From NCBI GenBank assembly GCA_903828145.1, contig CAIKKY010000010.1:100039-164038 (forward strand): a DNA stretch of 64,000 bases. Direction: 5' to 3'. The notes under the pieces were generated by a model, which did no database searches, was not told where the DNA came from, and saw nothing but the letters and a program-made list of their open reading frames with translations. Shown piece after piece: positions 1-64,000 of the stretch. Every line of letters starts with the position of its first letter. Within the stretch, counting starts at the first letter, position 1. A program made the position numbers and the translations under genes. Source of the DNA: an uncultured Hyphomicrobiales bacterium. GTDB lineage: Bacteria; Pseudomonadota; Alphaproteobacteria; Rhizobiales; Devosiaceae.

Positions 1-1
1 G

Positions 2-664
2 ATGGCCGGCAAGGTTGCCATCGTCTGCGGCTATGGCGACGTGGGCAAAGGCTCCGCCCAGTCGCTCAAGGGCTCGGGTGCCCGCGTGCTCGTGACCGAA
101 GTCGATCCGATCTGCGCGCTGCAGGCCGCCATGGACGGATTTGAAGTTGTCACGCTCGAAGAAGCCGCGCAGCGCGCCGATATCGTCGTAACCGCGACCG
201 GCAACAAGGACGTGGTGACGCTTGACCACATCCGCCAGTTCAAGGACATGGCCATCGTCTGCAACATCGGCCATTTCGACAACGAGATTCAGGTTGCCGC
301 GCTGCGCAACTTCAAGTGGACCAACGTCAAGCCGCAGGTCGATATCGTCGAGATGAGTTCGGGCAAGCGCATTGTGCTCCTGTCCGAAGGCCGTCTCGTC
401 AACCTCGGCAATGCCACCGGCCACCCCAGCTTTGTGATGTCGGCCTCGTTCTCCAACCAGACGCTGGCCCAGATCGAACTGTGGACCAATGGCAAGACCA
501 TGGAAAACGCCGTGCACGTGCTGCCCAAGCATCTCGACGAGAAAGTGGCCGAGCTGCACCTCGCCAAGCTTGGGGCCAAACTGACGAAACTGACCAAGCC
601 GCAGGCCGATTATATCGGCGTCAGCGATCAGGGACCGTTCAAATCAGGTCAGTACCGCTACTGA
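2..664 (+). CDS. ahcY: Adenosylhomocysteinase, C-terminal part (5' truncated by window)
   Basis: S-adenosyl-L-homocysteine hydrolase splits SAH into homocysteine and adenosine in the cytosolic methyl cycle. The 220 visible residues are the NAD-binding and C-terminal domains: the stretch GYGDVGKG near the start is the family's Rossmann NAD motif, followed by [10 protein letters not shown] and [14 protein letters not shown], both diagnostic for AhcY. The first Met in the track is internal, because the family is about 430-470 residues long, so roughly the first half lies outside the window. The C-terminus ends in QYRY, matching the usual YRY end. A strong hairpin terminator follows at once, so this is the last gene of its transcript. 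Identification is very secure. Confidence 0.97.
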
Positions 665-670
665 TACCGG

Positions 671-703
671 AAAAAAGGGCGCCTTCGGGCGCCCTTTGTT
701 TTT
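671..703 (+). terminator. Rho-independent terminator after ahcY
   Basis: AAAGGGCGCC and GGCGCCCTTT form a perfect 10-bp stem around a TTCG tetraloop, followed by TTTGTTTTT. It starts 7 bp after the ahcY stop codon. This is a textbook intrinsic terminator, and the A-run before the stem would also allow some function in reverse. Confidence 0.93.
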
Positions 704-744
704 GGGGGGAGTGGGAAATTTTTTCCCGGCAAATCAGATGGTTG

Positions 745-759
745 TTAACCATACGTTCA
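745..759 (+). promoter_or_regulatory. Candidate CtrA-binding site upstream of divL
   Basis: The sequence TTAACCATACGTTCA matches the alphaproteobacterial CtrA box TTAA-N7-TTAA at 7 of 8 defined bases, and its TTAACCAT half matches the preferred core. It lies in the 320-bp gap between the ahcY terminator and the divL start. DivL acts in the pathway that controls CtrA phosphorylation, so a CtrA site here would close a feedback loop. The site is inferred by motif only. Confidence 0.4.
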
Positions 760-987
760 CTGTTCGGGCCGGGGTCAACTCCCCTCGTACCCATCTTCCC
801 CAAAGACGACATGTAATTAGACTCTTTTTGCGCGAATCGCGGCCCGCTATGTTGCGGTGATTCGCGGGGCATGAGGTCTAGCGCCGCGATCCTGATGGGC
901 AGTGCTGTTGCGCGCCCGTCGGTGCGGTCAGTACCACGGCTGTCGGCGGGCAGTCTGAGTTGCGGAAATCACAATCAGGGGCTGGGC

Positions 988-3438
988 ATGGGGCCGGAAA
1001 CTTTCCGGAACGTAAGAGGATTCGCGGGGTGCTCCGTGGGTCTATTGGCACTGGTTGCGGCATCTCCCGCACTGGCGCAGGGTCTTACGCCCGCCACGCT
1101 GTTGAGCGCCGCCCCGATAACCATGGCCGTGGGCGCTGTCGCCTTTGCGCTGATTGCCGCCGAAGTGACCCGCCGCGTCATGCGCGATCTCGGCCGGTCA
1201 CGCGTCAGCGCGGCCGAACAGGCAGCCGGGCTCCGCGCCCGCATTGATGAATATGAAGGGCTGCTGTCCGCCGGCCGCGAACTGGTGGTCCTGTGGGCCG
1301 ACCGCGACGATACCCCGCGCTTTCTCGGGCCGGCGTCCTCGGTGCTGCCTGTCGGCAGATGGGCCGAAAGCGCCCTCAATTTCAGCGAATGGCTAGACGA
1401 TGCCGAGGCGCGCCTCCTCGCGCATGCCGTGCATGATCTGCGCCAAGCGGGCCGTACCTTTGAAGTCACGCTGAAAGCGAGCGACGGCCGTATGATCCGC
1501 GCCTTCGGCACCGTGCTCGGCACGGGCGCCGCGCTGCGGCTTCGCCCGGCGTCACTCCAGCCGGAGACCGGCGCAGAGACCGTTTCCAGTGGCTTGGATA
1601 TCGGCGCAGAGCGCGCCCTGATCTCGGGCCTCGCGGACCCGGCCTTCCTCCGCAATGCCGATGGCGAACTGGTGCATGTCAACGCCGCCTATATGGCGCT
1701 CGCCTCAGCGCTCGGGCGCCGCCGGGCTGATGGCGGCCGCCCCGAACTTGTTGACCAAAGCCTGGTCCAGCGTCACTGGATGGCCGTGACCCAATCCGGC
1801 GAAGCGCATATCAGCAGCGTCACCCTGGGCGATCGCGGCGTCTATGACCTCTGCGAATTTCCGCTGCCAGGCGGCACGGGCGGCTATTTCCGCGCGCGCC
1901 CCGCCTCGGCAAAGACCGAACTTGGGCTCACCTATCTGCGCGCCACCATCGACGCGCTCGAACGCCCGATTGCGATCTTCGGGCCGGGCCGTGAGCTGGT
2001 TGAAGTCAACCGCGCCTATTGCGACCTCTGGGGCCTCGATCCCGACTTCCTGCGTCCGGGCCTCGATGAGCGCGCCATTCTCGACAGGCTGCGGACCGAG
2101 GGCAAGCTGCCAGCGGAGCCGGACTATCAGGCGTGGCGTGCCCGGCATCTCAGCGCCTACGACCTGAAGGCGCCCGAAGAGCGCGCTGCGTGGCACCTGC
2201 CCAACGGGCGTACGCTCAGCCTCGTGGCCGGTCCTGCCGGCGTGCCGGGCAGCGTGGTCTATGTCTTTGAGGACATTACCGATCAGCTCAGGCTGCAAAG
2301 TGCCCACAAGGCCATTCTCGATGTACAGCGCTCCACCCTCAACGCGCTGTCGGAAGCCGTGGCGGTGTTCGGCACCAATGGACGGCTGACCCTCGCCAAC
2401 CCGCGCCTCGCGACCCTGTGGCGGCTGCCGACCGATATGCTGGCCAAAAATCCGCATATCGACCAGATCGCCGTGGCGGCGGGGCAGGCCATGCCCGAGG
2501 ATGGCCGCACCATCTGGATCGAGCTGAAACGCGCCATTATCGATCTGACCCCGGCGCGCGGCGACCAGCAGGGCCGCATCGCGCGCGATGATGGCAAGCT
2601 GCTCGATTACGCCATCACCCGCCTGCCCGACGGGCAGACCATGATGACCTTCCTCGATGTCACCGAAAGCGCCAATTACCAGCGCGTGCTGAAGGAACGG
2701 AACGACGCTCTTGTCACCGCCGACCGCCTGAAGGACGCCTTCGTGCAGAACGTGTCCTACGAGCTGCGCTCGCCGCTCACCAATATCATCGGCTTTGCCG
2801 ACCTGCTGGCCTCAGGCAGCGCCGGGGCGCTCAACGAACGCCAGCGCAACTATACCGATTACATCCGCGCTTCGAGTGTCAGCCTTGGCGTGCTGATCGA
2901 CAACATTCTCGATCTGGCCACCGTCGATGCCGGTATTGCCGAGTTGCGCCCCTCGCCGCAGGATATCGCCGATCTCGTAGAAAAGGCCCGCGCTGGTGTG
3001 GTGGCGGCCTTCCCAAGGACCAATGGCAAGGCACCGCTCGATATCAGGGTGCGGATCGCTTCCGGGCTTCCGCCGCTTGTCGCCGATGGAACGCGCGTGG
3101 TTCAGGTGCTCTATAATCTCCTCGCCAATTCGGCCCGCTATGCCGATGAATCCGGCGAAATCAGCCTCAGCGTCGAAAGCCGCAACAACCGCATCCAGTT
3201 CATCGTCGAAGACGAAGGCACGCGCTCGGGCGAGCAGGTGCGCGCCGCCATTGCCGATACCTATGATCCGACGGTGCTGGCGGCACGACAGCGCGGTGAG
3301 GGCCTGGGCCTCGCCATTGTCAGGGCTTTCGTCAGCCTGCATGGCGGCACCATCTCCACCGAGGCGCGGGCGCCGAGGGGCACGCGCGTGGTGGTGAGCC
3401 TGCCGGCCGACGTGGCCGTCGCTGGTGCGGCTGAGTAA
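988..3438 (+). CDS. divL: DivL-like PAS-domain cell-cycle kinase homologue with Tyr at the phospho-acceptor site
   Basis: Membrane-anchored sensor-kinase homologue of about 816 residues. An N-terminal hydrophobic signal-like segment (GLLALVAASPALA) is followed by a TM helix (about residues 43-62), a short coiled linker, three PAS-like modules (about 225-300, 345-430 and 475-560), a HisKA-like helix and a HATPase domain with N-box NLLANSARYA and G2 box RGEGLGLAIV. The HisKA motif reads FVQNVSYELRSPL: Tyr591 replaces the phospho-acceptor His, the hallmark of Caulobacter DivL, which tunes CckA and so CtrA. The G1 box is degenerate (VEDEGTRSG). I chose ATG 988 because the signal-like segment then starts normally; the ORF is open from 871. 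tsaE follows after 1 bp. Confidence 0.85.
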   Translation: MGPETFRNVRGFAGCSVGLLALVAASPALAQGLTPATLLSAAPITMAVGAVAFALIAAEVTRRVMRDLGRSRVSAAEQAAGLRARIDEYEGLLSAGRELVVLWADRDDTPRFLGPASSVLPVGRWAESALNFSEWLDDAEARLLAHAVHDLRQAGRTFEVTLKASDGRMIRAFGTVLGTGAALRLRPASLQPETGAETVSSGLDIGAERALISGLADPAFLRNADGELVHVNAAYMALASALGRRRADGGRPELVDQSLVQRHWMAVTQSGEAHISSVTLGDRGVYDLCEFPLPGGTGGYFRARPASAKTELGLTYLRATIDALERPIAIFGPGRELVEVNRAYCDLWGLDPDFLRPGLDERAILDRLRTEGKLPAEPDYQAWRARHLSAYDLKAPEERAAWHLPNGRTLSLVAGPAGVPGSVVYVFEDITDQLRLQSAHKAILDVQRSTLNALSEAVAVFGTNGRLTLANPRLATLWRLPTDMLAKNPHIDQIAVAAGQAMPEDGRTIWIELKRAIIDLTPARGDQQGRIARDDGKLLDYAITRLPDGQTMMTFLDVTESANYQRVLKERNDALVTADRLKDAFVQNVSYELRSPLTNIIGFADLLASGSAGALNERQRNYTDYIRASSVSLGVLIDNILDLATVDAGIAELRPSPQDIADLVEKARAGVVAAFPRTNGKAPLDIRVRIASGLPPLVADGTRVVQVLYNLLANSARYADESGEISLSVESRNNRIQFIVEDEGTRSGEQVRAAIADTYDPTVLAARQRGEGLGLAIVRAFVSLHGGTISTEARAPRGTRVVVSLPADVAVAGAAE

Positions 3439-3439
3439 C

Positions 3440-3877
3440 ATGCCCGCCGTGTTTCTCCCCGATGATCATGCGACCGCCGCTTATGGCGCGCGGCTCGCGG
3501 CCCTGCTCCGGCCCGGGGACCTTGTGCTGCTCATCGGCGATCTGGGGGCGGGGAAAACCGCCCTGGCCCGCGCCATGATCCGCGCCCTTCTTGCTGATCC
3601 GGGGATGGATGTCCCGTCGCCCAGTTTTGCGCTCGTGCAGCCCTACGAGGGCACAGGGCAGCGGGTGCTCCACGCCGACCTTTACCGCCTCACCAACCCG
3701 CGCGAGGTTGATGAGCTCGGCCTGCTCGATGATCCGCAGGCCATCGTGCTGGTTGAATGGCCTGAGCGCGACCCCGACCTCATGGCGCGCGCCGATGTGC
3801 AGGTCACGCTGGAAATTCCCCGAGGCGCGGAGGGGCGACAAATCGAGACACGCTTTGCCGACACCCGCACGCTCTGA
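3440..3877 (+). CDS. tsaE: tRNA threonylcarbamoyladenosine biosynthesis ATPase TsaE
   Basis: Small P-loop ATPase that works with TsaB and TsaD to place threonylcarbamoyl on A37 of ANN-decoding tRNAs. The Walker A motif GDLGAGKT lies near residue 35, followed by the family block SPSFALVQPYEG, by HADLYRL and by VLVEWPER. At 145 residues its length is normal. ATG 3440 is one base after the divL stop, so the genes are probably cotranscribed; an in-frame ATG at 3425 overlapping divL is less likely. In many Rhizobiales the next genes are an aminoglycoside-phosphotransferase-like kinase and a MurU-type nucleotidyltransferase; here addB follows directly after 38 bp. Confidence 0.92.
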   Translation: MPAVFLPDDHATAAYGARLAALLRPGDLVLLIGDLGAGKTALARAMIRALLADPGMDVPSPSFALVQPYEGTGQRVLHADLYRLTNPREVDELGLLDDPQAIVLVEWPERDPDLMARADVQVTLEIPRGAEGRQIETRFADTRTL

Positions 3878-3915
3878 GGCTGGACATCGGCATCCCCACT
3901 CGGTCTGATGCGGCC

Positions 3916-6900
3916 ATGCGTCGAGAGTCGGTTTTCACCATTGCCTCCCATGCGCCGTTTCTCGAAACGCTGGTCGCCCGCCTGCGCGACGGCACGCTGC
4001 TGCCCGGCCACGATCTGCAAGGCCCGTTCGGGCTGGCCGATATCACCATCGTCCTGCCGACCCGTCGCGCCCGGCTGGCGCTCGCCGATGCCTTCGCCCG
4101 CTCCTTCGGCGGCTCGGTTCTGTTGCCCGATATCCGCACCTTTGGCGGCGAAGCGCCCGATGAGGAGCCTTTCCTGCCGCCCTTTGATGCGCCGCCTCTG
4201 CCGCGCGCCGTGCCGCCTTTCTTCCGCACCCTGACGCTGGCGCGGCTGGTCGATGCCTGGGCGCGGTCCGAACAGGGCCGGGCGCTCCTGTCCAACCCGC
4301 CCTCCGCCGCTGAAATCTTCGGCCTCGCGGATAGTCTCGGGCAAGTCATCGATGATCTTGCCATTGAGGGCGGCAGTCTGGCAGCGCTCGAAGCGGGCAT
4401 GGCACTCGAATTGGCCGAGAACTGGCTTGAGATGCGGCAGCTCCTCGATATCGCGCTTGAGGTCTGGCCCAAGGTGCTCGCTGCCGAGGGCCGCGACGAC
4501 GCCGCAAAGCTCCGCAACGAGCGGTTACGCCGCGAGGCCGACGCCATCCACGATATTTACGGCGACAGGCCGGTGATCGCGGCGGGCTCGACCGGCTCAA
4601 TTCCCGCCACGGCGAACCTGCTCAGGGCCATCACGCGGCTTCCGCAGGGCGTGGTGGTTTTGCCCGGGGTGGATACCAGCCTCAGCGATGGTGAATTCGC
4701 CACGCTGCGCAAAGCCGAGGCCAACCCGCAGGGCCATCCGCACTATGTGCTGATGAAGCTGCTCGCCGCCCTGGGTATCCTGCCCGGGGCCGTGCGTGAG
4801 TTGTCGACCCCGCCGGGCGAGCGGACCGACCAGCTCGACAGGCCGGGCTCCGAAGCGCGGACGGCTCTTGTGCGCGCAGCATTGGCCTTGCCCGATGCGA
4901 CGGCGGATTGGCCGGAGCGGCGCACGCGGATTGACATCGCGGCGGCCCTCCATGGCACGGGCCCCCGCCCGACCGCTGATGTGGCGCTCCTCAAGGCCCG
5001 CACCGAAGATGAAGAAGCCCGCGCCATTGCCCTTGCGGCCCGCGACGCGCTGGAGCGAAAGCTGACCGTCGGCATCATTTCGCCCGACCAGACCCTGTCG
5101 CGCCGCATTGCTGCCGAACTCCGCCGCTTCGAGATTGTGCTCGATGACGCCGCCGGGACGCCGCTCGCGCAATCGCCCATCGGACGCCTCGTGCGGCTCG
5201 CGATTGGTATTGCCGAAACCACCGGTCCGGTCCAGATCATGTCGCTGCTGCAAAACCGCGCGGTGACGCTGGGTCTTCCCCGGGCCGAGGTCAGCCGCCT
5301 CATGGCCCGCCTTGATGGTGGCGTGTTGCGGGGCCGTCGGCTCGGCGATGGCCTTGCCGGGCTCGCCACAGCCATTCAACAGGCGCTCAAGGCGAGCGAC
5401 GATACCGGGCCGCTCCTCGACCTCATGGAGCGGCTGGGGCATGCCCTGGCCCCGCTCAGCGCGCTGCTCAGCCGCGACACGATCACCGTGCCGGATTTCG
5501 CCGGGGCCGTGATGGCGACCCTCGAGGCCCTGATGGCGGGCGGCCTGCCCGATGCCCTGCCGCCGGGGTTTGATGCACTCGCGCTCTGGGCCCGTGAAAT
5601 CGCCGACGCCGAAGAAGGTGGCCCGCCGTTCCGCCCCGATGCGCTTGAGGCCGTGTTCCACGCGCTGACAGCGGGGCGCACCGTGCAGCCGGTGCGGCCG
5701 GGCCGCGACGATATTGCCATCTGGGGCCGTCTTGAAGCGCGCCTGATGCGGCGTGACATGATGATCCTTGCCGGCCTCAACGAGGAAATCTGGCCCGATG
5801 CTGCTGACCCCGGTCCCTGGCTCAGCCGCTCGATGCGCATCGCGGCGGGGCTGGAACCGCCGGAATTCCAGCAGGGGCAGGCCGCCCATGATTTCGAAAT
5901 GGCGCTTGGCAATCCGCATGTGGTGCTGGCCTACGCCGAACGGCGCGGCACGGCCCCGGCGCTGCCCTCGCGGCTGGTGCAGCGCCTTGTCGCCTTTATC
6001 GGCAAAGGCGAGTCGGACGCGCTCATCGCCAAGGGTGCGGTCTGGACTGCCGCCGCCCGGGCGCTCGATGCTTCATCCGCCCCGCCCGTCCCGGCACTCA
6101 GACCCACGCCAAGACCGCCCGTCCATCTGCGGCCGAAACAGCTCTCGGTCACGCGGATCGAAACGCTTATCCGGTCCCCCTATGATGTCTATGCCCGCTC
6201 GGTGCTGGGGCTCGTCCCGCTTGAACCGCTCGGTCAGCCGCTTGATGCCCGCGAGGTTGGCACGCTGGCCCACGATATTTTCGCCCGCTTCATCACCGAG
6301 GGGGGCGATCCGATGGACCCGGACGCCCGCGCGCGCCTGATCGCCATTACTGAAACGGCGTCCGAAGGGCTCGAAGCCATTGGCGACCGCCGCGACATCT
6401 GGTTGAACCGCTTCAAAGACGTCATCGACGCCTTTTTGCGGTTCGAGCGCGACCGTAATGGCCAGATCGCTGAGCGGCACGCCGAAATTGCTGGCGAATG
6501 GCGGCTCCCCTCTGGCTTCACGCTCACCGGCAAGGCAGATCGCGTCGATATTCGCACCGATGGCCGCGTCGCGCTGATTGATTTCAAAACCGGTCGCGTG
6601 CCCGAAGGCAAGGACATGAAGGCACTGCTGAAGCCGCAACTGCTCTTGGAAGCGGCCATGGCGGAGGCCGGCGCCTTCGCCGGGCTCGGGAGTCTGGCCC
6701 CGGCCTCACTCGCCTATATCAAGATTGCGCTCGGCCCCAACCCGTGGACGGAAAAGCCCGTGGGTGGCGAGGATCAGGCGCTGGTCGATGCCGTCAGTCG
6801 GGTGAAGACCCTGCTCAACCGGCACGTTGAGGCCCTGCTGCTGAGCGATGACCTTCCCATGGCCCCGCATGTGCTGCCCGATGAAAAACAGAACTTTGAG

Positions 6901-6963
6901 GGCGCCTATGACCATCTGATGCGCCGCGACGAATGGGCCCTCAGCGGGGAGGACGAGCAATGA
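3916..6963 (+). CDS. addB: Double-strand break repair protein AddB (helicase-like/nuclease subunit)
   Basis: AddB is the second subunit of the AddAB helicase-nuclease, the alphaproteobacterial counterpart of RecBCD, which resects double-strand ends for RecA. The 1015-residue length is normal for the alpha-type subunit. The middle contains LMRRDMMILAGLNEEIWP, typical of AddB, and the C-terminal PD-(D/E)XK nuclease domain starts around the LSVTRIETLIRSPYDVYA block and carries VALIDFKTGRVPEGK. I see no cysteine in the translation, so the 4Fe-4S cluster of Firmicute AddB cannot form here. The stop codon overlaps the addA start (ATGA), indicating translational coupling. Confidence 0.95.
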   Translation: MRRESVFTIASHAPFLETLVARLRDGTLLPGHDLQGPFGLADITIVLPTRRARLALADAFARSFGGSVLLPDIRTFGGEAPDEEPFLPPFDAPPLPRAVPPFFRTLTLARLVDAWARSEQGRALLSNPPSAAEIFGLADSLGQVIDDLAIEGGSLAALEAGMALELAENWLEMRQLLDIALEVWPKVLAAEGRDDAAKLRNERLRREADAIHDIYGDRPVIAAGSTGSIPATANLLRAITRLPQGVVVLPGVDTSLSDGEFATLRKAEANPQGHPHYVLMKLLAALGILPGAVRELSTPPGERTDQLDRPGSEARTALVRAALALPDATADWPERRTRIDIAAALHGTGPRPTADVALLKARTEDEEARAIALAARDALERKLTVGIISPDQTLSRRIAAELRRFEIVLDDAAGTPLAQSPIGRLVRLAIGIAETTGPVQIMSLLQNRAVTLGLPRAEVSRLMARLDGGVLRGRRLGDGLAGLATAIQQALKASDDTGPLLDLMERLGHALAPLSALLSRDTITVPDFAGAVMATLEALMAGGLPDALPPGFDALALWAREIADAEEGGPPFRPDALEAVFHALTAGRTVQPVRPGRDDIAIWGRLEARLMRRDMMILAGLNEEIWPDAADPGPWLSRSMRIAAGLEPPEFQQGQAAHDFEMALGNPHVVLAYAERRGTAPALPSRLVQRLVAFIGKGESDALIAKGAVWTAAARALDASSAPPVPALRPTPRPPVHLRPKQLSVTRIETLIRSPYDVYARSVLGLVPLEPLGQPLDAREVGTLAHDIFARFITEGGDPMDPDARARLIAITETASEGLEAIGDRRDIWLNRFKDVIDAFLRFERDRNGQIAERHAEIAGEWRLPSGFTLTGKADRVDIRTDGRVALIDFKTGRVPEGKDMKALLKPQLLLEAAMAEAGAFAGLGSLAPASLAYIKIALGPNPWTEKPVGGEDQALVDAVSRVKTLLNRHVEALLLSDDLPMAPHVLPDEKQNFEGAYDHLMRRDEWALSGEDEQ

Positions 6964-9900
6964 CCGAACGTCCGCTGCTGCTTCCGCTCCCGCGTGACCT
7001 CACCGACAGCCAGCGGCGCGCTGCCGACCCTGCGCTCTCCATCTGGGTGGAGGCCAATGCCGGCTCAGGCAAGACCCGCGTCCTGACCGACCGTGTGCTG
7101 CGCCTGCTGCTCGATGGGGCGCGGCCCGACCAGATCCTCTGCCTCACCTATACCAAGGCAGCGGCGGCTGAAATGCGCGACCGCGTGGGCCGCAGTCTCG
7201 CCGCCTGGGCTCTCGCCACCCCTGAAGCCCTTGCGGCAAATCTGAGCGATCTCATTGGCACCGCGCCCGAACCCGCAGCGCTCGGCCGGGCCCGCACCCT
7301 GTTTGCCCATGCGCTCGAAACGCCGGGCGGCCTGAAAATCCAGACCATTCACGCCTTCGCTGAAAGCGTGCTGCACCGCTTTCCGGTTGAAGCGGGCGTG
7401 CCCTTCGATTTCGGCGTCATCGAAGACGAGGAAAAGACCGCGCTGGTGATTGCCGCGCGCGACCGCGTTCTGGCCGAGGGCCTGTCCGGCTCCGATGGCG
7501 CAGCACAGGCGGTGGACGTGCTGTTCGATGCCATCAGCGACCATACGCTCAATGCCGCCATTGACGCGGCGCTGGCCGATACCACGCGGCTGAAAACCGT
7601 CCTGCGCGACCCGGCGGCCGCCGCGAAAGCGCTCGCGGACTTCCTCGGCATTGATCCGGCCCTGCGCCGCGCCGATGTCGAGCGCGATATCGTTGCCGGA
7701 TCGCTGCTCGACCCGAGCGACCTCGACACCATTGTCACCTGGCGCGATGCTGCCGATAAGCCCGTGGGCTTTGCGCGCTTTGTAAAGGACCATAAATTTC
7801 ACGCCCCCGATGCGGCGGCGCTGATGGCCATCTGCCTCACGCAAGAGGGCGGCGAACGCCTCAAGCCGTTCAACAAGGCGTTTGAGGCCGATCTGCCCGA
7901 TCTCTGCGACCGCATGCGGGCCGAGATCACGCGCGTATACGCCTTGTCGGAAACCCTGAAGCGCGTCGGCGTCTTCGAGCGCTCTTCCGCCCTCATGCTG
8001 CTGCTGAATCTCATCATAGCGCGCTATGAGGCCGAAAAAGCCGCCCGGGCCCGCCTCGATTTCGAAGATCTGATTGCCGCCCTGTCGCGCCTTCTCGGCG
8101 ATCAGAGCCGCGGCCCCTGGGTGCGCTACAAGCTCGATGGCGGTATCAGCCACGTGTTGATCGACGAGGGTCAGGACACCAATCCCGAGCAGTGGAAGCT
8201 GATCCGCCCGCTGGCCGAGGAAATCCTGGGCTCGGGCGGGATCGACCGCCCGCGCAGCCTGTTCGCTGTGGGCGATGGCAAGCAGTCGATCTATTCCTTT
8301 CAGGGCGCAGACCCCAAGCGCTTCCGCGATGAACGCGAGAGCCTGCAGGATACGGCAAAACAGAACCACCGCCCCTTCGAGCGCGTGCGCCTCACCACCA
8401 GTTTCCGGACCCTTTCGAGCGTGTTGCTGGCCGTTGATCGGGTGTTTGAAGATGAGGCGCGCCGGGTGGCGGTGCTCGAGGACCTGCGGGTCGAACACCG
8501 CACGGCGCGGCGCGACGAGGGCGGCCATGTGACGCTCTGGCCGCTGGTCGAGCAACCGGTGAAAGCAGCGCCGCTGGAGGAATGGCCGCTGGAGGCCGCT
8601 TCGGGCACCGGCTCGCCGCAGCGGCAACTGGCGGAGCGGATCGCGGCCACCATCAGCCAGTGGGTCGCTAATGGCCGGCCGCTAGAACACCGGGGCCGTG
8701 CCGTTGGTGCCGATGACGTGCTGGTTCTGGTGCAGACCCGCTCGGTGCTGTTCCACGAAATCATCCGCGCCTTGCGCGCTGCGGGACTTGCTACCCCCGG
8801 TGCCGACCGCCTGCAGGTGACCGGCCATATCGCCGTGCGCGACCTGCTGGCGCTGAGCGATGTGCTGCTCAACCCGACCGATGATCTGCAACTGGCCGCG
8901 CTGCTGCGGTCACCGCTTTTTGACGTGAGCGAAGACCAGTTGATGGCGCTGGCGGCCGAGCGCGTGCGCGGCGAGCGGCTCTGGAACCGGCTTGAAACGG
9001 CAACGGACCCAGCAGCAGAAGCCGCGTATCAACGGCTCTATGAGTGGCGACGCCGTCTGGATTTCGACCGACCCTACGAATTTTTCGCCGATGTGCTCTA
9101 TCGCGATGGCGGGCTTGAGCGTTTCCACCGCCGCCTTGGCATCGATGTCGATGATGTGCTTTCCGAGTTTCTGGCGCTGGCGCTCGATCATGAGTCGCGG
9201 CCTGTCCCCGCGCTCCAGGCGTTCCTCGCCGAGATGCGCCACCGCAAGGTCATCATCAAGCGCGAGCTGTCTGAACGCGGCGCGGGCGTGCGCGTCATGA
9301 CCGTGCATGGCGCCAAGGGTCTGGAGGCACCGATCGTCATTCTGGCCGATGCCACGGCGCTCCCCAGCGGCCCCCAGCTCAACCGACCGCTTTATCTCGA
9401 TGAGCACGACCGGTTCATGGTGCACGCCAGCTCAACCGCAACGCATGCGCCCGAAACGCTGGCGCTGCGCGAGGCCGTGCGTGCCCAGCAATTTGAGGAA
9501 TATTGGCGCAAACTCTATGTCGCCATGACCCGCGCCGAAGACGAACTCTATGTCACCGGCATTGCGCCCCAAAAATCGAGCGATACCCAAAGCTGGTATC
9601 AGGCCATTGAGGCGAGCCTCGGTCCGGCCTGTGTTGCAACAACCGCCGACGATGGCGCCGTACACCGGGTCTATCGAAGCCCAGACTCTGTGCCCGTGGC
9701 CCCTGTCCGGGTCCGGCCGGCCGTCCTCGGTCAAAACCAGCCGGCCTTCCTTGCGCCCTCGCCCATCCCCGCGCCACCGCGCCGCGACATCCTGCGGCCA
9801 TCGAGCCTCGGGGATGATGATCCGCTGCATGTGCTCGATACGGCGGCCCAGACCCAGCGCGATACCACGCCGGGGCGCGCGGCTGAACGGGCGCGCGGCG

Positions 9901-10409
9901 AGGGCACGGCGCTCCACGCGCTGTTGCAGCACCTGCCGCGCATCGCGCCCCCTGAGCGCCACGCGATCGGGCTCAAGGCGATGGCGGTTCTGCTCCCCGA
10001 TCAGGCGGCGCGGCACGAGGCTCTGGTCGACAAAGCGCTGTCGATCCTCGATCAGCCCGACCTCCAGCCCCTGTTCGGCCCCCACTCGCGCGCCGAGGTG
10101 CCGTTCCTCGTCGATCTCGTCCGCGACGGCACCCCGATTCGGGCCGCCGGGCGCATAGATCGGCTCGTCGTCACCGAGAGCGGGCGCGTACGTATCATCG
10201 ATTTCAAGTCCGACTCGGTGCCCGCGACCAGCCTCGAAACCGTCAATCCGGCCTATTTGCAGCAGTTGGGGCTCTATGCGCTGTGTGCAACGCAGCTTTT
10301 CCCAGGCAAGGAGATCGAGGCCGCGATCCTCTGGACTGCGCTGGAATCGCTGCTAGAATTGCCTGCCGCCCTGTTGGCGGACTCGGTCCGGGGCTTCACC
10401 TTGAGGTGA
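6960..10409 (+). CDS. addA: Double-strand break repair helicase AddA
   Basis: UvrD/Rep-family helicase plus RecB-like nuclease, 1149 residues. Visible motifs in order are Walker A ANAGSGKT (about residue 32), motif Ia [15 protein letters not shown], motif II LIDEGQD, motif [16 protein letters not shown], motif [16 protein letters not shown], and the C-terminal nuclease motifs VRIIDFKSD and QQLGLYAL. All helicase and nuclease residues expected for activity are present. The start is ATG 6960, which overlaps the addB stop as ATGA; the upstream Met in the track (6933) lies inside addB. It is followed by trxA after 79 bp, the usual alphaproteobacterial order. Confidence 0.96.
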
Positions 10410-10488
10410 GCTTCCTTGTAAGCGCACTGGACTCTGCCTAGCTTTTGGAACACACACACCGCCGGTTAAAACCCAAAAGGCCAATCAC

Positions 10489-10812
10489 ATGACAACCCAC
10501 GTTTCCGACGCCAATTTCGGCGAGGAAGTCCTGTCCGCCAAAGAGCCCGTCCTCGTCGACTTCTGGGCTGAATGGTGCGGCCCCTGCCGGGCGATCTCTC
10601 CGGTGCTCGAAGAGCTGTCCGAAGAGTTGAAGGGCAAGGTGAAGATCGTGAAGCTGAACGTGGATGAGAATCCCGGCACGACCGTGAAATACGGCGTCCG
10701 TTCGATCCCCACCATGATCCTGTTCAAGGGCGGCGAAGCCGCCGATATGAAGATCGGCGCAGGCACCCCCAAGGCGGGCCTTGCCAAGTGGCTGGAAGGC
10801 CACGCGGCCTGA
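10489..10812 (+). CDS. trxA: Thioredoxin 1
   Basis: Cytosolic disulfide reductase of 107 residues. It has the WCGPC redox site at about residues 29-33, the buried Asp in the VLVDFWAEW strand and the cis-Pro in RSIPTMILF. No signal peptide is present. It is last in the plus-strand run after addA and ends just before a bidirectional hairpin shared with the convergent folC. Confidence 0.97.
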
Positions 10813-10835
10813 TCCTCGAGACTTAAAGGTTGAAT

Positions 10836-10871
10836 AACGCCGCTGGCCCTCGGGTTGGCGGCGTTTGTTTT
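10836..10871. terminator. Bidirectional terminator between trxA and folC
   Basis: AACGCCGC pairs with GCGGCGTT around a 14-nt loop and is followed by TTTGTTTTA in the trxA direction. It falls between the convergent trxA and folC, overlapping only the last base or two of folC. Confidence 0.7.
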
Positions 10872-12153
10872 ACTCGGGCGGCGTGCCGTTGCGGTGCAGC
10901 ACCTGACCTGCGAGATAAAGCGACCCGCAGATCACCACCCGCCCGGCCCCTGTCTTTGCGGCCCGGCGCAGCGCCGCCGCAATGGATGGCGCCGCATCTG
11001 CCACAAGCCCGAGCGCAGCCGCACCCTCAGCAATCCGCTGTGCAGGGTGCGCGTTCGCCTCACCCGGAATCGTCACCCCGATAATCGTGGGTGCGAGGTC
11101 GCGGAACGGGGCCAGCAGATCCTCCGGCGCGCGGGTGTTCATCATCCCCACGATCAGGGCGAGCGGCTTGGGCTGCAGGGCGCCGAGGGCCTTCGCGAGC
11201 GCGGCGGCCCCGTGGGCGTTATGCCCGCCATCGAGCCACAGTTCGGTCCCTGGCGTAAGGAGCGCGCTGAGCTTGCCCGCGAGCGGCATGAGCCGCGCGG
11301 GCCAGCTGACCCGCCTCAGGCCTTCAGCAATGTGCATCTCGCTGACCGGCAGCCCGAAATGGCGCGCGGCAGCAATGGCGAGGCCTGCATTGTCATATTG
11401 ATGCGGGCCCGGCAGCCCCGGCGGCGGCAGATCGAGAAGGCCGTCACCATCCTGAAACACCAGGCGGCCGTCTTCGGCCTGGGCGTCAAAATCCTCGCCC
11501 GCAATCAGCGGTCTGATCCCGAGCCGCGCCGCCTGGCGCGTCAACACCGTATAGCCGCCATCGCGTTGCCGTCCAAACACCGCCGGCGCACCGCGTTTCA
11601 GGATGCCCGCCTTGGCCTTGGCGATTTCGGCAAGCGTATCGCCCAAAAACGCCTGATGGTCGATATCGACCGGGGTAATCACCACGCCGAGCGGGTGGTC
11701 GATGACATTGGTCGAGTCAAACTCGCCACCAAGCCCCACTTCGAGCAGCAGGTAGTCCGCGGGCACCTCGGCAAACAGCTTGAACGCCGCCGCCGTGGTA
11801 ATTTCGAAAAACGTGATCGGCTGGCCCGCGTTGATCTCTTCGCACGCTTCCAGCGCGCGGTTGAGCTGGGCGTTGGAGACGAGCTTTCCCGCGAGGCGGA
11901 TGCGCTCGTTGAAGCGCACGAGATGGGGCGAGTTATAAACATGCACCCGCTTGCCTGCTGCTTCGAGAAAGGCGCGCAGGAAGGCAATGGTCGAGCCCTT
12001 GCCATTGGTGCCCGCCACATGAATGACCGGCGGCAACCGGTCCTGCGGGCGCCCCATAGCCTCAAGCAGCCGCAGCACCCGGTCGAGACCGAGGTCGATC
12101 AGCTTGGGATGGAGCGACAGCAGTCGCCCCAGAGTGGCATCGGTGCGCGACAC
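10870..12153 (-). CDS. folC: Bifunctional folylpolyglutamate synthase / dihydrofolate synthase
   Basis: FolC adds glutamate to dihydropteroate (giving dihydrofolate) and then to reduced folates. The protein has 427 residues with the Mur-ligase-type P-loop HVAGTNGKGST near residue 45, followed by YNSPHLVRFNERI and the LLEVGLGGEFDSTNV block that carries the Mg and carbamylated-Lys neighbourhood. The C-terminal domain begins near WLDGGHNAHGA. The start codon is GTG at 12153, three bases after the accD stop, so folC is expressed with accD, as in most alphaproteobacteria. Confidence 0.95.
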   Translation of the reverse strand: MSRTDATLGRLLSLHPKLIDLGLDRVLRLLEAMGRPQDRLPPVIHVAGTNGKGSTIAFLRAFLEAAGKRVHVYNSPHLVRFNERIRLAGKLVSNAQLNRALEACEEINAGQPITFFEITTAAAFKLFAEVPADYLLLEVGLGGEFDSTNVIDHPLGVVITPVDIDHQAFLGDTLAEIAKAKAGILKRGAPAVFGRQRDGGYTVLTRQAARLGIRPLIAGEDFDAQAEDGRLVFQDGDGLLDLPPPGLPGPHQYDNAGLAIAAARHFGLPVSEMHIAEGLRRVSWPARLMPLAGKLSALLTPGTELWLDGGHNAHGAAALAKALGALQPKPLALIVGMMNTRAPEDLLAPFRDLAPTIIGVTIPGEANAHPAQRIAEGAAALGLVADAAPSIAAALRRAAKTGAGRVVICGSLYLAGQVLHRNGTPPE

Positions 12154-12156
12154 GCC

Positions 12157-13116
12157 TTATTCGGCGTGAGCCGGTTCAGGCATCTCGCCCGGACCGTCGC
12201 CAGCGCCGGTGAAGATCGGGGTGGAGAGGCGGCTCGGATCCGTTTCCGCGAGTTCCTCGCGCATCGGCGCGTTGGTCAGGATGCCGACCAGCGACCCGAT
12301 CGTCTCGCGCAGGTTGTGCCGGTGCACCACCATGTCGATCATGCCGTGTTCGTAAAGATATTCCGAGCGCTGGAAGCCCTTGGGCAGTTTTTCGCGGATC
12401 GTCTGTTCAATGACGCGCGGCCCGGCAAATCCGATCAGCGCGCCGGGCTCGGCAATATGCACATCGCCCAGCATCGCATAGCTCGCCGTCACGCCGCCGG
12501 TCGTGGGATTGGTGAACACCACGATGAACGGCAATCCGGCTTCGCGAAGCCGCAAGACCCCAACCGTGGTCTTGGGCATCTGCATCAGCGACATGATGCC
12601 TTCCTGCATGCGCGCGCCGCCCGACGAGACAAACAGCACGAAAGCCGTTTTCTTCGTCACGGCGGTTTCAAGCCCCGTTACAATCGCGGCACCCGCCGCC
12701 ATGCCCAGCGAGCCGCCCATGAAATCGAAATCCTGCACGGCCACTGTCACCGGCTGGCCGAACAGCTCGCCCACCGCCACCGTGACCGCATCTTCAGCAC
12801 CGGTCTTCAGCCGGTATTCTTTCAGCCGGTCGGAATAGCGCTTGGAATCGCGGAACTTCAGCGGGTCCTGCGGCACGGTCGGCAGCGGCACGGTGTCGTA
12901 TCGGCCCTCATCGAGGAAGGTCGACAGCCGATCAGCCGCCTTGATTTTCATATGGTAGCCCGAATTGGGCACGACCCACATATTGGCTTCAAGATCGCGG
13001 TAAAACACCATCTCGCCGGATTCCGGGTCTTTGACCCAGAGATTTTCCGACGCGCTTTCCTTGGGCTTCAGGAAGCTGCGAATGCGGGGGCGGACAACGT
13101 TGTTGATCCAGTTCAT
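12157..13116 (-). CDS. accD: Acetyl-CoA carboxylase carboxyltransferase subunit beta
   Basis: Beta subunit of the carboxyltransferase that makes malonyl-CoA for fatty-acid synthesis. The crotonase-like fold shows [13 protein letters not shown] and [12 protein letters not shown], typical of AccD. I start it at ATG 13116 ([10 protein letters not shown]), the conserved family start; the 31 upstream residues of the ORF look non-coding. In the E. coli protein a four-Cys zinc ribbon sits near residues 27-50; here that segment reads [11 protein letters not shown] and [11 protein letters not shown], so all four cysteines are gone. Loss of most of these cysteines is, as far as I recall, usual in rhizobial AccD. 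folC follows. Confidence 0.95.
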
Positions 13117-13272
13117 CTTCGGCGGACCCGTGTGGTTTTGGGCGGGGAGCAAGGCGTTCCCCGGCGATATTTCGTGATTGTGGCAATTCTTATCAGCTTT
13201 GCCCGCCAAAGGGGAGACAGAACCAATATCTCCCCGGAGGAAGCCCGGGTGTTAACATGCAGTCGCTGTTCA

Positions 13273-13301
13273 TTGACCTGCAAGACCTCCGGTCCTAGAT
13301 T
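13273..13301 (+). promoter_or_regulatory. Candidate sigma-70 promoter for the NYN gene
   Basis: TTGACC (5 of 6 matches to TTGACA) and TAGATT (4 of 6 to TATAAT) are separated by exactly 17 bp, about 95 bp before the NYN-domain start codon. Inferred from consensus only. Confidence 0.45.
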
Positions 13302-13396
13302 AAGGGCCTGATAAACGACCCTGTTCATTCGTCCTTGATCGAAAGCACCTCTGTGCTACGAGTGAACGGGGTCAAATTATCAGGGTTTACCCGCAT

Positions 13397-14011
13397 ATGC
13401 CCAGCTATGCCATTCTGATGGACGGTGCGTTTGTTCGCACCAAGTTGCAGCGGACCCTCAATCGCTTTCCCGCCGTTTCCGATATTGCCGACGAAATCAA
13501 TCGGCTCAAAGCCATTGACGCCCTGGCCGGGCATAGCCTGCTGCGCACCTATTTTTACGATGCGCCCCCTGCCGGGGGAAGTTTGACAAATCCCATCAGT
13601 GGCGAAAATCTCAACCTCAACGATTCCGATCAGGCCAATGCCAACCGTGCACTTCAGCAGGCGCTGGACTTGCTGCCCGATTTTGCGTTGCGATCAGGCG
13701 AAACCGACGTGAACGGCTGGACGCTGGGACGTGCAGCGCTCAAAGACCTGAAACAGAATGGCGCGCGCGCCCTGAAGGCATCTGACCTGGTGCCCAAAAT
13801 CGAGCAAAAAGGCGTCGATCTGCGCATCGGGCTGGATATCGCAAGGCTGTCGATCCAACGCATGGTGCAGGCAATCGTCGTTGTCACCGGTGACAGCGAC
13901 ATGGTGCCCGCGTTCAAGTTCGCCCGGCGCGAAGGCATGCGTGTGATCCTGAGCCCCATGGGACACGGGATAAAGCGCGAGCTTAAGGTCCATGCCGATC
14001 TGGTTGTGTGA
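13397..14011 (+). CDS. NYN-domain (PIN-like) putative RNase
   Basis: Soluble 204-residue protein of the NYN/LabA-DUF88 superfamily, which shares the PIN/FLAP nuclease fold. The acidic active-site positions are visible: ILMDGAFVR at the N-terminus, KGVDLRIGLDIARL in the middle and VVVTGDSDMVPAFKFAR towards the C-terminus, followed by GMRVILSPMG. This Asp pattern supports a metal-dependent RNase acting on RNA, but the substrate is unknown. It stands alone, divergent from accD and convergent with polA (5-bp gap). Codon use matches the chromosome. Confidence 0.8.
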   Translation: MPSYAILMDGAFVRTKLQRTLNRFPAVSDIADEINRLKAIDALAGHSLLRTYFYDAPPAGGSLTNPISGENLNLNDSDQANANRALQQALDLLPDFALRSGETDVNGWTLGRAALKDLKQNGARALKASDLVPKIEQKGVDLRIGLDIARLSIQRMVQAIVVVTGDSDMVPAFKFARREGMRVILSPMGHGIKRELKVHADLVV

Positions 14012-14016
14012 TTGCC

Positions 14017-16977
14017 CTAATGCGCGCCGTCCCAGTCCTTGGCGGCATGGGCGTCGACGCGGATGGGGACGGTGAGGCGGAGGGCCGGTTCGGCGGCGGT
14101 TTCCATGATGTGCACGATGGCCGGAATGGCTTTGTCCTCGGTGCCCGCGTCCACTTCGAAGATCAGTTCGTCATGCACCTGCAACAGCATGTCGGCTTTG
14201 ATCCCAGCCTCGGCCAGCGCGCCCTCCATGCGGATCATGGCGCGGCGGATGATATCGGCTGCCGAGCCCTGGATCGGCGCATTGATCGAGGCCCGTTCGA
14301 TAAAGGCGCGTTCTGACGGGTTGGAGGAATTGGCGTTCTCAAACGCGATCTTGCGGCCAAAAATGGTGGTCACATAGCCATCGAGTTTCACCCGGCGGCG
14401 CTGCTCGTCCATGTAACCCTTGATGCCCGGGAAGCGGGCGAAATACTTCTTGATGTAATCCGACGCTTCCGACCGGTCGATGCCGAGCTGGTTGGCCAGC
14501 CCGAAGGCCGAAATGCCATAGATGATGCCGAAATTGATCGCCTTGGCCCGCCGCCGCACATCAGATGGCATGCCCTCAACCGGCACGCCGAACATTTCGC
14601 TCGCAGTCATGGCGTGAATATCGAGCCCTTCTTCGAAGGCGTCGCGCAGCGACTGGATATCGGCGATATGCGCCAGCACCCGCAATTCGATCTGCGAATA
14701 GTCGGCCGAGATCAGCAGCTTGCCCTCGGGCGCCACAAAGGCGGTCCGGATTTTGCGGCCATCCTCGGTGCGCACCGGAATGTTCTGCAGGTTCGGTTCA
14801 TTCGAGGAGAGCCGCCCGGTAAGCACCGAAGCCTGATTATAGCTGGTGTGCACCCGGGTCGTGCGCGAATTGATATATTCGGGCAGCGCCTGGGTGTAGG
14901 TGCCCATCAGCTTGGTCAACTGCCGCCAGTCGACAATGGTCCGGGCGAGTGGAATGCCCTGCAGCGCCAGCTCTTCGAGCACATCGGCGCCGGTTGACCA
15001 TTGCCCGGTCTTGGTCTTGGTCCCGCCTGGCAGCGCCATTTTGCCAAACAGGATATCGCCAAGCTGCTTGGGTGAGCCGAGATTGAAGGTTTCCCCCGCA
15101 AGGCTCTGCGCTTCGGCCTCGAGCGCGGCGGCGCGCTGGGCGAAATCGCTGGTCAGCCGCGACAGAATCCCGCGATCCACGGTAATGCCGCGCGCTTCCA
15201 TGCGTGCGAGGACCGGCGACAGGGGTCGTTCCAGCGTTTCGTAGAGCGTCGTCATGTTCTCGGCCGGCAGACGCGGCTTCAGCACCTGCCACAGCCGCAG
15301 CGTGATATCGGCATCTTCAGCCGCATAGCGGGCGGCATCGGCAACCGGCACATCGGCGAAGCTTTTCTGGTTCTTGCCCGTGCCGATCAGGTCCTTGATC
15401 GAAATGCCCGAGTGGCCGAGCCAGGCGAGCCCCAGGGCTTCCATCGAGTTCTGCCGCGCGCCATCCAGCGCATAGGCCATCAGCAGCGTGTCGTCGAAAG
15501 GCGCAACCGTGATGTCGTAGCGGTTGAGAACGCCCAGATCGAATTTCATATTGTGCCCGATCTTGAGGATCGAGGGATCTTCCAGCATGGGTTTGAGCAG
15601 CGCCAGCGCGGCGCGGATCGGCATCTGGCCTTCAGCAGGACCGCCGCCCAAAAGGTCGCCAACACCGGTGCGGTGCCCGAGCGGGATATAGGCGGCCCGG
15701 TTCGGCGCAATGGCCAGCGAGACGCCCACAAGGTCGGCGCTCTGGTTGTCGAGACTGCTGGTTTCGGTATCCACCGCCACGGTACCCGCTTGGTAGATCG
15801 CCTCGATCCAGCGCTGCAGCGCCGCCTCATCGGTGATGGTTTCATAGCCATCAAGGATAAAGGGCAGGGCCCGCACGGCTTCGGCCCGAGCGGTGGCAAA
15901 GGCCTTGGCCCCGTCGCCATCAGCGGTGGCGGCGCCGTGGTTTGCCGCGGGCTCCGCCACATGGCCGGCAGCACCGGCAGGTCCAACCGCGCCTTCCGTC
16001 AGGGCCGTATGGGCTCGATAGGTCGGGTCGGGCTCGAAGTCATCGGGGTTGGCCTCCAGCGTCGCCGCGATGCGCCGCATGAAGGTGTTGAATTCCATCG
16101 CCTTGAGGAAGGGAATGATCTCGGTCGCCAAAATGGGGGTGCGCACCAGTCCATCCAGCGGAATGGCCACCGGCACGCCGCGATGCAGTTCGACCAGCCG
16201 CCGCGAAATGCGGGCCGATTCGGCATGCGCGACGAGGTTCTCGCGCCGTTTCGGCTGCTTGATTTCATCGGTACGCGACAGCAGCGTTTCCACATCGCCA
16301 TAGGCGTTGATGAGTTCGGCTGCCGTCTTGATGCCAATGCCCGGCACGCCGGGCACATTGTCCACGGCATCGCCGCACAGCGCCTGCACTTCGATCACCT
16401 TTTCAGGCGGAACGCCGAACTTCTCCATCACCTCGGCCGGGCCGATCCAGCGATTGCCCGTGCCCCCGGGGCGTTGCAGCGTATCCAGCATGCGGATCGT
16501 CCCTTCGGGGTCGATCAGCTGCATCAGGTCCTTATCGGACGACACGATGGTCACGCGCCCCCCCACCTTGGCCGCCTCGGTGGCATAGGTGGCAATGATA
16601 TCGTCGGCTTCCCAGCCTTCCATCTCGATGCAGGGCAGCGCAAAGGCCTTGGTGGCGGCGCGTGTCAACGGAAACTGCGGCACCAGATCTTCTGGCGCCG
16701 GCGGGCGGTGCCCCTTGTACTCGGGGTAAAACTCGGTCCGGAAGCTCTTCGATGAATAGTCGAAGATCACCGCCATATGGGTGGGCGCGTTATCGCCCTT
16801 GAGGTCCTCGGTCACGAGCTTGAACAGCATGTTGCAGAAGCCCGACACGCAGCCCACCGGCAAGCCGTCGGATTTGCGCGTGAGCGGCGGCAGCGCGTGG
16901 TAGGCGCGGAAGATGAAGGTCGAGCCGTCGACGAGTACGAGGTGCATGGGCGGTTCCGGTTGATCGGCGGCGACCAT
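14017..16977 (-). CDS. polA: DNA polymerase I
   Basis: Family A polymerase for Okazaki-fragment processing and repair synthesis, 986 residues with three domains. The N-terminal 5'-3' exonuclease (FLAP) domain spans about 1-300 (LVDGSTFIFRAYHALPPL, VSSDKDLMQLID). The 3'-5' proofreading domain has VAVDTETSSLD, whose D-x-E is intact. The polymerase domain has SADYSQIELRVLAHI (motif A), RRRAKAINFGIIYG (motif B) and QVHDELIFEV (motif C). All three activities therefore look functional. ATG 16977 is used; an alternative ATG at 16947 begins ten residues later, directly before the conserved HLVLVDG strand, and neither has a strong ribosome-binding site. Confidence 0.96.
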   Translation of the reverse strand: MVAADQPEPPMHLVLVDGSTFIFRAYHALPPLTRKSDGLPVGCVSGFCNMLFKLVTEDLKGDNAPTHMAVIFDYSSKSFRTEFYPEYKGHRPPAPEDLVPQFPLTRAATKAFALPCIEMEGWEADDIIATYATEAAKVGGRVTIVSSDKDLMQLIDPEGTIRMLDTLQRPGGTGNRWIGPAEVMEKFGVPPEKVIEVQALCGDAVDNVPGVPGIGIKTAAELINAYGDVETLLSRTDEIKQPKRRENLVAHAESARISRRLVELHRGVPVAIPLDGLVRTPILATEIIPFLKAMEFNTFMRRIAATLEANPDDFEPDPTYRAHTALTEGAVGPAGAAGHVAEPAANHGAATADGDGAKAFATARAEAVRALPFILDGYETITDEAALQRWIEAIYQAGTVAVDTETSSLDNQSADLVGVSLAIAPNRAAYIPLGHRTGVGDLLGGGPAEGQMPIRAALALLKPMLEDPSILKIGHNMKFDLGVLNRYDITVAPFDDTLLMAYALDGARQNSMEALGLAWLGHSGISIKDLIGTGKNQKSFADVPVADAARYAAEDADITLRLWQVLKPRLPAENMTTLYETLERPLSPVLARMEARGITVDRGILSRLTSDFAQRAAALEAEAQSLAGETFNLGSPKQLGDILFGKMALPGGTKTKTGQWSTGADVLEELALQGIPLARTIVDWRQLTKLMGTYTQALPEYINSRTTRVHTSYNQASVLTGRLSSNEPNLQNIPVRTEDGRKIRTAFVAPEGKLLISADYSQIELRVLAHIADIQSLRDAFEEGLDIHAMTASEMFGVPVEGMPSDVRRRAKAINFGIIYGISAFGLANQLGIDRSEASDYIKKYFARFPGIKGYMDEQRRRVKLDGYVTTIFGRKIAFENANSSNPSERAFIERASINAPIQGSAADIIRRAMIRMEGALAEAGIKADMLLQVHDELIFEVDAGTEDKAIPAIVHIMETAAEPALRLTVPIRVDAHAAKDWDGAH

Positions 16978-17688
16978 AATCCATTGTGCCCGATCTCAAA
17001 AGCCGAAGCTGGGCCAAAGCCACATCGCTTGCGGGGCGGGGGGCGGGGCGACCCGGCCCGGCCCTGCCCGGACCCGGTCCCACGATGGACCGCAGCCGGC
17101 ACGCGAAAACGGTCAATTGTCCCGCCGCTGAGACGTGCGACGCAATGTCCCACAGCAACACTCGGCAATGTTCCTAAGCGCTTGATCGCACAAGCCCTGA
17201 GAGGGCAAGGCCGCATACAGGGTGGTACGAGTTGGCGGTCCCCCCGAGGTGTTTCCCTTATTTCTTTGTTGAGACGTTTGGAAAAATATGAGACACAGTT
17301 GCAACCAATGCGGCGGAACGCGCGTTAGGTACGCGACGTGTCTGCGTGTTGATCAGCGTCTGCTCTCGGGCTAGGCGCGTCTGTAACGGCTGGCTTTATC
17401 CTCATATGATAAAGCAGGTCGTTGCACTCTTCTGTTGTACTTGCGTTTTAGGTCGATCTGGAGTGGGGAACCCTAGAATACAGGGCACCTTGGCCTGTTA
17501 TCGACAGTTATTCATGCCTTTAGGTTATTGAGATCATCGTTAAGCCAGTTACATAAATCCTTGAAATAGGGCCGGGTATGTGTAAAGTCCTGATAAAGTA
17601 TCGGTATGTGCCGCAAGCGCGGATCGAATCACTTCAGTCGGAAATGCGCAACACCGGTCGCTAACTTGCCAGGGGCAAAGAGGGCAAA
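16978..17688. other. 711-bp intergenic region between polA and the LuxR-type regulator
   Basis: No convincing ORF: the listed short frames lack the GC3 bias of the neighbours. The left part (about 17030-17100) is an extreme G/C tract (GGGCGGGG, CCCGGCCCGGCCC). The right 400 bp is AT-richer and would hold the regulator's promoter. A perfect inverted repeat CTTTATC-N7-GATAAAG lies at 17394-17414. A small RNA gene here cannot be excluded, but I see no specific support for one. Confidence 0.5.
17394..17414. repeat. Perfect 7-bp inverted repeat, possible operator
   Basis: CTTTATC, a 7-nt spacer CTCATAT, then GATAAAG. It lies about 275 bp upstream of the LuxR-type regulator in an AT-rich stretch. 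It could be an operator or part of an RNA hairpin; the sequence alone does not decide. Confidence 0.4.
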
Positions 17689-18345
17689 GTGGAAAGACTT
17701 TCAGACACAATTCCGTACCGCACCATCCTGAACCGGGATCGGCTGGTTTATCTGACCCATGCTGATGCGCTGGTTTGCAAGGCGCTGTGTGATGAGTTTA
17801 TTGCTCAGGGTTACCAGGTTTCCATGGTGCCCGATCTGCAGGCGCTGACGCGTCTGGTCAGTGTGCGCCGCCCCGATCTGGTGGTGGCCGCTCTCACCGA
17901 TGCCGATGGCAATACGGCTCACACCATTGCGGCGCTCGATTCCATTCGCGGCCAGCATCTGGGCATTCACACCTTCCTGCTCGCGCCGGAAAATGTGCGG
18001 GCCGAGCTGGTGGTCGAAGCGGTGAAGCATGGCGCATCGGCCGTGTTCTCGCCGCCCTATGCGGCCGTTGCCATTGCCCGTGCCGCCGAAGAAATTTTCC
18101 GGTCGGACATCCAGATCGAGCCGAGCAAGGATGGCGCGGAAGCCGTCAAGGTGCGCGGCTTCGGTGCCCTCACCTATCGCGAACGCCAGATTCTGCAGTT
18201 CGTGATCGATGGCCGGACCAATAAGGAAATTGCGGCGGACCTGGGGCTTTCGTACCGCACGGTTGAAGTGCACCGGCGGCACATCATGGAAAAGATCGGC
18301 GCGCGCAATACCGCCGAACTCGTTCGCATGGCGGTTGGCAGCTAA
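17689..18345 (+). CDS. LuxR/FixJ-type response regulator with degenerate receiver domain
   Basis: DNA-binding regulator of 218 residues. Residues about 150-215 form a canonical LuxR/GerE helix-turn-helix: LTYRERQILQFVIDGRTNKEIA followed by LSYRTVEVHRRHIMEKIG. The N-terminal 120 residues have a receiver-like alternation, but the segment that should hold the phospho-acceptor Asp reads PDLVVAALTDADG, with Ala in place of Asp, so phosphorylation-independent control is likely. The start is GTG 17689 after AGAGGGCAAA. It has no partner kinase nearby and is a stand-alone gene closed by a strong terminator. Target genes are not identifiable from the window. Confidence 0.85.
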   Translation: MERLSDTIPYRTILNRDRLVYLTHADALVCKALCDEFIAQGYQVSMVPDLQALTRLVSVRRPDLVVAALTDADGNTAHTIAALDSIRGQHLGIHTFLLAPENVRAELVVEAVKHGASAVFSPPYAAVAIARAAEEIFRSDIQIEPSKDGAEAVKVRGFGALTYRERQILQFVIDGRTNKEIAADLGLSYRTVEVHRRHIMEKIGARNTAELVRMAVGS

Positions 18346-18360
18346 CAGCGGCCCTTTACC

Positions 18361-18396
18361 AAAAAATCAGGCGGGACCCCGGTCCCGCCTTTTTTG
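18361..18396 (+). terminator. Rho-independent terminator after the LuxR-type gene
   Basis: GGCGGGAC and GTCCCGCC form a GC-rich stem closing a CCCG loop, flanked by an A6 run before and TTTTTTGTTT after. It lies 16 bp after the stop codon and could serve the convergent transglycosylase gene in reverse. Confidence 0.9.
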
Positions 18397-18422
18397 TTTC
18401 CCGAAAGTTTAGTCCCAGGCGC

Positions 18423-19064
18423 CTAGTTGAGCCCGATAGCATCCAGCAGGCCGAGCCGCTTGGCATCGTAATAATAGCCGCGCTTGTAAAAGCGAATGGC
18501 ACGATCGGAATTGAAGCCGGCCGTGAGATAGGCGCCGCGCAGATATTTCACCGCATATTTCAGGTTCGCATCCGGGTCGAGCAGTCCGGCGGCGTTGCCG
18601 CGATAGCCCATGGCCCGCGCCGTGGCGTGGCTGATCTGCATCAGGCCGTAATAGGGGCCGTTCCGGGCGCGGGCATTATAGCCGCTTTCGCGCTGCACCA
18701 CGCGGCGCACCAGCGCCTCAGGCACATCGTAGAGCCGAGCATATTTACCGATCAACCCATCGATGCCGCCCACGCTGACCGGTTCGGGCGCGAAGGCCAA
18801 CGCGGCCTCGGATCCGTCTGGCGTGCGCGCAAACGACCTCGGCCGCATGGCGGGAATCGGGGGCAGGTCTGATAGATCGCTGAGGGCGATCGCCCGCGCA
18901 ATCGGGTCATCGGGCGGCGGCGCCGGAGCCGCCACCGGGGCCGATGCCGGCCGCGGTGCGAAATGCGATAGACCGGCTACAGAACACCCGCCCAGAACCC
19001 CGGCAAGGGCAGGGACCAGCAAACCGGCCAACAGACTGCGCGAGCGCACGATACGCGTAAACAT
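18423..19064 (-). CDS. Lipoprotein lytic transglycosylase (SLT family)
   Basis: Peptidoglycan lytic transglycosylase of 213 residues. The N-terminus is a lipoprotein signal peptide ending in the lipobox LGGC (Cys27), followed by a Pro/Ala-rich linker of about 80 residues. The C-terminal SLT domain begins near LIGKYARLYDVP and has catalytic Glu in QRESGYNARARNG, then YYGLMQISHATARAMG and NLKYAVKYLRGAY. It cleaves the glycan strand to give 1,6-anhydro-MurNAc ends from an outer-membrane anchor in the periplasm. It is monocistronic and convergent with the LuxR-type gene. The specific family member (MltC/Slt-like) cannot be assigned. Confidence 0.9.
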   Translation of the reverse strand: MFTRIVRSRSLLAGLLVPALAGVLGGCSVAGLSHFAPRPASAPVAAPAPPPDDPIARAIALSDLSDLPPIPAMRPRSFARTPDGSEAALAFAPEPVSVGGIDGLIGKYARLYDVPEALVRRVVQRESGYNARARNGPYYGLMQISHATARAMGYRGNAAGLLDPDANLKYAVKYLRGAYLTAGFNSDRAIRFYKRGYYYDAKRLGLLDAIGLN

Positions 19065-19122
19065 AGAGGCTGTTTACCAGATCGTAACCGCCGAGAAAAC
19101 CCGGGTTCTCCCTCAGCCCACC

Positions 19123-20223
19123 TTAGCGGAACTGCCCGGTCTGCACCGAACCCGACAGCGGCTCCGGACGCGTGACCGGCGTGGTGATGGCCACCTCGCG
19201 GCGTTCCCGCGCCGCGATATCGAGCGCTTCCATGACTTCGAGCACATGCAGCGCCAGATCGCCGGAAGCGCGATGCGGGCGCCCGGTGCTGATGGCATGG
19301 GCCATGTCGGCAACGCCAAGCGAGCGGTAATTGGCATCGGCAAAGGGCGCGGTGACCGGCACCTCGGTCCAATCCGTTTCCCCCGGTGCGCGGGTCTTTA
19401 CCGGCCCGCCGAACATATTGGGGTCGGGCACCAGCACGCTCAGCTTTTCGCCATAGAGTTCAATCGGGGTGTGGGCGTGCGCGGGCACATCAAAGCTCAT
19501 CAGCACCTGAATGATGGCGCCTGAGTGGAAGCGCAGCAGGCCCGACACATGGGTCGCGACATGCACCGGCATCATCTGCCCGCGCTTCGGTTCCGAAAGG
19601 ATCGGGCGTTCAGGCCGCGGCGTGCCGCTCATCGCCATCACGCTCTCCACCGGCCCCAGAAGCTGTACGAGATCGGTGATGTAATAGGGGCCCATGTCGA
19701 GCACCGGGCCGCCACCAATATCATAGTAGAACGCCGGATCGGGGTGCCAGCGTTCGTGGCCCGGGCAGGCAAAGGTCGCTGTCCCGCCCACGATGCGGCC
19801 CGCCGCCCCGGAATCGATCAGCGCCCGCACCTGCTGGTGGCCGCCGCCGAGGAATGTATCGGGCGCCGAGCCGACGCGAAGCCCGGCCTTGGTGGCGGCA
19901 TCGAGCAGCGCCTTGCCTTCGGCGAAATTAATCCCGAGCGGCTTTTCGCTATACACATGCTTGCCCGCCGCAATGGCCTTGAGGCCAACCGCCACATGGG
20001 CGCGCGGAATGGTGAGGTTAACGATAATCGTCACGCGCGGATCAGCCAGCAGCGCATCAACACTCACGGCCACAAGGCCGAATTCAGCGGCCTTGCGCTC
20101 AGCCACATCGGCCTTCATGTCGGCCACGGCGATGATCTCAAGCCCGTCGAAAGCGCTCATCGCCTTCAGATACTGCGTCGAAATATTCCCGCAGCCGATA
20201 ATGCCAACACCAACGCGTGCCAT
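19123..20223 (-). CDS. Gfo/Idh/MocA-family NAD(P)-dependent oxidoreductase
   Basis: Sugar- or inositol-type dehydrogenase of 366 residues. The N-terminal Rossmann motif is VGIIGCGNIS, with the family signature EKPLG after GKHVYS; the C-terminal alpha/beta domain contains GGPVLDMGPYYITD, whose GGxxxDMGxY(H) pattern places it in the Gfo/Idh/MocA family. I use ATG 20223 (MARVGVGII), preceded by AGAGGGGAACAGAGC; the 63 upstream residues in the track overlap rluA and have no fold. It stands alone, so its substrate is unknown. Related oxidoreductases often act on 3-keto sugars or inositols. Confidence 0.88.
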   Translation of the reverse strand: MARVGVGIIGCGNISTQYLKAMSAFDGLEIIAVADMKADVAERKAAEFGLVAVSVDALLADPRVTIIVNLTIPRAHVAVGLKAIAAGKHVYSEKPLGINFAEGKALLDAATKAGLRVGSAPDTFLGGGHQQVRALIDSGAAGRIVGGTATFACPGHERWHPDPAFYYDIGGGPVLDMGPYYITDLVQLLGPVESVMAMSGTPRPERPILSEPKRGQMMPVHVATHVSGLLRFHSGAIIQVLMSFDVPAHAHTPIELYGEKLSVLVPDPNMFGGPVKTRAPGETDWTEVPVTAPFADANYRSLGVADMAHAISTGRPHRASGDLALHVLEVMEALDIAARERREVAITTPVTRPEPLSGSVQTGQFR

Positions 20224-20390
20224 GCTCTGTTCCCCTCTATCTGCGCCTTTGCGCAATCCGGGCGCCAATGTGCCGTCTTTTGCCCGGTGCGCCAGCCCCA
20301 ATTGCGCCGTAACCGCAGAATTTTCTCCGCCTCCGGGGAGGCGGGTCGGCCCCCGTCTTGTCGGCGGTGAGTCATATGGTATGACGCGCC

Positions 20391-21062
20391 ATGCTTGACC
20401 CGATGCCCGCAACCTTCACCTACGCTCCCCCAACCGATCCCTGGCTGAATGTCCTTCACGCCGATGCGGATCTGGTGGTGCTCGACAAGCCCTCGGGCCT
20501 CCTCTCGGTCGCGGGAAAAGACCCGCGCCTCGCCGATTGCCTCGAAGCCCGGGCCAAAGAGCGCTGGCCGACGGCCGCCATGGCGCACCGGCTCGATAAG
20601 GATACCTCGGGCGTTCTGGTGATGGCGCTTAACAAGCGCGCGCTTGGCCATGTGGGGCAGGAATTCGAGCAGCGCCGCGCCAAAAAAAGCTACGTCGCCC
20701 GCGTGTGGGGTGAGGTTGCCGGCGAATCCGGCCGGATTGAACTGCCGCTCGCGACCGATTGGGACAACAAGCCCCGCCAATGCGTGGATTGGGAAAACGG
20801 CCGGATGAGCATCACCGACTGGCAGGTGGAGGCGCGCGAGCCGGGCGGCATCACCCGGCTGCGCCTTAATCCGCTCACCGGCCGCACCCACCAGCTGCGC
20901 GTTCACCTTCTCGCGATTGGCCACCCGATCCTTGGCGATGTGTTTTACGCCACCGGCGATGCGCTGATGGCGGCGAACCGGTTGCAACTGCACGCTGAAA
21001 CGCTGGGCTTCAACCACCCGCAGGGCGGCTGGGTCGATTTCGTCAGCCCCGCCCCGTTCTGA
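20391..21062 (+). CDS. RluA-family pseudouridine synthase
   Basis: RNA pseudouridine synthase of 223 residues, the short form without an S4 domain. The catalytic motif HRLDKDTSGVLV holds the nucleophilic Asp, and LNPLTGRTHQLRVHLL and ILGDVFY are the other family blocks. The domain layout resembles RluA itself (23S U746 and tRNA U32), but the exact target cannot be assigned. The start is ATG 20391, with an alternative ATG at 20403. It is divergent from the Gfo/Idh gene. Confidence 0.9.
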   Translation: MLDPMPATFTYAPPTDPWLNVLHADADLVVLDKPSGLLSVAGKDPRLADCLEARAKERWPTAAMAHRLDKDTSGVLVMALNKRALGHVGQEFEQRRAKKSYVARVWGEVAGESGRIELPLATDWDNKPRQCVDWENGRMSITDWQVEAREPGGITRLRLNPLTGRTHQLRVHLLAIGHPILGDVFYATGDALMAANRLQLHAETLGFNHPQGGWVDFVSPAPF

Positions 21063-21174
21063 CCGGCGCTTGTTTCGCCCCACAATCGCCCCGCGATGGC
21101 CCCTTTCGCGCCCCGGGCCCGCCCAAGCCACCCTGTAGCCTTGTCCGCTCACATGGCAGCACGGGAACACGCTC

Positions 21175-21414
21175 ATGCCCAAACGAATACGACACCGCAC
21201 CGGCACGGCCCTCGTGCCGATTTCCATGGCGCGGCTCAATTCGGCCACCCAGATCGACGACGCCCTCGCCAGCGGCATGGCGGCCATTGTCGCCGCCTTC
21301 ACCGCGACCGAAAGCGAAAACGCCGAAGCCGACCGCGCCGATGAAACCACCCGCGCCCTTCTGGCACGGCTCAACCAGCTGTGGGTTCAACCCTCGGAAA
21401 ACCAGAGCCTGTGA
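21175..21414 (+). CDS. Small hypothetical protein (79 aa)
   Basis: Not recognised. A 79-residue, mostly helical protein with no signal peptide or TM segment. The N-terminus is basic (MPKRIRHRTGT), the rest Ala- and Glu-rich. Third codon positions are almost all G or C, matching the chromosomal genes, which argues for real coding sequence. The start has GGGAAC seven bases upstream. It lies between rluA and the convergent end of the res gene. Confidence 0.55.
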   Translation: MPKRIRHRTGTALVPISMARLNSATQIDDALASGMAAIVAAFTATESENAEADRADETTRALLARLNQLWVQPSENQSL

Positions 21415-21454
21415 TCCGCTCGTGGGCTGCTCAATCCCGGGCAGGCAATGGCAA

Positions 21455-24112
21455 TCAGGCACCCATAATTGCGCGATCAATGTCCGAAAACTGCTGGTCG
21501 CTCACCATGACAAACAAACAGTTCCCCTCGGAACTGTCGGCCCACAAGGCCCCGATCAAGGCCTTCTCTACAGCATCGTCTGCTGTGACTAAATGTTTAC
21601 CCTTGTATTCAACGACCAGAACCCGCCCGTCTTCGAGAAGCGCCACAAAGTCCGGATAAAACTTGTCAGTCGAGGTTTGCAGCCAGAAGGAATGAGGTTG
21701 GCTGGCGGTGTTGCGCACCCAGGTTTTCACCTGGGGCAACCTCTCAAGGTAGACGGCGCAGGCATACTCCTCTCCACTCGGCTCAAGGTCACCGACGACA
21801 CGACAAAAGTGCTTGTTGAAGATTGTCCCGCCCCGGTACGGCTGCCGGTAGGCATATTTTGACTCATCGAATTCCAGTTCCGCTTCGTGGCTTGTTTCAT
21901 AGCTCAGCACGCTGGGGACGAGAACGCGCTGAAAAGCCTGCTTTTCGCGTTCTTCCCGATAGTCAGCAATGGTGCGAGTCAAGGCATCAAGTACCTTGGC
22001 CTTGCCATAGGCGAGCGCTTCCAGCGTCATGCCCCTCGAGCTTTCGAGCGTGTCCAGCGCCTTCTTGATGAACAGTGTCGATGAAGTGCGCGTTATGTCT
22101 TGCCGCGATTGCAGGGGCAGGCGCCTGTCCAGCCAGTTGATCAGGTGTGGCCTGCTCCACCCCCGGTGCTCCAGGGTGAGAGCAAGTTGCTCGTGCAGGT
22201 CCTGCACAAAGGTCACTGTCGTTGTGCCAGCGTTGCTGACATTCAGATGAGCCTCGTTGGCCGCCGTCGTTGGCGGCGCAAAGTGCTTGATTATGGCCGC
22301 CGGGTCGCAGGTCTCAAGCGGCCACGGAACGTCCAGAAAGTGCGCCCGGTCAAAGAGTTCGAGACCATTGCCCTTGCGCACGCAGAGGAGCGGAACAGCG
22401 AAACGCGACGCATCCCGAGGGTCTGCCGGAGGCTTCAGCCGAGCGCCCCTCGACTTGTGGACCAAGGCTTCCACCGCTGAAGCCGCCGTTGCAGGCACCG
22501 CCAGCATGACGGCCGTCCTGTCGTAGTCGGTTAGCGCCCCGCGGGCGAGCAGCTTGCCATTGGCCACATCCACTTTCACCCGATGGCCCGTTGCTGTCTC
22601 CACATTCAGTTTGAAGGCCGCGGCATCCACACCCTCGGGAAGGCTTTCCTCATAGAGATAGGCCGAACCGCCCTCTTCCAGGCCGGTCAGGGTCGCTTCA
22701 TCGGTACGGACCAGAGCCTTGGCTTCGATCCGTTCGAAGCCATTGGCCACCAATCCCTCCTGCAGGTTGGTCGCGGTTTTCTGAAATGCTGTGGTGGTTG
22801 CAAATGCATAGGCCCGGTTCATGTCTTCATTGCGCTTGCGAGAGGCGCGCGGCAGCCGCAGCACCCGGCCCAGAAGCTGTTCCACCGCGCGGGGCGATTT
22901 CTGTTCCGCCACCGAACAGAGCACATAGGCAAAGGAGCAATCCCAGCCTTCTTTCAGCGCCTGTTGGGTAATGATGAAGCGCACCGGGCAATCCCGGTCG
23001 AACAGATCGACGCCATCCAGCCCTTTCGACTCGCCGGTCGCAATCACAACATGCGCGTCCGGCACGCGAAAATCGTTGAGCAGCAGCGCCTTCACCGCTT
23101 CGGCGTGCAGCGTATCCCGGTCTTTGGATTTCGCTTCGGATTGCAGCAGCATGACGGGGCGGATGAATTCGCCCGTGGCCTGTTCTTCTGCCTTTGCCGT
23201 CTCTGTCAGTTCATCCAGCCAGGCAATCGCATCGCTGATGGTTTCATTGGGATCGGCCCGTCCGCGCAGGATCACGGGAAGCTTGATCATCTCCGCCGCT
23301 TTGAGTTCGGCGGCGGAAACCTGATGCAGCACATTCGAGGCGTAGATGCCCTGTTCGGGCTTGTGCTCCTCCGGCGTGACCGGCGTTGCCGTGAATTCGA
23401 TGATCAGCGACGGATTCAGCCGCGCCAGCGTATCGAACGACAGCGCCGAGCGCGCATTGTGGGCTTCATCCACAATCACCATCGGGCGGCGCAAGCGCAA
23501 CACGTTCGCCAGCGACGGCACCGGATCACCGGAAGGGCCCGCGTCCAGCGTGTTGCGCAAGCCGCCGGCAAGCCCGGTGAAATGGTCCATCAATTCGCCA
23601 TTGGCGTCGTAGACCTTACGGCCCTCCGTCTCTTCGATGCGGAAGGCCTGTATCGTCGCGACGATTACCACCGCGCCGCCATCATAATCGGCGCGCCGGG
23701 CATAAAGGGCATCGGCAACCGTCATTACCCGGATATTTTCGCCGAAGCGATCCGCCAGCGCCCGACGGTTCGGGTGCGCCCGGTCCTGAAGTGTTTTCAA
23801 CGTCTGGTCGCGGATCGTCTGCGAGGGCACCAGCCACAGCACGACGGGCGCATCGGTGCGCAGAAAACTGTCGGCGGCAACCGCTACCGAATGCGCCGCA
23901 AGGATTGTCTTGCCGCCGCCGGTGGGAATGCGCAGGCACACATAGGGCAGGCCGGGTAGGCTTGGCACCGGCACAAACGGCCGCTTGGTGAGCGCATAAA
24001 ACGCCGTGTCGGCATCGTTCAATTCAACCGTCTTCTCGAGAAAACGGCGCAGCGCGCTCAGCGTCTGGGTCTGGTAGGTCTTCAGGCTGAACAGGGGCGA
24101 GGCCATGCTCAC
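21455..24112 (-). CDS. res: Type III restriction enzyme, Res subunit (DEAD-box helicase-nuclease)
   Basis: ATP-dependent restriction subunit of 885 residues. The SF2 helicase core has Walker A RIPTGGGKTILAAHS near residue 65, motif II VIVDEAHNARS, the ALKEGWDCSFAYVLCS block and motif VI EQLLGRVLRLPRA. At the C-terminus (about residues 818-838) lies a PD-(D/E)XK endonuclease, FYPDFVALLEDG then VVEYKGK, with all catalytic residues present. With Mod it cleaves unmethylated DNA after long-range communication between two sites. The GTG start at 24112 overlaps the mod stop (GTGA), giving translational coupling; ATG 24106 is an alternative. No frameshift is seen, so restriction should be active. Confidence 0.93.
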   Translation of the reverse strand: MSMASPLFSLKTYQTQTLSALRRFLEKTVELNDADTAFYALTKRPFVPVPSLPGLPYVCLRIPTGGGKTILAAHSVAVAADSFLRTDAPVVLWLVPSQTIRDQTLKTLQDRAHPNRRALADRFGENIRVMTVADALYARRADYDGGAVVIVATIQAFRIEETEGRKVYDANGELMDHFTGLAGGLRNTLDAGPSGDPVPSLANVLRLRRPMVIVDEAHNARSALSFDTLARLNPSLIIEFTATPVTPEEHKPEQGIYASNVLHQVSAAELKAAEMIKLPVILRGRADPNETISDAIAWLDELTETAKAEEQATGEFIRPVMLLQSEAKSKDRDTLHAEAVKALLLNDFRVPDAHVVIATGESKGLDGVDLFDRDCPVRFIITQQALKEGWDCSFAYVLCSVAEQKSPRAVEQLLGRVLRLPRASRKRNEDMNRAYAFATTTAFQKTATNLQEGLVANGFERIEAKALVRTDEATLTGLEEGGSAYLYEESLPEGVDAAAFKLNVETATGHRVKVDVANGKLLARGALTDYDRTAVMLAVPATAASAVEALVHKSRGARLKPPADPRDASRFAVPLLCVRKGNGLELFDRAHFLDVPWPLETCDPAAIIKHFAPPTTAANEAHLNVSNAGTTTVTFVQDLHEQLALTLEHRGWSRPHLINWLDRRLPLQSRQDITRTSSTLFIKKALDTLESSRGMTLEALAYGKAKVLDALTRTIADYREEREKQAFQRVLVPSVLSYETSHEAELEFDESKYAYRQPYRGGTIFNKHFCRVVGDLEPSGEEYACAVYLERLPQVKTWVRNTASQPHSFWLQTSTDKFYPDFVALLEDGRVLVVEYKGKHLVTADDAVEKALIGALWADSSEGNCLFVMVSDQQFSDIDRAIMGA

Positions 24113-25716
24113 AGCCCCTCGATTTGATAGGGGATTTGCTTGAAGGTGACACCAAGACGTGAAAGCCGGTCATCGGGCACCGTGCAGCCTTCGCCATAGA
24201 CGATGCGTGCGCCGCTGAAGCCGGGTTCAGGCAAGGGCAGCGAGTCGAGAACGCCGCCCGTGAGCACATTCCCGGCATTCGTGCTGGCAACGCCCATGGC
24301 GTCGGCATTGTGCAAGAGATAGATCGCCCGGCCTTGGAACGTGCCGATAAGCGGCGTTTCGCCCGTGGCACGGCGCGGAATGGGCGAACCCGTCTCGCAA
24401 AAGAAAACATGGGCAGCAAGGTCGGGGAAACTGACGGCGGCATTGACATTGCCATCGGCGTCAAAAAGGGGCTCGCCAAGGGTGCAGTAGCGGAAGCCGG
24501 AACCAACTAGTTCGGCACTGTCTCGGATCGCGAATTCAAGCCGCTTCTTTGTTACTGCCGTGCAGATGTGGCCGTCCATTTCTATCGCGATAAACTTGCG
24601 TCGTTTTTTCTGTATTTCACCAACACGGAATGCGGCATGTCCAGTTGTTCCACTTCCAGCAAAAGAGTCTAATATAAAATCACCTTCATTGGTCGCAATT
24701 TGAATAATTCGTTCGATCAATCTCGTTGGTGTAGGTGTATCGAATGCTGTTTGCGTACCAAATATTTCTCGGATTTCCTTCTTTGCTTCGTCGGTATGCC
24801 CAACCTCATCGTGCGTCCACCAAGTCCAAGGAGTCATGCCTTCTACTTCGGACAGATATCGCACTACACTCGGCTGCGCGTTTCCGTCCTTGCCCCAATA
24901 AATTCGACCTTGAGACTTCAACTTTACAAATTCGCTTTCGATCATTGACCAACAACGTCCTTCGGGCGGTTGATGCTCTTTGCCCGTCGGCGATATGATG
25001 GTGTACATCTGATTTGGTCGAAATCCCTGCGCTGTCATTGGCAAGCCGCGCCAACGCTTTGTTGGGTCCGTTTCCTTGGGGTTGTCGGGATTGCGGTAGA
25101 CCTTGGATTGCTCCTCGGTGAAATCGATCAAGTTTCGACCATTTTTGAACTTGAGCGGGTCTTTCCCGTAAACAGCAATGTATTCGTGTGCATCACCAAT
25201 CGCTTCGCGGTTTTCGCGGCTGTAGCGCTTTTGCCAAACGTTCGATGCAATGAATTTTTCTCTCCCGAAAATTTCATCCATCACCATCCGTAGTGAGTGG
25301 CTTTCGGCGTCATCAATCGAAATCCAGATCGACCCCTCTTCGCTCAAAAACTCCTTCAGCAACCGCAGGCGCGGATACATCATGCATAGCCATTTGTCGT
25401 GCCGTGACAGGTCCTCGGCTTCCTTGCCAACAACTTTGCCAAGCCACGCCTTCATTTCCGGCGAGTTCACGTTGTCGTTGTAAACCCAGCTTTCGTTGCC
25501 GGTATTATAGGGCGGGTCGATATAGATGCACTTCACCTTGCCCGCATAATACGGAAGCAGTGCTTTGAGCGCTTCGAGGTTATCGCCCTGCACCAGCAGG
25601 TTGCCCGCGTCCGGATCGCCGACGCTTTTGGCTTTGTCGCAATGGATCAGCCGGTACGGCACCTCGCGATGGTGGTTGACCACCGCCTTCTTGCCAAGCC
25701 AGTCCAACGTGGGCAT
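24109..25716 (-). CDS. mod: Type III DNA methyltransferase, Mod subunit
   Basis: Modification and site-recognition subunit of 535 residues. Motif IV DPPYNTGNESW precedes motif I LDSFAGSGTTGHAA, so the order is that of a beta-class N6-adenine methyltransferase, as in type III Mod proteins. The start is ATG 25716 (MPTLDWLGKKAVVNHH), preceded by GGAGGAAGGAAAGGAC; the 43 extra residues of the ORF run towards the tRNA region and are not conserved-looking. The stretch about 24580-25300 (between motif IV and motif I, where the target-recognition domain lies) is clearly AT-richer than the flanks. The pair sits just 5' of the tRNA-Arg gene used by the integrative element but outside its repeats. Confidence 0.93.
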   Translation of the reverse strand: MPTLDWLGKKAVVNHHREVPYRLIHCDKAKSVGDPDAGNLLVQGDNLEALKALLPYYAGKVKCIYIDPPYNTGNESWVYNDNVNSPEMKAWLGKVVGKEAEDLSRHDKWLCMMYPRLRLLKEFLSEEGSIWISIDDAESHSLRMVMDEIFGREKFIASNVWQKRYSRENREAIGDAHEYIAVYGKDPLKFKNGRNLIDFTEEQSKVYRNPDNPKETDPTKRWRGLPMTAQGFRPNQMYTIISPTGKEHQPPEGRCWSMIESEFVKLKSQGRIYWGKDGNAQPSVVRYLSEVEGMTPWTWWTHDEVGHTDEAKKEIREIFGTQTAFDTPTPTRLIERIIQIATNEGDFILDSFAGSGTTGHAAFRVGEIQKKRRKFIAIEMDGHICTAVTKKRLEFAIRDSAELVGSGFRYCTLGEPLFDADGNVNAAVSFPDLAAHVFFCETGSPIPRRATGETPLIGTFQGRAIYLLHNADAMGVASTNAGNVLTGGVLDSLPLPEPGFSGARIVYGEGCTVPDDRLSRLGVTFKQIPYQIEGL

Positions 25717-25951
25717 CCGCTGTCCTTTCCTTCCTCCATGATATAAGTTTTTACACGTATCACGAAAAAGGTCGACAAGCAGTAAAGCGGGGTAGTCCCG
25801 CTCCAGTCGTGCGTCCGCAGACAGCGCTAAGCGGCAGCGCATCAATCGGGGCGCGCGCTATCAGGTTGGCCAGTCTCTGATCCGCCTGCGCGCTGCTGTG
25901 CGCCCGCGCTGACAGCCGCTTGCACTCGGTCGCCTGATGTCTTATTGGCTC

Positions 25952-26035
<84 letters not shown>

Positions 26036-26104
26036 ATTTTTCGTGTGGTTTATCAGTGAGTTAGGCTGATGCCCGCGAGAGCAAAAGAGCCAAGGAAACT
26101 CAGC

Positions 26105-26122
26105 TGTCACAACTGTGTCACA
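26105..26122. repeat. Integrase arm-type site candidate, left
   Basis: TGTCACA-ACTG-TGTCACA: two direct heptamers with an 11-bp period, 70 bp inside the left att repeat. The same arrangement occurs at the right end (32416-32433), which fits arm-binding by the integrase N-terminal domain. Confidence 0.65.
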
Positions 26123-26136
26123 GCGAGGGACCGGCA

Positions 26137-27132
26137 ATGGCCGCAATACGCAAGCGTGGAGAGAAGTGGCAGGTCCAAGTCAGGCGGCTTGGACAGCGAA
26201 GCGTGTCACGCACATTCATTAGATTGAAGGATGCCCAGGAATGGGCACGCAGCTCGGAAGTGGCTGCAGACCGCGAGGGTCTGGGTGCCGATCGGAGTGC
26301 ACTGAAGAGGCTGACGCTCGGAGAGCTTGTGCGGCGCTACCGCGATGAGGTCGTCGCCAAGAAGAAGAGTACACAGGTGGAGACCATCGTGTTGGATGCC
26401 TTCGCTCGGCATCCGATCTGTAACAAGAGCCTCTCAGCATTAAAGATGACGGACTTCGTTCGCTATCGGGACGAGAGACTGGAAGAGGTGGCTGCAGCCA
26501 CTGTGCGTCGTCAGCTCAATCCGATCCGGCATATGTTCAATGTCGCAATTGATGAATGGGGCATGCCCCTGCCAGAGAACCCGCTTGCCAAGGTGAAGGT
26601 AAAGGGAGCTGACAAGCGGCGAGAGAGGCGGTTGAAAGCTGGCGAGTTTGAGCGCCTCATGCAAGTGGCAGTTGTGTGCCAGACCCCGCACCTTGCAGCC
26701 ATAATCGAGTTCGCGGTCGAGACGGGTATGAGGCGCGGCGAAATCCTCGCCATGCGCTGGGAGCATCTGCAGCTCGACAAAGGGCTGTTACTAATCCCCG
26801 AGACAAAGACGGGACATCCCCGCACCATTCCTCTGACCGCAAGAGCAAAGTGGCTGCTGAGTGCGAGACTAGGCACACAGGGGAGAGTGTTCAGCCTGTC
26901 GGCCAATGCACTCCGACTTGCTTGGGAAAGAGTGACCCGCAAAGCGGGCATAGATGACCTGCACTTCCATGACCTTCGGCATGAGGCGATCAGCCGCTTC
27001 TTCGAGATGGGACTGACAATGCCTGAGGTGGGATCGATCTCTGGGCACAGGGATGCTCGCATGTTGCTGCGCTATGCGCATGCCAAGGTCGAGGAGCTGG
27101 CAGAAAAATTGCAGATCAGTACTCGTCCGTAG
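26137..27132 (+). CDS. int: Tyrosine recombinase / phage integrase
   Basis: Site-specific integrase of 331 residues. The N-terminus (MAAIRKRGEKWQVQVRR) is a short beta-sheet arm-binding domain, then a SAM-like core-binding domain (about 60-150) and a C-terminal catalytic domain. Catalytic residues are all visible: Arg199 in TGMRRGE, Lys in ETKTGHPRTIPL, His278 and Arg281 in HDLRH, His304 in SGHRD and the nucleophile Tyr313 in LLRYAH. It would recombine the 84-bp tRNA repeats. ATG 26137 follows GAGGGACCGGCA. No excisionase gene is recognisable nearby. Confidence 0.95.
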   Translation: MAAIRKRGEKWQVQVRRLGQRSVSRTFIRLKDAQEWARSSEVAADREGLGADRSALKRLTLGELVRRYRDEVVAKKKSTQVETIVLDAFARHPICNKSLSALKMTDFVRYRDERLEEVAAATVRRQLNPIRHMFNVAIDEWGMPLPENPLAKVKVKGADKRRERRLKAGEFERLMQVAVVCQTPHLAAIIEFAVETGMRRGEILAMRWEHLQLDKGLLLIPETKTGHPRTIPLTARAKWLLSARLGTQGRVFSLSANALRLAWERVTRKAGIDDLHFHDLRHEAISRFFEMGLTMPEVGSISGHRDARMLLRYAHAKVEELAEKLQISTRP

Positions 27133-27164
27133 ATGCAAGGTGTATGTCTTTGATAAATATAAAA

Positions 27165-27200
27165 CGCATTTCCTCGTAACATCTTTACATAGGAAATGCG
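27165..27200. repeat. 10-bp perfect inverted repeat downstream of the integrase
   Basis: CGCATTTCCT and AGGAAATGCG separated by 16 nt, 32 bp after the integrase stop. There is no T-run, so it is not a classical terminator; it may be an operator or an RNA hairpin between int and the replication genes. Confidence 0.5.
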
Positions 27201-27290
27201 GCTCCTATCAACTTGTTCAAAATAACTACGACTTGAAACCCATGTCTGTGCATCCAATCTCGCAGCTGTGCAACGGAAAGGAGCACGAGA

Positions 27291-27824
27291 TTGGACACAG
27301 ATACTGTTTTCGACTGCGACGGAAATGCAGTTGAGCTGCTCAGGCCTAATTTTGATGGAATTCCCATCGAACTTCAGGAGCGGTGCCGCTGGGCTGTTTG
27401 GAAGGCGACCCCCCGTGAGGGCAATCCGGGGAAGTTCAACAAGGCCCCCGTCAGCCCAACCACTCGCCGAATGATCGGAACCAACAAGCCGGAGCTGTGG
27501 GGGTCCTTTGCTGAGGCCAAAGCCGCTTATGAAGCGGGCGGCTACACAGGGGTTGGCCTTCTTCTGGATGGGTCTGGCCTCATCGGCATCGACATCGACG
27601 ATGCATCAGCCGCGATGCGGACCGTGCCAGACCTTACCCAGTGGATCAAAGATGCCTCCAAGGCTGGCGCCTACCTTGAGCTTTCTCCCAGCAATAAGGG
27701 CCTTCGTCTCTTTCTAGAAGGTCAGCTTGTCGAAGCCGTGAAGGGCGGACCGCTGGAAGTCTATACCGATAGGCGCTTCATGACTGTCACCGGGCGCCAG
27801 CCGGGAGCTAAGCGCGATGCTTAA
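27291..27824 (+). CDS. Primase-polymerase N-terminal domain protein of the element
   Basis: A 177-residue protein resembling the N-terminal prim-pol domain of phage and plasmid primase-helicases. Typical blocks are RCRWAVWKATPREGNPGKFNKAPVSP, GGYTGVGLLLDGSGLIGIDIDD (the acidic metal-binding pair), YLELSPSNKGLRLFLEG and the end block EVYTDRRFMTVTGRQ. It would prime or synthesise DNA at the element's origin. The start is TTG 27291, set by a strong AAGGAG seven bases before it. The stop overlaps the next ATG by 8 bp in the +1 frame; relatives often carry this domain and the helicase on one chain, so this may be a split gene. Confidence 0.75.
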   Translation: MDTDTVFDCDGNAVELLRPNFDGIPIELQERCRWAVWKATPREGNPGKFNKAPVSPTTRRMIGTNKPELWGSFAEAKAAYEAGGYTGVGLLLDGSGLIGIDIDDASAAMRTVPDLTQWIKDASKAGAYLELSPSNKGLRLFLEGQLVEAVKGGPLEVYTDRRFMTVTGRQPGAKRDA

Positions 27825-29472
27825 TATTACGGGTGGTCAGAACCTTATCGACCGTTTTGCGGGCATGGCCGCAGCACAGAAGGGCTCTGGCCGCAATGTG
27901 CCTGTCGCTGTGGCAACTGCCACCAATGCCCCGCCTGCGGCGAATAGCAACAAGCAGCACTCGGCGGAAGTAGCCGCAATTTTGGCCGTTGTGTCGCAGG
28001 AGGCGCTTTGGGCCGGGGACTGGCAGAACTGCCTTGACCACTCAGGCAAGTCCTATACGTCCCAAAGCGAGGCCGACTACAGCCTCTTGGGCGCCATCGT
28101 GAAGGAGGCTTACTTCTTGGGCCTCCCCGAGAGCCTGGTGCCGTCCATTGCCGAGCAGGTGTGGGTACAGTCAGGGCTCTACCGGCCTGAAAAACTGCAT
28201 CGTGTTCGCACGCAGGACATTCCCAATCAGATCGAAGATAAGCGCGGATTGCTGCCTCGGACACAGGGTGGTTTGGAAATTATTGGGGGCCCTACGCGCC
28301 ACAAGCGATTGATTGGAGACGGGCGGCTTTCGGTGCCGACAACCCCTCCTCCGCCTCGGGACTACATTCTTGAGGGGCTTCTGCTCAGGTCCACGCCCGC
28401 TGTGTTGGCAGGGGCTGGTGGTACGTCAAAGACCATGTTGTCGATCCAACTGGCGATCGCGTTTGCGCTGGGGCGCGACATCCTTGAGAAGAAGTCTACA
28501 GAGGGTTGCTCCCTGCTGTTGTTAGCCGAAGAAGACCAGAGCGAAGCTAAACGGCGGGTCGGGGCGGTTTGTGCCCACCTCGGGCTGTCACCTGCAGAAC
28601 GGCTGATGGTCGAGGAACGTGTGCGGATTTTCCCGCTTGTGGGGGTCGATGCTCGGCTGACTGCATTTGACCAGAAGGTGCGTAGCCTGGCGAGCACAGC
28701 CTTTGATGAGGAGATCATCGCTACCGCCCAACAGATTGTGTCAGGAACCGGCATTCCTATGAGTTTGGTTGTTTTGGACCACGCTGGCATTATGCACGGC
28801 GGCATGTTCGATGCCCGCGAAGATACCGCACAGACGATGCGTATTGTTGCCCGAATTGCCCAGGAGACGAAGGCAGCTACCCTGCTGCTAGCGCATTCCC
28901 CGAAAGCATCAGCCTCAAAGGACTTTTCTGATGCGCAGGACGTCGCGGGTTCGGCAGCGTGGACGGACCATGCTCGTGCGGCCTTTGTTTTGCGCTCGAT
29001 GACGAAGGCAGCGGCAAAGCCGTTCGGCATCCCTGATGCCCTGCTGGGGAATTATGTGACCTTCAGCGTGGTGAAGAACAACTATGGCCCGTCACACGAG
29101 AGCATTCCTTTGGAGCGCTACGTTGTGCCGAACTACTCCGTCAGCGTTTTGCAGCCCTATAACCAGATTGCCGTCATGCGGTCCGCCCAGCCTTCGCTGG
29201 TGGACAAAGTGGTAAAACTCGTCGGCGACCACCCCCGCCAGTACTCGAAGACGACGCTGCGCGAAAAGCATAGCGGGATCAGGGGGACCTTGGGAGCCAG
29301 TAAGCAAAACGTTGCTGATGCCATTGAGCAGGCACTCTCGAGCGGCAGGCTCGTTCAAGTGAAACCCTCCGCTGCGGACCGCAAGGCTCATGGGCTCAAA
29401 GCACAGGTTAGGGAAGTCCTAGACACTCCCAGCCGCCTGCCGCCTGCCGCCCAATCGGACGGCAACGCCTAA
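27817..29472 (+). CDS. RepA-like AAA ATPase / replicative helicase of the element
   Basis: A 551-residue ATPase. The N-terminal block ALWAGDW-SQSEADYSLLGAI resembles the helical segment that follows prim-pol domains. The RecA-like core has Walker A GAGGTSKT (about residues 199-206), Walker B SLVVLDHAG, sensor-like TLLLAHSPKAS and FSVVKNNYGP, typical of RepA/AAA_25 helicases. The C-terminus (SLVDKVVKLVGDHPRQYSKTTL) looks like a winged helix. It probably unwinds DNA at the element's origin together with the preceding prim-pol protein; the ATG lies inside the end of that gene (ATGCTTAA), so translation is coupled. Confidence 0.85.
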   Translation: MLNITGGQNLIDRFAGMAAAQKGSGRNVPVAVATATNAPPAANSNKQHSAEVAAILAVVSQEALWAGDWQNCLDHSGKSYTSQSEADYSLLGAIVKEAYFLGLPESLVPSIAEQVWVQSGLYRPEKLHRVRTQDIPNQIEDKRGLLPRTQGGLEIIGGPTRHKRLIGDGRLSVPTTPPPPRDYILEGLLLRSTPAVLAGAGGTSKTMLSIQLAIAFALGRDILEKKSTEGCSLLLLAEEDQSEAKRRVGAVCAHLGLSPAERLMVEERVRIFPLVGVDARLTAFDQKVRSLASTAFDEEIIATAQQIVSGTGIPMSLVVLDHAGIMHGGMFDAREDTAQTMRIVARIAQETKAATLLLAHSPKASASKDFSDAQDVAGSAAWTDHARAAFVLRSMTKAAAKPFGIPDALLGNYVTFSVVKNNYGPSHESIPLERYVVPNYSVSVLQPYNQIAVMRSAQPSLVDKVVKLVGDHPRQYSKTTLREKHSGIRGTLGASKQNVADAIEQALSSGRLVQVKPSAADRKAHGLKAQVREVLDTPSRLPPAAQSDGNA

Positions 29473-29523
29473 AAAAGGCGGGTTCAAAGGCCCGGATTTA
29501 CAGGGGTTACAGCCGCTTTTTTT
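29471..29523 (+). terminator. Probable terminator after the RepA-like gene
   Basis: AAAAAAGGCGG directly after the stop pairs with CCGCTTTTTTT (one G-T wobble) around a 30-nt loop, and the stem ends in the T7 run. The same CAGCCGC bases also belong to the competing inverted repeats described next. Confidence 0.55.
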
Positions 29524-29590
29524 GTGCCGCCCGCAACTACCCCCCTCACAGGCGGCTGAAACCCTAACAAATCCGGGCCTTTCAGCCGCC
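29486..29590. repeat. Three-armed, mutually exclusive inverted repeats (candidate origin or RNA switch)
   Basis: Arm L (29486-29516, AAAGGCCCGGATTT...CAGCCGC) pairs with arm M (29552-29582, GCGGCTG...AAATCCGGGCCTTT) at 26 of 31 positions across a 35-nt loop. Arm M instead pairs perfectly over 11 bp with arm R: GGCGGCTGAAA (29551-29561) with TTTCAGCCGCC (29580-29590). L-M and M-R cannot form together. The position immediately after the replication genes fits an origin, but an RNA-level switch is equally possible. Confidence 0.7.
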
Positions 29591-29850
29591 CTCCAAACCT
29601 AACGTCTTACAGACGTCTGTCGCCTTCGGGCGACAAGACTGTCTGCCTGTGCACAGAAAGGGTAGCCTATGCGTTTGAACACTGCCCACGTAGGCTCACC
29701 TCTTTTAGGGGGCTTTGATACGTTCATCAGGGTCGGACCCCAGCTAAAACGGCGCTCTATACAGGGCGCCGCCATCACTAACCCGTGTGCCTCGTTAGGC
29801 ACTTTCTTCAATTCTTGGTCACAGCTTTCCAACTGACACGACAGTGTATC
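29591..29850. other. Structured non-coding stretch of the element
   Basis: No convincing plus-strand gene. It contains a perfect 12-bp palindrome ACAGACGTCTGT (29609-29620), a TTCG-loop hairpin TGTCGCC/GGCGACA (29618-29635) and GTGCCT-CGTT-AGGCAC followed by TTTCTTC (29787-29808), which could terminate a transcript. A 77-codon minus-strand ORF (29599-29832) spans it, but I cannot support it as a gene. A structured RNA or part of the replication origin is the more likely content. Confidence 0.4.
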
Positions 29851-29890
29851 AATGATAGTATATGTATGTGATCACGCAGAGGTGCGCCAT

Positions 29891-30184
29891 ATGAGCACGA
29901 AGACGTTTCTGATATTGTCTGCGCTTGCAATATTTGCAGCAGTATCGTTATCCAACGGCATGTTGAATGGATTTATGGCAACAATTTTATGCTTTTTCTT
30001 GGCCGGATTTTTTGGTTTTATGTTTTCTTTTGTGTTTGGCGACAGCGCAGGCCGTGTCGCTCTGTTTATAGTCATGGGGATTCTCGTTTTCGCTGCCGTC
30101 ACATCCCCGGAAAGTTTTAGAGGCGGCGGGCGGTATAGTTGGGAGGGTGATACCTGCGTCCAAAGCCGATACGTCGGATGTTGA
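29891..30184 (+). CDS. Small membrane protein of the element (97 aa)
   Basis: Not recognised by family. Three hydrophobic stretches (about residues 5-20, 23-48 and 57-76) make it an inner-membrane protein, followed by a short polar tail with two cysteines (CVQSRYVGC). ATG 29891 has AGAGG eight bases upstream, which favours it over the ORF start at 29852. The gene is distinctly AT-rich compared with the chromosome, consistent with transfer. A role in envelope modification or phage exclusion is possible but not shown. Confidence 0.6.
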   Translation: MSTKTFLILSALAIFAAVSLSNGMLNGFMATILCFFLAGFFGFMFSFVFGDSAGRVALFIVMGILVFAAVTSPESFRGGGRYSWEGDTCVQSRYVGC

Positions 30185-30210
30185 AGTTCTGCCGCCACCA
30201 GTGAGGAGCC

Positions 30211-30558
30211 ATGTACCTGCGACATTACCGGGAACAGCTGCGGCAAATCAGGGAAGCGAGCCTCCGTGCGGAGGAGGAGCAGCGCCAGCGCAAGGCTAGT
30301 CAGAGTGCAGCGCCGACCTACAAGCCCCTTGACCAGCAGATCGAGGAACTGATGCGCTCGCTACCCCCTGCGCAGAGGGACCGTCCTTGGTCGATGGATG
30401 AACTGGTGCTCAGGCTACAAGGGCGCTATCGCCCCCATCCACATCCGAAGGATGTCGGGACAGCCCTGAGGCGGCTAGGCTGGCAGAGGGTGAGGGATTG
30501 GTCTGCTGTCGGCTGCGGTATGCGAGTTTGGACACGAAGCGAAAATCACGGAAGTTAA
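30211..30558 (+). CDS. Winged-helix-like small protein of the element (115 aa)
   Basis: The N-terminal 35 residues are a charged helix (YREQLRQIREASLRAEEEQRQ) that may form a coiled coil. Residues about 60-108 read like a small winged-helix domain: PWSMDELVLRLQGRY, KDVGTALRRLGWQRVRDW and MRVWTRS, the GxALRRLGW pattern seen in DNA-binding tails of phage replication proteins. It may regulate or assist replication of the element. The start is preceded by GAGGAG. It converges with and slightly overlaps the next minus-strand gene. Confidence 0.65.
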   Translation: MYLRHYREQLRQIREASLRAEEEQRQRKASQSAAPTYKPLDQQIEELMRSLPPAQRDRPWSMDELVLRLQGRYRPHPHPKDVGTALRRLGWQRVRDWSAVGCGMRVWTRSENHGS

Positions 30559-30794
30559 CTGTTCGTTTTAAATCGCGAGAAGAAACACACGCACAAGATA
30601 ACAATACCCCACGCCCACATCTCTCCGTTGTCTAGGCCGGGAAGCGTCACAAAATCGCGCACAAGCGCGGCCAAAATGCATAGGCCACCAACGGCATATC
30701 CTAATAAGCGCATTTGTGGGCTCCGGTAGCACCAGTACAGAAATCCGATCCCCAAACCCCACCGGAGCATCTGATTAATTGTTTCTTCGAACAT
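30555..30794 (-). CDS. Small membrane protein, minus strand (79 aa)
   Basis: Not recognised by family. After an amphipathic N-terminus (MFEETINQMLRWG) there are about three hydrophobic segments (GLGIGFLYWCY, LLGYAVGGLCILAALV, WAWGIVILCVCFF). ATG 30794 follows AAAGGCGGAAA and is preferred over 30815. It is the only element gene on this strand, overlapping the end of the winged-helix gene by 4 bp. The coding evidence is the ribosome-binding site and a plausible topology only. Confidence 0.45.
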   Translation of the reverse strand: MFEETINQMLRWGLGIGFLYWCYRSPQMRLLGYAVGGLCILAALVRDFVTLPGLDNGEMWAWGIVILCVCFFSRFKTNS

Positions 30795-30960
30795 TTTCCG
30801 CCTTTCGGGCTCCACAGGGAAGAGTGCTCGCAGTCAGCATCTAAAGTCACACGGTGGCAGCTGCGTAACGCTCTGACAGAGAGTATCAAATTGGCGCTTG
30901 CATGCGAGACTGTTCTTGTTCAGTTTGCGGCTAGGATGGCCAAGGCGTTTCGGTGTCAAT

Positions 30961-32283
30961 ATGAGCGGGAAGTCGCACGTCGGCGCACTAGCGGTACTCT
31001 TTCTTGCATCAACTCTGGGGTCCGCCAAGGCCCAAATTGCTGAGTTTGAGGACGTAAGTGCTTGGAAGACCTATACAGTTACTCAAAAGCTCGCATCTGG
31101 TTTGAAGGGTTGCATTGCAAACCAGACCGAACCTGCCTCATCGCCCTCCTTTTGGATACAACAGACAACTGACGGGAGAATTGGCTTCGCATTCTCCGGT
31201 GGCAATTGGAATATAGGGCCCAATCACCTCACAAGCGGATCAGTGACTTTTGAGAATGGATTTAAATATCCGTTCTATATGCGGCAAAATCCGCCCATGC
31301 TTGAAATTTTCGTTAATGATGTCGCGAATTCGGCGTCAATGAAGAGTGCAATTGCGAAAAGCAAATTCGTAAAAGTGTATCTCGAGTGGGCTGGTATTTT
31401 TGGGAACATAAATAAGAAGTTTTCTCTTGCCGGGTCTGCCGATGCGCTTCGTAGTCTTGATCGGTGTATTGCGCAGATTGCAGTAGACGAGGAGACGCGT
31501 GCGGCAGAGGCGGAGCAAGCTCGTGAGGCATTGAGGAAAAAAGCTGCAGAGTGGAAGGCCGCAGAGGAAGCACAAAAAGCTGCGGAGGAAGAAAAGAATA
31601 CCAGCGAAGGTAACAGTACACCACAGACGCAGCCCGCCGCACCCTTGCCAGCGCTTTATTCGGCTGGCAGCGGCTTCGTTGTGGGTGGCGATGGAAGCAT
31701 CATAACGAACGCGCACGTGGTCGCTGAGTGTAACCAGTTGCAGGTCGTGGATGCATCTGGCCAAAAATTTAAGGCCAATCTGAGGGGTGTTGACCCATCA
31801 AATGACCTTGCCCTTCTGCAGTCAGGCGCCGTGCCAAGAGCTGTGGCAGAACTACGTCTTTCGCCCTCACTTAGGCCGGGTGACAAGGTTGCGGTGTACG
31901 GGTATCCCTTACCTGGCACACTTTCGGACACGGGAAACATTGTATCGGGAACACTTAGCTCGCTTTTAGGCATCCAGAATGACGTGCGTTTCGTTCAGTT
32001 TTCCGCGCCTATACAGCCGGGCAACAGCGGAGGAGCGCTTTTAGATAGCGCTGGCAATGCAGTCGGGATTGCCACTATGAAACTTGATGAATTGGCCATG
32101 TCACAAGAGGTGGGAGTGTTTCCCCAAAATGTAAATTTTGCTGTGCGTATTTCAATAGTGGCAAGTTTTTTGGATGCCTTTGGCGTGCAGTACAAGGCTG
32201 CGAGTTCGATTGAGGAACGACCGCTTCCTGACGTGGCAGACCTAGCAAGGGCGTTTTCTATGCAGGTTTTGTGCTACCGTTGA
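30961..32283 (+). CDS. Secreted trypsin-like serine protease with N-terminal sensor-like module
   Basis: 440 residues. A Sec signal peptide (about 1-24, ending SAKAQ) exports it. Residues 25-175 form an unrecognised beta-rich module with two cysteines (LKGCIANQ, SLDRCIAQ) that could be disulfide-linked. A charged Ala/Glu-rich helix (about 178-215) and a Gln/Pro linker lead into a chymotrypsin-fold protease with an intact triad: His252 in TNAHVV, Asp282 in SNDLALLQ and Ser356 in PGNSGGALL. The motifs are HtrA-like but no PDZ domain follows. ATG 30961 is chosen because the signal peptide then begins properly. As cargo of a mobile element it may act on the host envelope or on incoming phage or plasmids; that is inference. 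Confidence 0.85.
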   Translation: MSGKSHVGALAVLFLASTLGSAKAQIAEFEDVSAWKTYTVTQKLASGLKGCIANQTEPASSPSFWIQQTTDGRIGFAFSGGNWNIGPNHLTSGSVTFENGFKYPFYMRQNPPMLEIFVNDVANSASMKSAIAKSKFVKVYLEWAGIFGNINKKFSLAGSADALRSLDRCIAQIAVDEETRAAEAEQAREALRKKAAEWKAAEEAQKAAEEEKNTSEGNSTPQTQPAAPLPALYSAGSGFVVGGDGSIITNAHVVAECNQLQVVDASGQKFKANLRGVDPSNDLALLQSGAVPRAVAELRLSPSLRPGDKVAVYGYPLPGTLSDTGNIVSGTLSSLLGIQNDVRFVQFSAPIQPGNSGGALLDSAGNAVGIATMKLDELAMSQEVGVFPQNVNFAVRISIVASFLDAFGVQYKAASSIEERPLPDVADLARAFSMQVLCYR

Positions 32284-32415
32284 CGATAAGCGTTATTACT
32301 TATTTTCGTTTTTTACGTCCTGCAACGCGCGTCTTGCGACATTACCGTGGGGCAGTGCCTTTGCCTGTCCATGTACCCCCCACTGAACTCTGACTCGCAT
32401 GCAGGACTCCCATCT

Positions 32416-32445
32416 TGTCACAACCCTGTCACACCAACTGTGACA
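32416..32445. repeat. Integrase arm-type site candidate, right
   Basis: TGTCACA-ACCC-TGTCACA (11-bp period, as at the left end) followed by the reverse heptamer TGTGACA at 32439-32445. It lies about 70 bp inside the right att repeat, mirroring the left arm. Confidence 0.65.
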
Positions 32446-32513
32446 GGCGGGCACGTTGCAGCCATGTCCGATTTCGGGTAATCTGCACTAAGCAGTTGAT
32501 TTTCTTTGGCCTT

Positions 32514-32597
<84 letters not shown>

Positions 32598-32982
32598 TTT
32601 CCAGACAGCGCCACCAATGCACGCTGCGCACCCCCTCTGCGGGGCTGACGGCGATGCCGGGCCAGCCTGGCTGTACCGGGCTACCGGCAGGTGTCCGTTT
32701 TCACCGGTAAGCCCCTCAAGTGAACAACGCCTGCGCTCTGGCCGGTGCCGGTCAAAGGACGTAGCACCAATTGGTGTAGTCCCTCCCCGATATGCATCGT
32801 AACGGCTATAATTTATTATTAATTTAGGGTTAACGCGACTGTCATTCGGCCTGTTTTGCGAATATCCGGTAAGTATGCCCCTCGTGTGGTTGATGGGTAT
32901 TTTCGAGTTTTCAGGCTGTAAGGCCGCGCCTTTGGCGACCTGCGGTTTATTCGAAAGAGTACTTAGCTAAGGACGCAAAGAC
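32598..32982. other. 385-bp intergenic region upstream of the GPR-like gene
   Basis: No ORF with coding character. The first 150 bp are GC-rich with short dyads; the centre is strongly AT-rich and contains an exact TATAAT (32807-32812) without a clear -35, and a perfect CtrA-type site directly after it. The final part leads into the start codon at 32983. Confidence 0.5.
32807..32833 (+). promoter_or_regulatory. TATAAT element and perfect CtrA-type box upstream of the GPR-like gene
   Basis: TATAAT at 32807-32812 is followed by TTAATTTAGGGTTAA at 32819-32833, an exact TTAA-N7-TTAA match to the CtrA consensus. A CtrA box just after a -10 would usually repress, whereas one at -35 would activate. 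The gene downstream belongs to polar growth, which fits cell-cycle control. Confidence 0.45.
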
Positions 32983-35900
32983 ATGGCTTCGAAGTCTTCT
33001 GGACGCAGGAAAGACGCAGCGCAGCACAAACCTGCCGAAAGCGCTGTCCAGAACGAACCGGCCCTGGTGGTTGCTCCTGCCACCCCGCCCGAGCCCGTGG
33101 CCGAGCCCGATCTTCACCGTGCGCCGACGGTCTCTGCGCCGTTTGGCGCGGCCGCCGACGCGTCGACTGAAGAGCGCCGCACGGTCGCGCACAAGCAGGC
33201 CAGCATCGGCGCCAGTGTGGCGAACGACGACCTGTGGCGCGCGACGCCGCGCGGTCCGGCCGCGCGCAAGCAGCGATCCTCAAACCTGCCGTTTTATGTG
33301 GCTGCGGCCGTGGCCCCGCTTTGGGTCGCCGCGGCGATGACCTCGGCGGTGCTGCGGGGGGATTTCCAGCGCGCTGGTTACTTCGTGTCGCCCGACTTTG
33401 TGGGTCTGTTCGCGCTGGCGATCCTGCCCGCCATCGGGACGTTCGCCATTGCCTCCCTCGTCAAGCGGTCGCGTGACCTGCGCGATGCGGCGCTCGCCAT
33501 TGCGGCGGCGTCGCGGCACCTCGCCGAGCCGGAAACCAGCGCCAAGGAAGTGATTGTCTCCATCGGCGGCGCGGTGCGTCGCGAGCTTGAGGCCCTGGAC
33601 CAGGGCGTGGGCCGCGCCCTGACCCGTGCCGGCGAAATCGAGTCGATCCTCCACAACGAAGTGGTCGCGCTTGAGCGCACCAGCGCCGAGAATGAAAAGC
33701 GCATGCGCATGCTCGTTACGGAAATGGCAAGCCAGCGCGACGCGCTGACCAGCAATACCGATCGGACGCGCGAAGTTATTTCCGAGAGCCACTCCAGCCT
33801 GATTTTCGACCTGTACGGGGTCTCGCAGCGCGTTTCCACGTCGATCATGGAGGCGGGCAACGGCCTCGCCCAGGCGCTCGATTACCGGGTGTCGACGCTC
33901 AATGATGCGTTCAGCGGCTATTCGGCGTCGTTCGCCCGGATGATGACGCAGGGCGGCATGCAGATGCTGGATAATCTCTACGCGCGTGAGAAAGAGATCA
34001 CCTCGGCGCTCGAACAGGTCGGCTCCCGCATGGCCGAAGACATTACCGACCGCGCCAGTGACGCCGAAGGCATGATGGGCCGCCTCAGTGAGCGGCTCAA
34101 CGAGCATGTCCACACGCATGTGAACGAGCTGGAGTCGCGCCTGCATAGCTCCATGATTGAGTTGACCGCCTCGATGGAGGCGACCACGGAACGCGCCCGG
34201 TTGGGCCTTGTTGAGGTCGGCAACGGAAACCTCGAGCAGTTCGAGGCGCAGTCCCAGCAGGTGAAGTCTGCCATCGAAACGGGCATTGATGTGTTTACCG
34301 TGATCGTCGGGAACGCCGGCAAGCGCGTTACCGATGCCCTTGATCGCCACCAGACGGACTTCGAGACGCGCGCGAATGTCCTTGAGACCGCGCTCGATAC
34401 CAAGGCGCAGGATTTCGCCGCTGCAGCCTCGCGGCACACGCGCGAACTGACTGAGACGCTTGCGGATCGGTCCGAGCAGATCGCCGGTGTGATCGGCGAA
34501 AAGAGCCGCGAGATTTCTGAAGCGTTCGATACCCATGGCCGGGACATGGTTGAAGCCCTCGACGGCCGGACTTTGCAGCTGTCGAAGGCCCTGCAGGCGC
34601 GTCAGGCCAAACTGTCGGAAACGATCGGCAACCGGACGCAGGCGCTTGCAGACACGCTCGACGCGCGCGGCGCGGCGCTGGATAAGTCCGTTGCCGGGCA
34701 TGTGGACGCGCTCACAACCCTCGTGTCGCAATCAGGCCAGCAGATCGAAACGACTCTCGATGGCTATGTCCGGCAGGTGGCCGGGACGCTGGAGGAGCGT
34801 GGCGCGCAGATCGGCGCGACGATCTCGGCGCGGGCTGGAGAGCTTGACGAGGTTATGACCAAACGCGGGCGTGAGCTGGACGAAACACTTGAGCGCCGCA
34901 CCGACGCGTTCTCGGCGGCCATTACGGGCCGCAGCTTCGAGATGGCCCGGGCCGTCGAGACCAGCACCTTAGGCGCAACGCGTCTGTTCGACGACAAGAT
35001 CGCCGAAATGGATGACAGCATGGCGCGCAGTGCCGACAGGGTGGCCCAGCACATCACGCGCAGCAAAACCGAAATCATGGGTGAGCTGGACGCCTTTGCG
35101 TCGGGCATCGACGAGCGCAGCCGCCACGTCGTTACTGCCGTCGAAGATAGTGTCGCGGCGCTGCATGACTCAGTGCGGGCTCTTCTGAATGACCGGCTTG
35201 GCGCTCTGCCCCAGGAAATTTCGGCGCAAGCCGAGGCAGCGACGGGTCGGCTCTCGGCGCTGAATACCTCGATCGAAGCCTCGCTCGCGAGTGCGCTCGG
35301 CTCCATCGAGTTCAGCGCCAACCGCATTCATGATCAGGTGGGCACCGGCCTGTTGCAGTCGATGCAGTCGATTGCCGGTGAAATCGACACAACCGTGAAT
35401 CACATGGACGGAACGGTCCGCGAGTCGCTGTCGCGCCTTCAGGAGACGTCACGCGAACTGGATGGCCTGATTTCGACCCGAGCGTCTGAGGCCGCCGCTG
35501 CCGCGAGCGAGCGGGCACTCGAGGTCAATCGACTGCTCACTGAGGCAACGGGCGATTTTGACCGGGTTGTCGGCGGGCGCGCCGCAGAAATCGAACAGTC
35601 GCTCGCCGGTCATGCCGAGGTGCTGGAAGACACCATGACGCGTCTCGCAGCCGATGCAGAAACGCTCATGAACCGGTCGACCGCGCATCTGACAGAACGG
35701 GCCGTGGCGACGATTGCCCGCGTGGCCGGATCCACCCAGGCCCTGAAGGAACTGGTGGAAACCTCTGGCAGCACCCTGTCCGAAACGGAACGCCTCTTGG
35801 CGCAGTCGGCTGAATCCTACGCGACCGCCGTCCGGCAGGCCGCTGTGGCCACGGCGCAGATGGGCCGCACGGCCGAGGATCGTACGGCGTCCATGGCGGG

Positions 35901-36642
35901 CTCGATTGCCGAGATGATGCGTGAGTTCCATGCCCTGGAGGCGGGGCTGGACCGCGTTTCGACCAAGCTCGACAGTGTTCCGCGTCCGACCCTGCAACCG
36001 TTTGTTCCGTCGTCGTTGAAGGCCGACCTGCGACCGTCTGGCCGAACGAACGCCCTGCCGTCCAGTTTCGCGCTGGCGGCAGCCCCGATGGACCAGCAGC
36101 AGGCCTCGATGCTGCGCGAGGACGGGCAGACTTCCGCGACCTTGCTGTCGCTGGTGCCAAAAGCACCGGCGCCTGTTGACGCCGCCACTGCGGAAAAGGC
36201 CGTGCCGGTCAAAGGCAATGCCGATGATTTCCGCGGTGTTGCCGCACGGCTGAACCTGATTGCAACCCCGGCGCCCAAGGCACCGGAAGCAGCCGACGGC
36301 GCGGACGGTGATCTCAACAGGCTGGCCAGCCGGCTTGCCGCTGCAATCGATTCAGAGCAGCTGTCGAGCGCCTGGCGCCGCTATCAGGGCGGGGAATCGG
36401 GCGGGTTCGGCAAGGACCTCTACGCGATTGGCGGCCGCGCGCTGTTCGACCTTCTCCACCGGCGGGTGAAGCTTGATCCGAAATTCGCTGATCAGGCGCG
36501 TGTCGTCGTCGATGAGTTCGAACCATTCCTAACGGCGTGCCGCAGCGAACCTGACCCGCTGGAGGCCAGCCTGAAGGTGCTGTTGACCGAAAAAGGGCGC
36601 GTCTATGTTGCGCTCGCCCATGCACTCGGGCGCTTGGCCTGA
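32983..36642 (+). CDS. GPR-like growth-pole ring protein (large apolipoprotein-like coiled-coil membrane protein)
   Basis: 1219-residue membrane-anchored coiled-coil protein. Residues 1-100 are a disordered, Pro/Ala-rich cytosolic tail; two TM helices follow at about 103-125 and 139-160. Residues 165-1010 are almost pure amphipathic helix with recurring blocks such as TLADRSEQI, TLDARGAAL, TLEERGAQI and TLERRTDAF, the apolipoprotein A1/E-like repeat pattern. A linker leads to a compact C-terminal domain of about 110 residues (LASRLAAAIDSEQLSSAW onwards). This is the architecture of Agrobacterium GPR, which forms a ring at the growing pole of Rhizobiales, though that protein is about 2100 residues. 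Automated annotation often calls such proteins kinesin-like. The gene is monocistronic and convergent with the ETF-QO gene. Confidence 0.75.
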   Translation: MASKSSGRRKDAAQHKPAESAVQNEPALVVAPATPPEPVAEPDLHRAPTVSAPFGAAADASTEERRTVAHKQASIGASVANDDLWRATPRGPAARKQRSSNLPFYVAAAVAPLWVAAAMTSAVLRGDFQRAGYFVSPDFVGLFALAILPAIGTFAIASLVKRSRDLRDAALAIAAASRHLAEPETSAKEVIVSIGGAVRRELEALDQGVGRALTRAGEIESILHNEVVALERTSAENEKRMRMLVTEMASQRDALTSNTDRTREVISESHSSLIFDLYGVSQRVSTSIMEAGNGLAQALDYRVSTLNDAFSGYSASFARMMTQGGMQMLDNLYAREKEITSALEQVGSRMAEDITDRASDAEGMMGRLSERLNEHVHTHVNELESRLHSSMIELTASMEATTERARLGLVEVGNGNLEQFEAQSQQVKSAIETGIDVFTVIVGNAGKRVTDALDRHQTDFETRANVLETALDTKAQDFAAAASRHTRELTETLADRSEQIAGVIGEKSREISEAFDTHGRDMVEALDGRTLQLSKALQARQAKLSETIGNRTQALADTLDARGAALDKSVAGHVDALTTLVSQSGQQIETTLDGYVRQVAGTLEERGAQIGATISARAGELDEVMTKRGRELDETLERRTDAFSAAITGRSFEMARAVETSTLGATRLFDDKIAEMDDSMARSADRVAQHITRSKTEIMGELDAFASGIDERSRHVVTAVEDSVAALHDSVRALLNDRLGALPQEISAQAEAATGRLSALNTSIEASLASALGSIEFSANRIHDQVGTGLLQSMQSIAGEIDTTVNHMDGTVRESLSRLQETSRELDGLISTRASEAAAAASERALEVNRLLTEATGDFDRVVGGRAAEIEQSLAGHAEVLEDTMTRLAADAETLMNRSTAHLTERAVATIARVAGSTQALKELVETSGSTLSETERLLAQSAESYATAVRQAAVATAQMGRTAEDRTASMAGSIAEMMREFHALEAGLDRVSTKLDSVPRPTLQPFVPSSLKADLRPSGRTNALPSSFALAAAPMDQQQASMLREDGQTSATLLSLVPKAPAPVDAATAEKAVPVKGNADDFRGVAARLNLIATPAPKAPEAADGADGDLNRLASRLAAAIDSEQLSSAWRRYQGGESGGFGKDLYAIGGRALFDLLHRRVKLDPKFADQARVVVDEFEPFLTACRSEPDPLEASLKVLLTEKGRVYVALAHALGRLA

Positions 36643-36649
36643 CACAGGC

Positions 36650-38296
36650 TTACATGCCCGTGTAGGTCGGTCCCGAGCCCCCTTCGGGCGGCGTCCAGGT
36701 GATGTTGTCCAAGGGGTCTTTGATGTCGCAGGTTTTGCAGTGGATGCAGTTCTGCGCGTTGATCCGAAAGCTGGGTAACCCGCCGCTGCTTATGATCTCG
36801 TAGACGCCAGCCGGGCAGTAGTGCACGGCCGGCTCAGCCCCCAGGCGCGGCACGGTCTCCCCGAGCGGACCATCGGGATTGCTGAGCCGCAGATGCACCG
36901 GCTGATCGTCGTCATGGGCAATATTGGCGAGGTGAACCGAGTCGGCCCGGCTGAAGGTGATCGTACCATCGGGCCGGGGGTAGGACCGGCTGCGCCCGCC
37001 GACAACGGGCCTGAAACTCGCCCGGTCCGGCCCTTTGTGATGCAGCGTCCCGAGCAGGGAGCGCCCGGCAAGCTGGGTGATCCAGAGGTCGAGCCCAGCA
37101 AGGGCGGCCCCCGCCAGCGGCCCAAAGCGCGACCAGAGCGGCTTGACGTTTCGCACGCGCCGCAACTCTTTGCCGATCGGCGAGGACATAAGCTCGTCAC
37201 GCAGGCTGTCGAGCGTGATCGTGCCCCCCTCGACCTGAAGGGCTCGGGCGACGTGCTCTGCCGTCAGGCGCCCAGACCGCATCGCGCTGTGCACGGCTTT
37301 CAGCCGCGCCACATTCATGAACCCTGCCGCACACCCCATCAGCGCGCCGCCGGGGAAGGCCAGTTGCGGGATCGATGGCCACCCGCCTGAAGCTATGGCC
37401 CGCGCGCCATAGCTGAGCCGCGTCGCCCCCTCGAGCAGGGGGCTGATGGCCGGGTGGCGCTTGAAGGCCTGGAACTCTTCAAACGGCGACAGCGTGGGGT
37501 CGGCGTAGTCAAGATGCACCACAAGGCCCAGAAACAGCTGGTTTCCAGCGGCGTGATAGGCGAAGCCGCCGCCCGCCGCGGCGTTACCCAGCGGGTGGCC
37601 GAGATAGTGGTCCACCCGGCCTTCGGCGTGCCGGTCCGAAGGAAGGTGCCAGACTTCCTTGAGACCGAGGCCATATTTCTGCGGGTCGCTGTGCTTGTCG
37701 AGCGCGAAGCGGTCGATGAGGGTGCGGGCCAGCGACCCGCGCGCGCCTTCGGCAATCAGGGTCTGGCGCGCCCGGATAGCCACCCCCGGCGCAAACCCCG
37801 GTTTCGGCCGCCCATCGCGGTGGCGCCCGAGGTCGCCTGTGAGCACGCCTGTGACGGCCCCATCATCACCGAAGAGCGGCGCGACAGCGGCTGTCATGGT
37901 GAAAACCTGCACCCCGAGGGCCTCCGCCTCGCGCGCCAGAAACCGGACCACTTCGCCAAGGGAGACGATCAGCCCGTCCGGCGTCTTCATGATGTCGGGG
38001 ATGAGCCAGTCGGGGATCTCAAGGTCGGTCTTCGCGCCAAGCACGTGGAACCGGTCTCTGGTCACCGGAACGGCTGCGAAGTCCCGGCGATCGCGCCAGC
38101 CCGGCAGCAGTTCATCAAGCCCCGCCGGGTCGATGACCGCGCCGGACAGCGTATGTCCGCCAATTTCAGATGCCTTTTCGAGCACGATGACATCGCGCTC
38201 CGGCGCCACCTGCTTCAGTCGGATTGCCGCACTCAATCCCGCCGGGCCGGCGCCAATGATGGCGATGTCGGTGTCGATGGTCTCAAGCGTCGTCAT
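36650..38296 (-). CDS. Electron-transferring-flavoprotein:ubiquinone oxidoreductase (ETF-QO)
   Basis: Membrane-associated flavoprotein of 548 residues that moves electrons from reduced ETF to ubiquinone. The N-terminal FAD motif is IIGAGPAGLSAAIRL, followed by GGHTLSGAVIDP. The C-terminal ferredoxin-like region carries the 4Fe-4S ligands: one Cys in VHYCPAGVYE and three in NCIHCKTCDIKDP. It is the last gene of the seven-gene acyl-CoA dehydrogenase operon, four bases after etfA, so the operon brings its own link to the respiratory chain rather than relying only on housekeeping ETF-QO. Confidence 0.95.
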   Translation of the reverse strand: MTTLETIDTDIAIIGAGPAGLSAAIRLKQVAPERDVIVLEKASEIGGHTLSGAVIDPAGLDELLPGWRDRRDFAAVPVTRDRFHVLGAKTDLEIPDWLIPDIMKTPDGLIVSLGEVVRFLAREAEALGVQVFTMTAAVAPLFGDDGAVTGVLTGDLGRHRDGRPKPGFAPGVAIRARQTLIAEGARGSLARTLIDRFALDKHSDPQKYGLGLKEVWHLPSDRHAEGRVDHYLGHPLGNAAAGGGFAYHAAGNQLFLGLVVHLDYADPTLSPFEEFQAFKRHPAISPLLEGATRLSYGARAIASGGWPSIPQLAFPGGALMGCAAGFMNVARLKAVHSAMRSGRLTAEHVARALQVEGGTITLDSLRDELMSSPIGKELRRVRNVKPLWSRFGPLAGAALAGLDLWITQLAGRSLLGTLHHKGPDRASFRPVVGGRSRSYPRPDGTITFSRADSVHLANIAHDDDQPVHLRLSNPDGPLGETVPRLGAEPAVHYCPAGVYEIISSGGLPSFRINAQNCIHCKTCDIKDPLDNITWTPPEGGSGPTYTGM

Positions 38297-38300
38297 GGCG

Positions 38301-39230
38301 CTAGAGCGCCGCGATCAGGTCGGGAAGGGCCGTAAACAGGTCGGTAGACCACACATAGTCGGCAATCTGGTTGATCGGCGCATCAGTGTCGCTGTTGATG
38401 ACAACCACCGTTTGCGAGTCTTTCATGCCCGCCACGTGCTGGATGGCGCCGGAGATTCCGACGGCGATATAGAGCCGGGGTGCCACGACCTTGCCGGTCT
38501 GGCCCACCTGCAGGTCGCTGGCCGCATAGCCCGCATCCACGGCCGCCCGACTGGCCCCGACAGCGGCGCCGAGCCGGTCAGCGAGCTGCACCACCAGCTG
38601 GAACCCCTCGGCACTGCCAACGCCCCGGCCACCAGAGACCACGATGGGTGCGGTTGCGAGGTCAGGTCGGTCGTCACTGCGGACACTATCGCTGATCCAG
38701 ATCGTCTGCACGGCGCCCTGTTCGACGGCCAGCGGTTCGATTGGCGCGGGCGGCTGTACGCCCAGACTGGCGCTGAAGCTCGTGGGCCGAATAGTCAGGA
38801 AAATTCCGGTCTCGAGGCTCTCAACGACTTCAAGGGCATTGCCCGCGTAGATGGGACGCTCAAAAGTCGCGCGATCCACAATCCGGGTCACGTCCCCGAT
38901 GACCATCCTGTCGCATAGGGCCGCGGCGCGCGGGAGGTAACTCCGCGAACTGGCCGAGGTCGCGGCCACAACATGCGTGAAGCCGGGCGCCAGCGTGGCG
39001 ATGATGTCGGCCATGTCTTCAGCCAGCCGGGGCGCGAGCCAGGCTTGATCAGCGACCAGCACGCGCGCGACGCCCTCAAGCGCCGCGACCTCGGCAGCCG
39101 GCTGTGCCACCTGGTATCCGGCCACCAGCACGCTGACCTTATCGAGACCGCGCACCGCGTTGATAGCCTTGGCCGTGGCCTCGCGGTTGAGGGCACTGCC
39201 GCTCAGGTCGGCAATCACGAGGATGCTCAT
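38301..39230 (-). CDS. etfA: Electron transfer flavoprotein subunit alpha
   Basis: 309-residue FAD-binding subunit of the ETF heterodimer that accepts electrons from acyl-CoA dehydrogenases. The C-terminal FAD domain shows [25 protein letters not shown] and [17 protein letters not shown], the ETF-alpha signature. The ATG start overlaps the etfB stop (ATGA), and the ETF-QO gene follows after 4 bp. The N-terminal 180 residues are more divergent than in housekeeping EtfA, in keeping with a dedicated pathway copy. Confidence 0.95.
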
Positions 39231-39985
39231 TTCAAGGCTCCTTCGGCACGCAGCGACCGGACCAGATCAGCAGCCGACTCGACCCGGATGGCGGTCTTCG
39301 CCCGGGCCGGGGGCGGGCTTACGGCGCGCTGCCTGAGCCGCGGTGTCACATCGACGCCAAGCTCAGCCGGGGTCCGCACCGTAATGGGACGCGACCGCGC
39401 TTTCATGATGTTGGGCAACGAGGCATAGCGCGGAGTATTGAGACGCAGGTCGGCGCTCACCACTGCCGGAAGCGGCAGCTCAAGCGTGCGCAGCCCGGAA
39501 TCGGTCTCTGTCACGACGCGCAGGTGAGTGTCGATGAGGGTCAGCTCGGAGGCGAAACTGGCCTGGGGCCATCGCAACAGACCGGCGAGCATCGGCCCCG
39601 TTCCACCGAGGTCCGTGTCGATGGCCTGCTTGCCAAGCAGCACCAGTGAATAGCCATCCTCGCGCACGATCGCGTCAAGCAGCTTGGCCACCGCCAGCGA
39701 ATCGATCGGCGTATCGGCAGGAAGCTCGATATGGACGGCTTTATCCGCCCCCATGGCCAGCGCGGCGCGCAGCGTGTCCTGCACCGTCCTGGGGCCGATT
39801 GACAGGGCCGTTACGTCGTCCACCTGCCCCTTTTCGCGCAGCCTTATGGCCTCTTCGAGCGCAATTTCGTCAAACGGGTTCATCGACATCTTGACCCCGT
39901 TGAGGTCAATGCCGCTGCCATCGGCTTTAACCCGCACGCGGACCGAATAGTCGACCACGCGCTTGACCGGAACCAGAACTTTCAT
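39227..39985 (-). CDS. etfB: Electron transfer flavoprotein subunit beta
   Basis: 252-residue ETF beta subunit, AMP-binding partner of EtfA. It begins MKVLVPVKRVVDYSV and has NPFDEIALEEAIRLREKG and LLGKQAIDTDLGGTGPMLA, all characteristic. I use ATG 39985, which has CAGGAGA four bases upstream; the 26 extra residues in the track run into the previous gene. The C-terminal tail after residue 200 (TPAELGVDVTPRLRQ) is normal for the family. Coupled to etfA by a 4-bp overlap. Confidence 0.95.
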   Translation of the reverse strand: MKVLVPVKRVVDYSVRVRVKADGSGIDLNGVKMSMNPFDEIALEEAIRLREKGQVDDVTALSIGPRTVQDTLRAALAMGADKAVHIELPADTPIDSLAVAKLLDAIVREDGYSLVLLGKQAIDTDLGGTGPMLAGLLRWPQASFASELTLIDTHLRVVTETDSGLRTLELPLPAVVSADLRLNTPRYASLPNIMKARSRPITVRTPAELGVDVTPRLRQRAVSPPPARAKTAIRVESAADLVRSLRAEGALK

Positions 39986-39999
39986 GGGCTCTCCTGCAC

Positions 40000-40845
40000 T
40001 CAGCACGCCGAGACGAAACGCTCGATCATGGTGTCCAGCACCAGGCCGGGGTCGCGCTGCCACCAGGTGCGGGCTGAAAAAATCTCGACTTCGCTGATGC
40101 CGGTATAGCCGCCGTCGCGCGCGGCCCGGCGGATGCCGACGATATCGGCCACCCCATCACCCATCATGCCGCGATCAAGCAGCGTGTCCGTGGTGTCATG
40201 CAGCCAGTCGCATAGATGCACGCCTTCGATGCGGCAGTCCGGCCGCTGCAGCTGGCGCGCGAGATCGGTGTCCCACCAGACATGATAGACATCGACCGCC
40301 ACCCCGACATTGGGCGCCCCGATGCGCGCGCAGATATCAATGGCATCCCGCACGGAGGTGAGGCAGCTCCGGTTCGCGCCATAGACCGGGTTGAGCGGCT
40401 CGAGCGCCAGGCGCACGCCGCGCGCCGCCGCATAATCGGCCCCCTTTGCCACACGCTCTTCGAGCCGTCGGAGGCTGGTTGCAGGCCCTTTGGTGTCCGG
40501 CTCAATGCCGCCGGCAACGATCGTCAGCACCGGCGCGCCAAGCGCCGCAGCCGCATCGATGCTGGCCATAAAGCCATCCATCACCGCCTGCGGCTCGCGG
40601 GGCGTTTCGTGCCCCACCAGATAGGGCGCGCGGCAGAGGCCCACGACCGCCATCCCGGTTGCGCGCACGCGCTCACCAAGTGCCACTTCGCGCCCGGCGA
40701 TCTCGCGCCGCCAGAATACAAGGCCACCCAGCCCCCGCTCAGCGCAGGCATCGATGGTCTGCTCCGGCGACCAACCCGCCCCGGCCCCGTCGAGATTGTG
40801 GCCGAGCGTCGCGGTATTGAGGGCCAGACCCGACGCAGCGGTCAT
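40000..40845 (-). CDS. Sugar phosphate isomerase/epimerase-like TIM barrel (AP endonuclease 2 family)
   Basis: 281-residue xylose-isomerase-like TIM barrel. The metal-binding pattern is visible as LALEPLNP (Glu), VAVDVYHVWWD (Asp/His), EGVHLCDW (His) and ISEVEIFS (Glu). Family members isomerise or epimerise sugars, keto-acids or inosose derivatives; nothing here selects the substrate. Its start overlaps the stop of the DUF993 gene (ATGA) and etfB follows after 14 bp, so it is made together with beta-oxidation-type enzymes, an unusual combination. Confidence 0.85.
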   Translation of the reverse strand: MTAASGLALNTATLGHNLDGAGAGWSPEQTIDACAERGLGGLVFWRREIAGREVALGERVRATGMAVVGLCRAPYLVGHETPREPQAVMDGFMASIDAAAALGAPVLTIVAGGIEPDTKGPATSLRRLEERVAKGADYAAARGVRLALEPLNPVYGANRSCLTSVRDAIDICARIGAPNVGVAVDVYHVWWDTDLARQLQRPDCRIEGVHLCDWLHDTTDTLLDRGMMGDGVADIVGIRRAARDGGYTGISEVEIFSARTWWQRDPGLVLDTMIERFVSAC

Positions 40846-41996
40846 CCCTCGACTCCCGACATGGCAAGCAGGGTCCGCATGCGGCGCTCTGCGAGGTCAG
40901 GCTGGCTGAGAATGCCGCACTGGTCCGCAAGGCGGAAAATCTCGGCAAAATGGACCAGCGAACGCGCCGATTGCGCCCCGCCCAGCATGACGAAATGGTC
41001 CTGAAAGCCGTTGAGCCAGGCGAGGAAGACCACGCCAGTCTTGTAAAAGCGCGTCGGCGCCCTGAAGATTTGCCGCGCCAGCGCCACGGTGGGGTCCAGC
41101 GTCTGGTGAAACCCCGCGCGGTCGCCCGCAGTCAGGCGCGACACGGCATAGGCGGCCGCCGGCGCAAGCGGATCAAAGATTCCGAGAAGCGCATGGCTGA
41201 AGCCGTGCTCATCGCCCGCAATCAGCTCGGGATAGTTGAAGTCGTCGCCGGTATACATGCGCACACCCTGCGGCAGGCGGCGGCGCATCTGGATTTCCTT
41301 GTCCTTGTCCAGCAGCGATATTTTGATGCCATCAACCTTGGCCGCGTTGCGGGCAATAACCTCGAGCGCAACATCCAGGGCTCCGGGGAACGCGTCATGG
41401 CCCCAATAGCCGGCCAGTGCCGGGTCAAACATTTCACCCAGCCAGTGCAGAATGACCGGGTGGTCGGCCGCCGCGAGCACACGGTCGTAGACATAAAGAT
41501 AGTCGGCAGGCGAGCGGGCGACGCGCGCCAGCGCCCGGCTGGCCATGACGATCAGACGTCCCCCGAGGCGCTGGATGGCCTCGACCTGCTCGAGATAGGC
41601 CGCGACGACCTGATCCAGCGTCGTTACCCCCGCCGGGTCGAGATGATCGGTGCCGCACCCATTGGCGACGAGCGCCTCGGGCACCTCGGCCCGGGTGCGG
41701 CGGATCAGCTCAAGCGCATGCGGCCAATCCAGACCCATGCCGCGTTGTGCCGTATCCATCGCTTCGGCAATACCAAGGCCCAGCCCGGCCAGGTGACGGC
41801 GGAAGGCCATCGTGCCCGCCCAGTCGATGGCAATAGCCTCAGACGGATCGGTTGCGGCAAGGGGATCGGCAACGACATGCGCAGCAGCATAGACGGTGCG
41901 TACAGCATCGGCCGCGAGGGTACCCCCGGCGATTGGCGTTCCCTGAAGCGTATAGGGTACGAGTTGGGTGTCGGCGTTGGGCAGCAGCAGGGTCAT
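40842..41996 (-). CDS. DUF993 family protein, dihydrodipicolinate-synthase-like aldolase
   Basis: 384-residue protein of the DUF993 family, which has the class I aldolase (DapA-like) barrel. The likely Schiff-base Lys lies in VDGIKISLLDKD, in the position expected for DapA relatives, and VILHWLGEMFDPALAGYWG and MYTGDDFNYPELIAGD are typical blocks. It may perform an aldol or retro-aldol step on a keto acid; no experimental function is known to me. The start has AGGAGG six bases upstream, and the gene sits 9 bp after the SDR gene in the same operon. Confidence 0.85.
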   Translation of the reverse strand: MTLLLPNADTQLVPYTLQGTPIAGGTLAADAVRTVYAAAHVVADPLAATDPSEAIAIDWAGTMAFRRHLAGLGLGIAEAMDTAQRGMGLDWPHALELIRRTRAEVPEALVANGCGTDHLDPAGVTTLDQVVAAYLEQVEAIQRLGGRLIVMASRALARVARSPADYLYVYDRVLAAADHPVILHWLGEMFDPALAGYWGHDAFPGALDVALEVIARNAAKVDGIKISLLDKDKEIQMRRRLPQGVRMYTGDDFNYPELIAGDEHGFSHALLGIFDPLAPAAAYAVSRLTAGDRAGFHQTLDPTVALARQIFRAPTRFYKTGVVFLAWLNGFQDHFVMLGGAQSARSLVHFAEIFRLADQCGILSQPDLAERRMRTLLAMSGVEG

Positions 41997-42005
41997 GGTC
42001 GCCTC

Positions 42006-42773
42006 CTAGAACCGGGGCACCAACATGCCGCCATCAACCGCGATGACAGCTCCAGTGACATAGGGCAACCTGCCTTCGGCCAGGGAGACCACGACATTGC
42101 CGACATCGGCCGGTTTGCCGAGCCGCGGCATCAGGGTAAAGCCGTCAGCGGCCATGCGGGCGTATTTTTCAATCACGGGGGCGGTCAGGTCGGTTTCGAT
42201 CAGCCCGGGCTGAACATCAAAGACCTGAATGCCCTCGGCGCCGAGCCGGACGGCGAAGGTCTTTGTGACCATCGCTGCTGCTGCCTTTGATGCCGCGTAT
42301 TCGGCCCGCTGCACGGCTGCGGCCGTCGCATTGGATGATGTGATCGAGATAATCGCATAGCTGAGGGCAGGTGCGCGCGGGCGCGACAGCAGGCGGCGCG
42401 CAAAGCGCTGCGTCAGGAAAAACAGCGCCTTGGCATTCACCGCGTGGCAGCGGTCCCAACTTTGTTCGGTCACATCGAGAATGTCGCCGCGCTGGAGCAC
42501 GCCCACGCCGGCGTTGTTGACGAGCGTTGTCAGCGGCCCGATGGCGGATTCGGCGCGCTCGAGCGCGGCGTCATGGGCAGAAAGGTCCGTGATATCGAAG
42601 GGCAAGAGCACAGTCGGCACGCCCAGCGCCGCAATGCGCTGCCCGGCTTCTTCGAGCGCCGGGCTGGGGCCGACATCATTGAGGGCGATGGCAAATCCGG
42701 CCTTGGCCAGCGCCTCCGCCACACCAAAGCCGATCCCTCGCGCCGCACCTGTGACCAGTGCTGCCTGATTCAT
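42006..42773 (-). CDS. SDR-family dehydrogenase (3-oxoacyl-ACP reductase-like)
   Basis: Classical short-chain dehydrogenase of 255 residues: cofactor motif TGAARGIG, NNAGVG, catalytic Ser in SITSSNA and the YAASK pair (Tyr and Lys), and C-terminal VTGAVIAVDGGM. An Asp at the end of beta-2 (LNDVG) suggests NAD over NADP. In this operon it could oxidise the hydroxyl produced by hydration of an enoyl-CoA or oxidise a sugar-like hydroxyl. The start overlaps the acyl-CoA dehydrogenase stop (ATGA). Confidence 0.92.
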   Translation of the reverse strand: MNQAALVTGAARGIGFGVAEALAKAGFAIALNDVGPSPALEEAGQRIAALGVPTVLLPFDITDLSAHDAALERAESAIGPLTTLVNNAGVGVLQRGDILDVTEQSWDRCHAVNAKALFFLTQRFARRLLSRPRAPALSYAIISITSSNATAAAVQRAEYAASKAAAAMVTKTFAVRLGAEGIQVFDVQPGLIETDLTAPVIEKYARMAADGFTLMPRLGKPADVGNVVVSLAEGRLPYVTGAVIAVDGGMLVPRF

Positions 42774-43912
42774 CCCCGCGCCCCCTTCTTCATCAATTCG
42801 CGGGCAATGATGACACGCTGGATCTGGTTCGTCCCCTCATAGATCTGGCAAATTTTGGCATCGCGATACAGGCGCTCAACCTCGAAGCCCCGGATATAGC
42901 CCGATCCCCCAAAAACCTGCACCGCATCGGCGGTGCGGGCCACGGCAATGTCAGCGGCAAAGCACTTGGCCATCGAGCAGGCCTTGGTCGCATCAAGCCC
43001 GCGATCAATATGGCTTGCGGCAGAATGGACGAGCAGGCGCGCCGCCTCGATATCCTTGGCCATGTCGGCCAGCAGGAACTGCACGCCCTGAAATTCACCA
43101 ATGGTCCGGTCGAACTGCTTGCGGGTGCCCGCGTAGTCGAGCGCCGCTTCGAGGCCCGCCTGGGCAATGCCGACCGCCAGGGCCGCAATGCCGACGCGGC
43201 CCTTGTCGAGCACACTCATCATCATGTGGAAGCCGCGACCTTCCTCGCCAAGTCTGGCGGTAGCCGGCAGACGCACATCCGTAAAATTGAGCGCACCCAC
43301 CTGGCTGGCGCGCTGGCCCATCTTGTGTTCCTTCGGGCCGCGCTCGACCCCAGCCGCATGCAGATCCACCACGAAGATGGACATCCCCCGGTGCCCCGCG
43401 CTCTTGTCGGTGCGGGCCAGCACAAAGCCGAGGTCAGCCACCGGCGCGTTGTGAATCCAGATCTTGCCGCCATTCAGCACCCAGCCGGTGCCATCGCGCT
43501 CGGCAGTGGTGCGGATGCCGTTGACGTCCGACCCGGCTTCCGGTTCGGTGATGCAATAGGCCACTTTTGTGCGCATGCCGAGAATATCGCCAAGCAGGGC
43601 CTGCTGCTCTTTGGTGCCGTGCCGCACCAGCAGGGTAGCAATCAGCTCGACGAGGCCGCATTGATCGGCCACGCTGGCATAGCCACGCGACAGCTCTTCC
43701 ATCACAAGGGCATAGGTCAGGCTATCGAAGCCCGGGCCGCCCAGCGCTTCCGGCACGCCAATGCCAAAAAGCCCGAGCTTGGCCATTTCGTCATAAATTT
43801 CCGAAGGGAAGCGCTCGTCATGGTCCAGCGCCTCAGCCGCCGGACGAATCACCTCATCCGAAAATTGCCGCGCCAGATCGCGTACCTGTTCATGAAGCTC
43901 GGTGAGATACAT
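42770..43912 (-). CDS. Acyl-CoA dehydrogenase
   Basis: FAD-dependent acyl-CoA dehydrogenase of 380 residues that introduces the alpha-beta double bond and hands electrons to ETF. Blocks in order are VAYCITEPEAGSDVNG, GWVLNGGKIWIHN, GFHMMMSVLDKGRVGIAA, RKQFDRTIGEFQ, QVFGGSGYIRGF, and IYEGTNQIQRVIIAREL with the catalytic-base Glu. It is the first gene of the seven-gene operon ending in ETF-QO. A perfect dyad GTAACT-GGAT-AGTTAC lies 17 bp before its start, one of four related sites in this cluster. Confidence 0.95.
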   Translation of the reverse strand: MYLTELHEQVRDLARQFSDEVIRPAAEALDHDERFPSEIYDEMAKLGLFGIGVPEALGGPGFDSLTYALVMEELSRGYASVADQCGLVELIATLLVRHGTKEQQALLGDILGMRTKVAYCITEPEAGSDVNGIRTTAERDGTGWVLNGGKIWIHNAPVADLGFVLARTDKSAGHRGMSIFVVDLHAAGVERGPKEHKMGQRASQVGALNFTDVRLPATARLGEEGRGFHMMMSVLDKGRVGIAALAVGIAQAGLEAALDYAGTRKQFDRTIGEFQGVQFLLADMAKDIEAARLLVHSAASHIDRGLDATKACSMAKCFAADIAVARTADAVQVFGGSGYIRGFEVERLYRDAKICQIYEGTNQIQRVIIARELMKKGARG

Positions 43913-43928
43913 CGCAACCGTCCGTGTA

Positions 43929-43944
43929 GTAACTGGATAGTTAC
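43929..43944. promoter_or_regulatory. Candidate TetR operator, site 1
   Basis: GTAACTGGATAGTTAC, a perfect 6-4-6 inverted repeat between the TetR gene and the acyl-CoA dehydrogenase operon, 17 bp before the latter's start codon. It shares the pattern TAACYRGWTAGTKM with sites 2 and 3. Confidence 0.7.
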
Positions 43945-44031
43945 ATACGGGCCCACTTCTGTTCGGTCAAGACCCGACATACAGGCGCTGGGTTAGCGCG
44001 CCGATAGGCCTGATCCAACGGCGGCCAGGCC

Positions 44032-44724
44032 TCAGACCGAGACGAGCCGGAGGACGGTTTCGATATTGAAGGCGAGGCGCTCTTCAAGCGCTTCCTTGGC
44101 CATGAGATCGCGCTCAAACACCACCGATCCGGTGAACCGGTTGGTCAGGTAATAGTAGCCGATTGCTGCAATCGTGATGTTGAGCTGCACCGGGTCGATT
44201 CCTGTACGGAAGGCGCCGCTGGCGACGCCTCGGTCGAGAATGGCCGACACCATCGACACAAAGCGCCGGTTTGCCGCTTTCACCGATTCCGACTTCTGCA
44301 GATGTTTGCCGCGATGCAGATTTTCGCTGTTCACCAGCGTGATGAATTCCGGGTTCCGGATGTAGTAGGTCCAGGTGAACCGCACCAGACTTTCGAGGGC
44401 CGTGCGGGGGTCCAGGTGATCGAGATCGAGCTTCTGTTCGGCGGTTCGGATATCGAGATAGGCCTCTTCCAGCACGGTCTGGAACAGGCCGTCCTTGCTC
44501 TCGAAATAGTGGTAGATCATGCGCTTGTTGGCGCTGGCGCGCTCGGCGATCACATCGACGCGGGCGCCGCCAAGACCGTTGCGCGCAAATTCGCGCTTCG
44601 CGGCCGCAAGGATGCGCGCCTTGGTGGCTTCCGCGTCGCGAATCCTCGGCTTTTCAGGCTTTTTTTCAGTTTTGGTGCGTGTGGCGGCCACAGGCGGCGT
44701 TCCCGGCAACAGAGAAGAGACCAC
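44032..44724 (-). CDS. TetR-family transcriptional regulator
   Basis: 230-residue repressor-type regulator. The N-terminal HTH is canonical: ATKARILAAAKREFARNG, ARVDVIAERASANKRMIYHYFESKDGLF. A basic tail (about 30 residues) precedes it. The C-terminal ligand domain is helical and unassigned, though the HTH and length resemble regulators of acyl-CoA or sugar-acid catabolism. The start is GTG 44724 and somewhat uncertain. It sits between two divergent catabolic operons, each preceded by a similar dyad, so it is the natural candidate for the cluster's regulator. Confidence 0.9.
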   Translation of the reverse strand: MVSSLLPGTPPVAATRTKTEKKPEKPRIRDAEATKARILAAAKREFARNGLGGARVDVIAERASANKRMIYHYFESKDGLFQTVLEEAYLDIRTAEQKLDLDHLDPRTALESLVRFTWTYYIRNPEFITLVNSENLHRGKHLQKSESVKAANRRFVSMVSAILDRGVASGAFRTGIDPVQLNITIAAIGYYYLTNRFTGSVVFERDLMAKEALEERLAFNIETVLRLVSV

Positions 44725-44837
44725 ACCATCTATCCGGCTTTACCGGCACCCGTCAAAGCCGCTCTGCCACCCCCACGCCCAAAGCAATCGCGTCTCGGCC
44801 CAACAGGAGGGGGCTTGACTTCGGCGCAGCTAAAAAA

Positions 44838-44853
44838 GTAACCAGTTAGTGCG
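44838..44853. promoter_or_regulatory. Candidate TetR operator, site 2
   Basis: GTAACCAGTTAGTGCG, between the TetR gene and the ABC importer operon. A TTGACT hexamer (44815-44820) ends 17 bp upstream, so the site would cover the -10 region of the importer promoter. Confidence 0.6.
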
Positions 44854-44967
44854 TTAAGTCGGCGAACATGGTTCAGGGCGACTTCGAATTACGCCAGTGT
44901 CGAACGGGAGTATCGGCACAGATGACGCGACCAGCTCGGTGGTGCCGAGTGCATTTGGGAGGAACAA

Positions 44968-46080
44968 ATGTCCACCTTTATCAAGGACTTCATCGAAAAA
45001 GAGACCATCAGCCGCCGGAACTTTCTTCTGGCTTCGGCTGCCGGGTTGACCACGGCCGCGATCCCCGGCGTGTTTGGCGGCGGGGCCGCTCAGGCGGCGC
45101 TGACGGATCCGGCCATCGCATGGTCCTATCGCGACCGCGCCTCGGCCTACTGGAACTCCATCGTGTCGGGTGGCGAGGCTTTTGTGGAATCGATCGGCAA
45201 GCCGAAAGATTTCCTCGTCAATCTGATCAACGAAGGGTCGTCGGAAAAGTCGCTGGCCGATATCAAGGCCTTCCTGGCCAAGACCAACGGCAATTGCGCC
45301 ATCGCCTGCGATGCGAATGACAGCCCCAATGCCCGTCCGGTTGCAGAAGCCGTTCAGGCCGCTGGTGGCTATATTTCGACGATCTGGAACAAGACCGACG
45401 ATGCCCACCCGTGGGACTTCGGTGACAACTGGGTCAGCCACATGTCGTGGTCCGACGAGAAGCCGGCGGAACAGACTGCCCGCATCCTCATCGAAGCCAT
45501 GGGCGGCAAGGGCGGCATCGTTCACCTCGGTGGCATCGCGGCCAATAACCCGGCCGTCGAACGCCTGAATGGCCTCAAGAACGCCATCAAGGACTTCCCC
45601 GACGTTGAACTGCTCGACGCCCAGCCGGCCGATTGGGACACCCAGAAGGGCGCGGCACTCATGTCGCAGTTCCTCACCCGTTATGGCGACAAGATCAAAG
45701 GCGTGCATTGCGCCAATGACAACATCGCCTACGGCGTGATCGAGGCCCTGAAGGCCGAAGGCATCGAGGGCATGCCGATTGTCGCCTATGACGGCAACCC
45801 GGAAGCCGTGCAGATGGTGATGGATGGCCAGCTTCTCGCGACCGTGTTCACCAACCCGCATTGGGGTGGCGGCATCACCGCCGCGCTCGCCTACCACGCG
45901 GCAATCGGCAGCTTCAAGCCGTCTGAAGAACCCAAGGAACACCGCGAGTTCTACGGTCCGACGATCATGGTCACTGCCAAGGAAGCGGCCGACTTCAAGG
46001 CCAAGTATCTCGACAGTGTTCCGACCTACGACTGGACCGACCACTGGGGTCCGTCGAACGGTCAGATCCAGTACAAATAA
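44968..46080 (+). CDS. Sugar-type ABC transporter periplasmic substrate-binding protein (Tat-exported)
   Basis: 370-residue periplasmic binding protein of the ribose/galactose class (Peripla_BP_4). The N-terminus has a twin-arginine motif, SRRNFLLASAAG (Arg16-Arg17), and a hydrophobic region ending AQAA, so export is by Tat, which is uncommon for this class. Typical blocks are CDANDSPNARPVAEA, IVHLGGIAANNPAVERL, GVHCANDNIAYGVIEAL and IVAYDGNPEAVQMVMDGQL. An excellent AGGAGG-like site (GGGAGGAACAA) precedes the ATG. It is the first gene of the importer operon; the ligand is probably a sugar, polyol or glycoside. Confidence 0.92.
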   Translation: MSTFIKDFIEKETISRRNFLLASAAGLTTAAIPGVFGGGAAQAALTDPAIAWSYRDRASAYWNSIVSGGEAFVESIGKPKDFLVNLINEGSSEKSLADIKAFLAKTNGNCAIACDANDSPNARPVAEAVQAAGGYISTIWNKTDDAHPWDFGDNWVSHMSWSDEKPAEQTARILIEAMGGKGGIVHLGGIAANNPAVERLNGLKNAIKDFPDVELLDAQPADWDTQKGAALMSQFLTRYGDKIKGVHCANDNIAYGVIEALKAEGIEGMPIVAYDGNPEAVQMVMDGQLLATVFTNPHWGGGITAALAYHAAIGSFKPSEEPKEHREFYGPTIMVTAKEAADFKAKYLDSVPTYDWTDHWGPSNGQIQYK

Positions 46081-46151
46081 GCGTGCGGAGGCGGCCACCC
46101 TCGGGCGGTCGCCTCCCCATTCTGCCTTGGGTTTCGAGAGGCGATACAGCC

Positions 46152-47120
46152 ATGGCCAAGCGACTTCTGACCTATGAAAATGCCGTGCGATGGGCGCCTC
46201 TGCTGGTGCTTCTGGCACTCATGCTGCTGTTCACCGCCATCAACCCGGCTTTCCTCACCGAGCGGAACCTCGCGCGCATCGCCATCGCGGCGGCTCCGGC
46301 GCTGATGGTCGCCGTGGGCGTCACATTCATCATCATCATGGGGTCGATTGACCTGTCGATGGAAGGGTCCATTTCGCTGACGGCCGTCCTGTTCTGCTTT
46401 GCTTTCGTGCAATTCGGCGGAACACTGGCGGCCGGCGCATGGCTGGCCGTTCCCCTCATCCTGCTGGCTGGCGCGGGCATCGGCCTCGTCAATGGCCTGG
46501 TCCATGTGCGGCTGAGAATTCCGTCCTTTATGGCCAGTCTCGCCATCGGCTTTGTCTGTACCGGAGCGGCCATCCTCGTCACGGGCGGCGACATTGTGAA
46601 GATCGATGACGATGTGTTCCGTGCACTCCTCACCTGGCGAATCCTGGGCTTCCCGCTGATGGTTTATGTCGCGGCTCTGGGCGTGGTTGTCGCCTGGGTG
46701 ATCCTCTCGCACACCCGGTTCGGGCGTCACCTTTATGCGGTGGGTGGGGGCGAAGAACTGGCCCATGCCTCGGGCGTCAATGTTGGCCGCGTGCGGCTGG
46801 TTGGCTTCGTCCTCGCGGGCCTGTTTTATGCGGTGGCGGCCATTTTGCAGGTCGCCAAACTCGGTCAGGCCGAATCCGTGACGGGCGCCAATTTCATGTT
46901 CCTGTCCATCACCTCCACGGTTGTTGGCGGTGTGGCGCTGTGGGGCGGCATCGGCGGGGCCTGGAACACGCTCGTTGGTGTGCTCATCGTGTTTGTCATC
47001 AATAACGGCATGGTCGTCATCGGCCTGCCCGATTACGTGCAGAACGGCATGCTCGGCGTGCTCGTCATCATTGCGGTCATTCTCTCGACTGACCGACGCT
47101 CGATCAGCTTCGTGAAGTGA
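46152..47120 (+). CDS. Sugar ABC transporter permease (RbsC-like) 1
   Basis: 322-residue inner-membrane permease of the ribose/xylose (BPD_transp_2) family with about eight to ten TM helices. The family block GVTFIIIMGSIDLSMEGSISL and GRHLYAVGGGEELAHASGVNV (the EAA-like coupling loop region) are clear, as is VVGGVALWGGIGG. I use ATG 46152; the ORF start at 46083 would add residues from the leader. It lies 71 bp after the binding protein, and the ATPase gene follows after 7 bp. Confidence 0.93.
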   Translation: MAKRLLTYENAVRWAPLLVLLALMLLFTAINPAFLTERNLARIAIAAAPALMVAVGVTFIIIMGSIDLSMEGSISLTAVLFCFAFVQFGGTLAAGAWLAVPLILLAGAGIGLVNGLVHVRLRIPSFMASLAIGFVCTGAAILVTGGDIVKIDDDVFRALLTWRILGFPLMVYVAALGVVVAWVILSHTRFGRHLYAVGGGEELAHASGVNVGRVRLVGFVLAGLFYAVAAILQVAKLGQAESVTGANFMFLSITSTVVGGVALWGGIGGAWNTLVGVLIVFVINNGMVVIGLPDYVQNGMLGVLVIIAVILSTDRRSISFVK

Positions 47121-47127
47121 GGTCGCC

Positions 47128-48633
47128 GTGTACGAGCTCAAGGGTATCGACAAAAAATTCGGCGGCGTGCACGCGTTGAAGCATGTGGATTTCCATGTGA
47201 AGCGCGGCGAGATCGTTGGCCTCGTCGGCGAAAATGGCGCCGGTAAATCCACCTTGATGAAAGTCATCTACGGCGCCTACCAGCCCGATAGCGGCCAGAT
47301 CCTTATGGATGGCAAGCCGGTCCGCTTTGCCAACCCGCGCCAGGCGATGGACCAGGGCATCGGCATGGTGTTCCAGGAACAGTCGCTGATCCCCAACCTG
47401 AGCGTCATGGAGAATATCTTTCTCGGCAACGAGAAGCAGTTTACCCGCGCCGGCCTCTTCGACTGGGCAAAAATGGCCGAGGCTGCGCGGCACCAGCTCG
47501 CCAAGGTGCGGCTCGATGTGGATCCGCGCGCGCCGACCTCGGGGCTGTCTTTCGCCCAGCGTCAACTCGTTGAACTGGCTAAGGTTCTGACTCTTGAGGA
47601 GCGGATTGAGGGCGATCTGGTCATCCTCCTCGATGAACCGACATCCGTGCTGTCCGAGGATGAGGTCAAGCTGCTGTTCAAGCTGGTGCGCGAGCTGACC
47701 AACCGCGCCTCCTTCATCTTTGTCAGCCACCGCATGGACGAGGTGATGGAGCTTAGCGACCGCATCTATGTGATGAAGGATGGAGCCGTCGTGGACGTGG
47801 TGGCCCGCGGCCAAAGCACGGTCGAGGCGATCCAGCACACCATGGTCGGGCGCAGCATCGATAACGAATATTACCGCGAGACGCGCCAGAAGCCGTTCGA
47901 CCCCAAGACGCGCCTCGTCGAACTGGACCGGGTAAGCCTGCCGGGGCGGATCAAGGACGTGTCGCTGACGCTGCATGCCGGCGAGGTTCTGTGTCTTGTC
48001 GGCACCGAGGGGTCGGGCCGTGAAGCCATCATGCGGACGGTGTTCGGCATGCTGAGCCCCCTCTCCGGATCGGTGCGCCTGAAGGGCGAACCCGTGCAAC
48101 GCCCCACCCCGCGCCATGCGGTAGAGCGGGGCGTCGGCTATGTCCCGCGCGAGCGCAAGGTTGAAGGCATCGTCGCGGGCATGACCATTTATGAAAACAT
48201 GACGCTCTCGCAGATGGGGCGCTACGCGACCGCTGGCGTCCTTGGTACGGGCGCCGAACGTCGTCTGGCCCGCGACTGGATCAAGCGCATGTCCATCAAG
48301 GCGCCGTCGGAAAATGCTGATTGCGGCAATCTGTCGGGCGGCAACCAGCAAAAGGTTGTGCTGTCGAAATGGCGCTCCGGTGGCTCCGACATCATGCTCC
48401 TCGACCACCCGACACGGGGCCTCGACATCGGGGCAAAACAGGACGTGTACACCATGGTGCGCGACATGAGTGACGACGGGGTGGGGATCATTCTCGCCGC
48501 CGATACACTGGAGGAGGCGATCGGCCTGAGCCACACGATCATCGTGCTCAAGGACGGCGCGGTGCAAAAAACCTTCGACTGTACACCGGGGCGAAAGCCC
48601 ACGATGTACGATCTCCTCCACGCCATGCTTTGA
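47128..48633 (+). CDS. Sugar ABC transporter ATP-binding protein (RbsA-like, two NBDs)
   Basis: 501-residue fused tandem ATPase. NBD1 has Walker A GENGAGKST, signature-like LSFAQRQLVELAKV and Walker B VILLDEPTS. NBD2 has the weak Walker A GTEGSGREA typical of the class, signature LSGGNQQKVVLSKW and Walker B IMLLDHPTRGLDIG, in which His replaces the usual catalytic Glu. Only one site is therefore expected to hydrolyse ATP efficiently. The start is GTG 47128, preceded by GTGAGGTCGCC. It powers the permease pair encoded on either side. Confidence 0.93.
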   Translation: MYELKGIDKKFGGVHALKHVDFHVKRGEIVGLVGENGAGKSTLMKVIYGAYQPDSGQILMDGKPVRFANPRQAMDQGIGMVFQEQSLIPNLSVMENIFLGNEKQFTRAGLFDWAKMAEAARHQLAKVRLDVDPRAPTSGLSFAQRQLVELAKVLTLEERIEGDLVILLDEPTSVLSEDEVKLLFKLVRELTNRASFIFVSHRMDEVMELSDRIYVMKDGAVVDVVARGQSTVEAIQHTMVGRSIDNEYYRETRQKPFDPKTRLVELDRVSLPGRIKDVSLTLHAGEVLCLVGTEGSGREAIMRTVFGMLSPLSGSVRLKGEPVQRPTPRHAVERGVGYVPRERKVEGIVAGMTIYENMTLSQMGRYATAGVLGTGAERRLARDWIKRMSIKAPSENADCGNLSGGNQQKVVLSKWRSGGSDIMLLDHPTRGLDIGAKQDVYTMVRDMSDDGVGIILAADTLEEAIGLSHTIIVLKDGAVQKTFDCTPGRKPTMYDLLHAML

Positions 48634-48641
48634 GGCGCACA

Positions 48642-49583
48642 ATGACCTTCCAGCGCCTGAAATCGCATCTGCCCTGGATCACGCTGCTTGTGCTCGTGGC
48701 CGTTGTCGGTGCGGTCGATCCCACCTTTTTGCGGCCCGTCAACCTGCTCGGCCTCGCCGGTGATATCGTGCCCCTGTTTATCATGGCACTGGGGCTGACA
48801 TTCGCCATCTACATTGGCGGCATCGATCTGTCCGCGCAGTCCATGGCCAATATGATTACGGTTATGGCCTCGCTCTATCTCAGCAGTCTGGGGCTGTGGG
48901 TCGCACCGCTCTGCATTGCAGTCGGGTTTCTGCTCGGCACGGTTTCGGGCTATTTCACCACCCGGCAGTTCGTGCCCTCGTTCATCTCCACGCTGGCGGT
49001 GGGCGGGGTGTGTTTCTCCATGGCCCAATGGCTTTCTGGCAACCGGGCGCTCAACATGGATGCGACGCAGCGCGATGCGCTGTTCGGCTGGATGATCGGC
49101 CGTACCGGCATCATTCCCAACGAGCTGTTTATTGCCGTGGGCCTGCTGGCCATTTGCCTGTTCATTGAGCGGCGGACGACACTGGGCCGCGCCCTAAAGG
49201 CTGTTGGCGCGGGCGAACTCGCCGCCGCTGCCTCCGGGCTCAATGTGGGGCGCTTCAAAATTCTTGCGTTTGCGATTTCCGGCGCTCTGGCCGCCGTGGC
49301 GGGCCTGCTGTTCTCGGTCAAGCTGTCGGGCGGCGCGCCAACCATTGCCAATGGGTTTCTGCTGCCGGCCATCGTGGCCGTGCTGGTGGGCGGTACGCCC
49401 CTCACGGGTGGCGTCGGCGGCGTGCTGAATACGGCCATCGGCACACTGATCGTCGCCGTTATCCGCTCGTCCATGCTGTATTTCGGCATTGAGGCGACAC
49501 AACAGCAGATGGTGTTCGGGCTCGTTCTGATCGTGGCCATTGCGCTGACGATCGACCGCTCCAAACTGCGCCTTGTGAAATGA
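48642..49583 (+). CDS. Sugar ABC transporter permease (RbsC-like) 2
   Basis: 313-residue permease of the same family as the first: LGLTFAIYIGGIDLSAQSMANMI and GRALKAVGAGELAAAASGLNV are the matching blocks. Two different permease genes imply a heterodimeric channel. I start it at ATG 48642 with GAGG eight bases upstream, eight bases after the ATPase stop; the track's TTG at 48630 is inside the ATPase gene. The alcohol dehydrogenase gene begins 8 bp after the stop. Confidence 0.92.
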   Translation: MTFQRLKSHLPWITLLVLVAVVGAVDPTFLRPVNLLGLAGDIVPLFIMALGLTFAIYIGGIDLSAQSMANMITVMASLYLSSLGLWVAPLCIAVGFLLGTVSGYFTTRQFVPSFISTLAVGGVCFSMAQWLSGNRALNMDATQRDALFGWMIGRTGIIPNELFIAVGLLAICLFIERRTTLGRALKAVGAGELAAAASGLNVGRFKILAFAISGALAAVAGLLFSVKLSGGAPTIANGFLLPAIVAVLVGGTPLTGGVGGVLNTAIGTLIVAVIRSSMLYFGIEATQQQMVFGLVLIVAIALTIDRSKLRLVK

Positions 49584-49591
49584 GGAATGCC

Positions 49592-50623
49592 ATGTCGCTG
49601 ATGCGTGCTGCCGTTCTCGTCGAGCCAAGGCGGTTCGAGCTGCAGACGGTCGCCATCCCCGAGATCGGTCCGGACGAGGTGCTGGTTCGGGTGGATCGCA
49701 CCGGCATCTGCGGCACGGACATTCACATCTACAATGGTCACTATGCGGCCGACCGGCTGCCCATGGTGCCCGGTCACGAGTTCTGCGGCACAATTGCCGC
49801 CCTGGGCCGCGATGTCCGCCACCTTGCGGAGGGGCAGACCTGCGTCGTCGATATCAATATCGGGTGCGGCACCTGCTACTGGTGCCGCCGCAACGAAATT
49901 CTCAACTGCCCCACCATGGTTCAGGTGGGCATTGGCCGCAACGGCGCGTTTGCCGATTATGTCGCCGTCCCGGCTCGGCTCGTCATTCCAGCGCCAGCCG
50001 ATGTGCCGCCTGAAGTTCTGGCGCTGGTCGAGCCGGTGTCCTGCGTCGTGCGGGCGGCCCGCAAGGCTGAAATCCGCATGGGGCAATCCGTTGTGGTGCT
50101 TGGGGCCGGCCCCATTGGTAACCTGCATGTGCAACTGCTGCGGCTCCTCGGCGCTGCGCCCATCCTTGTGGCTGACCTCTCCGAGGCCCGCTGCCAGATG
50201 GCGCTGGAGGCCGGCGCGGACAGGGCGGTGAGTGATCCCGCCCAACTCCGTGCCGAAGTCCTTCGGGCAACCGGCGGACGCGGTGCCGATGTGGTCATTG
50301 AAAGTGTGGGCAATGCCCGGCTCTATGCGCTGGCCTTTGAGCTGATCCGCAAAGGGGGCCATGTGGCGTTCTTCGGTCTGACCGGGGCAGGTGAGACCGT
50401 GCCGGTTGATATCTTGCGGACCATCCTCGAAGAAAACAGCCTCAAGGGCTCGGTGGCCGGGATGGGTGAGGATATGCACGATGCGCTCACGCTGTTGAGC
50501 CACAAGCGGTTCAGAACGGCGGCATTCACCCGCGCCAGCTATCCGCTGGACCGGATCGGCGAAGCGTTTGCGACGCTGGCCGAGCGCCCCGGCGATCTCA
50601 AAACACAGATCCTGATGCACTGA
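49592..50623 (+). CDS. Zinc-dependent alcohol/polyol dehydrogenase (MDR family)
   Basis: 343-residue medium-chain dehydrogenase. The catalytic Zn ligands are in TGICGTDIH and PGHEFCG; the structural Zn loop GCGTCYWCRRNEILNC has all four Cys. The Rossmann motif is VVLGAGPIGNLHVQ, and ADLSEAR suggests NAD as cofactor. The layout resembles sorbitol/L-idonate/threonine dehydrogenases, so a polyol or secondary alcohol is likely. ATG 49592 (GAGGA five bases upstream) is preferred to the coupled ATG at 49580. It shares the importer transcript, so the imported compound is probably its substrate or gives rise to it. Confidence 0.9.
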   Translation: MSLMRAAVLVEPRRFELQTVAIPEIGPDEVLVRVDRTGICGTDIHIYNGHYAADRLPMVPGHEFCGTIAALGRDVRHLAEGQTCVVDINIGCGTCYWCRRNEILNCPTMVQVGIGRNGAFADYVAVPARLVIPAPADVPPEVLALVEPVSCVVRAARKAEIRMGQSVVVLGAGPIGNLHVQLLRLLGAAPILVADLSEARCQMALEAGADRAVSDPAQLRAEVLRATGGRGADVVIESVGNARLYALAFELIRKGGHVAFFGLTGAGETVPVDILRTILEENSLKGSVAGMGEDMHDALTLLSHKRFRTAAFTRASYPLDRIGEAFATLAERPGDLKTQILMH

Positions 50624-50702
50624 TCCCTTTCGGTGCGGCTTTTTGCGCGGCTGACTTGCCAAGGCGTGCCATTCGGATTGAACTGACCCCAGGGAGGGCT
50701 CG

Positions 50703-52199
50703 ATGAAAGACAGCACAACACTGATGGCTATGCCGCAGGCGCCGCGTGATTTCGGTTTCTGGAGAGATGGAAAGTGGGTCCGGGGACGCGAAAAGGCCGA
50801 GCGCCGTTCGCCCGCCCACGGACTTCCGGTCACGCTGACGGAAAAATGCACCCTTGAGGATCTCGACGACACCGTGGCCGTAGCCCGGCGCGCCTTCGAG
50901 GATCGCCGCTGGTCCGGCCTGTCGGGCGCAGCGCGGGGCACTGTGCTGTTGCGCACCGCCGACCTGTTGCGCCGCCGCCGCGATGAAATCGCCTATTGGG
51001 AAGTGCTGGAAAACGGCAAGGCCATCACCCAGGCCCGAGGCGAAATCGACCATTGCATTGCCTGTTTCGAGACAGCCGCCGGCGCGGCGCGGCTCCTGCA
51101 TGGCGATAGTTTCAATTCGCTGGGAGACGCCCTGTTTGGCATGGTGCTGCGCGAACCGGTGGGCGTTGTCGGTCTGATTACGCCTTGGAACTTCCCCTTT
51201 CTCATCCTGTGTGAGCGGGTGCCCTTCATCCTCGCCTCGGGCTGCACGCTGGTCGTGAAGCCGTCTGAGGTCACAAGCGCCACGACCCTCATTCTGGGCG
51301 AAATCCTCACTGAGGCCGGTCTGCCGGATGGCGTCTATAATGTGGTGACCGGGCCGGGCCGGACCATCGGCCAGGCGCTCACCGCCCATCCCGATGTGGA
51401 CATGCTGTCCTTTACCGGGTCAACGGCCGTGGGCCGATCCTGCGTGCATGCGGCAGCGGATTCCAATTTCAAGAAGCTCGGCCTTGAACTGGGCGGCAAG
51501 AACCCGATCATTGTGTTTGCCGATTCCGACCTTGAAGACGCCGCCGACGGCGCCGCCTTTGGTGTCAGTTTCAATAGCGGGCAGTGCTGCGTGTCCTCAA
51601 GTCGCCTGATCGTCGAGCGGTCCGTGGCGGCCGAGTTTGAAAAGCTGCTCGCCGATAAGATGAAAAAGATCGTCGTCGGCGATCCGCTCGATCCGGCAAC
51701 CCAGATTGGTGCCATCACCACCAACGCCCAGTTCGATACGATTTTCGGCTTTATCGAACGCGGCCAGGCCGAAGGGGCAACGGTCGTTACCGGGGGCAAG
51801 GTGCTGGATTTCGGCCGTGGCCAGTATATCGAGCCCACGCTGTTCTCCGGTGTTACCCGCAACATGGCCATCGCCCGCGATGAAATCTTCGGGCCCGTCC
51901 TCTCCTCCTTCCATTTTGATACCGTGGATGAGGCAATCGAGATCGCCAATGATACGGTTTATGGTCTGGCTGCGAGCCTGTGGACCAAGAATATCGACAA
52001 GGCCCTGACCGTGACACGGCGGGTGCGGGCCGGACGCTTCTGGGTCAATACCATCATGGCGGGTGGGCCGGAAATGCCGCTCGGCGGGTTCAAGCAATCC
52101 GGTTGGGGCCGCGAGACCGGCCTGTATGGCGTCGAAGAATACACCCAGGTGAAATCGGTCCACATCGAGATCGGCAAACGTTCGCACTGGGTGAGCTGA
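50703..52199 (+). CDS. NAD(P)-dependent aldehyde dehydrogenase
   Basis: 498-residue ALDH. Family blocks are VVGLITPWNFPF, KPSEVTSATTL, FTGSTAVGRS, the Glu base in LELGGKNP and the nucleophilic Cys in FNSGQCCVSSSR. It oxidises an aldehyde to the acid, probably the product of the preceding alcohol dehydrogenase or the following GMC oxidase. A good CAGGGAGGG site precedes ATG 50703. The 79-bp gap after the alcohol dehydrogenase gene shows no operator-like site, so it is likely cotranscribed; its stop shares a base with the GMC start (TGATG). Confidence 0.94.
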   Translation: MKDSTTLMAMPQAPRDFGFWRDGKWVRGREKAERRSPAHGLPVTLTEKCTLEDLDDTVAVARRAFEDRRWSGLSGAARGTVLLRTADLLRRRRDEIAYWEVLENGKAITQARGEIDHCIACFETAAGAARLLHGDSFNSLGDALFGMVLREPVGVVGLITPWNFPFLILCERVPFILASGCTLVVKPSEVTSATTLILGEILTEAGLPDGVYNVVTGPGRTIGQALTAHPDVDMLSFTGSTAVGRSCVHAAADSNFKKLGLELGGKNPIIVFADSDLEDAADGAAFGVSFNSGQCCVSSSRLIVERSVAAEFEKLLADKMKKIVVGDPLDPATQIGAITTNAQFDTIFGFIERGQAEGATVVTGGKVLDFGRGQYIEPTLFSGVTRNMAIARDEIFGPVLSSFHFDTVDEAIEIANDTVYGLAASLWTKNIDKALTVTRRVRAGRFWVNTIMAGGPEMPLGGFKQSGWGRETGLYGVEEYTQVKSVHIEIGKRSHWVS

Positions 52200-53803
52200 T
52201 GGCTCAGGGTTTTGACTATGTCATCGTGGGGGGCGGCTCAGCGGGGTGCGTGATGGCCGCCCGGCTGTCCGAAGACCCGACCTGCCGTGTCTGCCTCATC
52301 GAGGCGGGCGGGCGGGACAGCCACCCCTTTATCCACATTCCGGTCGGTTTTGCCAAAATGACCACCGGGCCCCTGACCTGGGGGCTGACCACCGTGCCGC
52401 AGCGGCACGCCAATAATCGCGAAATTCCCTATGCACAGGCGCGTGTTCTGGGCGGTGGGTCGTCAATCAACGCTGAAATCTTCACGCGCGGCCACCCGTC
52501 GGATTACGACCGCTGGGCTGAGGACGAAGGGGCGACCGGCTGGGCCTTCAACGACATTTCGCGCTATTTTCTGCGCTCCGAGGGCAACAGCATCCTGTCG
52601 GGTGAATGGCATGGCACGGACGGGCCTTTGGGCGTGTCCAATGTCCCTGAGCCCAACGCCCTGAGCCGCGCTTTTGTGCAAAGCTGCCAGGAATTGGGTA
52701 TGCCCTATAACCCCGATTTCAACGGGGCGAGGCAGGAAGGCGCAGGGATCTATCAGCTGACGACCCGCAACAATCGGCGCTGCTCGGCAGCGGTTGCCTA
52801 TTTGCGGCCGGCGCTCACCCGCCCCAACCTGACGCTGGTCACGGGCGCGCTTGTGCGCCGCATCGTGATCGAAAACGGTCGGGCCACGGGCGTAGAATAC
52901 AGCCTCGGCAAAACCATCATCACCGCCGCGGCCAGTTCCGAAGTGCTGGTGACTTCCGGCGCCATCGGTAGCCCGAAGCTCCTGATGCTGTCGGGCATCG
53001 GGCCGTCTGCTCACCTCAATGCCGTGGGTGTGCCCGTCGTCCATCACCTGCCCGGTGTGGGCCAGAACCTCAACGACCATTTCGGCATCGATATCGTGGC
53101 CGAACTCCATGGCCATGGCTCGCTCGACAAATACAACAAGCCGCACTGGATGCTGTGGGCGGGCCTGCAATACGCGCTGTTCAACTCGGGCCCGGTGACC
53201 TCCAACGTCGTGGAAGGCGGGGCGTTTTTCCATGCTGACCGCAAGCGGTCGGACATGCCTCCCGATCTGCAGTTTCACTTTCTGTGTGGCGCGGGAGCCG
53301 AGGCGGGTGTGCCTTCGGTTCCGGTGGGATCGTCGGGCATTACGCTCAACAGTTATACCGTGCGCCCGAAATCACGCGGGTCTGTCACCCTGCGGTCCGC
53401 TGACCCGTCGGACAAGCCGCTGGTCGATCCTAATTTCCTTGCCGAACCCGATGACCTGCGGGTTTCAGTCGAAGGCGTTCGGATCAGCCGCGATATTTTC
53501 AACCAGCCGTCGCTCAACAAATACATCAAGGCGATCCGCTTCCCGGACGACAGCGTGAAGACCAAAGCGGATTTCGAAGCCTATGCCCGCCAATACGGCC
53601 GCACCTCGTACCATCCCACCTGCACCTGCAAGATGGGCACCGACGACATGGCCGTGGTCGATCCGCAGTTGCGGGTCTACGGGATTGAAGCGCTGCGGGT
53701 CTGTGACAGCTCGATCATGCCCTCGCTGGTGGGGTCGAATACCAATGCGCCCACGATCATGATCGGCGAGAAAGCCTCAGACCTCGTGCGTGGCAATCGC
53801 TGA
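52199..53803 (+). CDS. GMC-family FAD alcohol oxidoreductase (choline dehydrogenase-like)
   Basis: 534-residue GMC flavoprotein. The N-terminal ADP-binding motif is VIVGGGSAGCVMAARL; GMC signature 1 is RVLGGGSSINAEIFTRGHPSDYD and signature 2 is SGAIGSPKLLMLSGIGP. The C-terminal catalytic His is in SYHPTCTCKMG and the paired Asn in GSNTNAPT. It would oxidise a primary alcohol, probably passing electrons to quinone. The true start is ATG 52199, overlapping the ALDH stop by one base; the longer ORF (51980) reads through ALDH. It is last in the importer operon, and a hairpin follows. Confidence 0.94.
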   Translation: MAQGFDYVIVGGGSAGCVMAARLSEDPTCRVCLIEAGGRDSHPFIHIPVGFAKMTTGPLTWGLTTVPQRHANNREIPYAQARVLGGGSSINAEIFTRGHPSDYDRWAEDEGATGWAFNDISRYFLRSEGNSILSGEWHGTDGPLGVSNVPEPNALSRAFVQSCQELGMPYNPDFNGARQEGAGIYQLTTRNNRRCSAAVAYLRPALTRPNLTLVTGALVRRIVIENGRATGVEYSLGKTIITAAASSEVLVTSGAIGSPKLLMLSGIGPSAHLNAVGVPVVHHLPGVGQNLNDHFGIDIVAELHGHGSLDKYNKPHWMLWAGLQYALFNSGPVTSNVVEGGAFFHADRKRSDMPPDLQFHFLCGAGAEAGVPSVPVGSSGITLNSYTVRPKSRGSVTLRSADPSDKPLVDPNFLAEPDDLRVSVEGVRISRDIFNQPSLNKYIKAIRFPDDSVKTKADFEAYARQYGRTSYHPTCTCKMGTDDMAVVDPQLRVYGIEALRVCDSSIMPSLVGSNTNAPTIMIGEKASDLVRGNR

Positions 53804-53832
53804 CAACAGGCCCTGAACACGGCCGGGCACAG

Positions 53833-53857
53833 CCGGTTCGGGAGTCCCCCGAACCGG
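53833..53857. terminator. Bidirectional hairpin between GMC and aldo/keto reductase genes
   Basis: CCGGTTCGGG and CCCGAACCGG form a perfect 10-bp stem with a 5-nt loop between two convergent genes. There is no T-run, so termination strength is uncertain. Confidence 0.55.
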
Positions 53858-53865
53858 GTCGCCTC

Positions 53866-54684
53866 TCAGTCAAATACGGGCGCGTAGGGCACTTTGGCGT
53901 GATCGACCACTCGGTAATTGATGCGGCTCATGGCGTTGATTCGGGCCATGTCGATGGACGACAGGGTGAAATCCATCACATCAAAGTTCGCCCGGATATT
54001 GTCCGGCTTTGTGGACATGGTGTTGATCGGCACGCCCGTCTGAAGAATCCAGCGGAGCACCACCTGCGCCGCGCTTTTGCCATAGCCCGCCCCGATCTCG
54101 GCGAAGATCGGGTATTTGAACACCTCACCGCGCGCCACCGAGCAGTAAGACGAGAGCGGAATGCCGGTCTCATTGGCTGCGGCCAGCAGGGTGGACTGGT
54201 TGAGCAGGGGGTGAAACTCCACCTGGTTGGTGGCGAGCGGGACCGACACCGTATCGCGCGCGACGCGCATCATGGCGGCGGTAAAGTTTGAGATGCCAAT
54301 GTGGCGGGCAAGCCCCTGCCGATGGGCACGTTCAAGCAGGCGCAGCGTGGGCTTGATCGTGCCGTCAGGGTCTGGCCAGTGCAGCAACAGCAGGTCCACC
54401 TGCTCGATCCGGAGGGCTGCGAGCGATTGCTCGACCGACGGCAGGAACAGGGCTTCGCTGAAGTTATGAATCGACACTTTGGTGGTTATGCACAGCGACT
54501 CGCGGGAAATCCCGCAGGCGGCGAGGGCGCTGCCAACATCGGCTTCGTTGTCATACATCTGCGCGGTATCGAAGGCGCGATAGCCCACCTGCAACGCAGC
54601 GCTGATCGCGCCAGCCAGGTCAGCGCCCTTCAGCGGGAAGGTTCCGAAGGCCCGCTGGTTGCTTTTCTCAAAGGTGATGGTCAT
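53866..54684 (-). CDS. Aldo/keto reductase 1 (2,5-diketogluconate reductase-like)
   Basis: 272-residue NADPH-type reductase of the AKR superfamily. The tetrad is visible: Asp in AFDTAQMYDNE, Tyr in the same block, Lys in ITTKVS and His in LLLLHWP. Further blocks are IGISNFTAAMM, the NQVEFHPLLNQ strand and NTMSTKPDNIRANF (cofactor loop). The short length and NQVEFHP place it near DkgB-type enzymes. It is transcribed divergently from the CoA-transferase operon, with operator site 3 between them. Confidence 0.92.
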   Translation of the reverse strand: MTITFEKSNQRAFGTFPLKGADLAGAISAALQVGYRAFDTAQMYDNEADVGSALAACGISRESLCITTKVSIHNFSEALFLPSVEQSLAALRIEQVDLLLLHWPDPDGTIKPTLRLLERAHRQGLARHIGISNFTAAMMRVARDTVSVPLATNQVEFHPLLNQSTLLAAANETGIPLSSYCSVARGEVFKYPIFAEIGAGYGKSAAQVVLRWILQTGVPINTMSTKPDNIRANFDVMDFTLSSIDMARINAMSRINYRVVDHAKVPYAPVFD

Positions 54685-54775
54685 CCTGCCTCCGATGGCG
54701 GTGGAAAGCTGTTTTGTGAACTGAACGCACGCATGATTTGGCTCTTGAAGACAATGGCGTGAGCTTGTTATTTTG

Positions 54776-54791
54776 ATAACCGGTTAGTTAC
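54776..54791. promoter_or_regulatory. Candidate TetR operator, site 3
   Basis: ATAACCGGTTAGTTAC, which contains the perfect palindrome TAACCGGTTA. It lies 30 bp before the CoA-transferase start and 92 bp before the divergent aldo/keto reductase, so it could control both. Confidence 0.65.
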
Positions 54792-54820
54792 TTGTTGCCA
54801 ATCGGGGTTAGGGGCGAATC

Positions 54821-56392
54821 GTGGGAAAAGTGCAGTCTGCTGCCATGGCCGTGAGCCGGATCCGGGACGGGGCGGTGGTGGCGGTGAATTCGTCCTCGGG
54901 TCTGATGTGTCCAGACGGGGTCCTGAAGGCCTTGGGCGAGCGTTTTGTCGCCGAAGGGGCGCCAAAGGCGCTGAACATGATCCATCCGATCGCCGCTGGT
55001 GACATGTTCGGTACCAAGGGCGTCGATCATCTCGCCCATAAGGGCATGATCGCCACCATCATCGGCGGGTCTTACCCATCGGGTCCGTCTGCCGGCACCC
55101 GACCGCTGATCTGGGACCGGATTCTCGACGAGGATCTCGCGGCCTATAATCTGCCCTCTGGCGTCATCTTCGACATGCTGCGCGAAGGCGCTGGGCATCG
55201 TCCGGGCGTCCTGACCAAGGTCGGCATGGAAACCTTCGTCGACCCCGACCTTGATGGCGGGGCCATGAACAGCAGCGCGCGCGCCCGCCCCATCGTGAAG
55301 AAGGTCGATTTTGCAGGCGAAACCTGGCTGCATTTCCCTCCTCTGCGGCCGGATGTTGCGATTATCCGCGCGACGACCGCCGACGAAAACGGCAACCTGA
55401 CCTTCGAGCAGGAAGGCGCATTGCTCGGCGCCATGGAGCTGGCCCTCGCTGCCCATAACAGCGGCGGCCTGGTGATCGCGCAGGTGCGGCGCGTTGCGGC
55501 TTTCGGCACGCTCAGGCCCCATGATGTGCGCGTGCCCGGCGTGCTGGTTGATATCATTGTCGAAGAGCCCGAACAGCTTCAGACCACGGCAACACCCTAT
55601 GATCCGGCGATTTCGGGCGAGCTGTTCCGCCCGCTCGACAGTTTCGATCTGCCTGAGTTCGGCGTCAGCAAAGTGATTGCCCGGCGCGTCGCGCAGGAAC
55701 TGCAGCGCGGCTGGGCCGTGAATATCGGCTTCGGCATCTCCGCCAATGTACCCCGCATTCTGATTGAGGAAGGCCTGCACGGCCAGGTGACCTGGGCGAT
55801 TGAACAGGGCGCCGTGGGCGGGGTACCGCTGCTCGACTTCAAGTTCGGCTGCGCGTCGAATGCCGAGGCCTTCGTCGCATCGCCGCACCAGTTCCTGTAT
55901 TTTCAGGCGGGCGGTTTCGACTGCACCTTGCTGTCCTTCCTCGAAATTGGGGCCGACGGCTCGGTCAATGTCAGCCGTCTCGCGTCAACACCCCATCGGA
56001 CGGCCGGCGCGGGCGGCTTCATCGACATCACCGCCCGGGCAAAAAAGATCGTGTTCTCGGGCAATTTCAATGCCGGTGCCAAGATGCATATCGAAGACGG
56101 GCGCCTGGTCATCGATCACGAAGGCAAGGCGGCCAAAATCGTCGGGACGGTGGACCATGTGACGTTTGCCGGCGCGCGGGCGCTGCGGCAGGGTCAGGAT
56201 GTCACCTATATTACCGAGCGCTGCGTGATGAAGCTCACCCACGAGGGGCTGGTTGTCACAGAGATCGCGCCGGGCCTTGACCTGAGACGTGACATTCTCG
56301 ACCGTGCGGCGACACCACTCGTCGTGTCGCCAACGCTGAAACCGATGGCGCCGGACCTGTTCCGGCCCGAAAAGATGGGACTGCACCTGTGA
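54821..56392 (+). CDS. Acyl-CoA:acetate/3-ketoacid (propionate-type) CoA-transferase
   Basis: 523-residue family I CoA-transferase with alpha and beta halves fused. The N-terminal half has DGAVVAVNSSSGLMCP, and the C-terminal half carries the catalytic Glu in WAIEQGAVGG, preceded by NIGFGISANVPRIL. It moves CoA from a donor acyl-CoA to the carboxylic acid made by the upstream dehydrogenases, activating it for the acyl-CoA dehydrogenase. The start is GTG 54821, after TTAGGGGCGAATC. The stop overlaps the hydratase start (GTGA). Confidence 0.93.
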   Translation: MGKVQSAAMAVSRIRDGAVVAVNSSSGLMCPDGVLKALGERFVAEGAPKALNMIHPIAAGDMFGTKGVDHLAHKGMIATIIGGSYPSGPSAGTRPLIWDRILDEDLAAYNLPSGVIFDMLREGAGHRPGVLTKVGMETFVDPDLDGGAMNSSARARPIVKKVDFAGETWLHFPPLRPDVAIIRATTADENGNLTFEQEGALLGAMELALAAHNSGGLVIAQVRRVAAFGTLRPHDVRVPGVLVDIIVEEPEQLQTTATPYDPAISGELFRPLDSFDLPEFGVSKVIARRVAQELQRGWAVNIGFGISANVPRILIEEGLHGQVTWAIEQGAVGGVPLLDFKFGCASNAEAFVASPHQFLYFQAGGFDCTLLSFLEIGADGSVNVSRLASTPHRTAGAGGFIDITARAKKIVFSGNFNAGAKMHIEDGRLVIDHEGKAAKIVGTVDHVTFAGARALRQGQDVTYITERCVMKLTHEGLVVTEIAPGLDLRRDILDRAATPLVVSPTLKPMAPDLFRPEKMGLHL

Positions 56393-57165
56393 GCGATCCG
56401 CGCCTTGAGCTGACCTATGAGGGCGAGATCGCCCGGCTCACGATCCGGCGGCCTGACAAGCTGAATGCTCTCGACGCCGAGATGATGGCGGCGCTGGTCG
56501 GCCTTGCGCACGAGGTCGAACAATCGTCTGCGCGCGTCCTCATCCTGCAGGGTGAAGGCGGCCGTGCCTTTTCCGCCGGCGGTGACATAGCGGCCTGGAG
56601 TGCCGAAACACCCGAGGCCTTCGGTCGGCACTGGGTGCGCGATGGGCACGTCGCGCTCGATGCGCTGGCGCAACTGGCTATTCCCGTCATAGCGGCCATT
56701 GATGGCCACTGTCTGGGCGGCGGGCTCGAACTGGCGGCGACCGCCGATTATCGCATCGCCGAGGCGCAGGTGACTTTTGGCCAGCCTGAAACGAGGATCG
56801 GCATTATTCCCGGCTGGTCAGGCACGCAGCGGGCGGTTCGCCGCTTTGGGGCGCAGATTGTGCGCCGTATGGCCCTGTTTGGCGAGGTGCTCACGGCGGC
56901 CGAGGCTGAGGCCGCAGGCATTGTGGACAAGGTGGTCCCCGAGGGACAGGCCGGGGCCGCCGCACTTGCGCTGGCCGAGCAGGTTCTTGACCGCGCGCCG
57001 CGCGCGACGGAATTGACCAAGATGCTCATCAATGCCGCTGAGGGTGAAGAAGGCGGGCGCATCCTCGAATCGCTGGCGGGCTCGATTGCTGCGGCCAGTG
57101 ATGACCTGCAACTCGGCCTCGCGGCCTTCCGCGCCAAGCGTAAGCCCGACTTCCGGCGGCGCTGA
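56389..57165 (+). CDS. Enoyl-CoA hydratase/isomerase family protein
   Basis: 258-residue crotonase. The oxyanion-hole segment is [13 protein letters not shown] and the second block [41 protein letters not shown] contains an acidic residue (Glu) near the second catalytic Glu position, though the usual PEVGLG is altered to PETRIG. It may hydrate the enoyl-CoA formed by the cluster's acyl-CoA dehydrogenase or carry out an isomerase or lyase step. The start is GTG 56389, coupled to the CoA-transferase gene. Confidence 0.92.
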
Positions 57166-57217
57166 TCCCTGGCGAACAAACGTTCGTGCAGTCCACCCAC
57201 ACCAGCGAGGCCCCGGT

Positions 57218-58471
57218 TTGCGCGACAAGGCATTTCTGACCGGCCTGTTTGAGGCCGCCGTGGCTGCGGCTGATCCGCAGGCGGCGCTGCGGGCGCATCT
57301 GCCGCCAAAACCGCGAGGCCGCACCGTCGTGATCGGTGCGGGGAAGGGCGCGGCGCAGCTGGCTGCCGCGCTCGAAACCCTGTGGGATGGTCCCCTCAGC
57401 GGTGTCATCGTTACCCGCTATGGCTATGGCTGTGCGACACAGACCATTCGGGTGATGGAAGCAGCGCACCCGGTACCCGATGGGGCGGGTCTTGCAGCGA
57501 GCGCGGCCCTCCTTGCGGCGGTGCAGGGCCTCTCCCCCGATGATCTCGTCATTGCCCTTGTTTCAGGCGGCGGGTCGGCGCTGTTGCCGGCACCGCCCGA
57601 TGGTCTGGGCCTTGCCGACGAGACTGCGCTGGCGGAGGTTCTCCTCGCATCCGGCGCGCCGATTTCGGTGATGAATGCAATCCGCAAGCAGGTGTCGACC
57701 ATCAAGGGTGGGCGGCTGGCGGCAGCCTGTTTTCCGGCCCGTGTGGTCAGTCTGATCGTATCCGATGTCCCCGGCGATAACCCCGCCGAAGTGGCCTCGG
57801 GCCCGACCGTACCCGATGCTGTTGCCCCCGAGGAGGCGCTGGCGCTGGCCGATGCCTGGCGGATCGTTTTGCCGCCCCGCATCCGCGCTCACCTGCAGTC
57901 CGGCCGGGCCGCTGCGCCTTTGCCGACAGACCCGGTTTTTGCTCGCAATACGGTTCACGTTATCGCCTCGGCCCGGCAGTCCCTGGAGGCCGCGGCCCGG
58001 CGCTCTGAAACGCTCGGCGTGGCGGCTGTCATTCTCTCTGACAGCATGGAAGGTGAGGCCCGCGAGGTGGGCCGCGTTCATGCCGCCCTGATGCGGGAGA
58101 TCGCCCTGCATGATCGCCCGTTTTCGCGCCCCGTCGTGCTGCTATCGGGCGGGGAAACAACCGTCACGGTCCGGGCGAAGGGCAAGGGCGGCCGCAATAC
58201 CGAGTTCCTCCTGGCCCTTGCTGCGGCGGCACCGGGTCTGGCCTTCACAGCGCTCGCGGCGGACACCGATGGCATCGACGGCACCGAGGATAATGCGGGT
58301 GCCTTTGCCGATGGCACCACGGCGGTGCGCCTGCGCGCTCTTGGGCTCGATCCGATTGCCTGCCTGGCCGGCAATGACGCCTGGACCGCTTTTGCCGCCT
58401 TGGGGGACCTGTTCGTGCCCGGCCCAACCGGCACCAATGTCAATGATTTCCGGGCGCTTCTGTTGCGCTGA
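57218..58471 (+). CDS. Glycerate 2-kinase (DUF4147/MOFRL family)
   Basis: 417-residue kinase of the GckA/TtuD type. The N-terminal DUF4147 domain shows [27 protein letters not shown] and [18 protein letters not shown]; the C-terminal MOFRL domain shows [23 protein letters not shown] and [17 protein letters not shown]. It phosphorylates D-glycerate to 2-phosphoglycerate in the cytosol, suggesting that the cluster's substrate yields glycerate or hydroxypyruvate. No in-frame ATG or GTG fits; TTG 57218 with AGCGAGG seven bases upstream is the best start. It is the last gene of the CoA-transferase operon, convergent with maoC. Confidence 0.92.
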
Positions 58472-58479
58472 CCGGCCTC

Positions 58480-58935
58480 TTAGCGCTGAACCATCAACAG
58501 GTTCGTACCCATCTGCACAGCCTCGCCGCGCTGGTTATGCACGGTGACGGCCAACTCGATGATCCCCCGGGTCCCGTCGCTGGTGGGACGCAGGGCGCGG
58601 ACCTCGATGCGGGCCCTGATTGAATCGTTCGCGAGTACGGGATGTCGGAACGACCAGTCCCAGTGGAGCGACGCAATGGCCCGAAATTGGGCAGCAGCCT
58701 GATTTTTGAGCCCATCGGTCAACGAGAGGATCAGCAGTCCGTGGGCGACGCGGCGGGGAAAGCCCAGCGCGCGCGCCGCCTCATCGTCCATGTGAATGCC
58801 GAAGCGGTCCCCCGTCATGTCGGCAAACTGGTCGATCAAGGCTTCCGAAACGATGGTTTCCGCCGTTTCGATGGCGTCGCCGACCACAAGGTCATCGAGT
58901 CCGTAAGTGCCCGGGGGCAGCAGGCGGCCGCTCAT
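58480..58935 (-). CDS. MaoC-like (R)-specific enoyl-CoA hydratase
   Basis: 151-residue hot-dog-fold hydratase. The catalytic pair lies in FADMTGDRFGIHMDDE (Asp and His spaced as in MaoC/PhaJ hydratases), followed by RRVAHGLLILSL. It hydrates enoyl-CoA with the opposite stereochemistry to crotonase, so the cluster has both kinds. The stop is convergent with the glycerate kinase gene, and the start overlaps the stop of aldo/keto reductase 2 (ATGA). Confidence 0.92.
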   Translation of the reverse strand: MSGRLLPPGTYGLDDLVVGDAIETAETIVSEALIDQFADMTGDRFGIHMDDEAARALGFPRRVAHGLLILSLTDGLKNQAAAQFRAIASLHWDWSFRHPVLANDSIRARIEVRALRPTSDGTRGIIELAVTVHNQRGEAVQMGTNLLMVQR

Positions 58936-59948
58936 GCGGGGACCGGCGCATCGTCGCGCAACAGCCCCTGCGACTTGAGTTCAGCCCAGAATTCGGCGGG
59001 AATGGGGTGACTGAACCAGGCAAGGTTCTGCTCAAGCTGATCCACGGTCCGGGTACCGGCGCAGAACGACGGCACCGCCGGGTGCGCCACGACGAATTGC
59101 AGGGCTGCGGCCGGCAGGGGCACGTTGAAGCGGTGGCAGACCGCCTCGATTTTCGCCACTTTTTCCATCACGGCTGCAGGAGCCGGGGCATAGTTGTAGC
59201 GGGCACCGGGCTTGGCGCCCGTGGCGAGGATGCCGGAATTGAAGCCCCCGCCCACAAGCACGGCGGCGCCGCGCGCTTCGCACAAAGGCAGGAAGCTATC
59301 GAGCGCCTCCTGTTCGAGCAGCGTATAGCGCCCCGCAAGCAGGAAGCAGTCAAAGTCCCGCTGCTGCAAGGCGGCATGGCACACCTGCCACTCGTTGACT
59401 CCCACACCGATCGCTTTGACGAGTTTTTCGTCCCTGAGCCGGGCCAGCGCCCTATAGCAGCCATCCATGGCCTGCCGGAACACCTCCGGCTGCTCGGCGC
59501 CGCGCGTGAAGACATCGATGTCGTGGATGAAGAGGATATCGATACGCTCAAGCGCCAGCCGCTGCAGGCTATCTTCGAAAGAGCGCAACGTACCATCGTA
59601 GCTGTAGTCGAAATCCATGGTGAACGGCGCGGCATTGGTCCAGGGCGAAAAGTCGATGGTGTCGCGCTTTGCTGGCCGCAGCAGCCGCCCAACCTTCGAG
59701 GCCAGCACGAAATCGTCGCGCTTCTTCCAGCGCAACGATTGGCCGGTGCGCAGTTCGGACAGGCCATGGCCATACATGGGCGCAGTGTCGAAGAAACGCA
59801 CGCCCTGGGCCCAGGCGGTCTGAAACATCGCGTCTGAGGTTTCTTCGTCGATCTCGCGGACGAAATTGCCGACGGGTGCGGTACCAAATGCAAAGCCTGT
59901 TACATCAAGGTCAACCCGCCCGAACTTGCGCTTTTGATCTGGACGCAT
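58932..59948 (-). CDS. Aldo/keto reductase 2 (L-fucose / D-threo-aldose 1-dehydrogenase-like)
   Basis: 338-residue AKR of the aldose-dehydrogenase branch. The tetrad is visible in RFFDTAPMYGHGLSE (Asp, Tyr), LASKVGRLLRP (Lys) and DILFIHDID (His). The segment IGVGVNEWQVC and the long loop after LLRP (about 30 residues) are typical of L-fucose, L-galactose or D-threo-aldose dehydrogenases and of pyridoxal 4-dehydrogenase. It may oxidise an aldose to the lactone. It is the first gene of a two-gene operon with maoC, with operator site 4 just upstream. Confidence 0.9.
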   Translation of the reverse strand: MRPDQKRKFGRVDLDVTGFAFGTAPVGNFVREIDEETSDAMFQTAWAQGVRFFDTAPMYGHGLSELRTGQSLRWKKRDDFVLASKVGRLLRPAKRDTIDFSPWTNAAPFTMDFDYSYDGTLRSFEDSLQRLALERIDILFIHDIDVFTRGAEQPEVFRQAMDGCYRALARLRDEKLVKAIGVGVNEWQVCHAALQQRDFDCFLLAGRYTLLEQEALDSFLPLCEARGAAVLVGGGFNSGILATGAKPGARYNYAPAPAAVMEKVAKIEAVCHRFNVPLPAAALQFVVAHPAVPSFCAGTRTVDQLEQNLAWFSHPIPAEFWAELKSQGLLRDDAPVPA

Positions 59949-59968
59949 GGCATTCTCCCCTCAAATAA

Positions 59969-59984
59969 GTAACTGTTTGGTGCA
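59969..59984. promoter_or_regulatory. Candidate TetR operator, site 4
   Basis: GTAACTGTTTGGTGCA, 20 bp before the aldo/keto reductase 2 start. It shares GTAACY and GGTGC/AGTGC with site 2, and both sites are followed by a TTAA (RTTAA); it differs from the consensus at two of the core positions and is the weakest of the four. Confidence 0.5.
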
Positions 59985-60092
59985 TTAATGGCATGCAGGG
60001 GCGGTGGATGCAAGGCGGTGGCTGTGCATCGGACGGGCACTTTTCCAGAGCGGTACGACGGTTGCGCGAGCGGCTGGAGCCTCGTTTGCGGC

Positions 60093-61853
60093 CTAGCTCG
60101 TCACCATCCCGTCCATCAGCATTTTGACCGCGTTCTGCATTGAGCCCGCCGGGGTCACGCTTGTGGCATTGACGAAGAAAATCTCGTCGGCCGTGTCGAT
60201 GGTGTTGAGGCGATGGGCAATAATGACTTTGGTCGTTGTCTTGGGGAGCTGGGCGAGGATCGTGCCCAAAAGCTGCTCGGTCACCGTATCAATATTCGCC
60301 GTGGCTTCGTCGAGGACCAGGAGATCCGGCTGCCGCAGCGCCGCGCGGATGAAGGCGATGAGCTGCTTTTGCCCGAGGCTCATCGAGTCTCCGGCCGATG
60401 ATACGGGCGTGTCGAGACCCTGATCGAACCGGCTGAGCAGGGCAGACAGCCCCGCGGCGTCGAGCCGGGCCGTCAACGCCGCATCACTCAGCGCCGCAAT
60501 CGCCCTGTCGCCATAGCTGATGTTATCGCGCACGGTGCCGGTGAACAGGAAGGGCTCCTGGAGAATGAACCCGATCCGCGCGGCCCGCGCCTCGGGCGTC
60601 AGGGTTCGGATATCCCGACCGTCCAGCGTGATCCGGCCCTCCGCCGGGTCATAGAGGCGCGCCATGAGCGAGGCCGTCGTGGTCTTGCCGCCCCCGGTGG
60701 GCCCGACGAGCGCATAGGTTTTGCCGCGCTCAAGAGTGAAGTTCACCGCCCGCAGCACGCTGCGGCCACCCGGATAATGAAACGACACATTTTCAAAGGC
60801 CAAGAGCGGACCCGCCGCTGTCGCCGGTTCGGCCGGCAGCGTTACAAGATTTGAGGTGAGGGCGAGAACCTCGGAGATGCGATCCAGACCGGCAAGGGCG
60901 AGCTGCAGCGACGCCCAGATCGTCGCGAGCTGGCGAAGCGGCGTGTAGAAATTCAGGACGTAAAACAGAAACCCGATCAGCAGCCCGATACTGATCTGCC
61001 CGGTTGAAACGAGGCCAATGCCATAGGCGAGGACCGCCAGCTGCCCCAGTGCCGCCGCAAGGGCATAGAGCGGGATGAAAATATTGCCGGCGATGCCTGC
61101 CCGGATCGAGGCAGCATAGTTCGCCGCGTTGGCGGTGCGGAACTTGTCGCGGAAATAGTCCAGCCGGTTGAACGCGACGATCACCTTGAAATTCGCCAGG
61201 CTCTCCTGGATTTCACCGCTCATGCTGCCGAGAGTCTGGAGGCTTTTGAAGCTGGCGCGCTTCACCCAACCCGCGACCAGTTGCGTGATCACCAGCACCA
61301 GCGCTGCAGGAACCAGAGCGACCGCACCGAGCCTGACATTCAGCACCAAAAGCAGCACCCCGGCGCCGACGATCAGGAACACATTGCCGAGGAATTGCAG
61401 CAGGGCCTGCGCAAAGAACTGGTTGAGCTTGTCGGTATCGTTGTTGATGCGCGAGATCAGGTCGCCAGCCCGGTTCTCGTTAAAAAAAGCGACCGGCAGG
61501 TCCTGCAGCTTGGTGAACACAGCGTGGCGCAGGTTGAACAGGATGCGTCGGCCCACGCCGCCCATCGTGCGGGTCTGGACATAGCTCGATACCAGTCCGA
61601 CGAGGAAAAGGGCGAGGAGCAGCCCCGACCAGGAAAACAGCCCCGGATAGTTCTTGGTGGTGATGAAGCTGTCGATGATGTGGCTGATGATCAGCGGCGC
61701 AGCGAGTGCCAGGCCCGATGTCATCAAGATTGCGGCAAAGGCAATGGCGACTTTGCCGCCCTCGCCGCGCATGAGCGGCACCAGCCGGGCAAGCGCTACC
61801 CAGATCGGCTCTTTGATCGTGTCCGCTTCGCGGGTGTTAAGCTTGTAGTTCAT
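60093..61853 (-). CDS. ABC exporter half-transporter, subunit 2
   Basis: 586-residue TMD-NBD fusion of the MdlB/LmrA type. Six TM helices occupy about residues 35-320; the NBD has Walker A GPTGGGKTT, a non-standard signature MSLGQKQ and Walker B LLVLDEATAN with the catalytic Glu. It overlaps the preceding subunit gene by 17 bp. Together they probably form a heterodimeric exporter of lipids or drugs. The C-terminal tail ends MLMDGMVTS with no extra domain. Confidence 0.93.
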   Translation of the reverse strand: MNYKLNTREADTIKEPIWVALARLVPLMRGEGGKVAIAFAAILMTSGLALAAPLIISHIIDSFITTKNYPGLFSWSGLLLALFLVGLVSSYVQTRTMGGVGRRILFNLRHAVFTKLQDLPVAFFNENRAGDLISRINNDTDKLNQFFAQALLQFLGNVFLIVGAGVLLLVLNVRLGAVALVPAALVLVITQLVAGWVKRASFKSLQTLGSMSGEIQESLANFKVIVAFNRLDYFRDKFRTANAANYAASIRAGIAGNIFIPLYALAAALGQLAVLAYGIGLVSTGQISIGLLIGFLFYVLNFYTPLRQLATIWASLQLALAGLDRISEVLALTSNLVTLPAEPATAAGPLLAFENVSFHYPGGRSVLRAVNFTLERGKTYALVGPTGGGKTTTASLMARLYDPAEGRITLDGRDIRTLTPEARAARIGFILQEPFLFTGTVRDNISYGDRAIAALSDAALTARLDAAGLSALLSRFDQGLDTPVSSAGDSMSLGQKQLIAFIRAALRQPDLLVLDEATANIDTVTEQLLGTILAQLPKTTTKVIIAHRLNTIDTADEIFFVNATSVTPAGSMQNAVKMLMDGMVTS

Positions 61854-63585
61854 AGTCCTCGGTGCTCTGCTGGGACGCGTAGATCTGGACGTATTCCGGC
61901 GATTTCGCCAACAGCTCCTTATGGGTGCCGATGGCGATGACCTTGCCCTCCATCAACAGGATGATCTGGTCGTAGTCCTCAACCGGCGCGATCTTCTGCG
62001 TCACCGAGATCAGCGTGATGCCAGGGTAGCTTTCGCGCACATTGGCGAGGATCTGCCGTTCGGTTCTGAGGTCCACGCGGGCCGTGAAATCGTCGAGCAG
62101 CAGCACCACCGGATTGAGCGCCAGCGCGCGGGCCAGCATCACACGCTGCTTCTGGCCGCCCGAAAGGCTGGTGCCGCGTTCGGAGATTATGGTGTCGAGG
62201 CCTTGCGGCAGCGTCGCAACGAAGTCGTCGAGTTCAGCCGCGTTCACCGCCTTTTCAAGGGTTGCGTCATCGACGTCGCTCGAAAATGCGATGTTCTCCC
62301 GCAGGCTGAGATTGAATGTTACGCTGTCCTGAAAGACCAGCCCGATCTGCCGGTGCAGCGACTGCTTGTCGAATTCGGAGAGGGCGACGCCATCATAGCG
62401 CACCACGCCTTCATCCGGCTCGATCAGCCCGGTGAGCGCATAGAGCAATTGGGTCTTGCCCGCAGCAGTCGGGCCGATCACCGCTGTCCGCGTGCCGGCC
62501 CGGGCCGTAAAGCTCACATCATCAATAATGGTGCGCTGGCCATAACGCACGCTCAGATGGTCCACCGTGAGCGCTCCGCTCAGGTCCGTCACGCGCCTGC
62601 CCACCCCTGTCGGTTCTGCCGCATCGAGCACCTTGACGATGCGGTCATAAGACGCCGTGGCCTGCGCGACGACATTGCTCATGAAACCGATGACGATGAT
62701 CGGAAAGATGAGGATCGCGAGGTAGGAATTGAACGCCGTGAAATCGCCCAGCGTCATGGCGCCGGTCATCACGAGGTGGCCGCCAAAGGCGACAATGCCC
62801 AGCGTCGCGAGGTTCGTGCAGAAAGTGATCGCCGGGATGAGCGCCGCAAAGAGCTTGAGGATCTGCATCCCGATGGTCATGGCCTCTTCGTTGGCCGCCG
62901 TGAACTTGTCGTATTCAAACGCCTGCGCGTTGAGCAGCCGGATCAGCGAGGAACCCAGAATCGACTCGTTGATCACTTTATTGAGCCAGTCGATGGCTTC
63001 CTGCGCCTTACGGAACAGTCGTCGTACCCGGGCCAGGACATAATAGAAGGTCGCGGCAATCACGGGCACGACCGCCAAAACGAGCAGCGCCAGCCGCCAG
63101 TTGAGCAGCACCAGAAGGGCGCTGGCCCCGACAATCAGAAAGGCCGACGAAACGATCGATGCAATCGCCTGCGACACAAAGGATTTGATCGCGTCCACAT
63201 CCGAGGTGAGGTTGGTCAGCAACTTGCCTGGCGATGTGGTTTGCACATAGGCGAAATCCTGCTGGGCGATCTTGGCAACGAGCTGGTCGCGCAGGTCGCG
63301 CGCCACGCGCTCTGACGTGTAGGTCTGCACGATGGATTGCAGATAGGTCAGGACGAAAATCCCGGCGGCAATGGCCGCGAAGGTCACAATGGTCCCCTGC
63401 AGCGATTGCCCGGGCAGCCCGATGCTGTCGATGGCCGCTGCAATGAGCCGCGGGACCAGCAGGTTCAGGCTGTTGGCCACCAGCGTCAGGATAACGAGCA
63501 GCGCGATCCAGCCCCGATAGGGGCGGAACAGCGCCATGAAGCCGGGCCTGCGGGTGCGGTGCGGCGGCGTGTCTTGGTCGGCCAT
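61837..63585 (-). CDS. ABC exporter half-transporter, subunit 1 (degenerate nucleotide site)
   Basis: 582-residue TMD-NBD fusion. TM helices start at about residue 25 (IALLVILTLVANSLNLL); the NBD has Walker A GPTAAGKTQ, a standard signature LSGGQKQRV and Walker B VVLLLDDFTARVD, in which Asp replaces the catalytic Glu. Pairing with subunit 2 (Glu present, altered signature) gives one canonical and one degenerate ATP site, the pattern of heterodimeric exporters such as TM287/288. It is the first gene of the pair. Substrate unknown. Confidence 0.93.
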   Translation of the reverse strand: MADQDTPPHRTRRPGFMALFRPYRGWIALLVILTLVANSLNLLVPRLIAAAIDSIGLPGQSLQGTIVTFAAIAAGIFVLTYLQSIVQTYTSERVARDLRDQLVAKIAQQDFAYVQTTSPGKLLTNLTSDVDAIKSFVSQAIASIVSSAFLIVGASALLVLLNWRLALLVLAVVPVIAATFYYVLARVRRLFRKAQEAIDWLNKVINESILGSSLIRLLNAQAFEYDKFTAANEEAMTIGMQILKLFAALIPAITFCTNLATLGIVAFGGHLVMTGAMTLGDFTAFNSYLAILIFPIIVIGFMSNVVAQATASYDRIVKVLDAAEPTGVGRRVTDLSGALTVDHLSVRYGQRTIIDDVSFTARAGTRTAVIGPTAAGKTQLLYALTGLIEPDEGVVRYDGVALSEFDKQSLHRQIGLVFQDSVTFNLSLRENIAFSSDVDDATLEKAVNAAELDDFVATLPQGLDTIISERGTSLSGGQKQRVMLARALALNPVVLLLDDFTARVDLRTERQILANVRESYPGITLISVTQKIAPVEDYDQIILLMEGKVIAIGTHKELLAKSPEYVQIYASQQSTEDYELQA

Positions 63586-63861
63586 GGCGTCGGCACTTCC
63601 CGATCATGCACGGGGGGTCGTCCCGGCTTCTCGGTCCTTCGATACGCTCAATGCCCCCCGTTGGGAATGAGTGCCGAACGATCACGGCTCGGCCGGGCGC
63701 CCCACCGGTCAAACCACAATCACTCCCCCGCCTTCCCGTACGCATCGCCACGCGGCGTCTCCATTTCGGATGCAAAGGCGCTTTACCCTCTGGGTGCCGC
63801 GCCCTAGCGATTAAAGGAATTGAAGATTTTACCCGTCGCTGAGTCCGACGTGAAAGGGATC
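63586..63861. other. Intergenic region before the insertion sequence
   Basis: No ORF with coding character and no recognisable RNA gene. It must contain the exporter promoter (minus strand); the sequence is interrupted on the right by the IS end. Confidence 0.5.
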
Positions 63862-64000
63862 TGAACCGCACCGGGTTTGTCGGAGGCTCCAACTCCTGAT
63901 TAGGATGGAGCATGACCAGCAAGACGACGAACAAGTTTTCAGGTGAGGTCCGCGCCCGAGCGGTGCGGATGGTGCAGGAGCATGGCGGGGAGTATCCGTC
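63862..64000 (+). mobile_element. IS3-family insertion sequence, left end (cut by window)
   Basis: A terminal-repeat-like start, TGAACCGCACCGGGTTTG, begins at 63862, followed 50 bp later by a transposase OrfA start. The rest of the element and its right end are outside the window, so target duplication cannot be checked. Confidence 0.75.
63912..64000 (+). CDS. IS3-family transposase OrfA, N-terminus (3' truncated by window)
   Basis: The visible 29 codons read [20 protein letters not shown] and continue [10 protein letters not shown], matching the start of the helix-turn-helix OrfA of IS3-family elements, which usually continues into a -1 frameshifted OrfB with the DDE domain. Too short for the ORF track. 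Confidence 0.85.

Follow-up and report, generated by a model that had tools for sequence, protein, structure and literature searches.

A stem-loop inverted repeat directly after repA as a putative replication origin of an integrated element in an uncultured Hyphomicrobiales bacterium

An inverted repeat at positions 29476-29592 of the 64,000-nt window (the whole stretch of DNA analysed here) is probably the replication origin of a 6.56-kb integrated element in an uncultured Hyphomicrobiales bacterium. Judged from sequence comparison, the predicted winged helix of the RepA protein would read a motif that recurs in the repeat, and the prim-pol of the same element would perform the priming. The initial annotation had offered either a structured origin or an RNA attenuator; the former is favoured by the repeat arrays, C-tracts and shared-arm layouts found directly after repA in many distant relatives, and the latter is disfavoured by the absence of an Rfam match, the unbalanced pairings and the separate promoter-like site of the next gene.

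The element is bracketed by two tRNA-Arg(CCG) genes that are identical over 77/77 nt. Most of the genus relatives checked carry a single full-length copy of this gene, and a few have extra partial tRNA-Arg matches, some of which are confined to the 3′ part of the tRNA. The main features of the element are as follows.

25959-26035, plus strand: tRNA-Arg(CCG), left border (ARAGORN; 77/77 nt identical to the right copy)
26137-27132, plus strand: tyrosine integrase (Pfam Phage_integrase, 5e-27; PHROG integrase, 6e-65)
27291-27824, plus strand: small prim-pol with an archaeo-eukaryotic-type primase domain, 177 aa (PHROG primases, to 1.7e-28)
27817-29472, plus strand: RepA-like hexameric-helicase protein with an AAA_25 core, 551 aa (Pfam AAA_25, 4.5e-24)
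29476-29592, no strand assigned: whole inverted repeat, putative stem-loop replication origin (sequence, folding and inverted-repeat scans)
29833-29861, plus strand: sigma-70-like promoter site before the next ORF (9 of 12, TG before the -10)
32521-32597, plus strand: tRNA-Arg(CCG), right border (ARAGORN; identical to the left copy)

The prim-pol was assigned from sequence searches, and its structure model was too poor for use. It matched the PDB primases 7ola and 6a9w at 4e-11 to 1e-10, which we take to be the SaPI5 and NrS-1 primases, and its Pfam Prim-Pol match lay only below the cut-off. The core of RepA resembles that of RSF1010 RepA, both by sequence (1g8y, 2e-17) and by a Foldseek comparison of the predicted fold (1nlf, 5e-17). 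At its C-terminus, about residues 461-529, AlphaFold places the order H-H-H-H-E-E with pLDDT of about 70-84, and this domain is predicted to be winged-helix-like. Downstream of the repeat are a few small ORFs followed by a trypsin-like (HtrA-type) protein; the ORFs at 29852-30815 matched no PHROG or trusted Pfam family. The trypsin-like (HtrA/Do-type) serine protease ORF itself (30952-32280) is odd cargo for a 6.5-kb element. Immediately outside the left tRNA-Arg border, a DNA methylase (N6_N4_Mtase) lies beside a ResIII/helicase protein on the minus strand (21455-25845), a pair that resembles a type III restriction-modification system.

The repeat begins 4 bp after repA. Its 41-nt arms match at 78%, and its span of about 29476-29592 is longer than initially annotated: the end moves to about 29592 because GGCGG (29477-29481) pairs with CCGCC (29586-29590) and extends the repeat. 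The parts of the repeat are listed below, with L, M and R denoting its left, middle and right arms.

29477-29488, minus strand: motif copy 1, GGCGGGTTCAAA, degenerate (sequence)
29486-29499, no strand assigned: outer stem, left half, AAAGGCCCGGATTT (perfect pairing with 29569-29582)
29505-29516, plus strand: motif copy 2, GGTTACAGCCGC, distal part of arm L (sequence)
29517-29523, plus strand: T7 run in the central loop (sequence)
29537-29545, plus strand: C-tract CTACCCCCC, within the L-M loop (fits TA-CCCC, the motif found enriched in relatives 3′ of repA)
29551-29563, minus strand: motif copy 3, GGCGGCTGAAACC, start of arm M (sequence)
29569-29582, no strand assigned: outer stem, right half, AAATCCGGGCCTTT (pairs with the left half, 29486-29499)
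29580-29590, plus strand: motif copy 4, TTTCAGCCGCC, arm R (sequence)

All four copies derive from one CAGCCGC-centred motif with a consensus of about GGTTnCAGCCGCC, arranged in the order minus, plus, minus, plus. Such an alternating set, one copy of it degenerate, beside a putative initiator gene is an iteron-type feature. The middle two copies (2 and 3) flank the T7 run and the C-tract, and the outer stem formed by AAAGGCCCGGATTT and AAATCCGGGCCTTT belongs to the long stem, yet is not accounted for by the motif. Both pairings reported in the initial annotation were reproduced exactly: L (29486-29516) is complementary to M (29552-29582) at 26 of 31 positions, and M (29551-29561, GGCGGCTGAAA) pairs with R (29580-29590) over 11 of 11. 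Since neighbouring motif copies are inverted, the middle arm is able to pair with either neighbour. The apparent competition among L, M and R is thus a by-product of one motif in alternating orientation and needs no switch. Shortly after the main repeat, at 29610-29640, comes a further small hairpin (GTCGCCTTCGGGCGAC), whose loop is cTTCGg and which adjoins a GACGTC-type repeat.

L/M outscores every other inverted repeat in the 64-kb window, at 18.5 against 15.5 for the next; the highest score in 10 simulated 64-kb windows was 15.0, and none of 3000 local Markov simulations matched the L/M score. Raw folding energy is not discriminating in this GC-rich window, and therefore z-scores and inverted-repeat scores were used as evidence instead. 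The z-scores were -8.5 (plus strand) and -4.9 (minus strand) for RNA and -6.2 and -4.1 for DNA; the repeat folds unusually well on either strand, as RNA or as DNA.

The strong predicted fold of the sense-strand RNA (z -8.5), together with the mutually exclusive pairings and the T7 run that follows a weak left-arm stem, speaks for an RNA element (an attenuator, terminator or regulatory RNA) placed last in the replication operon and able to switch between the L-M and M-R pairings. Exclusive as they are, the two pairings are far from balanced: the full L-M fold reaches -60.4 kcal/mol as RNA, against -17.6 plus -23.4 for the local hairpins, and is thereby favoured by about 19 kcal/mol. The best Rfam matches were at chance level, far below gathering scores, a separate promoter-like site precedes the downstream ORF, and distant relatives keep the position and orientation of the repeats, often without the long stem. 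An RNA element is accordingly quite improbable as the main explanation. Of the terminator-like stem previously proposed at the end of L, the weak left-arm hairpin (29470-29523) and its T7 run (29517-29523) are present, but the terminator scan did not call it; possibly the T7 run terminates transcription in addition to an origin role.

Relatives of the element were sought at the protein and DNA levels. Protein searches of genome contigs and viral contigs (queries P0001 and P0002) returned no close relatives, and a DNA search of 300 genomes gave short chance-level matches only. A REPIN/MITE-like palindromic mobile repeat, or another unrelated insertion that landed after repA by chance, would share the geometry of a 41-nt hairpin unit present in two inverted copies. 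However, the repeat is absent from 299 relatives at meaningful similarity, and other repeat arrays occupy the same position in relatives, so that a chance insertion is very improbable; a dispersed repeat of the REPIN type was rejected, as there is a single copy in the genome.

RepA homologs of roughly 24-32% identity were collected from genomes of the same order, giving 49 loci (the window and 48 others), and a further 30 non-redundant loci came from viral contigs; the two sets likely overlap to some extent in kind (proviruses). The repeat-coverage score was fixed after inspecting 18 RepA loci, which are among those scored, and was then applied unchanged to the viral-contig loci. The 250 bp after repA fell in the top 5% of repeat coverage among the windows of the same locus in 27 of the 49 same-order loci (window included) and in 19 of the 30 viral-contig loci. 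Element-specific repeats covered a median of 72 bp in the 250 bp 3′ of repA compared with 20 bp after other ORFs (p about 1e-15, an approximate value, as for all the repeat-coverage tests, because control windows overlap and ancestry is shared). Inverted repeats scoring at least 11 followed repA at 19/79 loci and other ORFs at 4/124. Examples of the element-specific repeats 0-250 bp after AAA_25/RepA genes (loci L060-L103 and L104-L183) are TTCCAACGCC, TTACCCCCTGC and GCGATCTCCCC. In most relatives the repeat arrays include no long hairpin; it is therefore a DNA-repeat pattern that recurs, rather than an RNA stem.

The pattern has exceptions. The repeat coverage of the window itself is unremarkable within its locus (fraction 0.097), and some RepA homologs, such as those at L078, L080, L090 and L091, are without repeats. 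Among lytic and named phages with related primases or RepA, the layout is absent from Langgrundblatt1, Pfeifenkraut, FtMidnight, Kopi, PSV3, the Wolbachia phage WOVitA2, the Manatee Spring Caudoviricetes phage and a Vibrio phage.

A short tract accompanies the repeats in many of these loci. The sequence ATACCCC is enriched 70-fold 3′ of repA, on the coding strand only (14 vs 2), and the pattern TA[AT]{0,2}CCCC occurs at 34 of 78 RepA loci compared with 114 of 3543 control windows (p = 4e-28). In many loci the tract is flanked by inverted repeat copies, and where both occur the motif copies tend to lie in plus orientation upstream of the tract and in minus orientation downstream, with exceptions. 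The loop between L and M in the window contains a tract of this type, TACCCCCC, and the central motif pair obeys the same orientation. The shared-arm layout, described initially as competing, was found at 16 of 78 other RepA loci (p = 6.5e-7). It also occurs as three arms 9 bp past the stop codon of a prim-pol protein that has DUF3987 as its partner domain instead (locus L206), where the loop contains the C/G-tract CCCCTTAAAAGGGG. Searches of open-licence papers turned up no description of a TA-CCCC tract 3′ of RepA genes. Tentatively, these loci might represent an undescribed origin type, common to mobile elements with a RepA helicase (AAA_25) and a prim-pol in alphaproteobacteria and their phages. 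Its element-specific repeats, placed directly 3′ of the replication gene, would be inverted across a strand-specific TA-CCCC tract serving as a common opening or primer-start site, and the present element would be the extreme hairpin form.

Evidence on the protein that may read the motif came from co-variation. Once the remainder of RepA is corrected for, motif similarity between elements tracks the similarity of its last 110 residues (partial r = 0.15, permutation p = 0.002), and the converse effect is weaker (0.08, p = 0.02). This co-variation is modest, but its direction is that predicted by binding of the C-terminus to the motif. Counting against an origin are the small number of motif copies in the window, only four with one of them degenerate, and the centre of the repeat, which is not AT-rich, unlike that of PICI origins.

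Initiation at the putative origin may proceed in four steps. The C-terminal winged-helix domain of RepA, as suggested by its predicted fold and by the co-variation with the motif, would bind the motif copies. The RepA hexamer would then be loaded and the duplex opened, perhaps aided by hairpin extrusion; on single strands, the long L-M stem would dominate over the local hairpins. Primer synthesis by the prim-pol would begin on the loops thus exposed, with the C-tract as a possible start site, and the circularised element would finally be copied by host polymerases.

Known systems share parts of this arrangement. Replication of the Sulfolobus plasmid pRN1 requires a stem-loop of roughly 100 nt that lies 3′ of the prim-pol gene and that, placed elsewhere, restores replication; the structure of the stem-loop is kept while its sequence diverges, and similar stem-loops have been suggested for some phages (PMC4234260). 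The 117-nt stem-loop described here likewise lies directly after the prim-pol/repA operon, and the predicted winged helix of RepA has a counterpart at the C-terminus of the pRN1 replication protein. The pRN1 protein, however, is a single chain that unites a prim-pol with an SF3 helicase and a winged helix, whereas the present element has separate genes for a prim-pol and a RecA-fold RepA-type helicase; pRN1 is reported without iterons (PMC4234260), whereas one motif recurs here; and the function of the stem-loop was shown in pRN1, whereas here it is deduced from sequence. In PICIs, the ori is located immediately 3′ of rep (PMC6092414). The order int, pri, rep, ori of PICIs and SaPIs is paralleled by integrase, prim-pol, RepA and, 4 bp on, the putative ori; the integrase adjoins one of the two identical tRNA-Arg(CCG) genes, as at an attachment site, and short element-specific repeats surround a centre. 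This centre consists of a T-run and a C-tract, in contrast to the AT-rich PICI centre between two iteron sets, and a long stem is formed by repeats of alternating orientation. None of the genes exclusive to PICIs (interference, terS, capsid remodelling) was identified in the element, whose trypsin-like ORF does not belong to the PICI genes. P4, with its alpha protein and ori, is similar as a chromosomal primase and helicase element with a repeat-bearing origin and a winged helix (as described in PMC4234260). The P4 primase differs in being of Toprim type and fused.

At the oriV of IncQ plasmids, RepC binds iterons, RepA opens the DNA and RepB′ primes the hairpins ssiA and ssiB (PMC4234260). 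The two 41-nt units of the present repeat are inverted copies of each other that face across 35 nt, and the hairpins at 29476-29516 and 29552-29592 might likewise be facing single-strand initiation sites on opposite strands. The repeat would still be an origin in this case, but its hairpins would be sites for the primase, recognised by the prim-pol once RepA has opened the duplex, and not RepA-binding sites. The homology of the RepA helicases (1g8y, 2e-17) fits such a scheme, as does the RSF1010 precedent, in which RepA exposes hairpins and the primase primes them (PMC4234260). One IncQ1 plasmid (L057) has, about 200 bp past its iterons, facing 34-nt repeats that are 88% complementary and separated by 66 nt. 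The repeat nevertheless has no sequence likeness to the IncQ ssi repeats, the element has no RepC and no separate iteron array, its primase belongs to another family, with the SaPI5 and NrS-1 primases as its nearest matches, and the motif arrays persist in relatives without a linked prim-pol. Facing primase sites are thus an unlikely alternative to motif copies read by RepA. Membership in IncQ was rejected although the RepA homology is real: RepC and 22-bp tandem iterons characterise the IncQ oriV, and neither a RepC-like ORF (Pfam/PHROG) nor 20-22-bp tandem iterons after repA were found here. In the IncQ-like Polaromonas plasmid pPNAP08 (L058, 5650-6230), an ATCC/GGAT dyad motif occurs at least 12 times around two GTTTCACGTGAAAC palindromes, which is suggestive of parS-like sites inside the origin region.

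In the window, a helicase of IncQ type occurs together with the gene order of a PICI and a stem-loop like that of pRN1, with full membership in none of the three. If the repeat is an origin read by RepA and primed by the prim-pol, the apparent RNA switch would become an expected by-product of alternating binding sites, and the element would offer a testable system for joint replication start by a RepA helicase and a stand-alone prim-pol. The origins of many unannotated proviruses and integrated elements could then be located by a rule, namely repeats around TA-CCCC right after repA, and portable replicons for alphaproteobacteria would become feasible.
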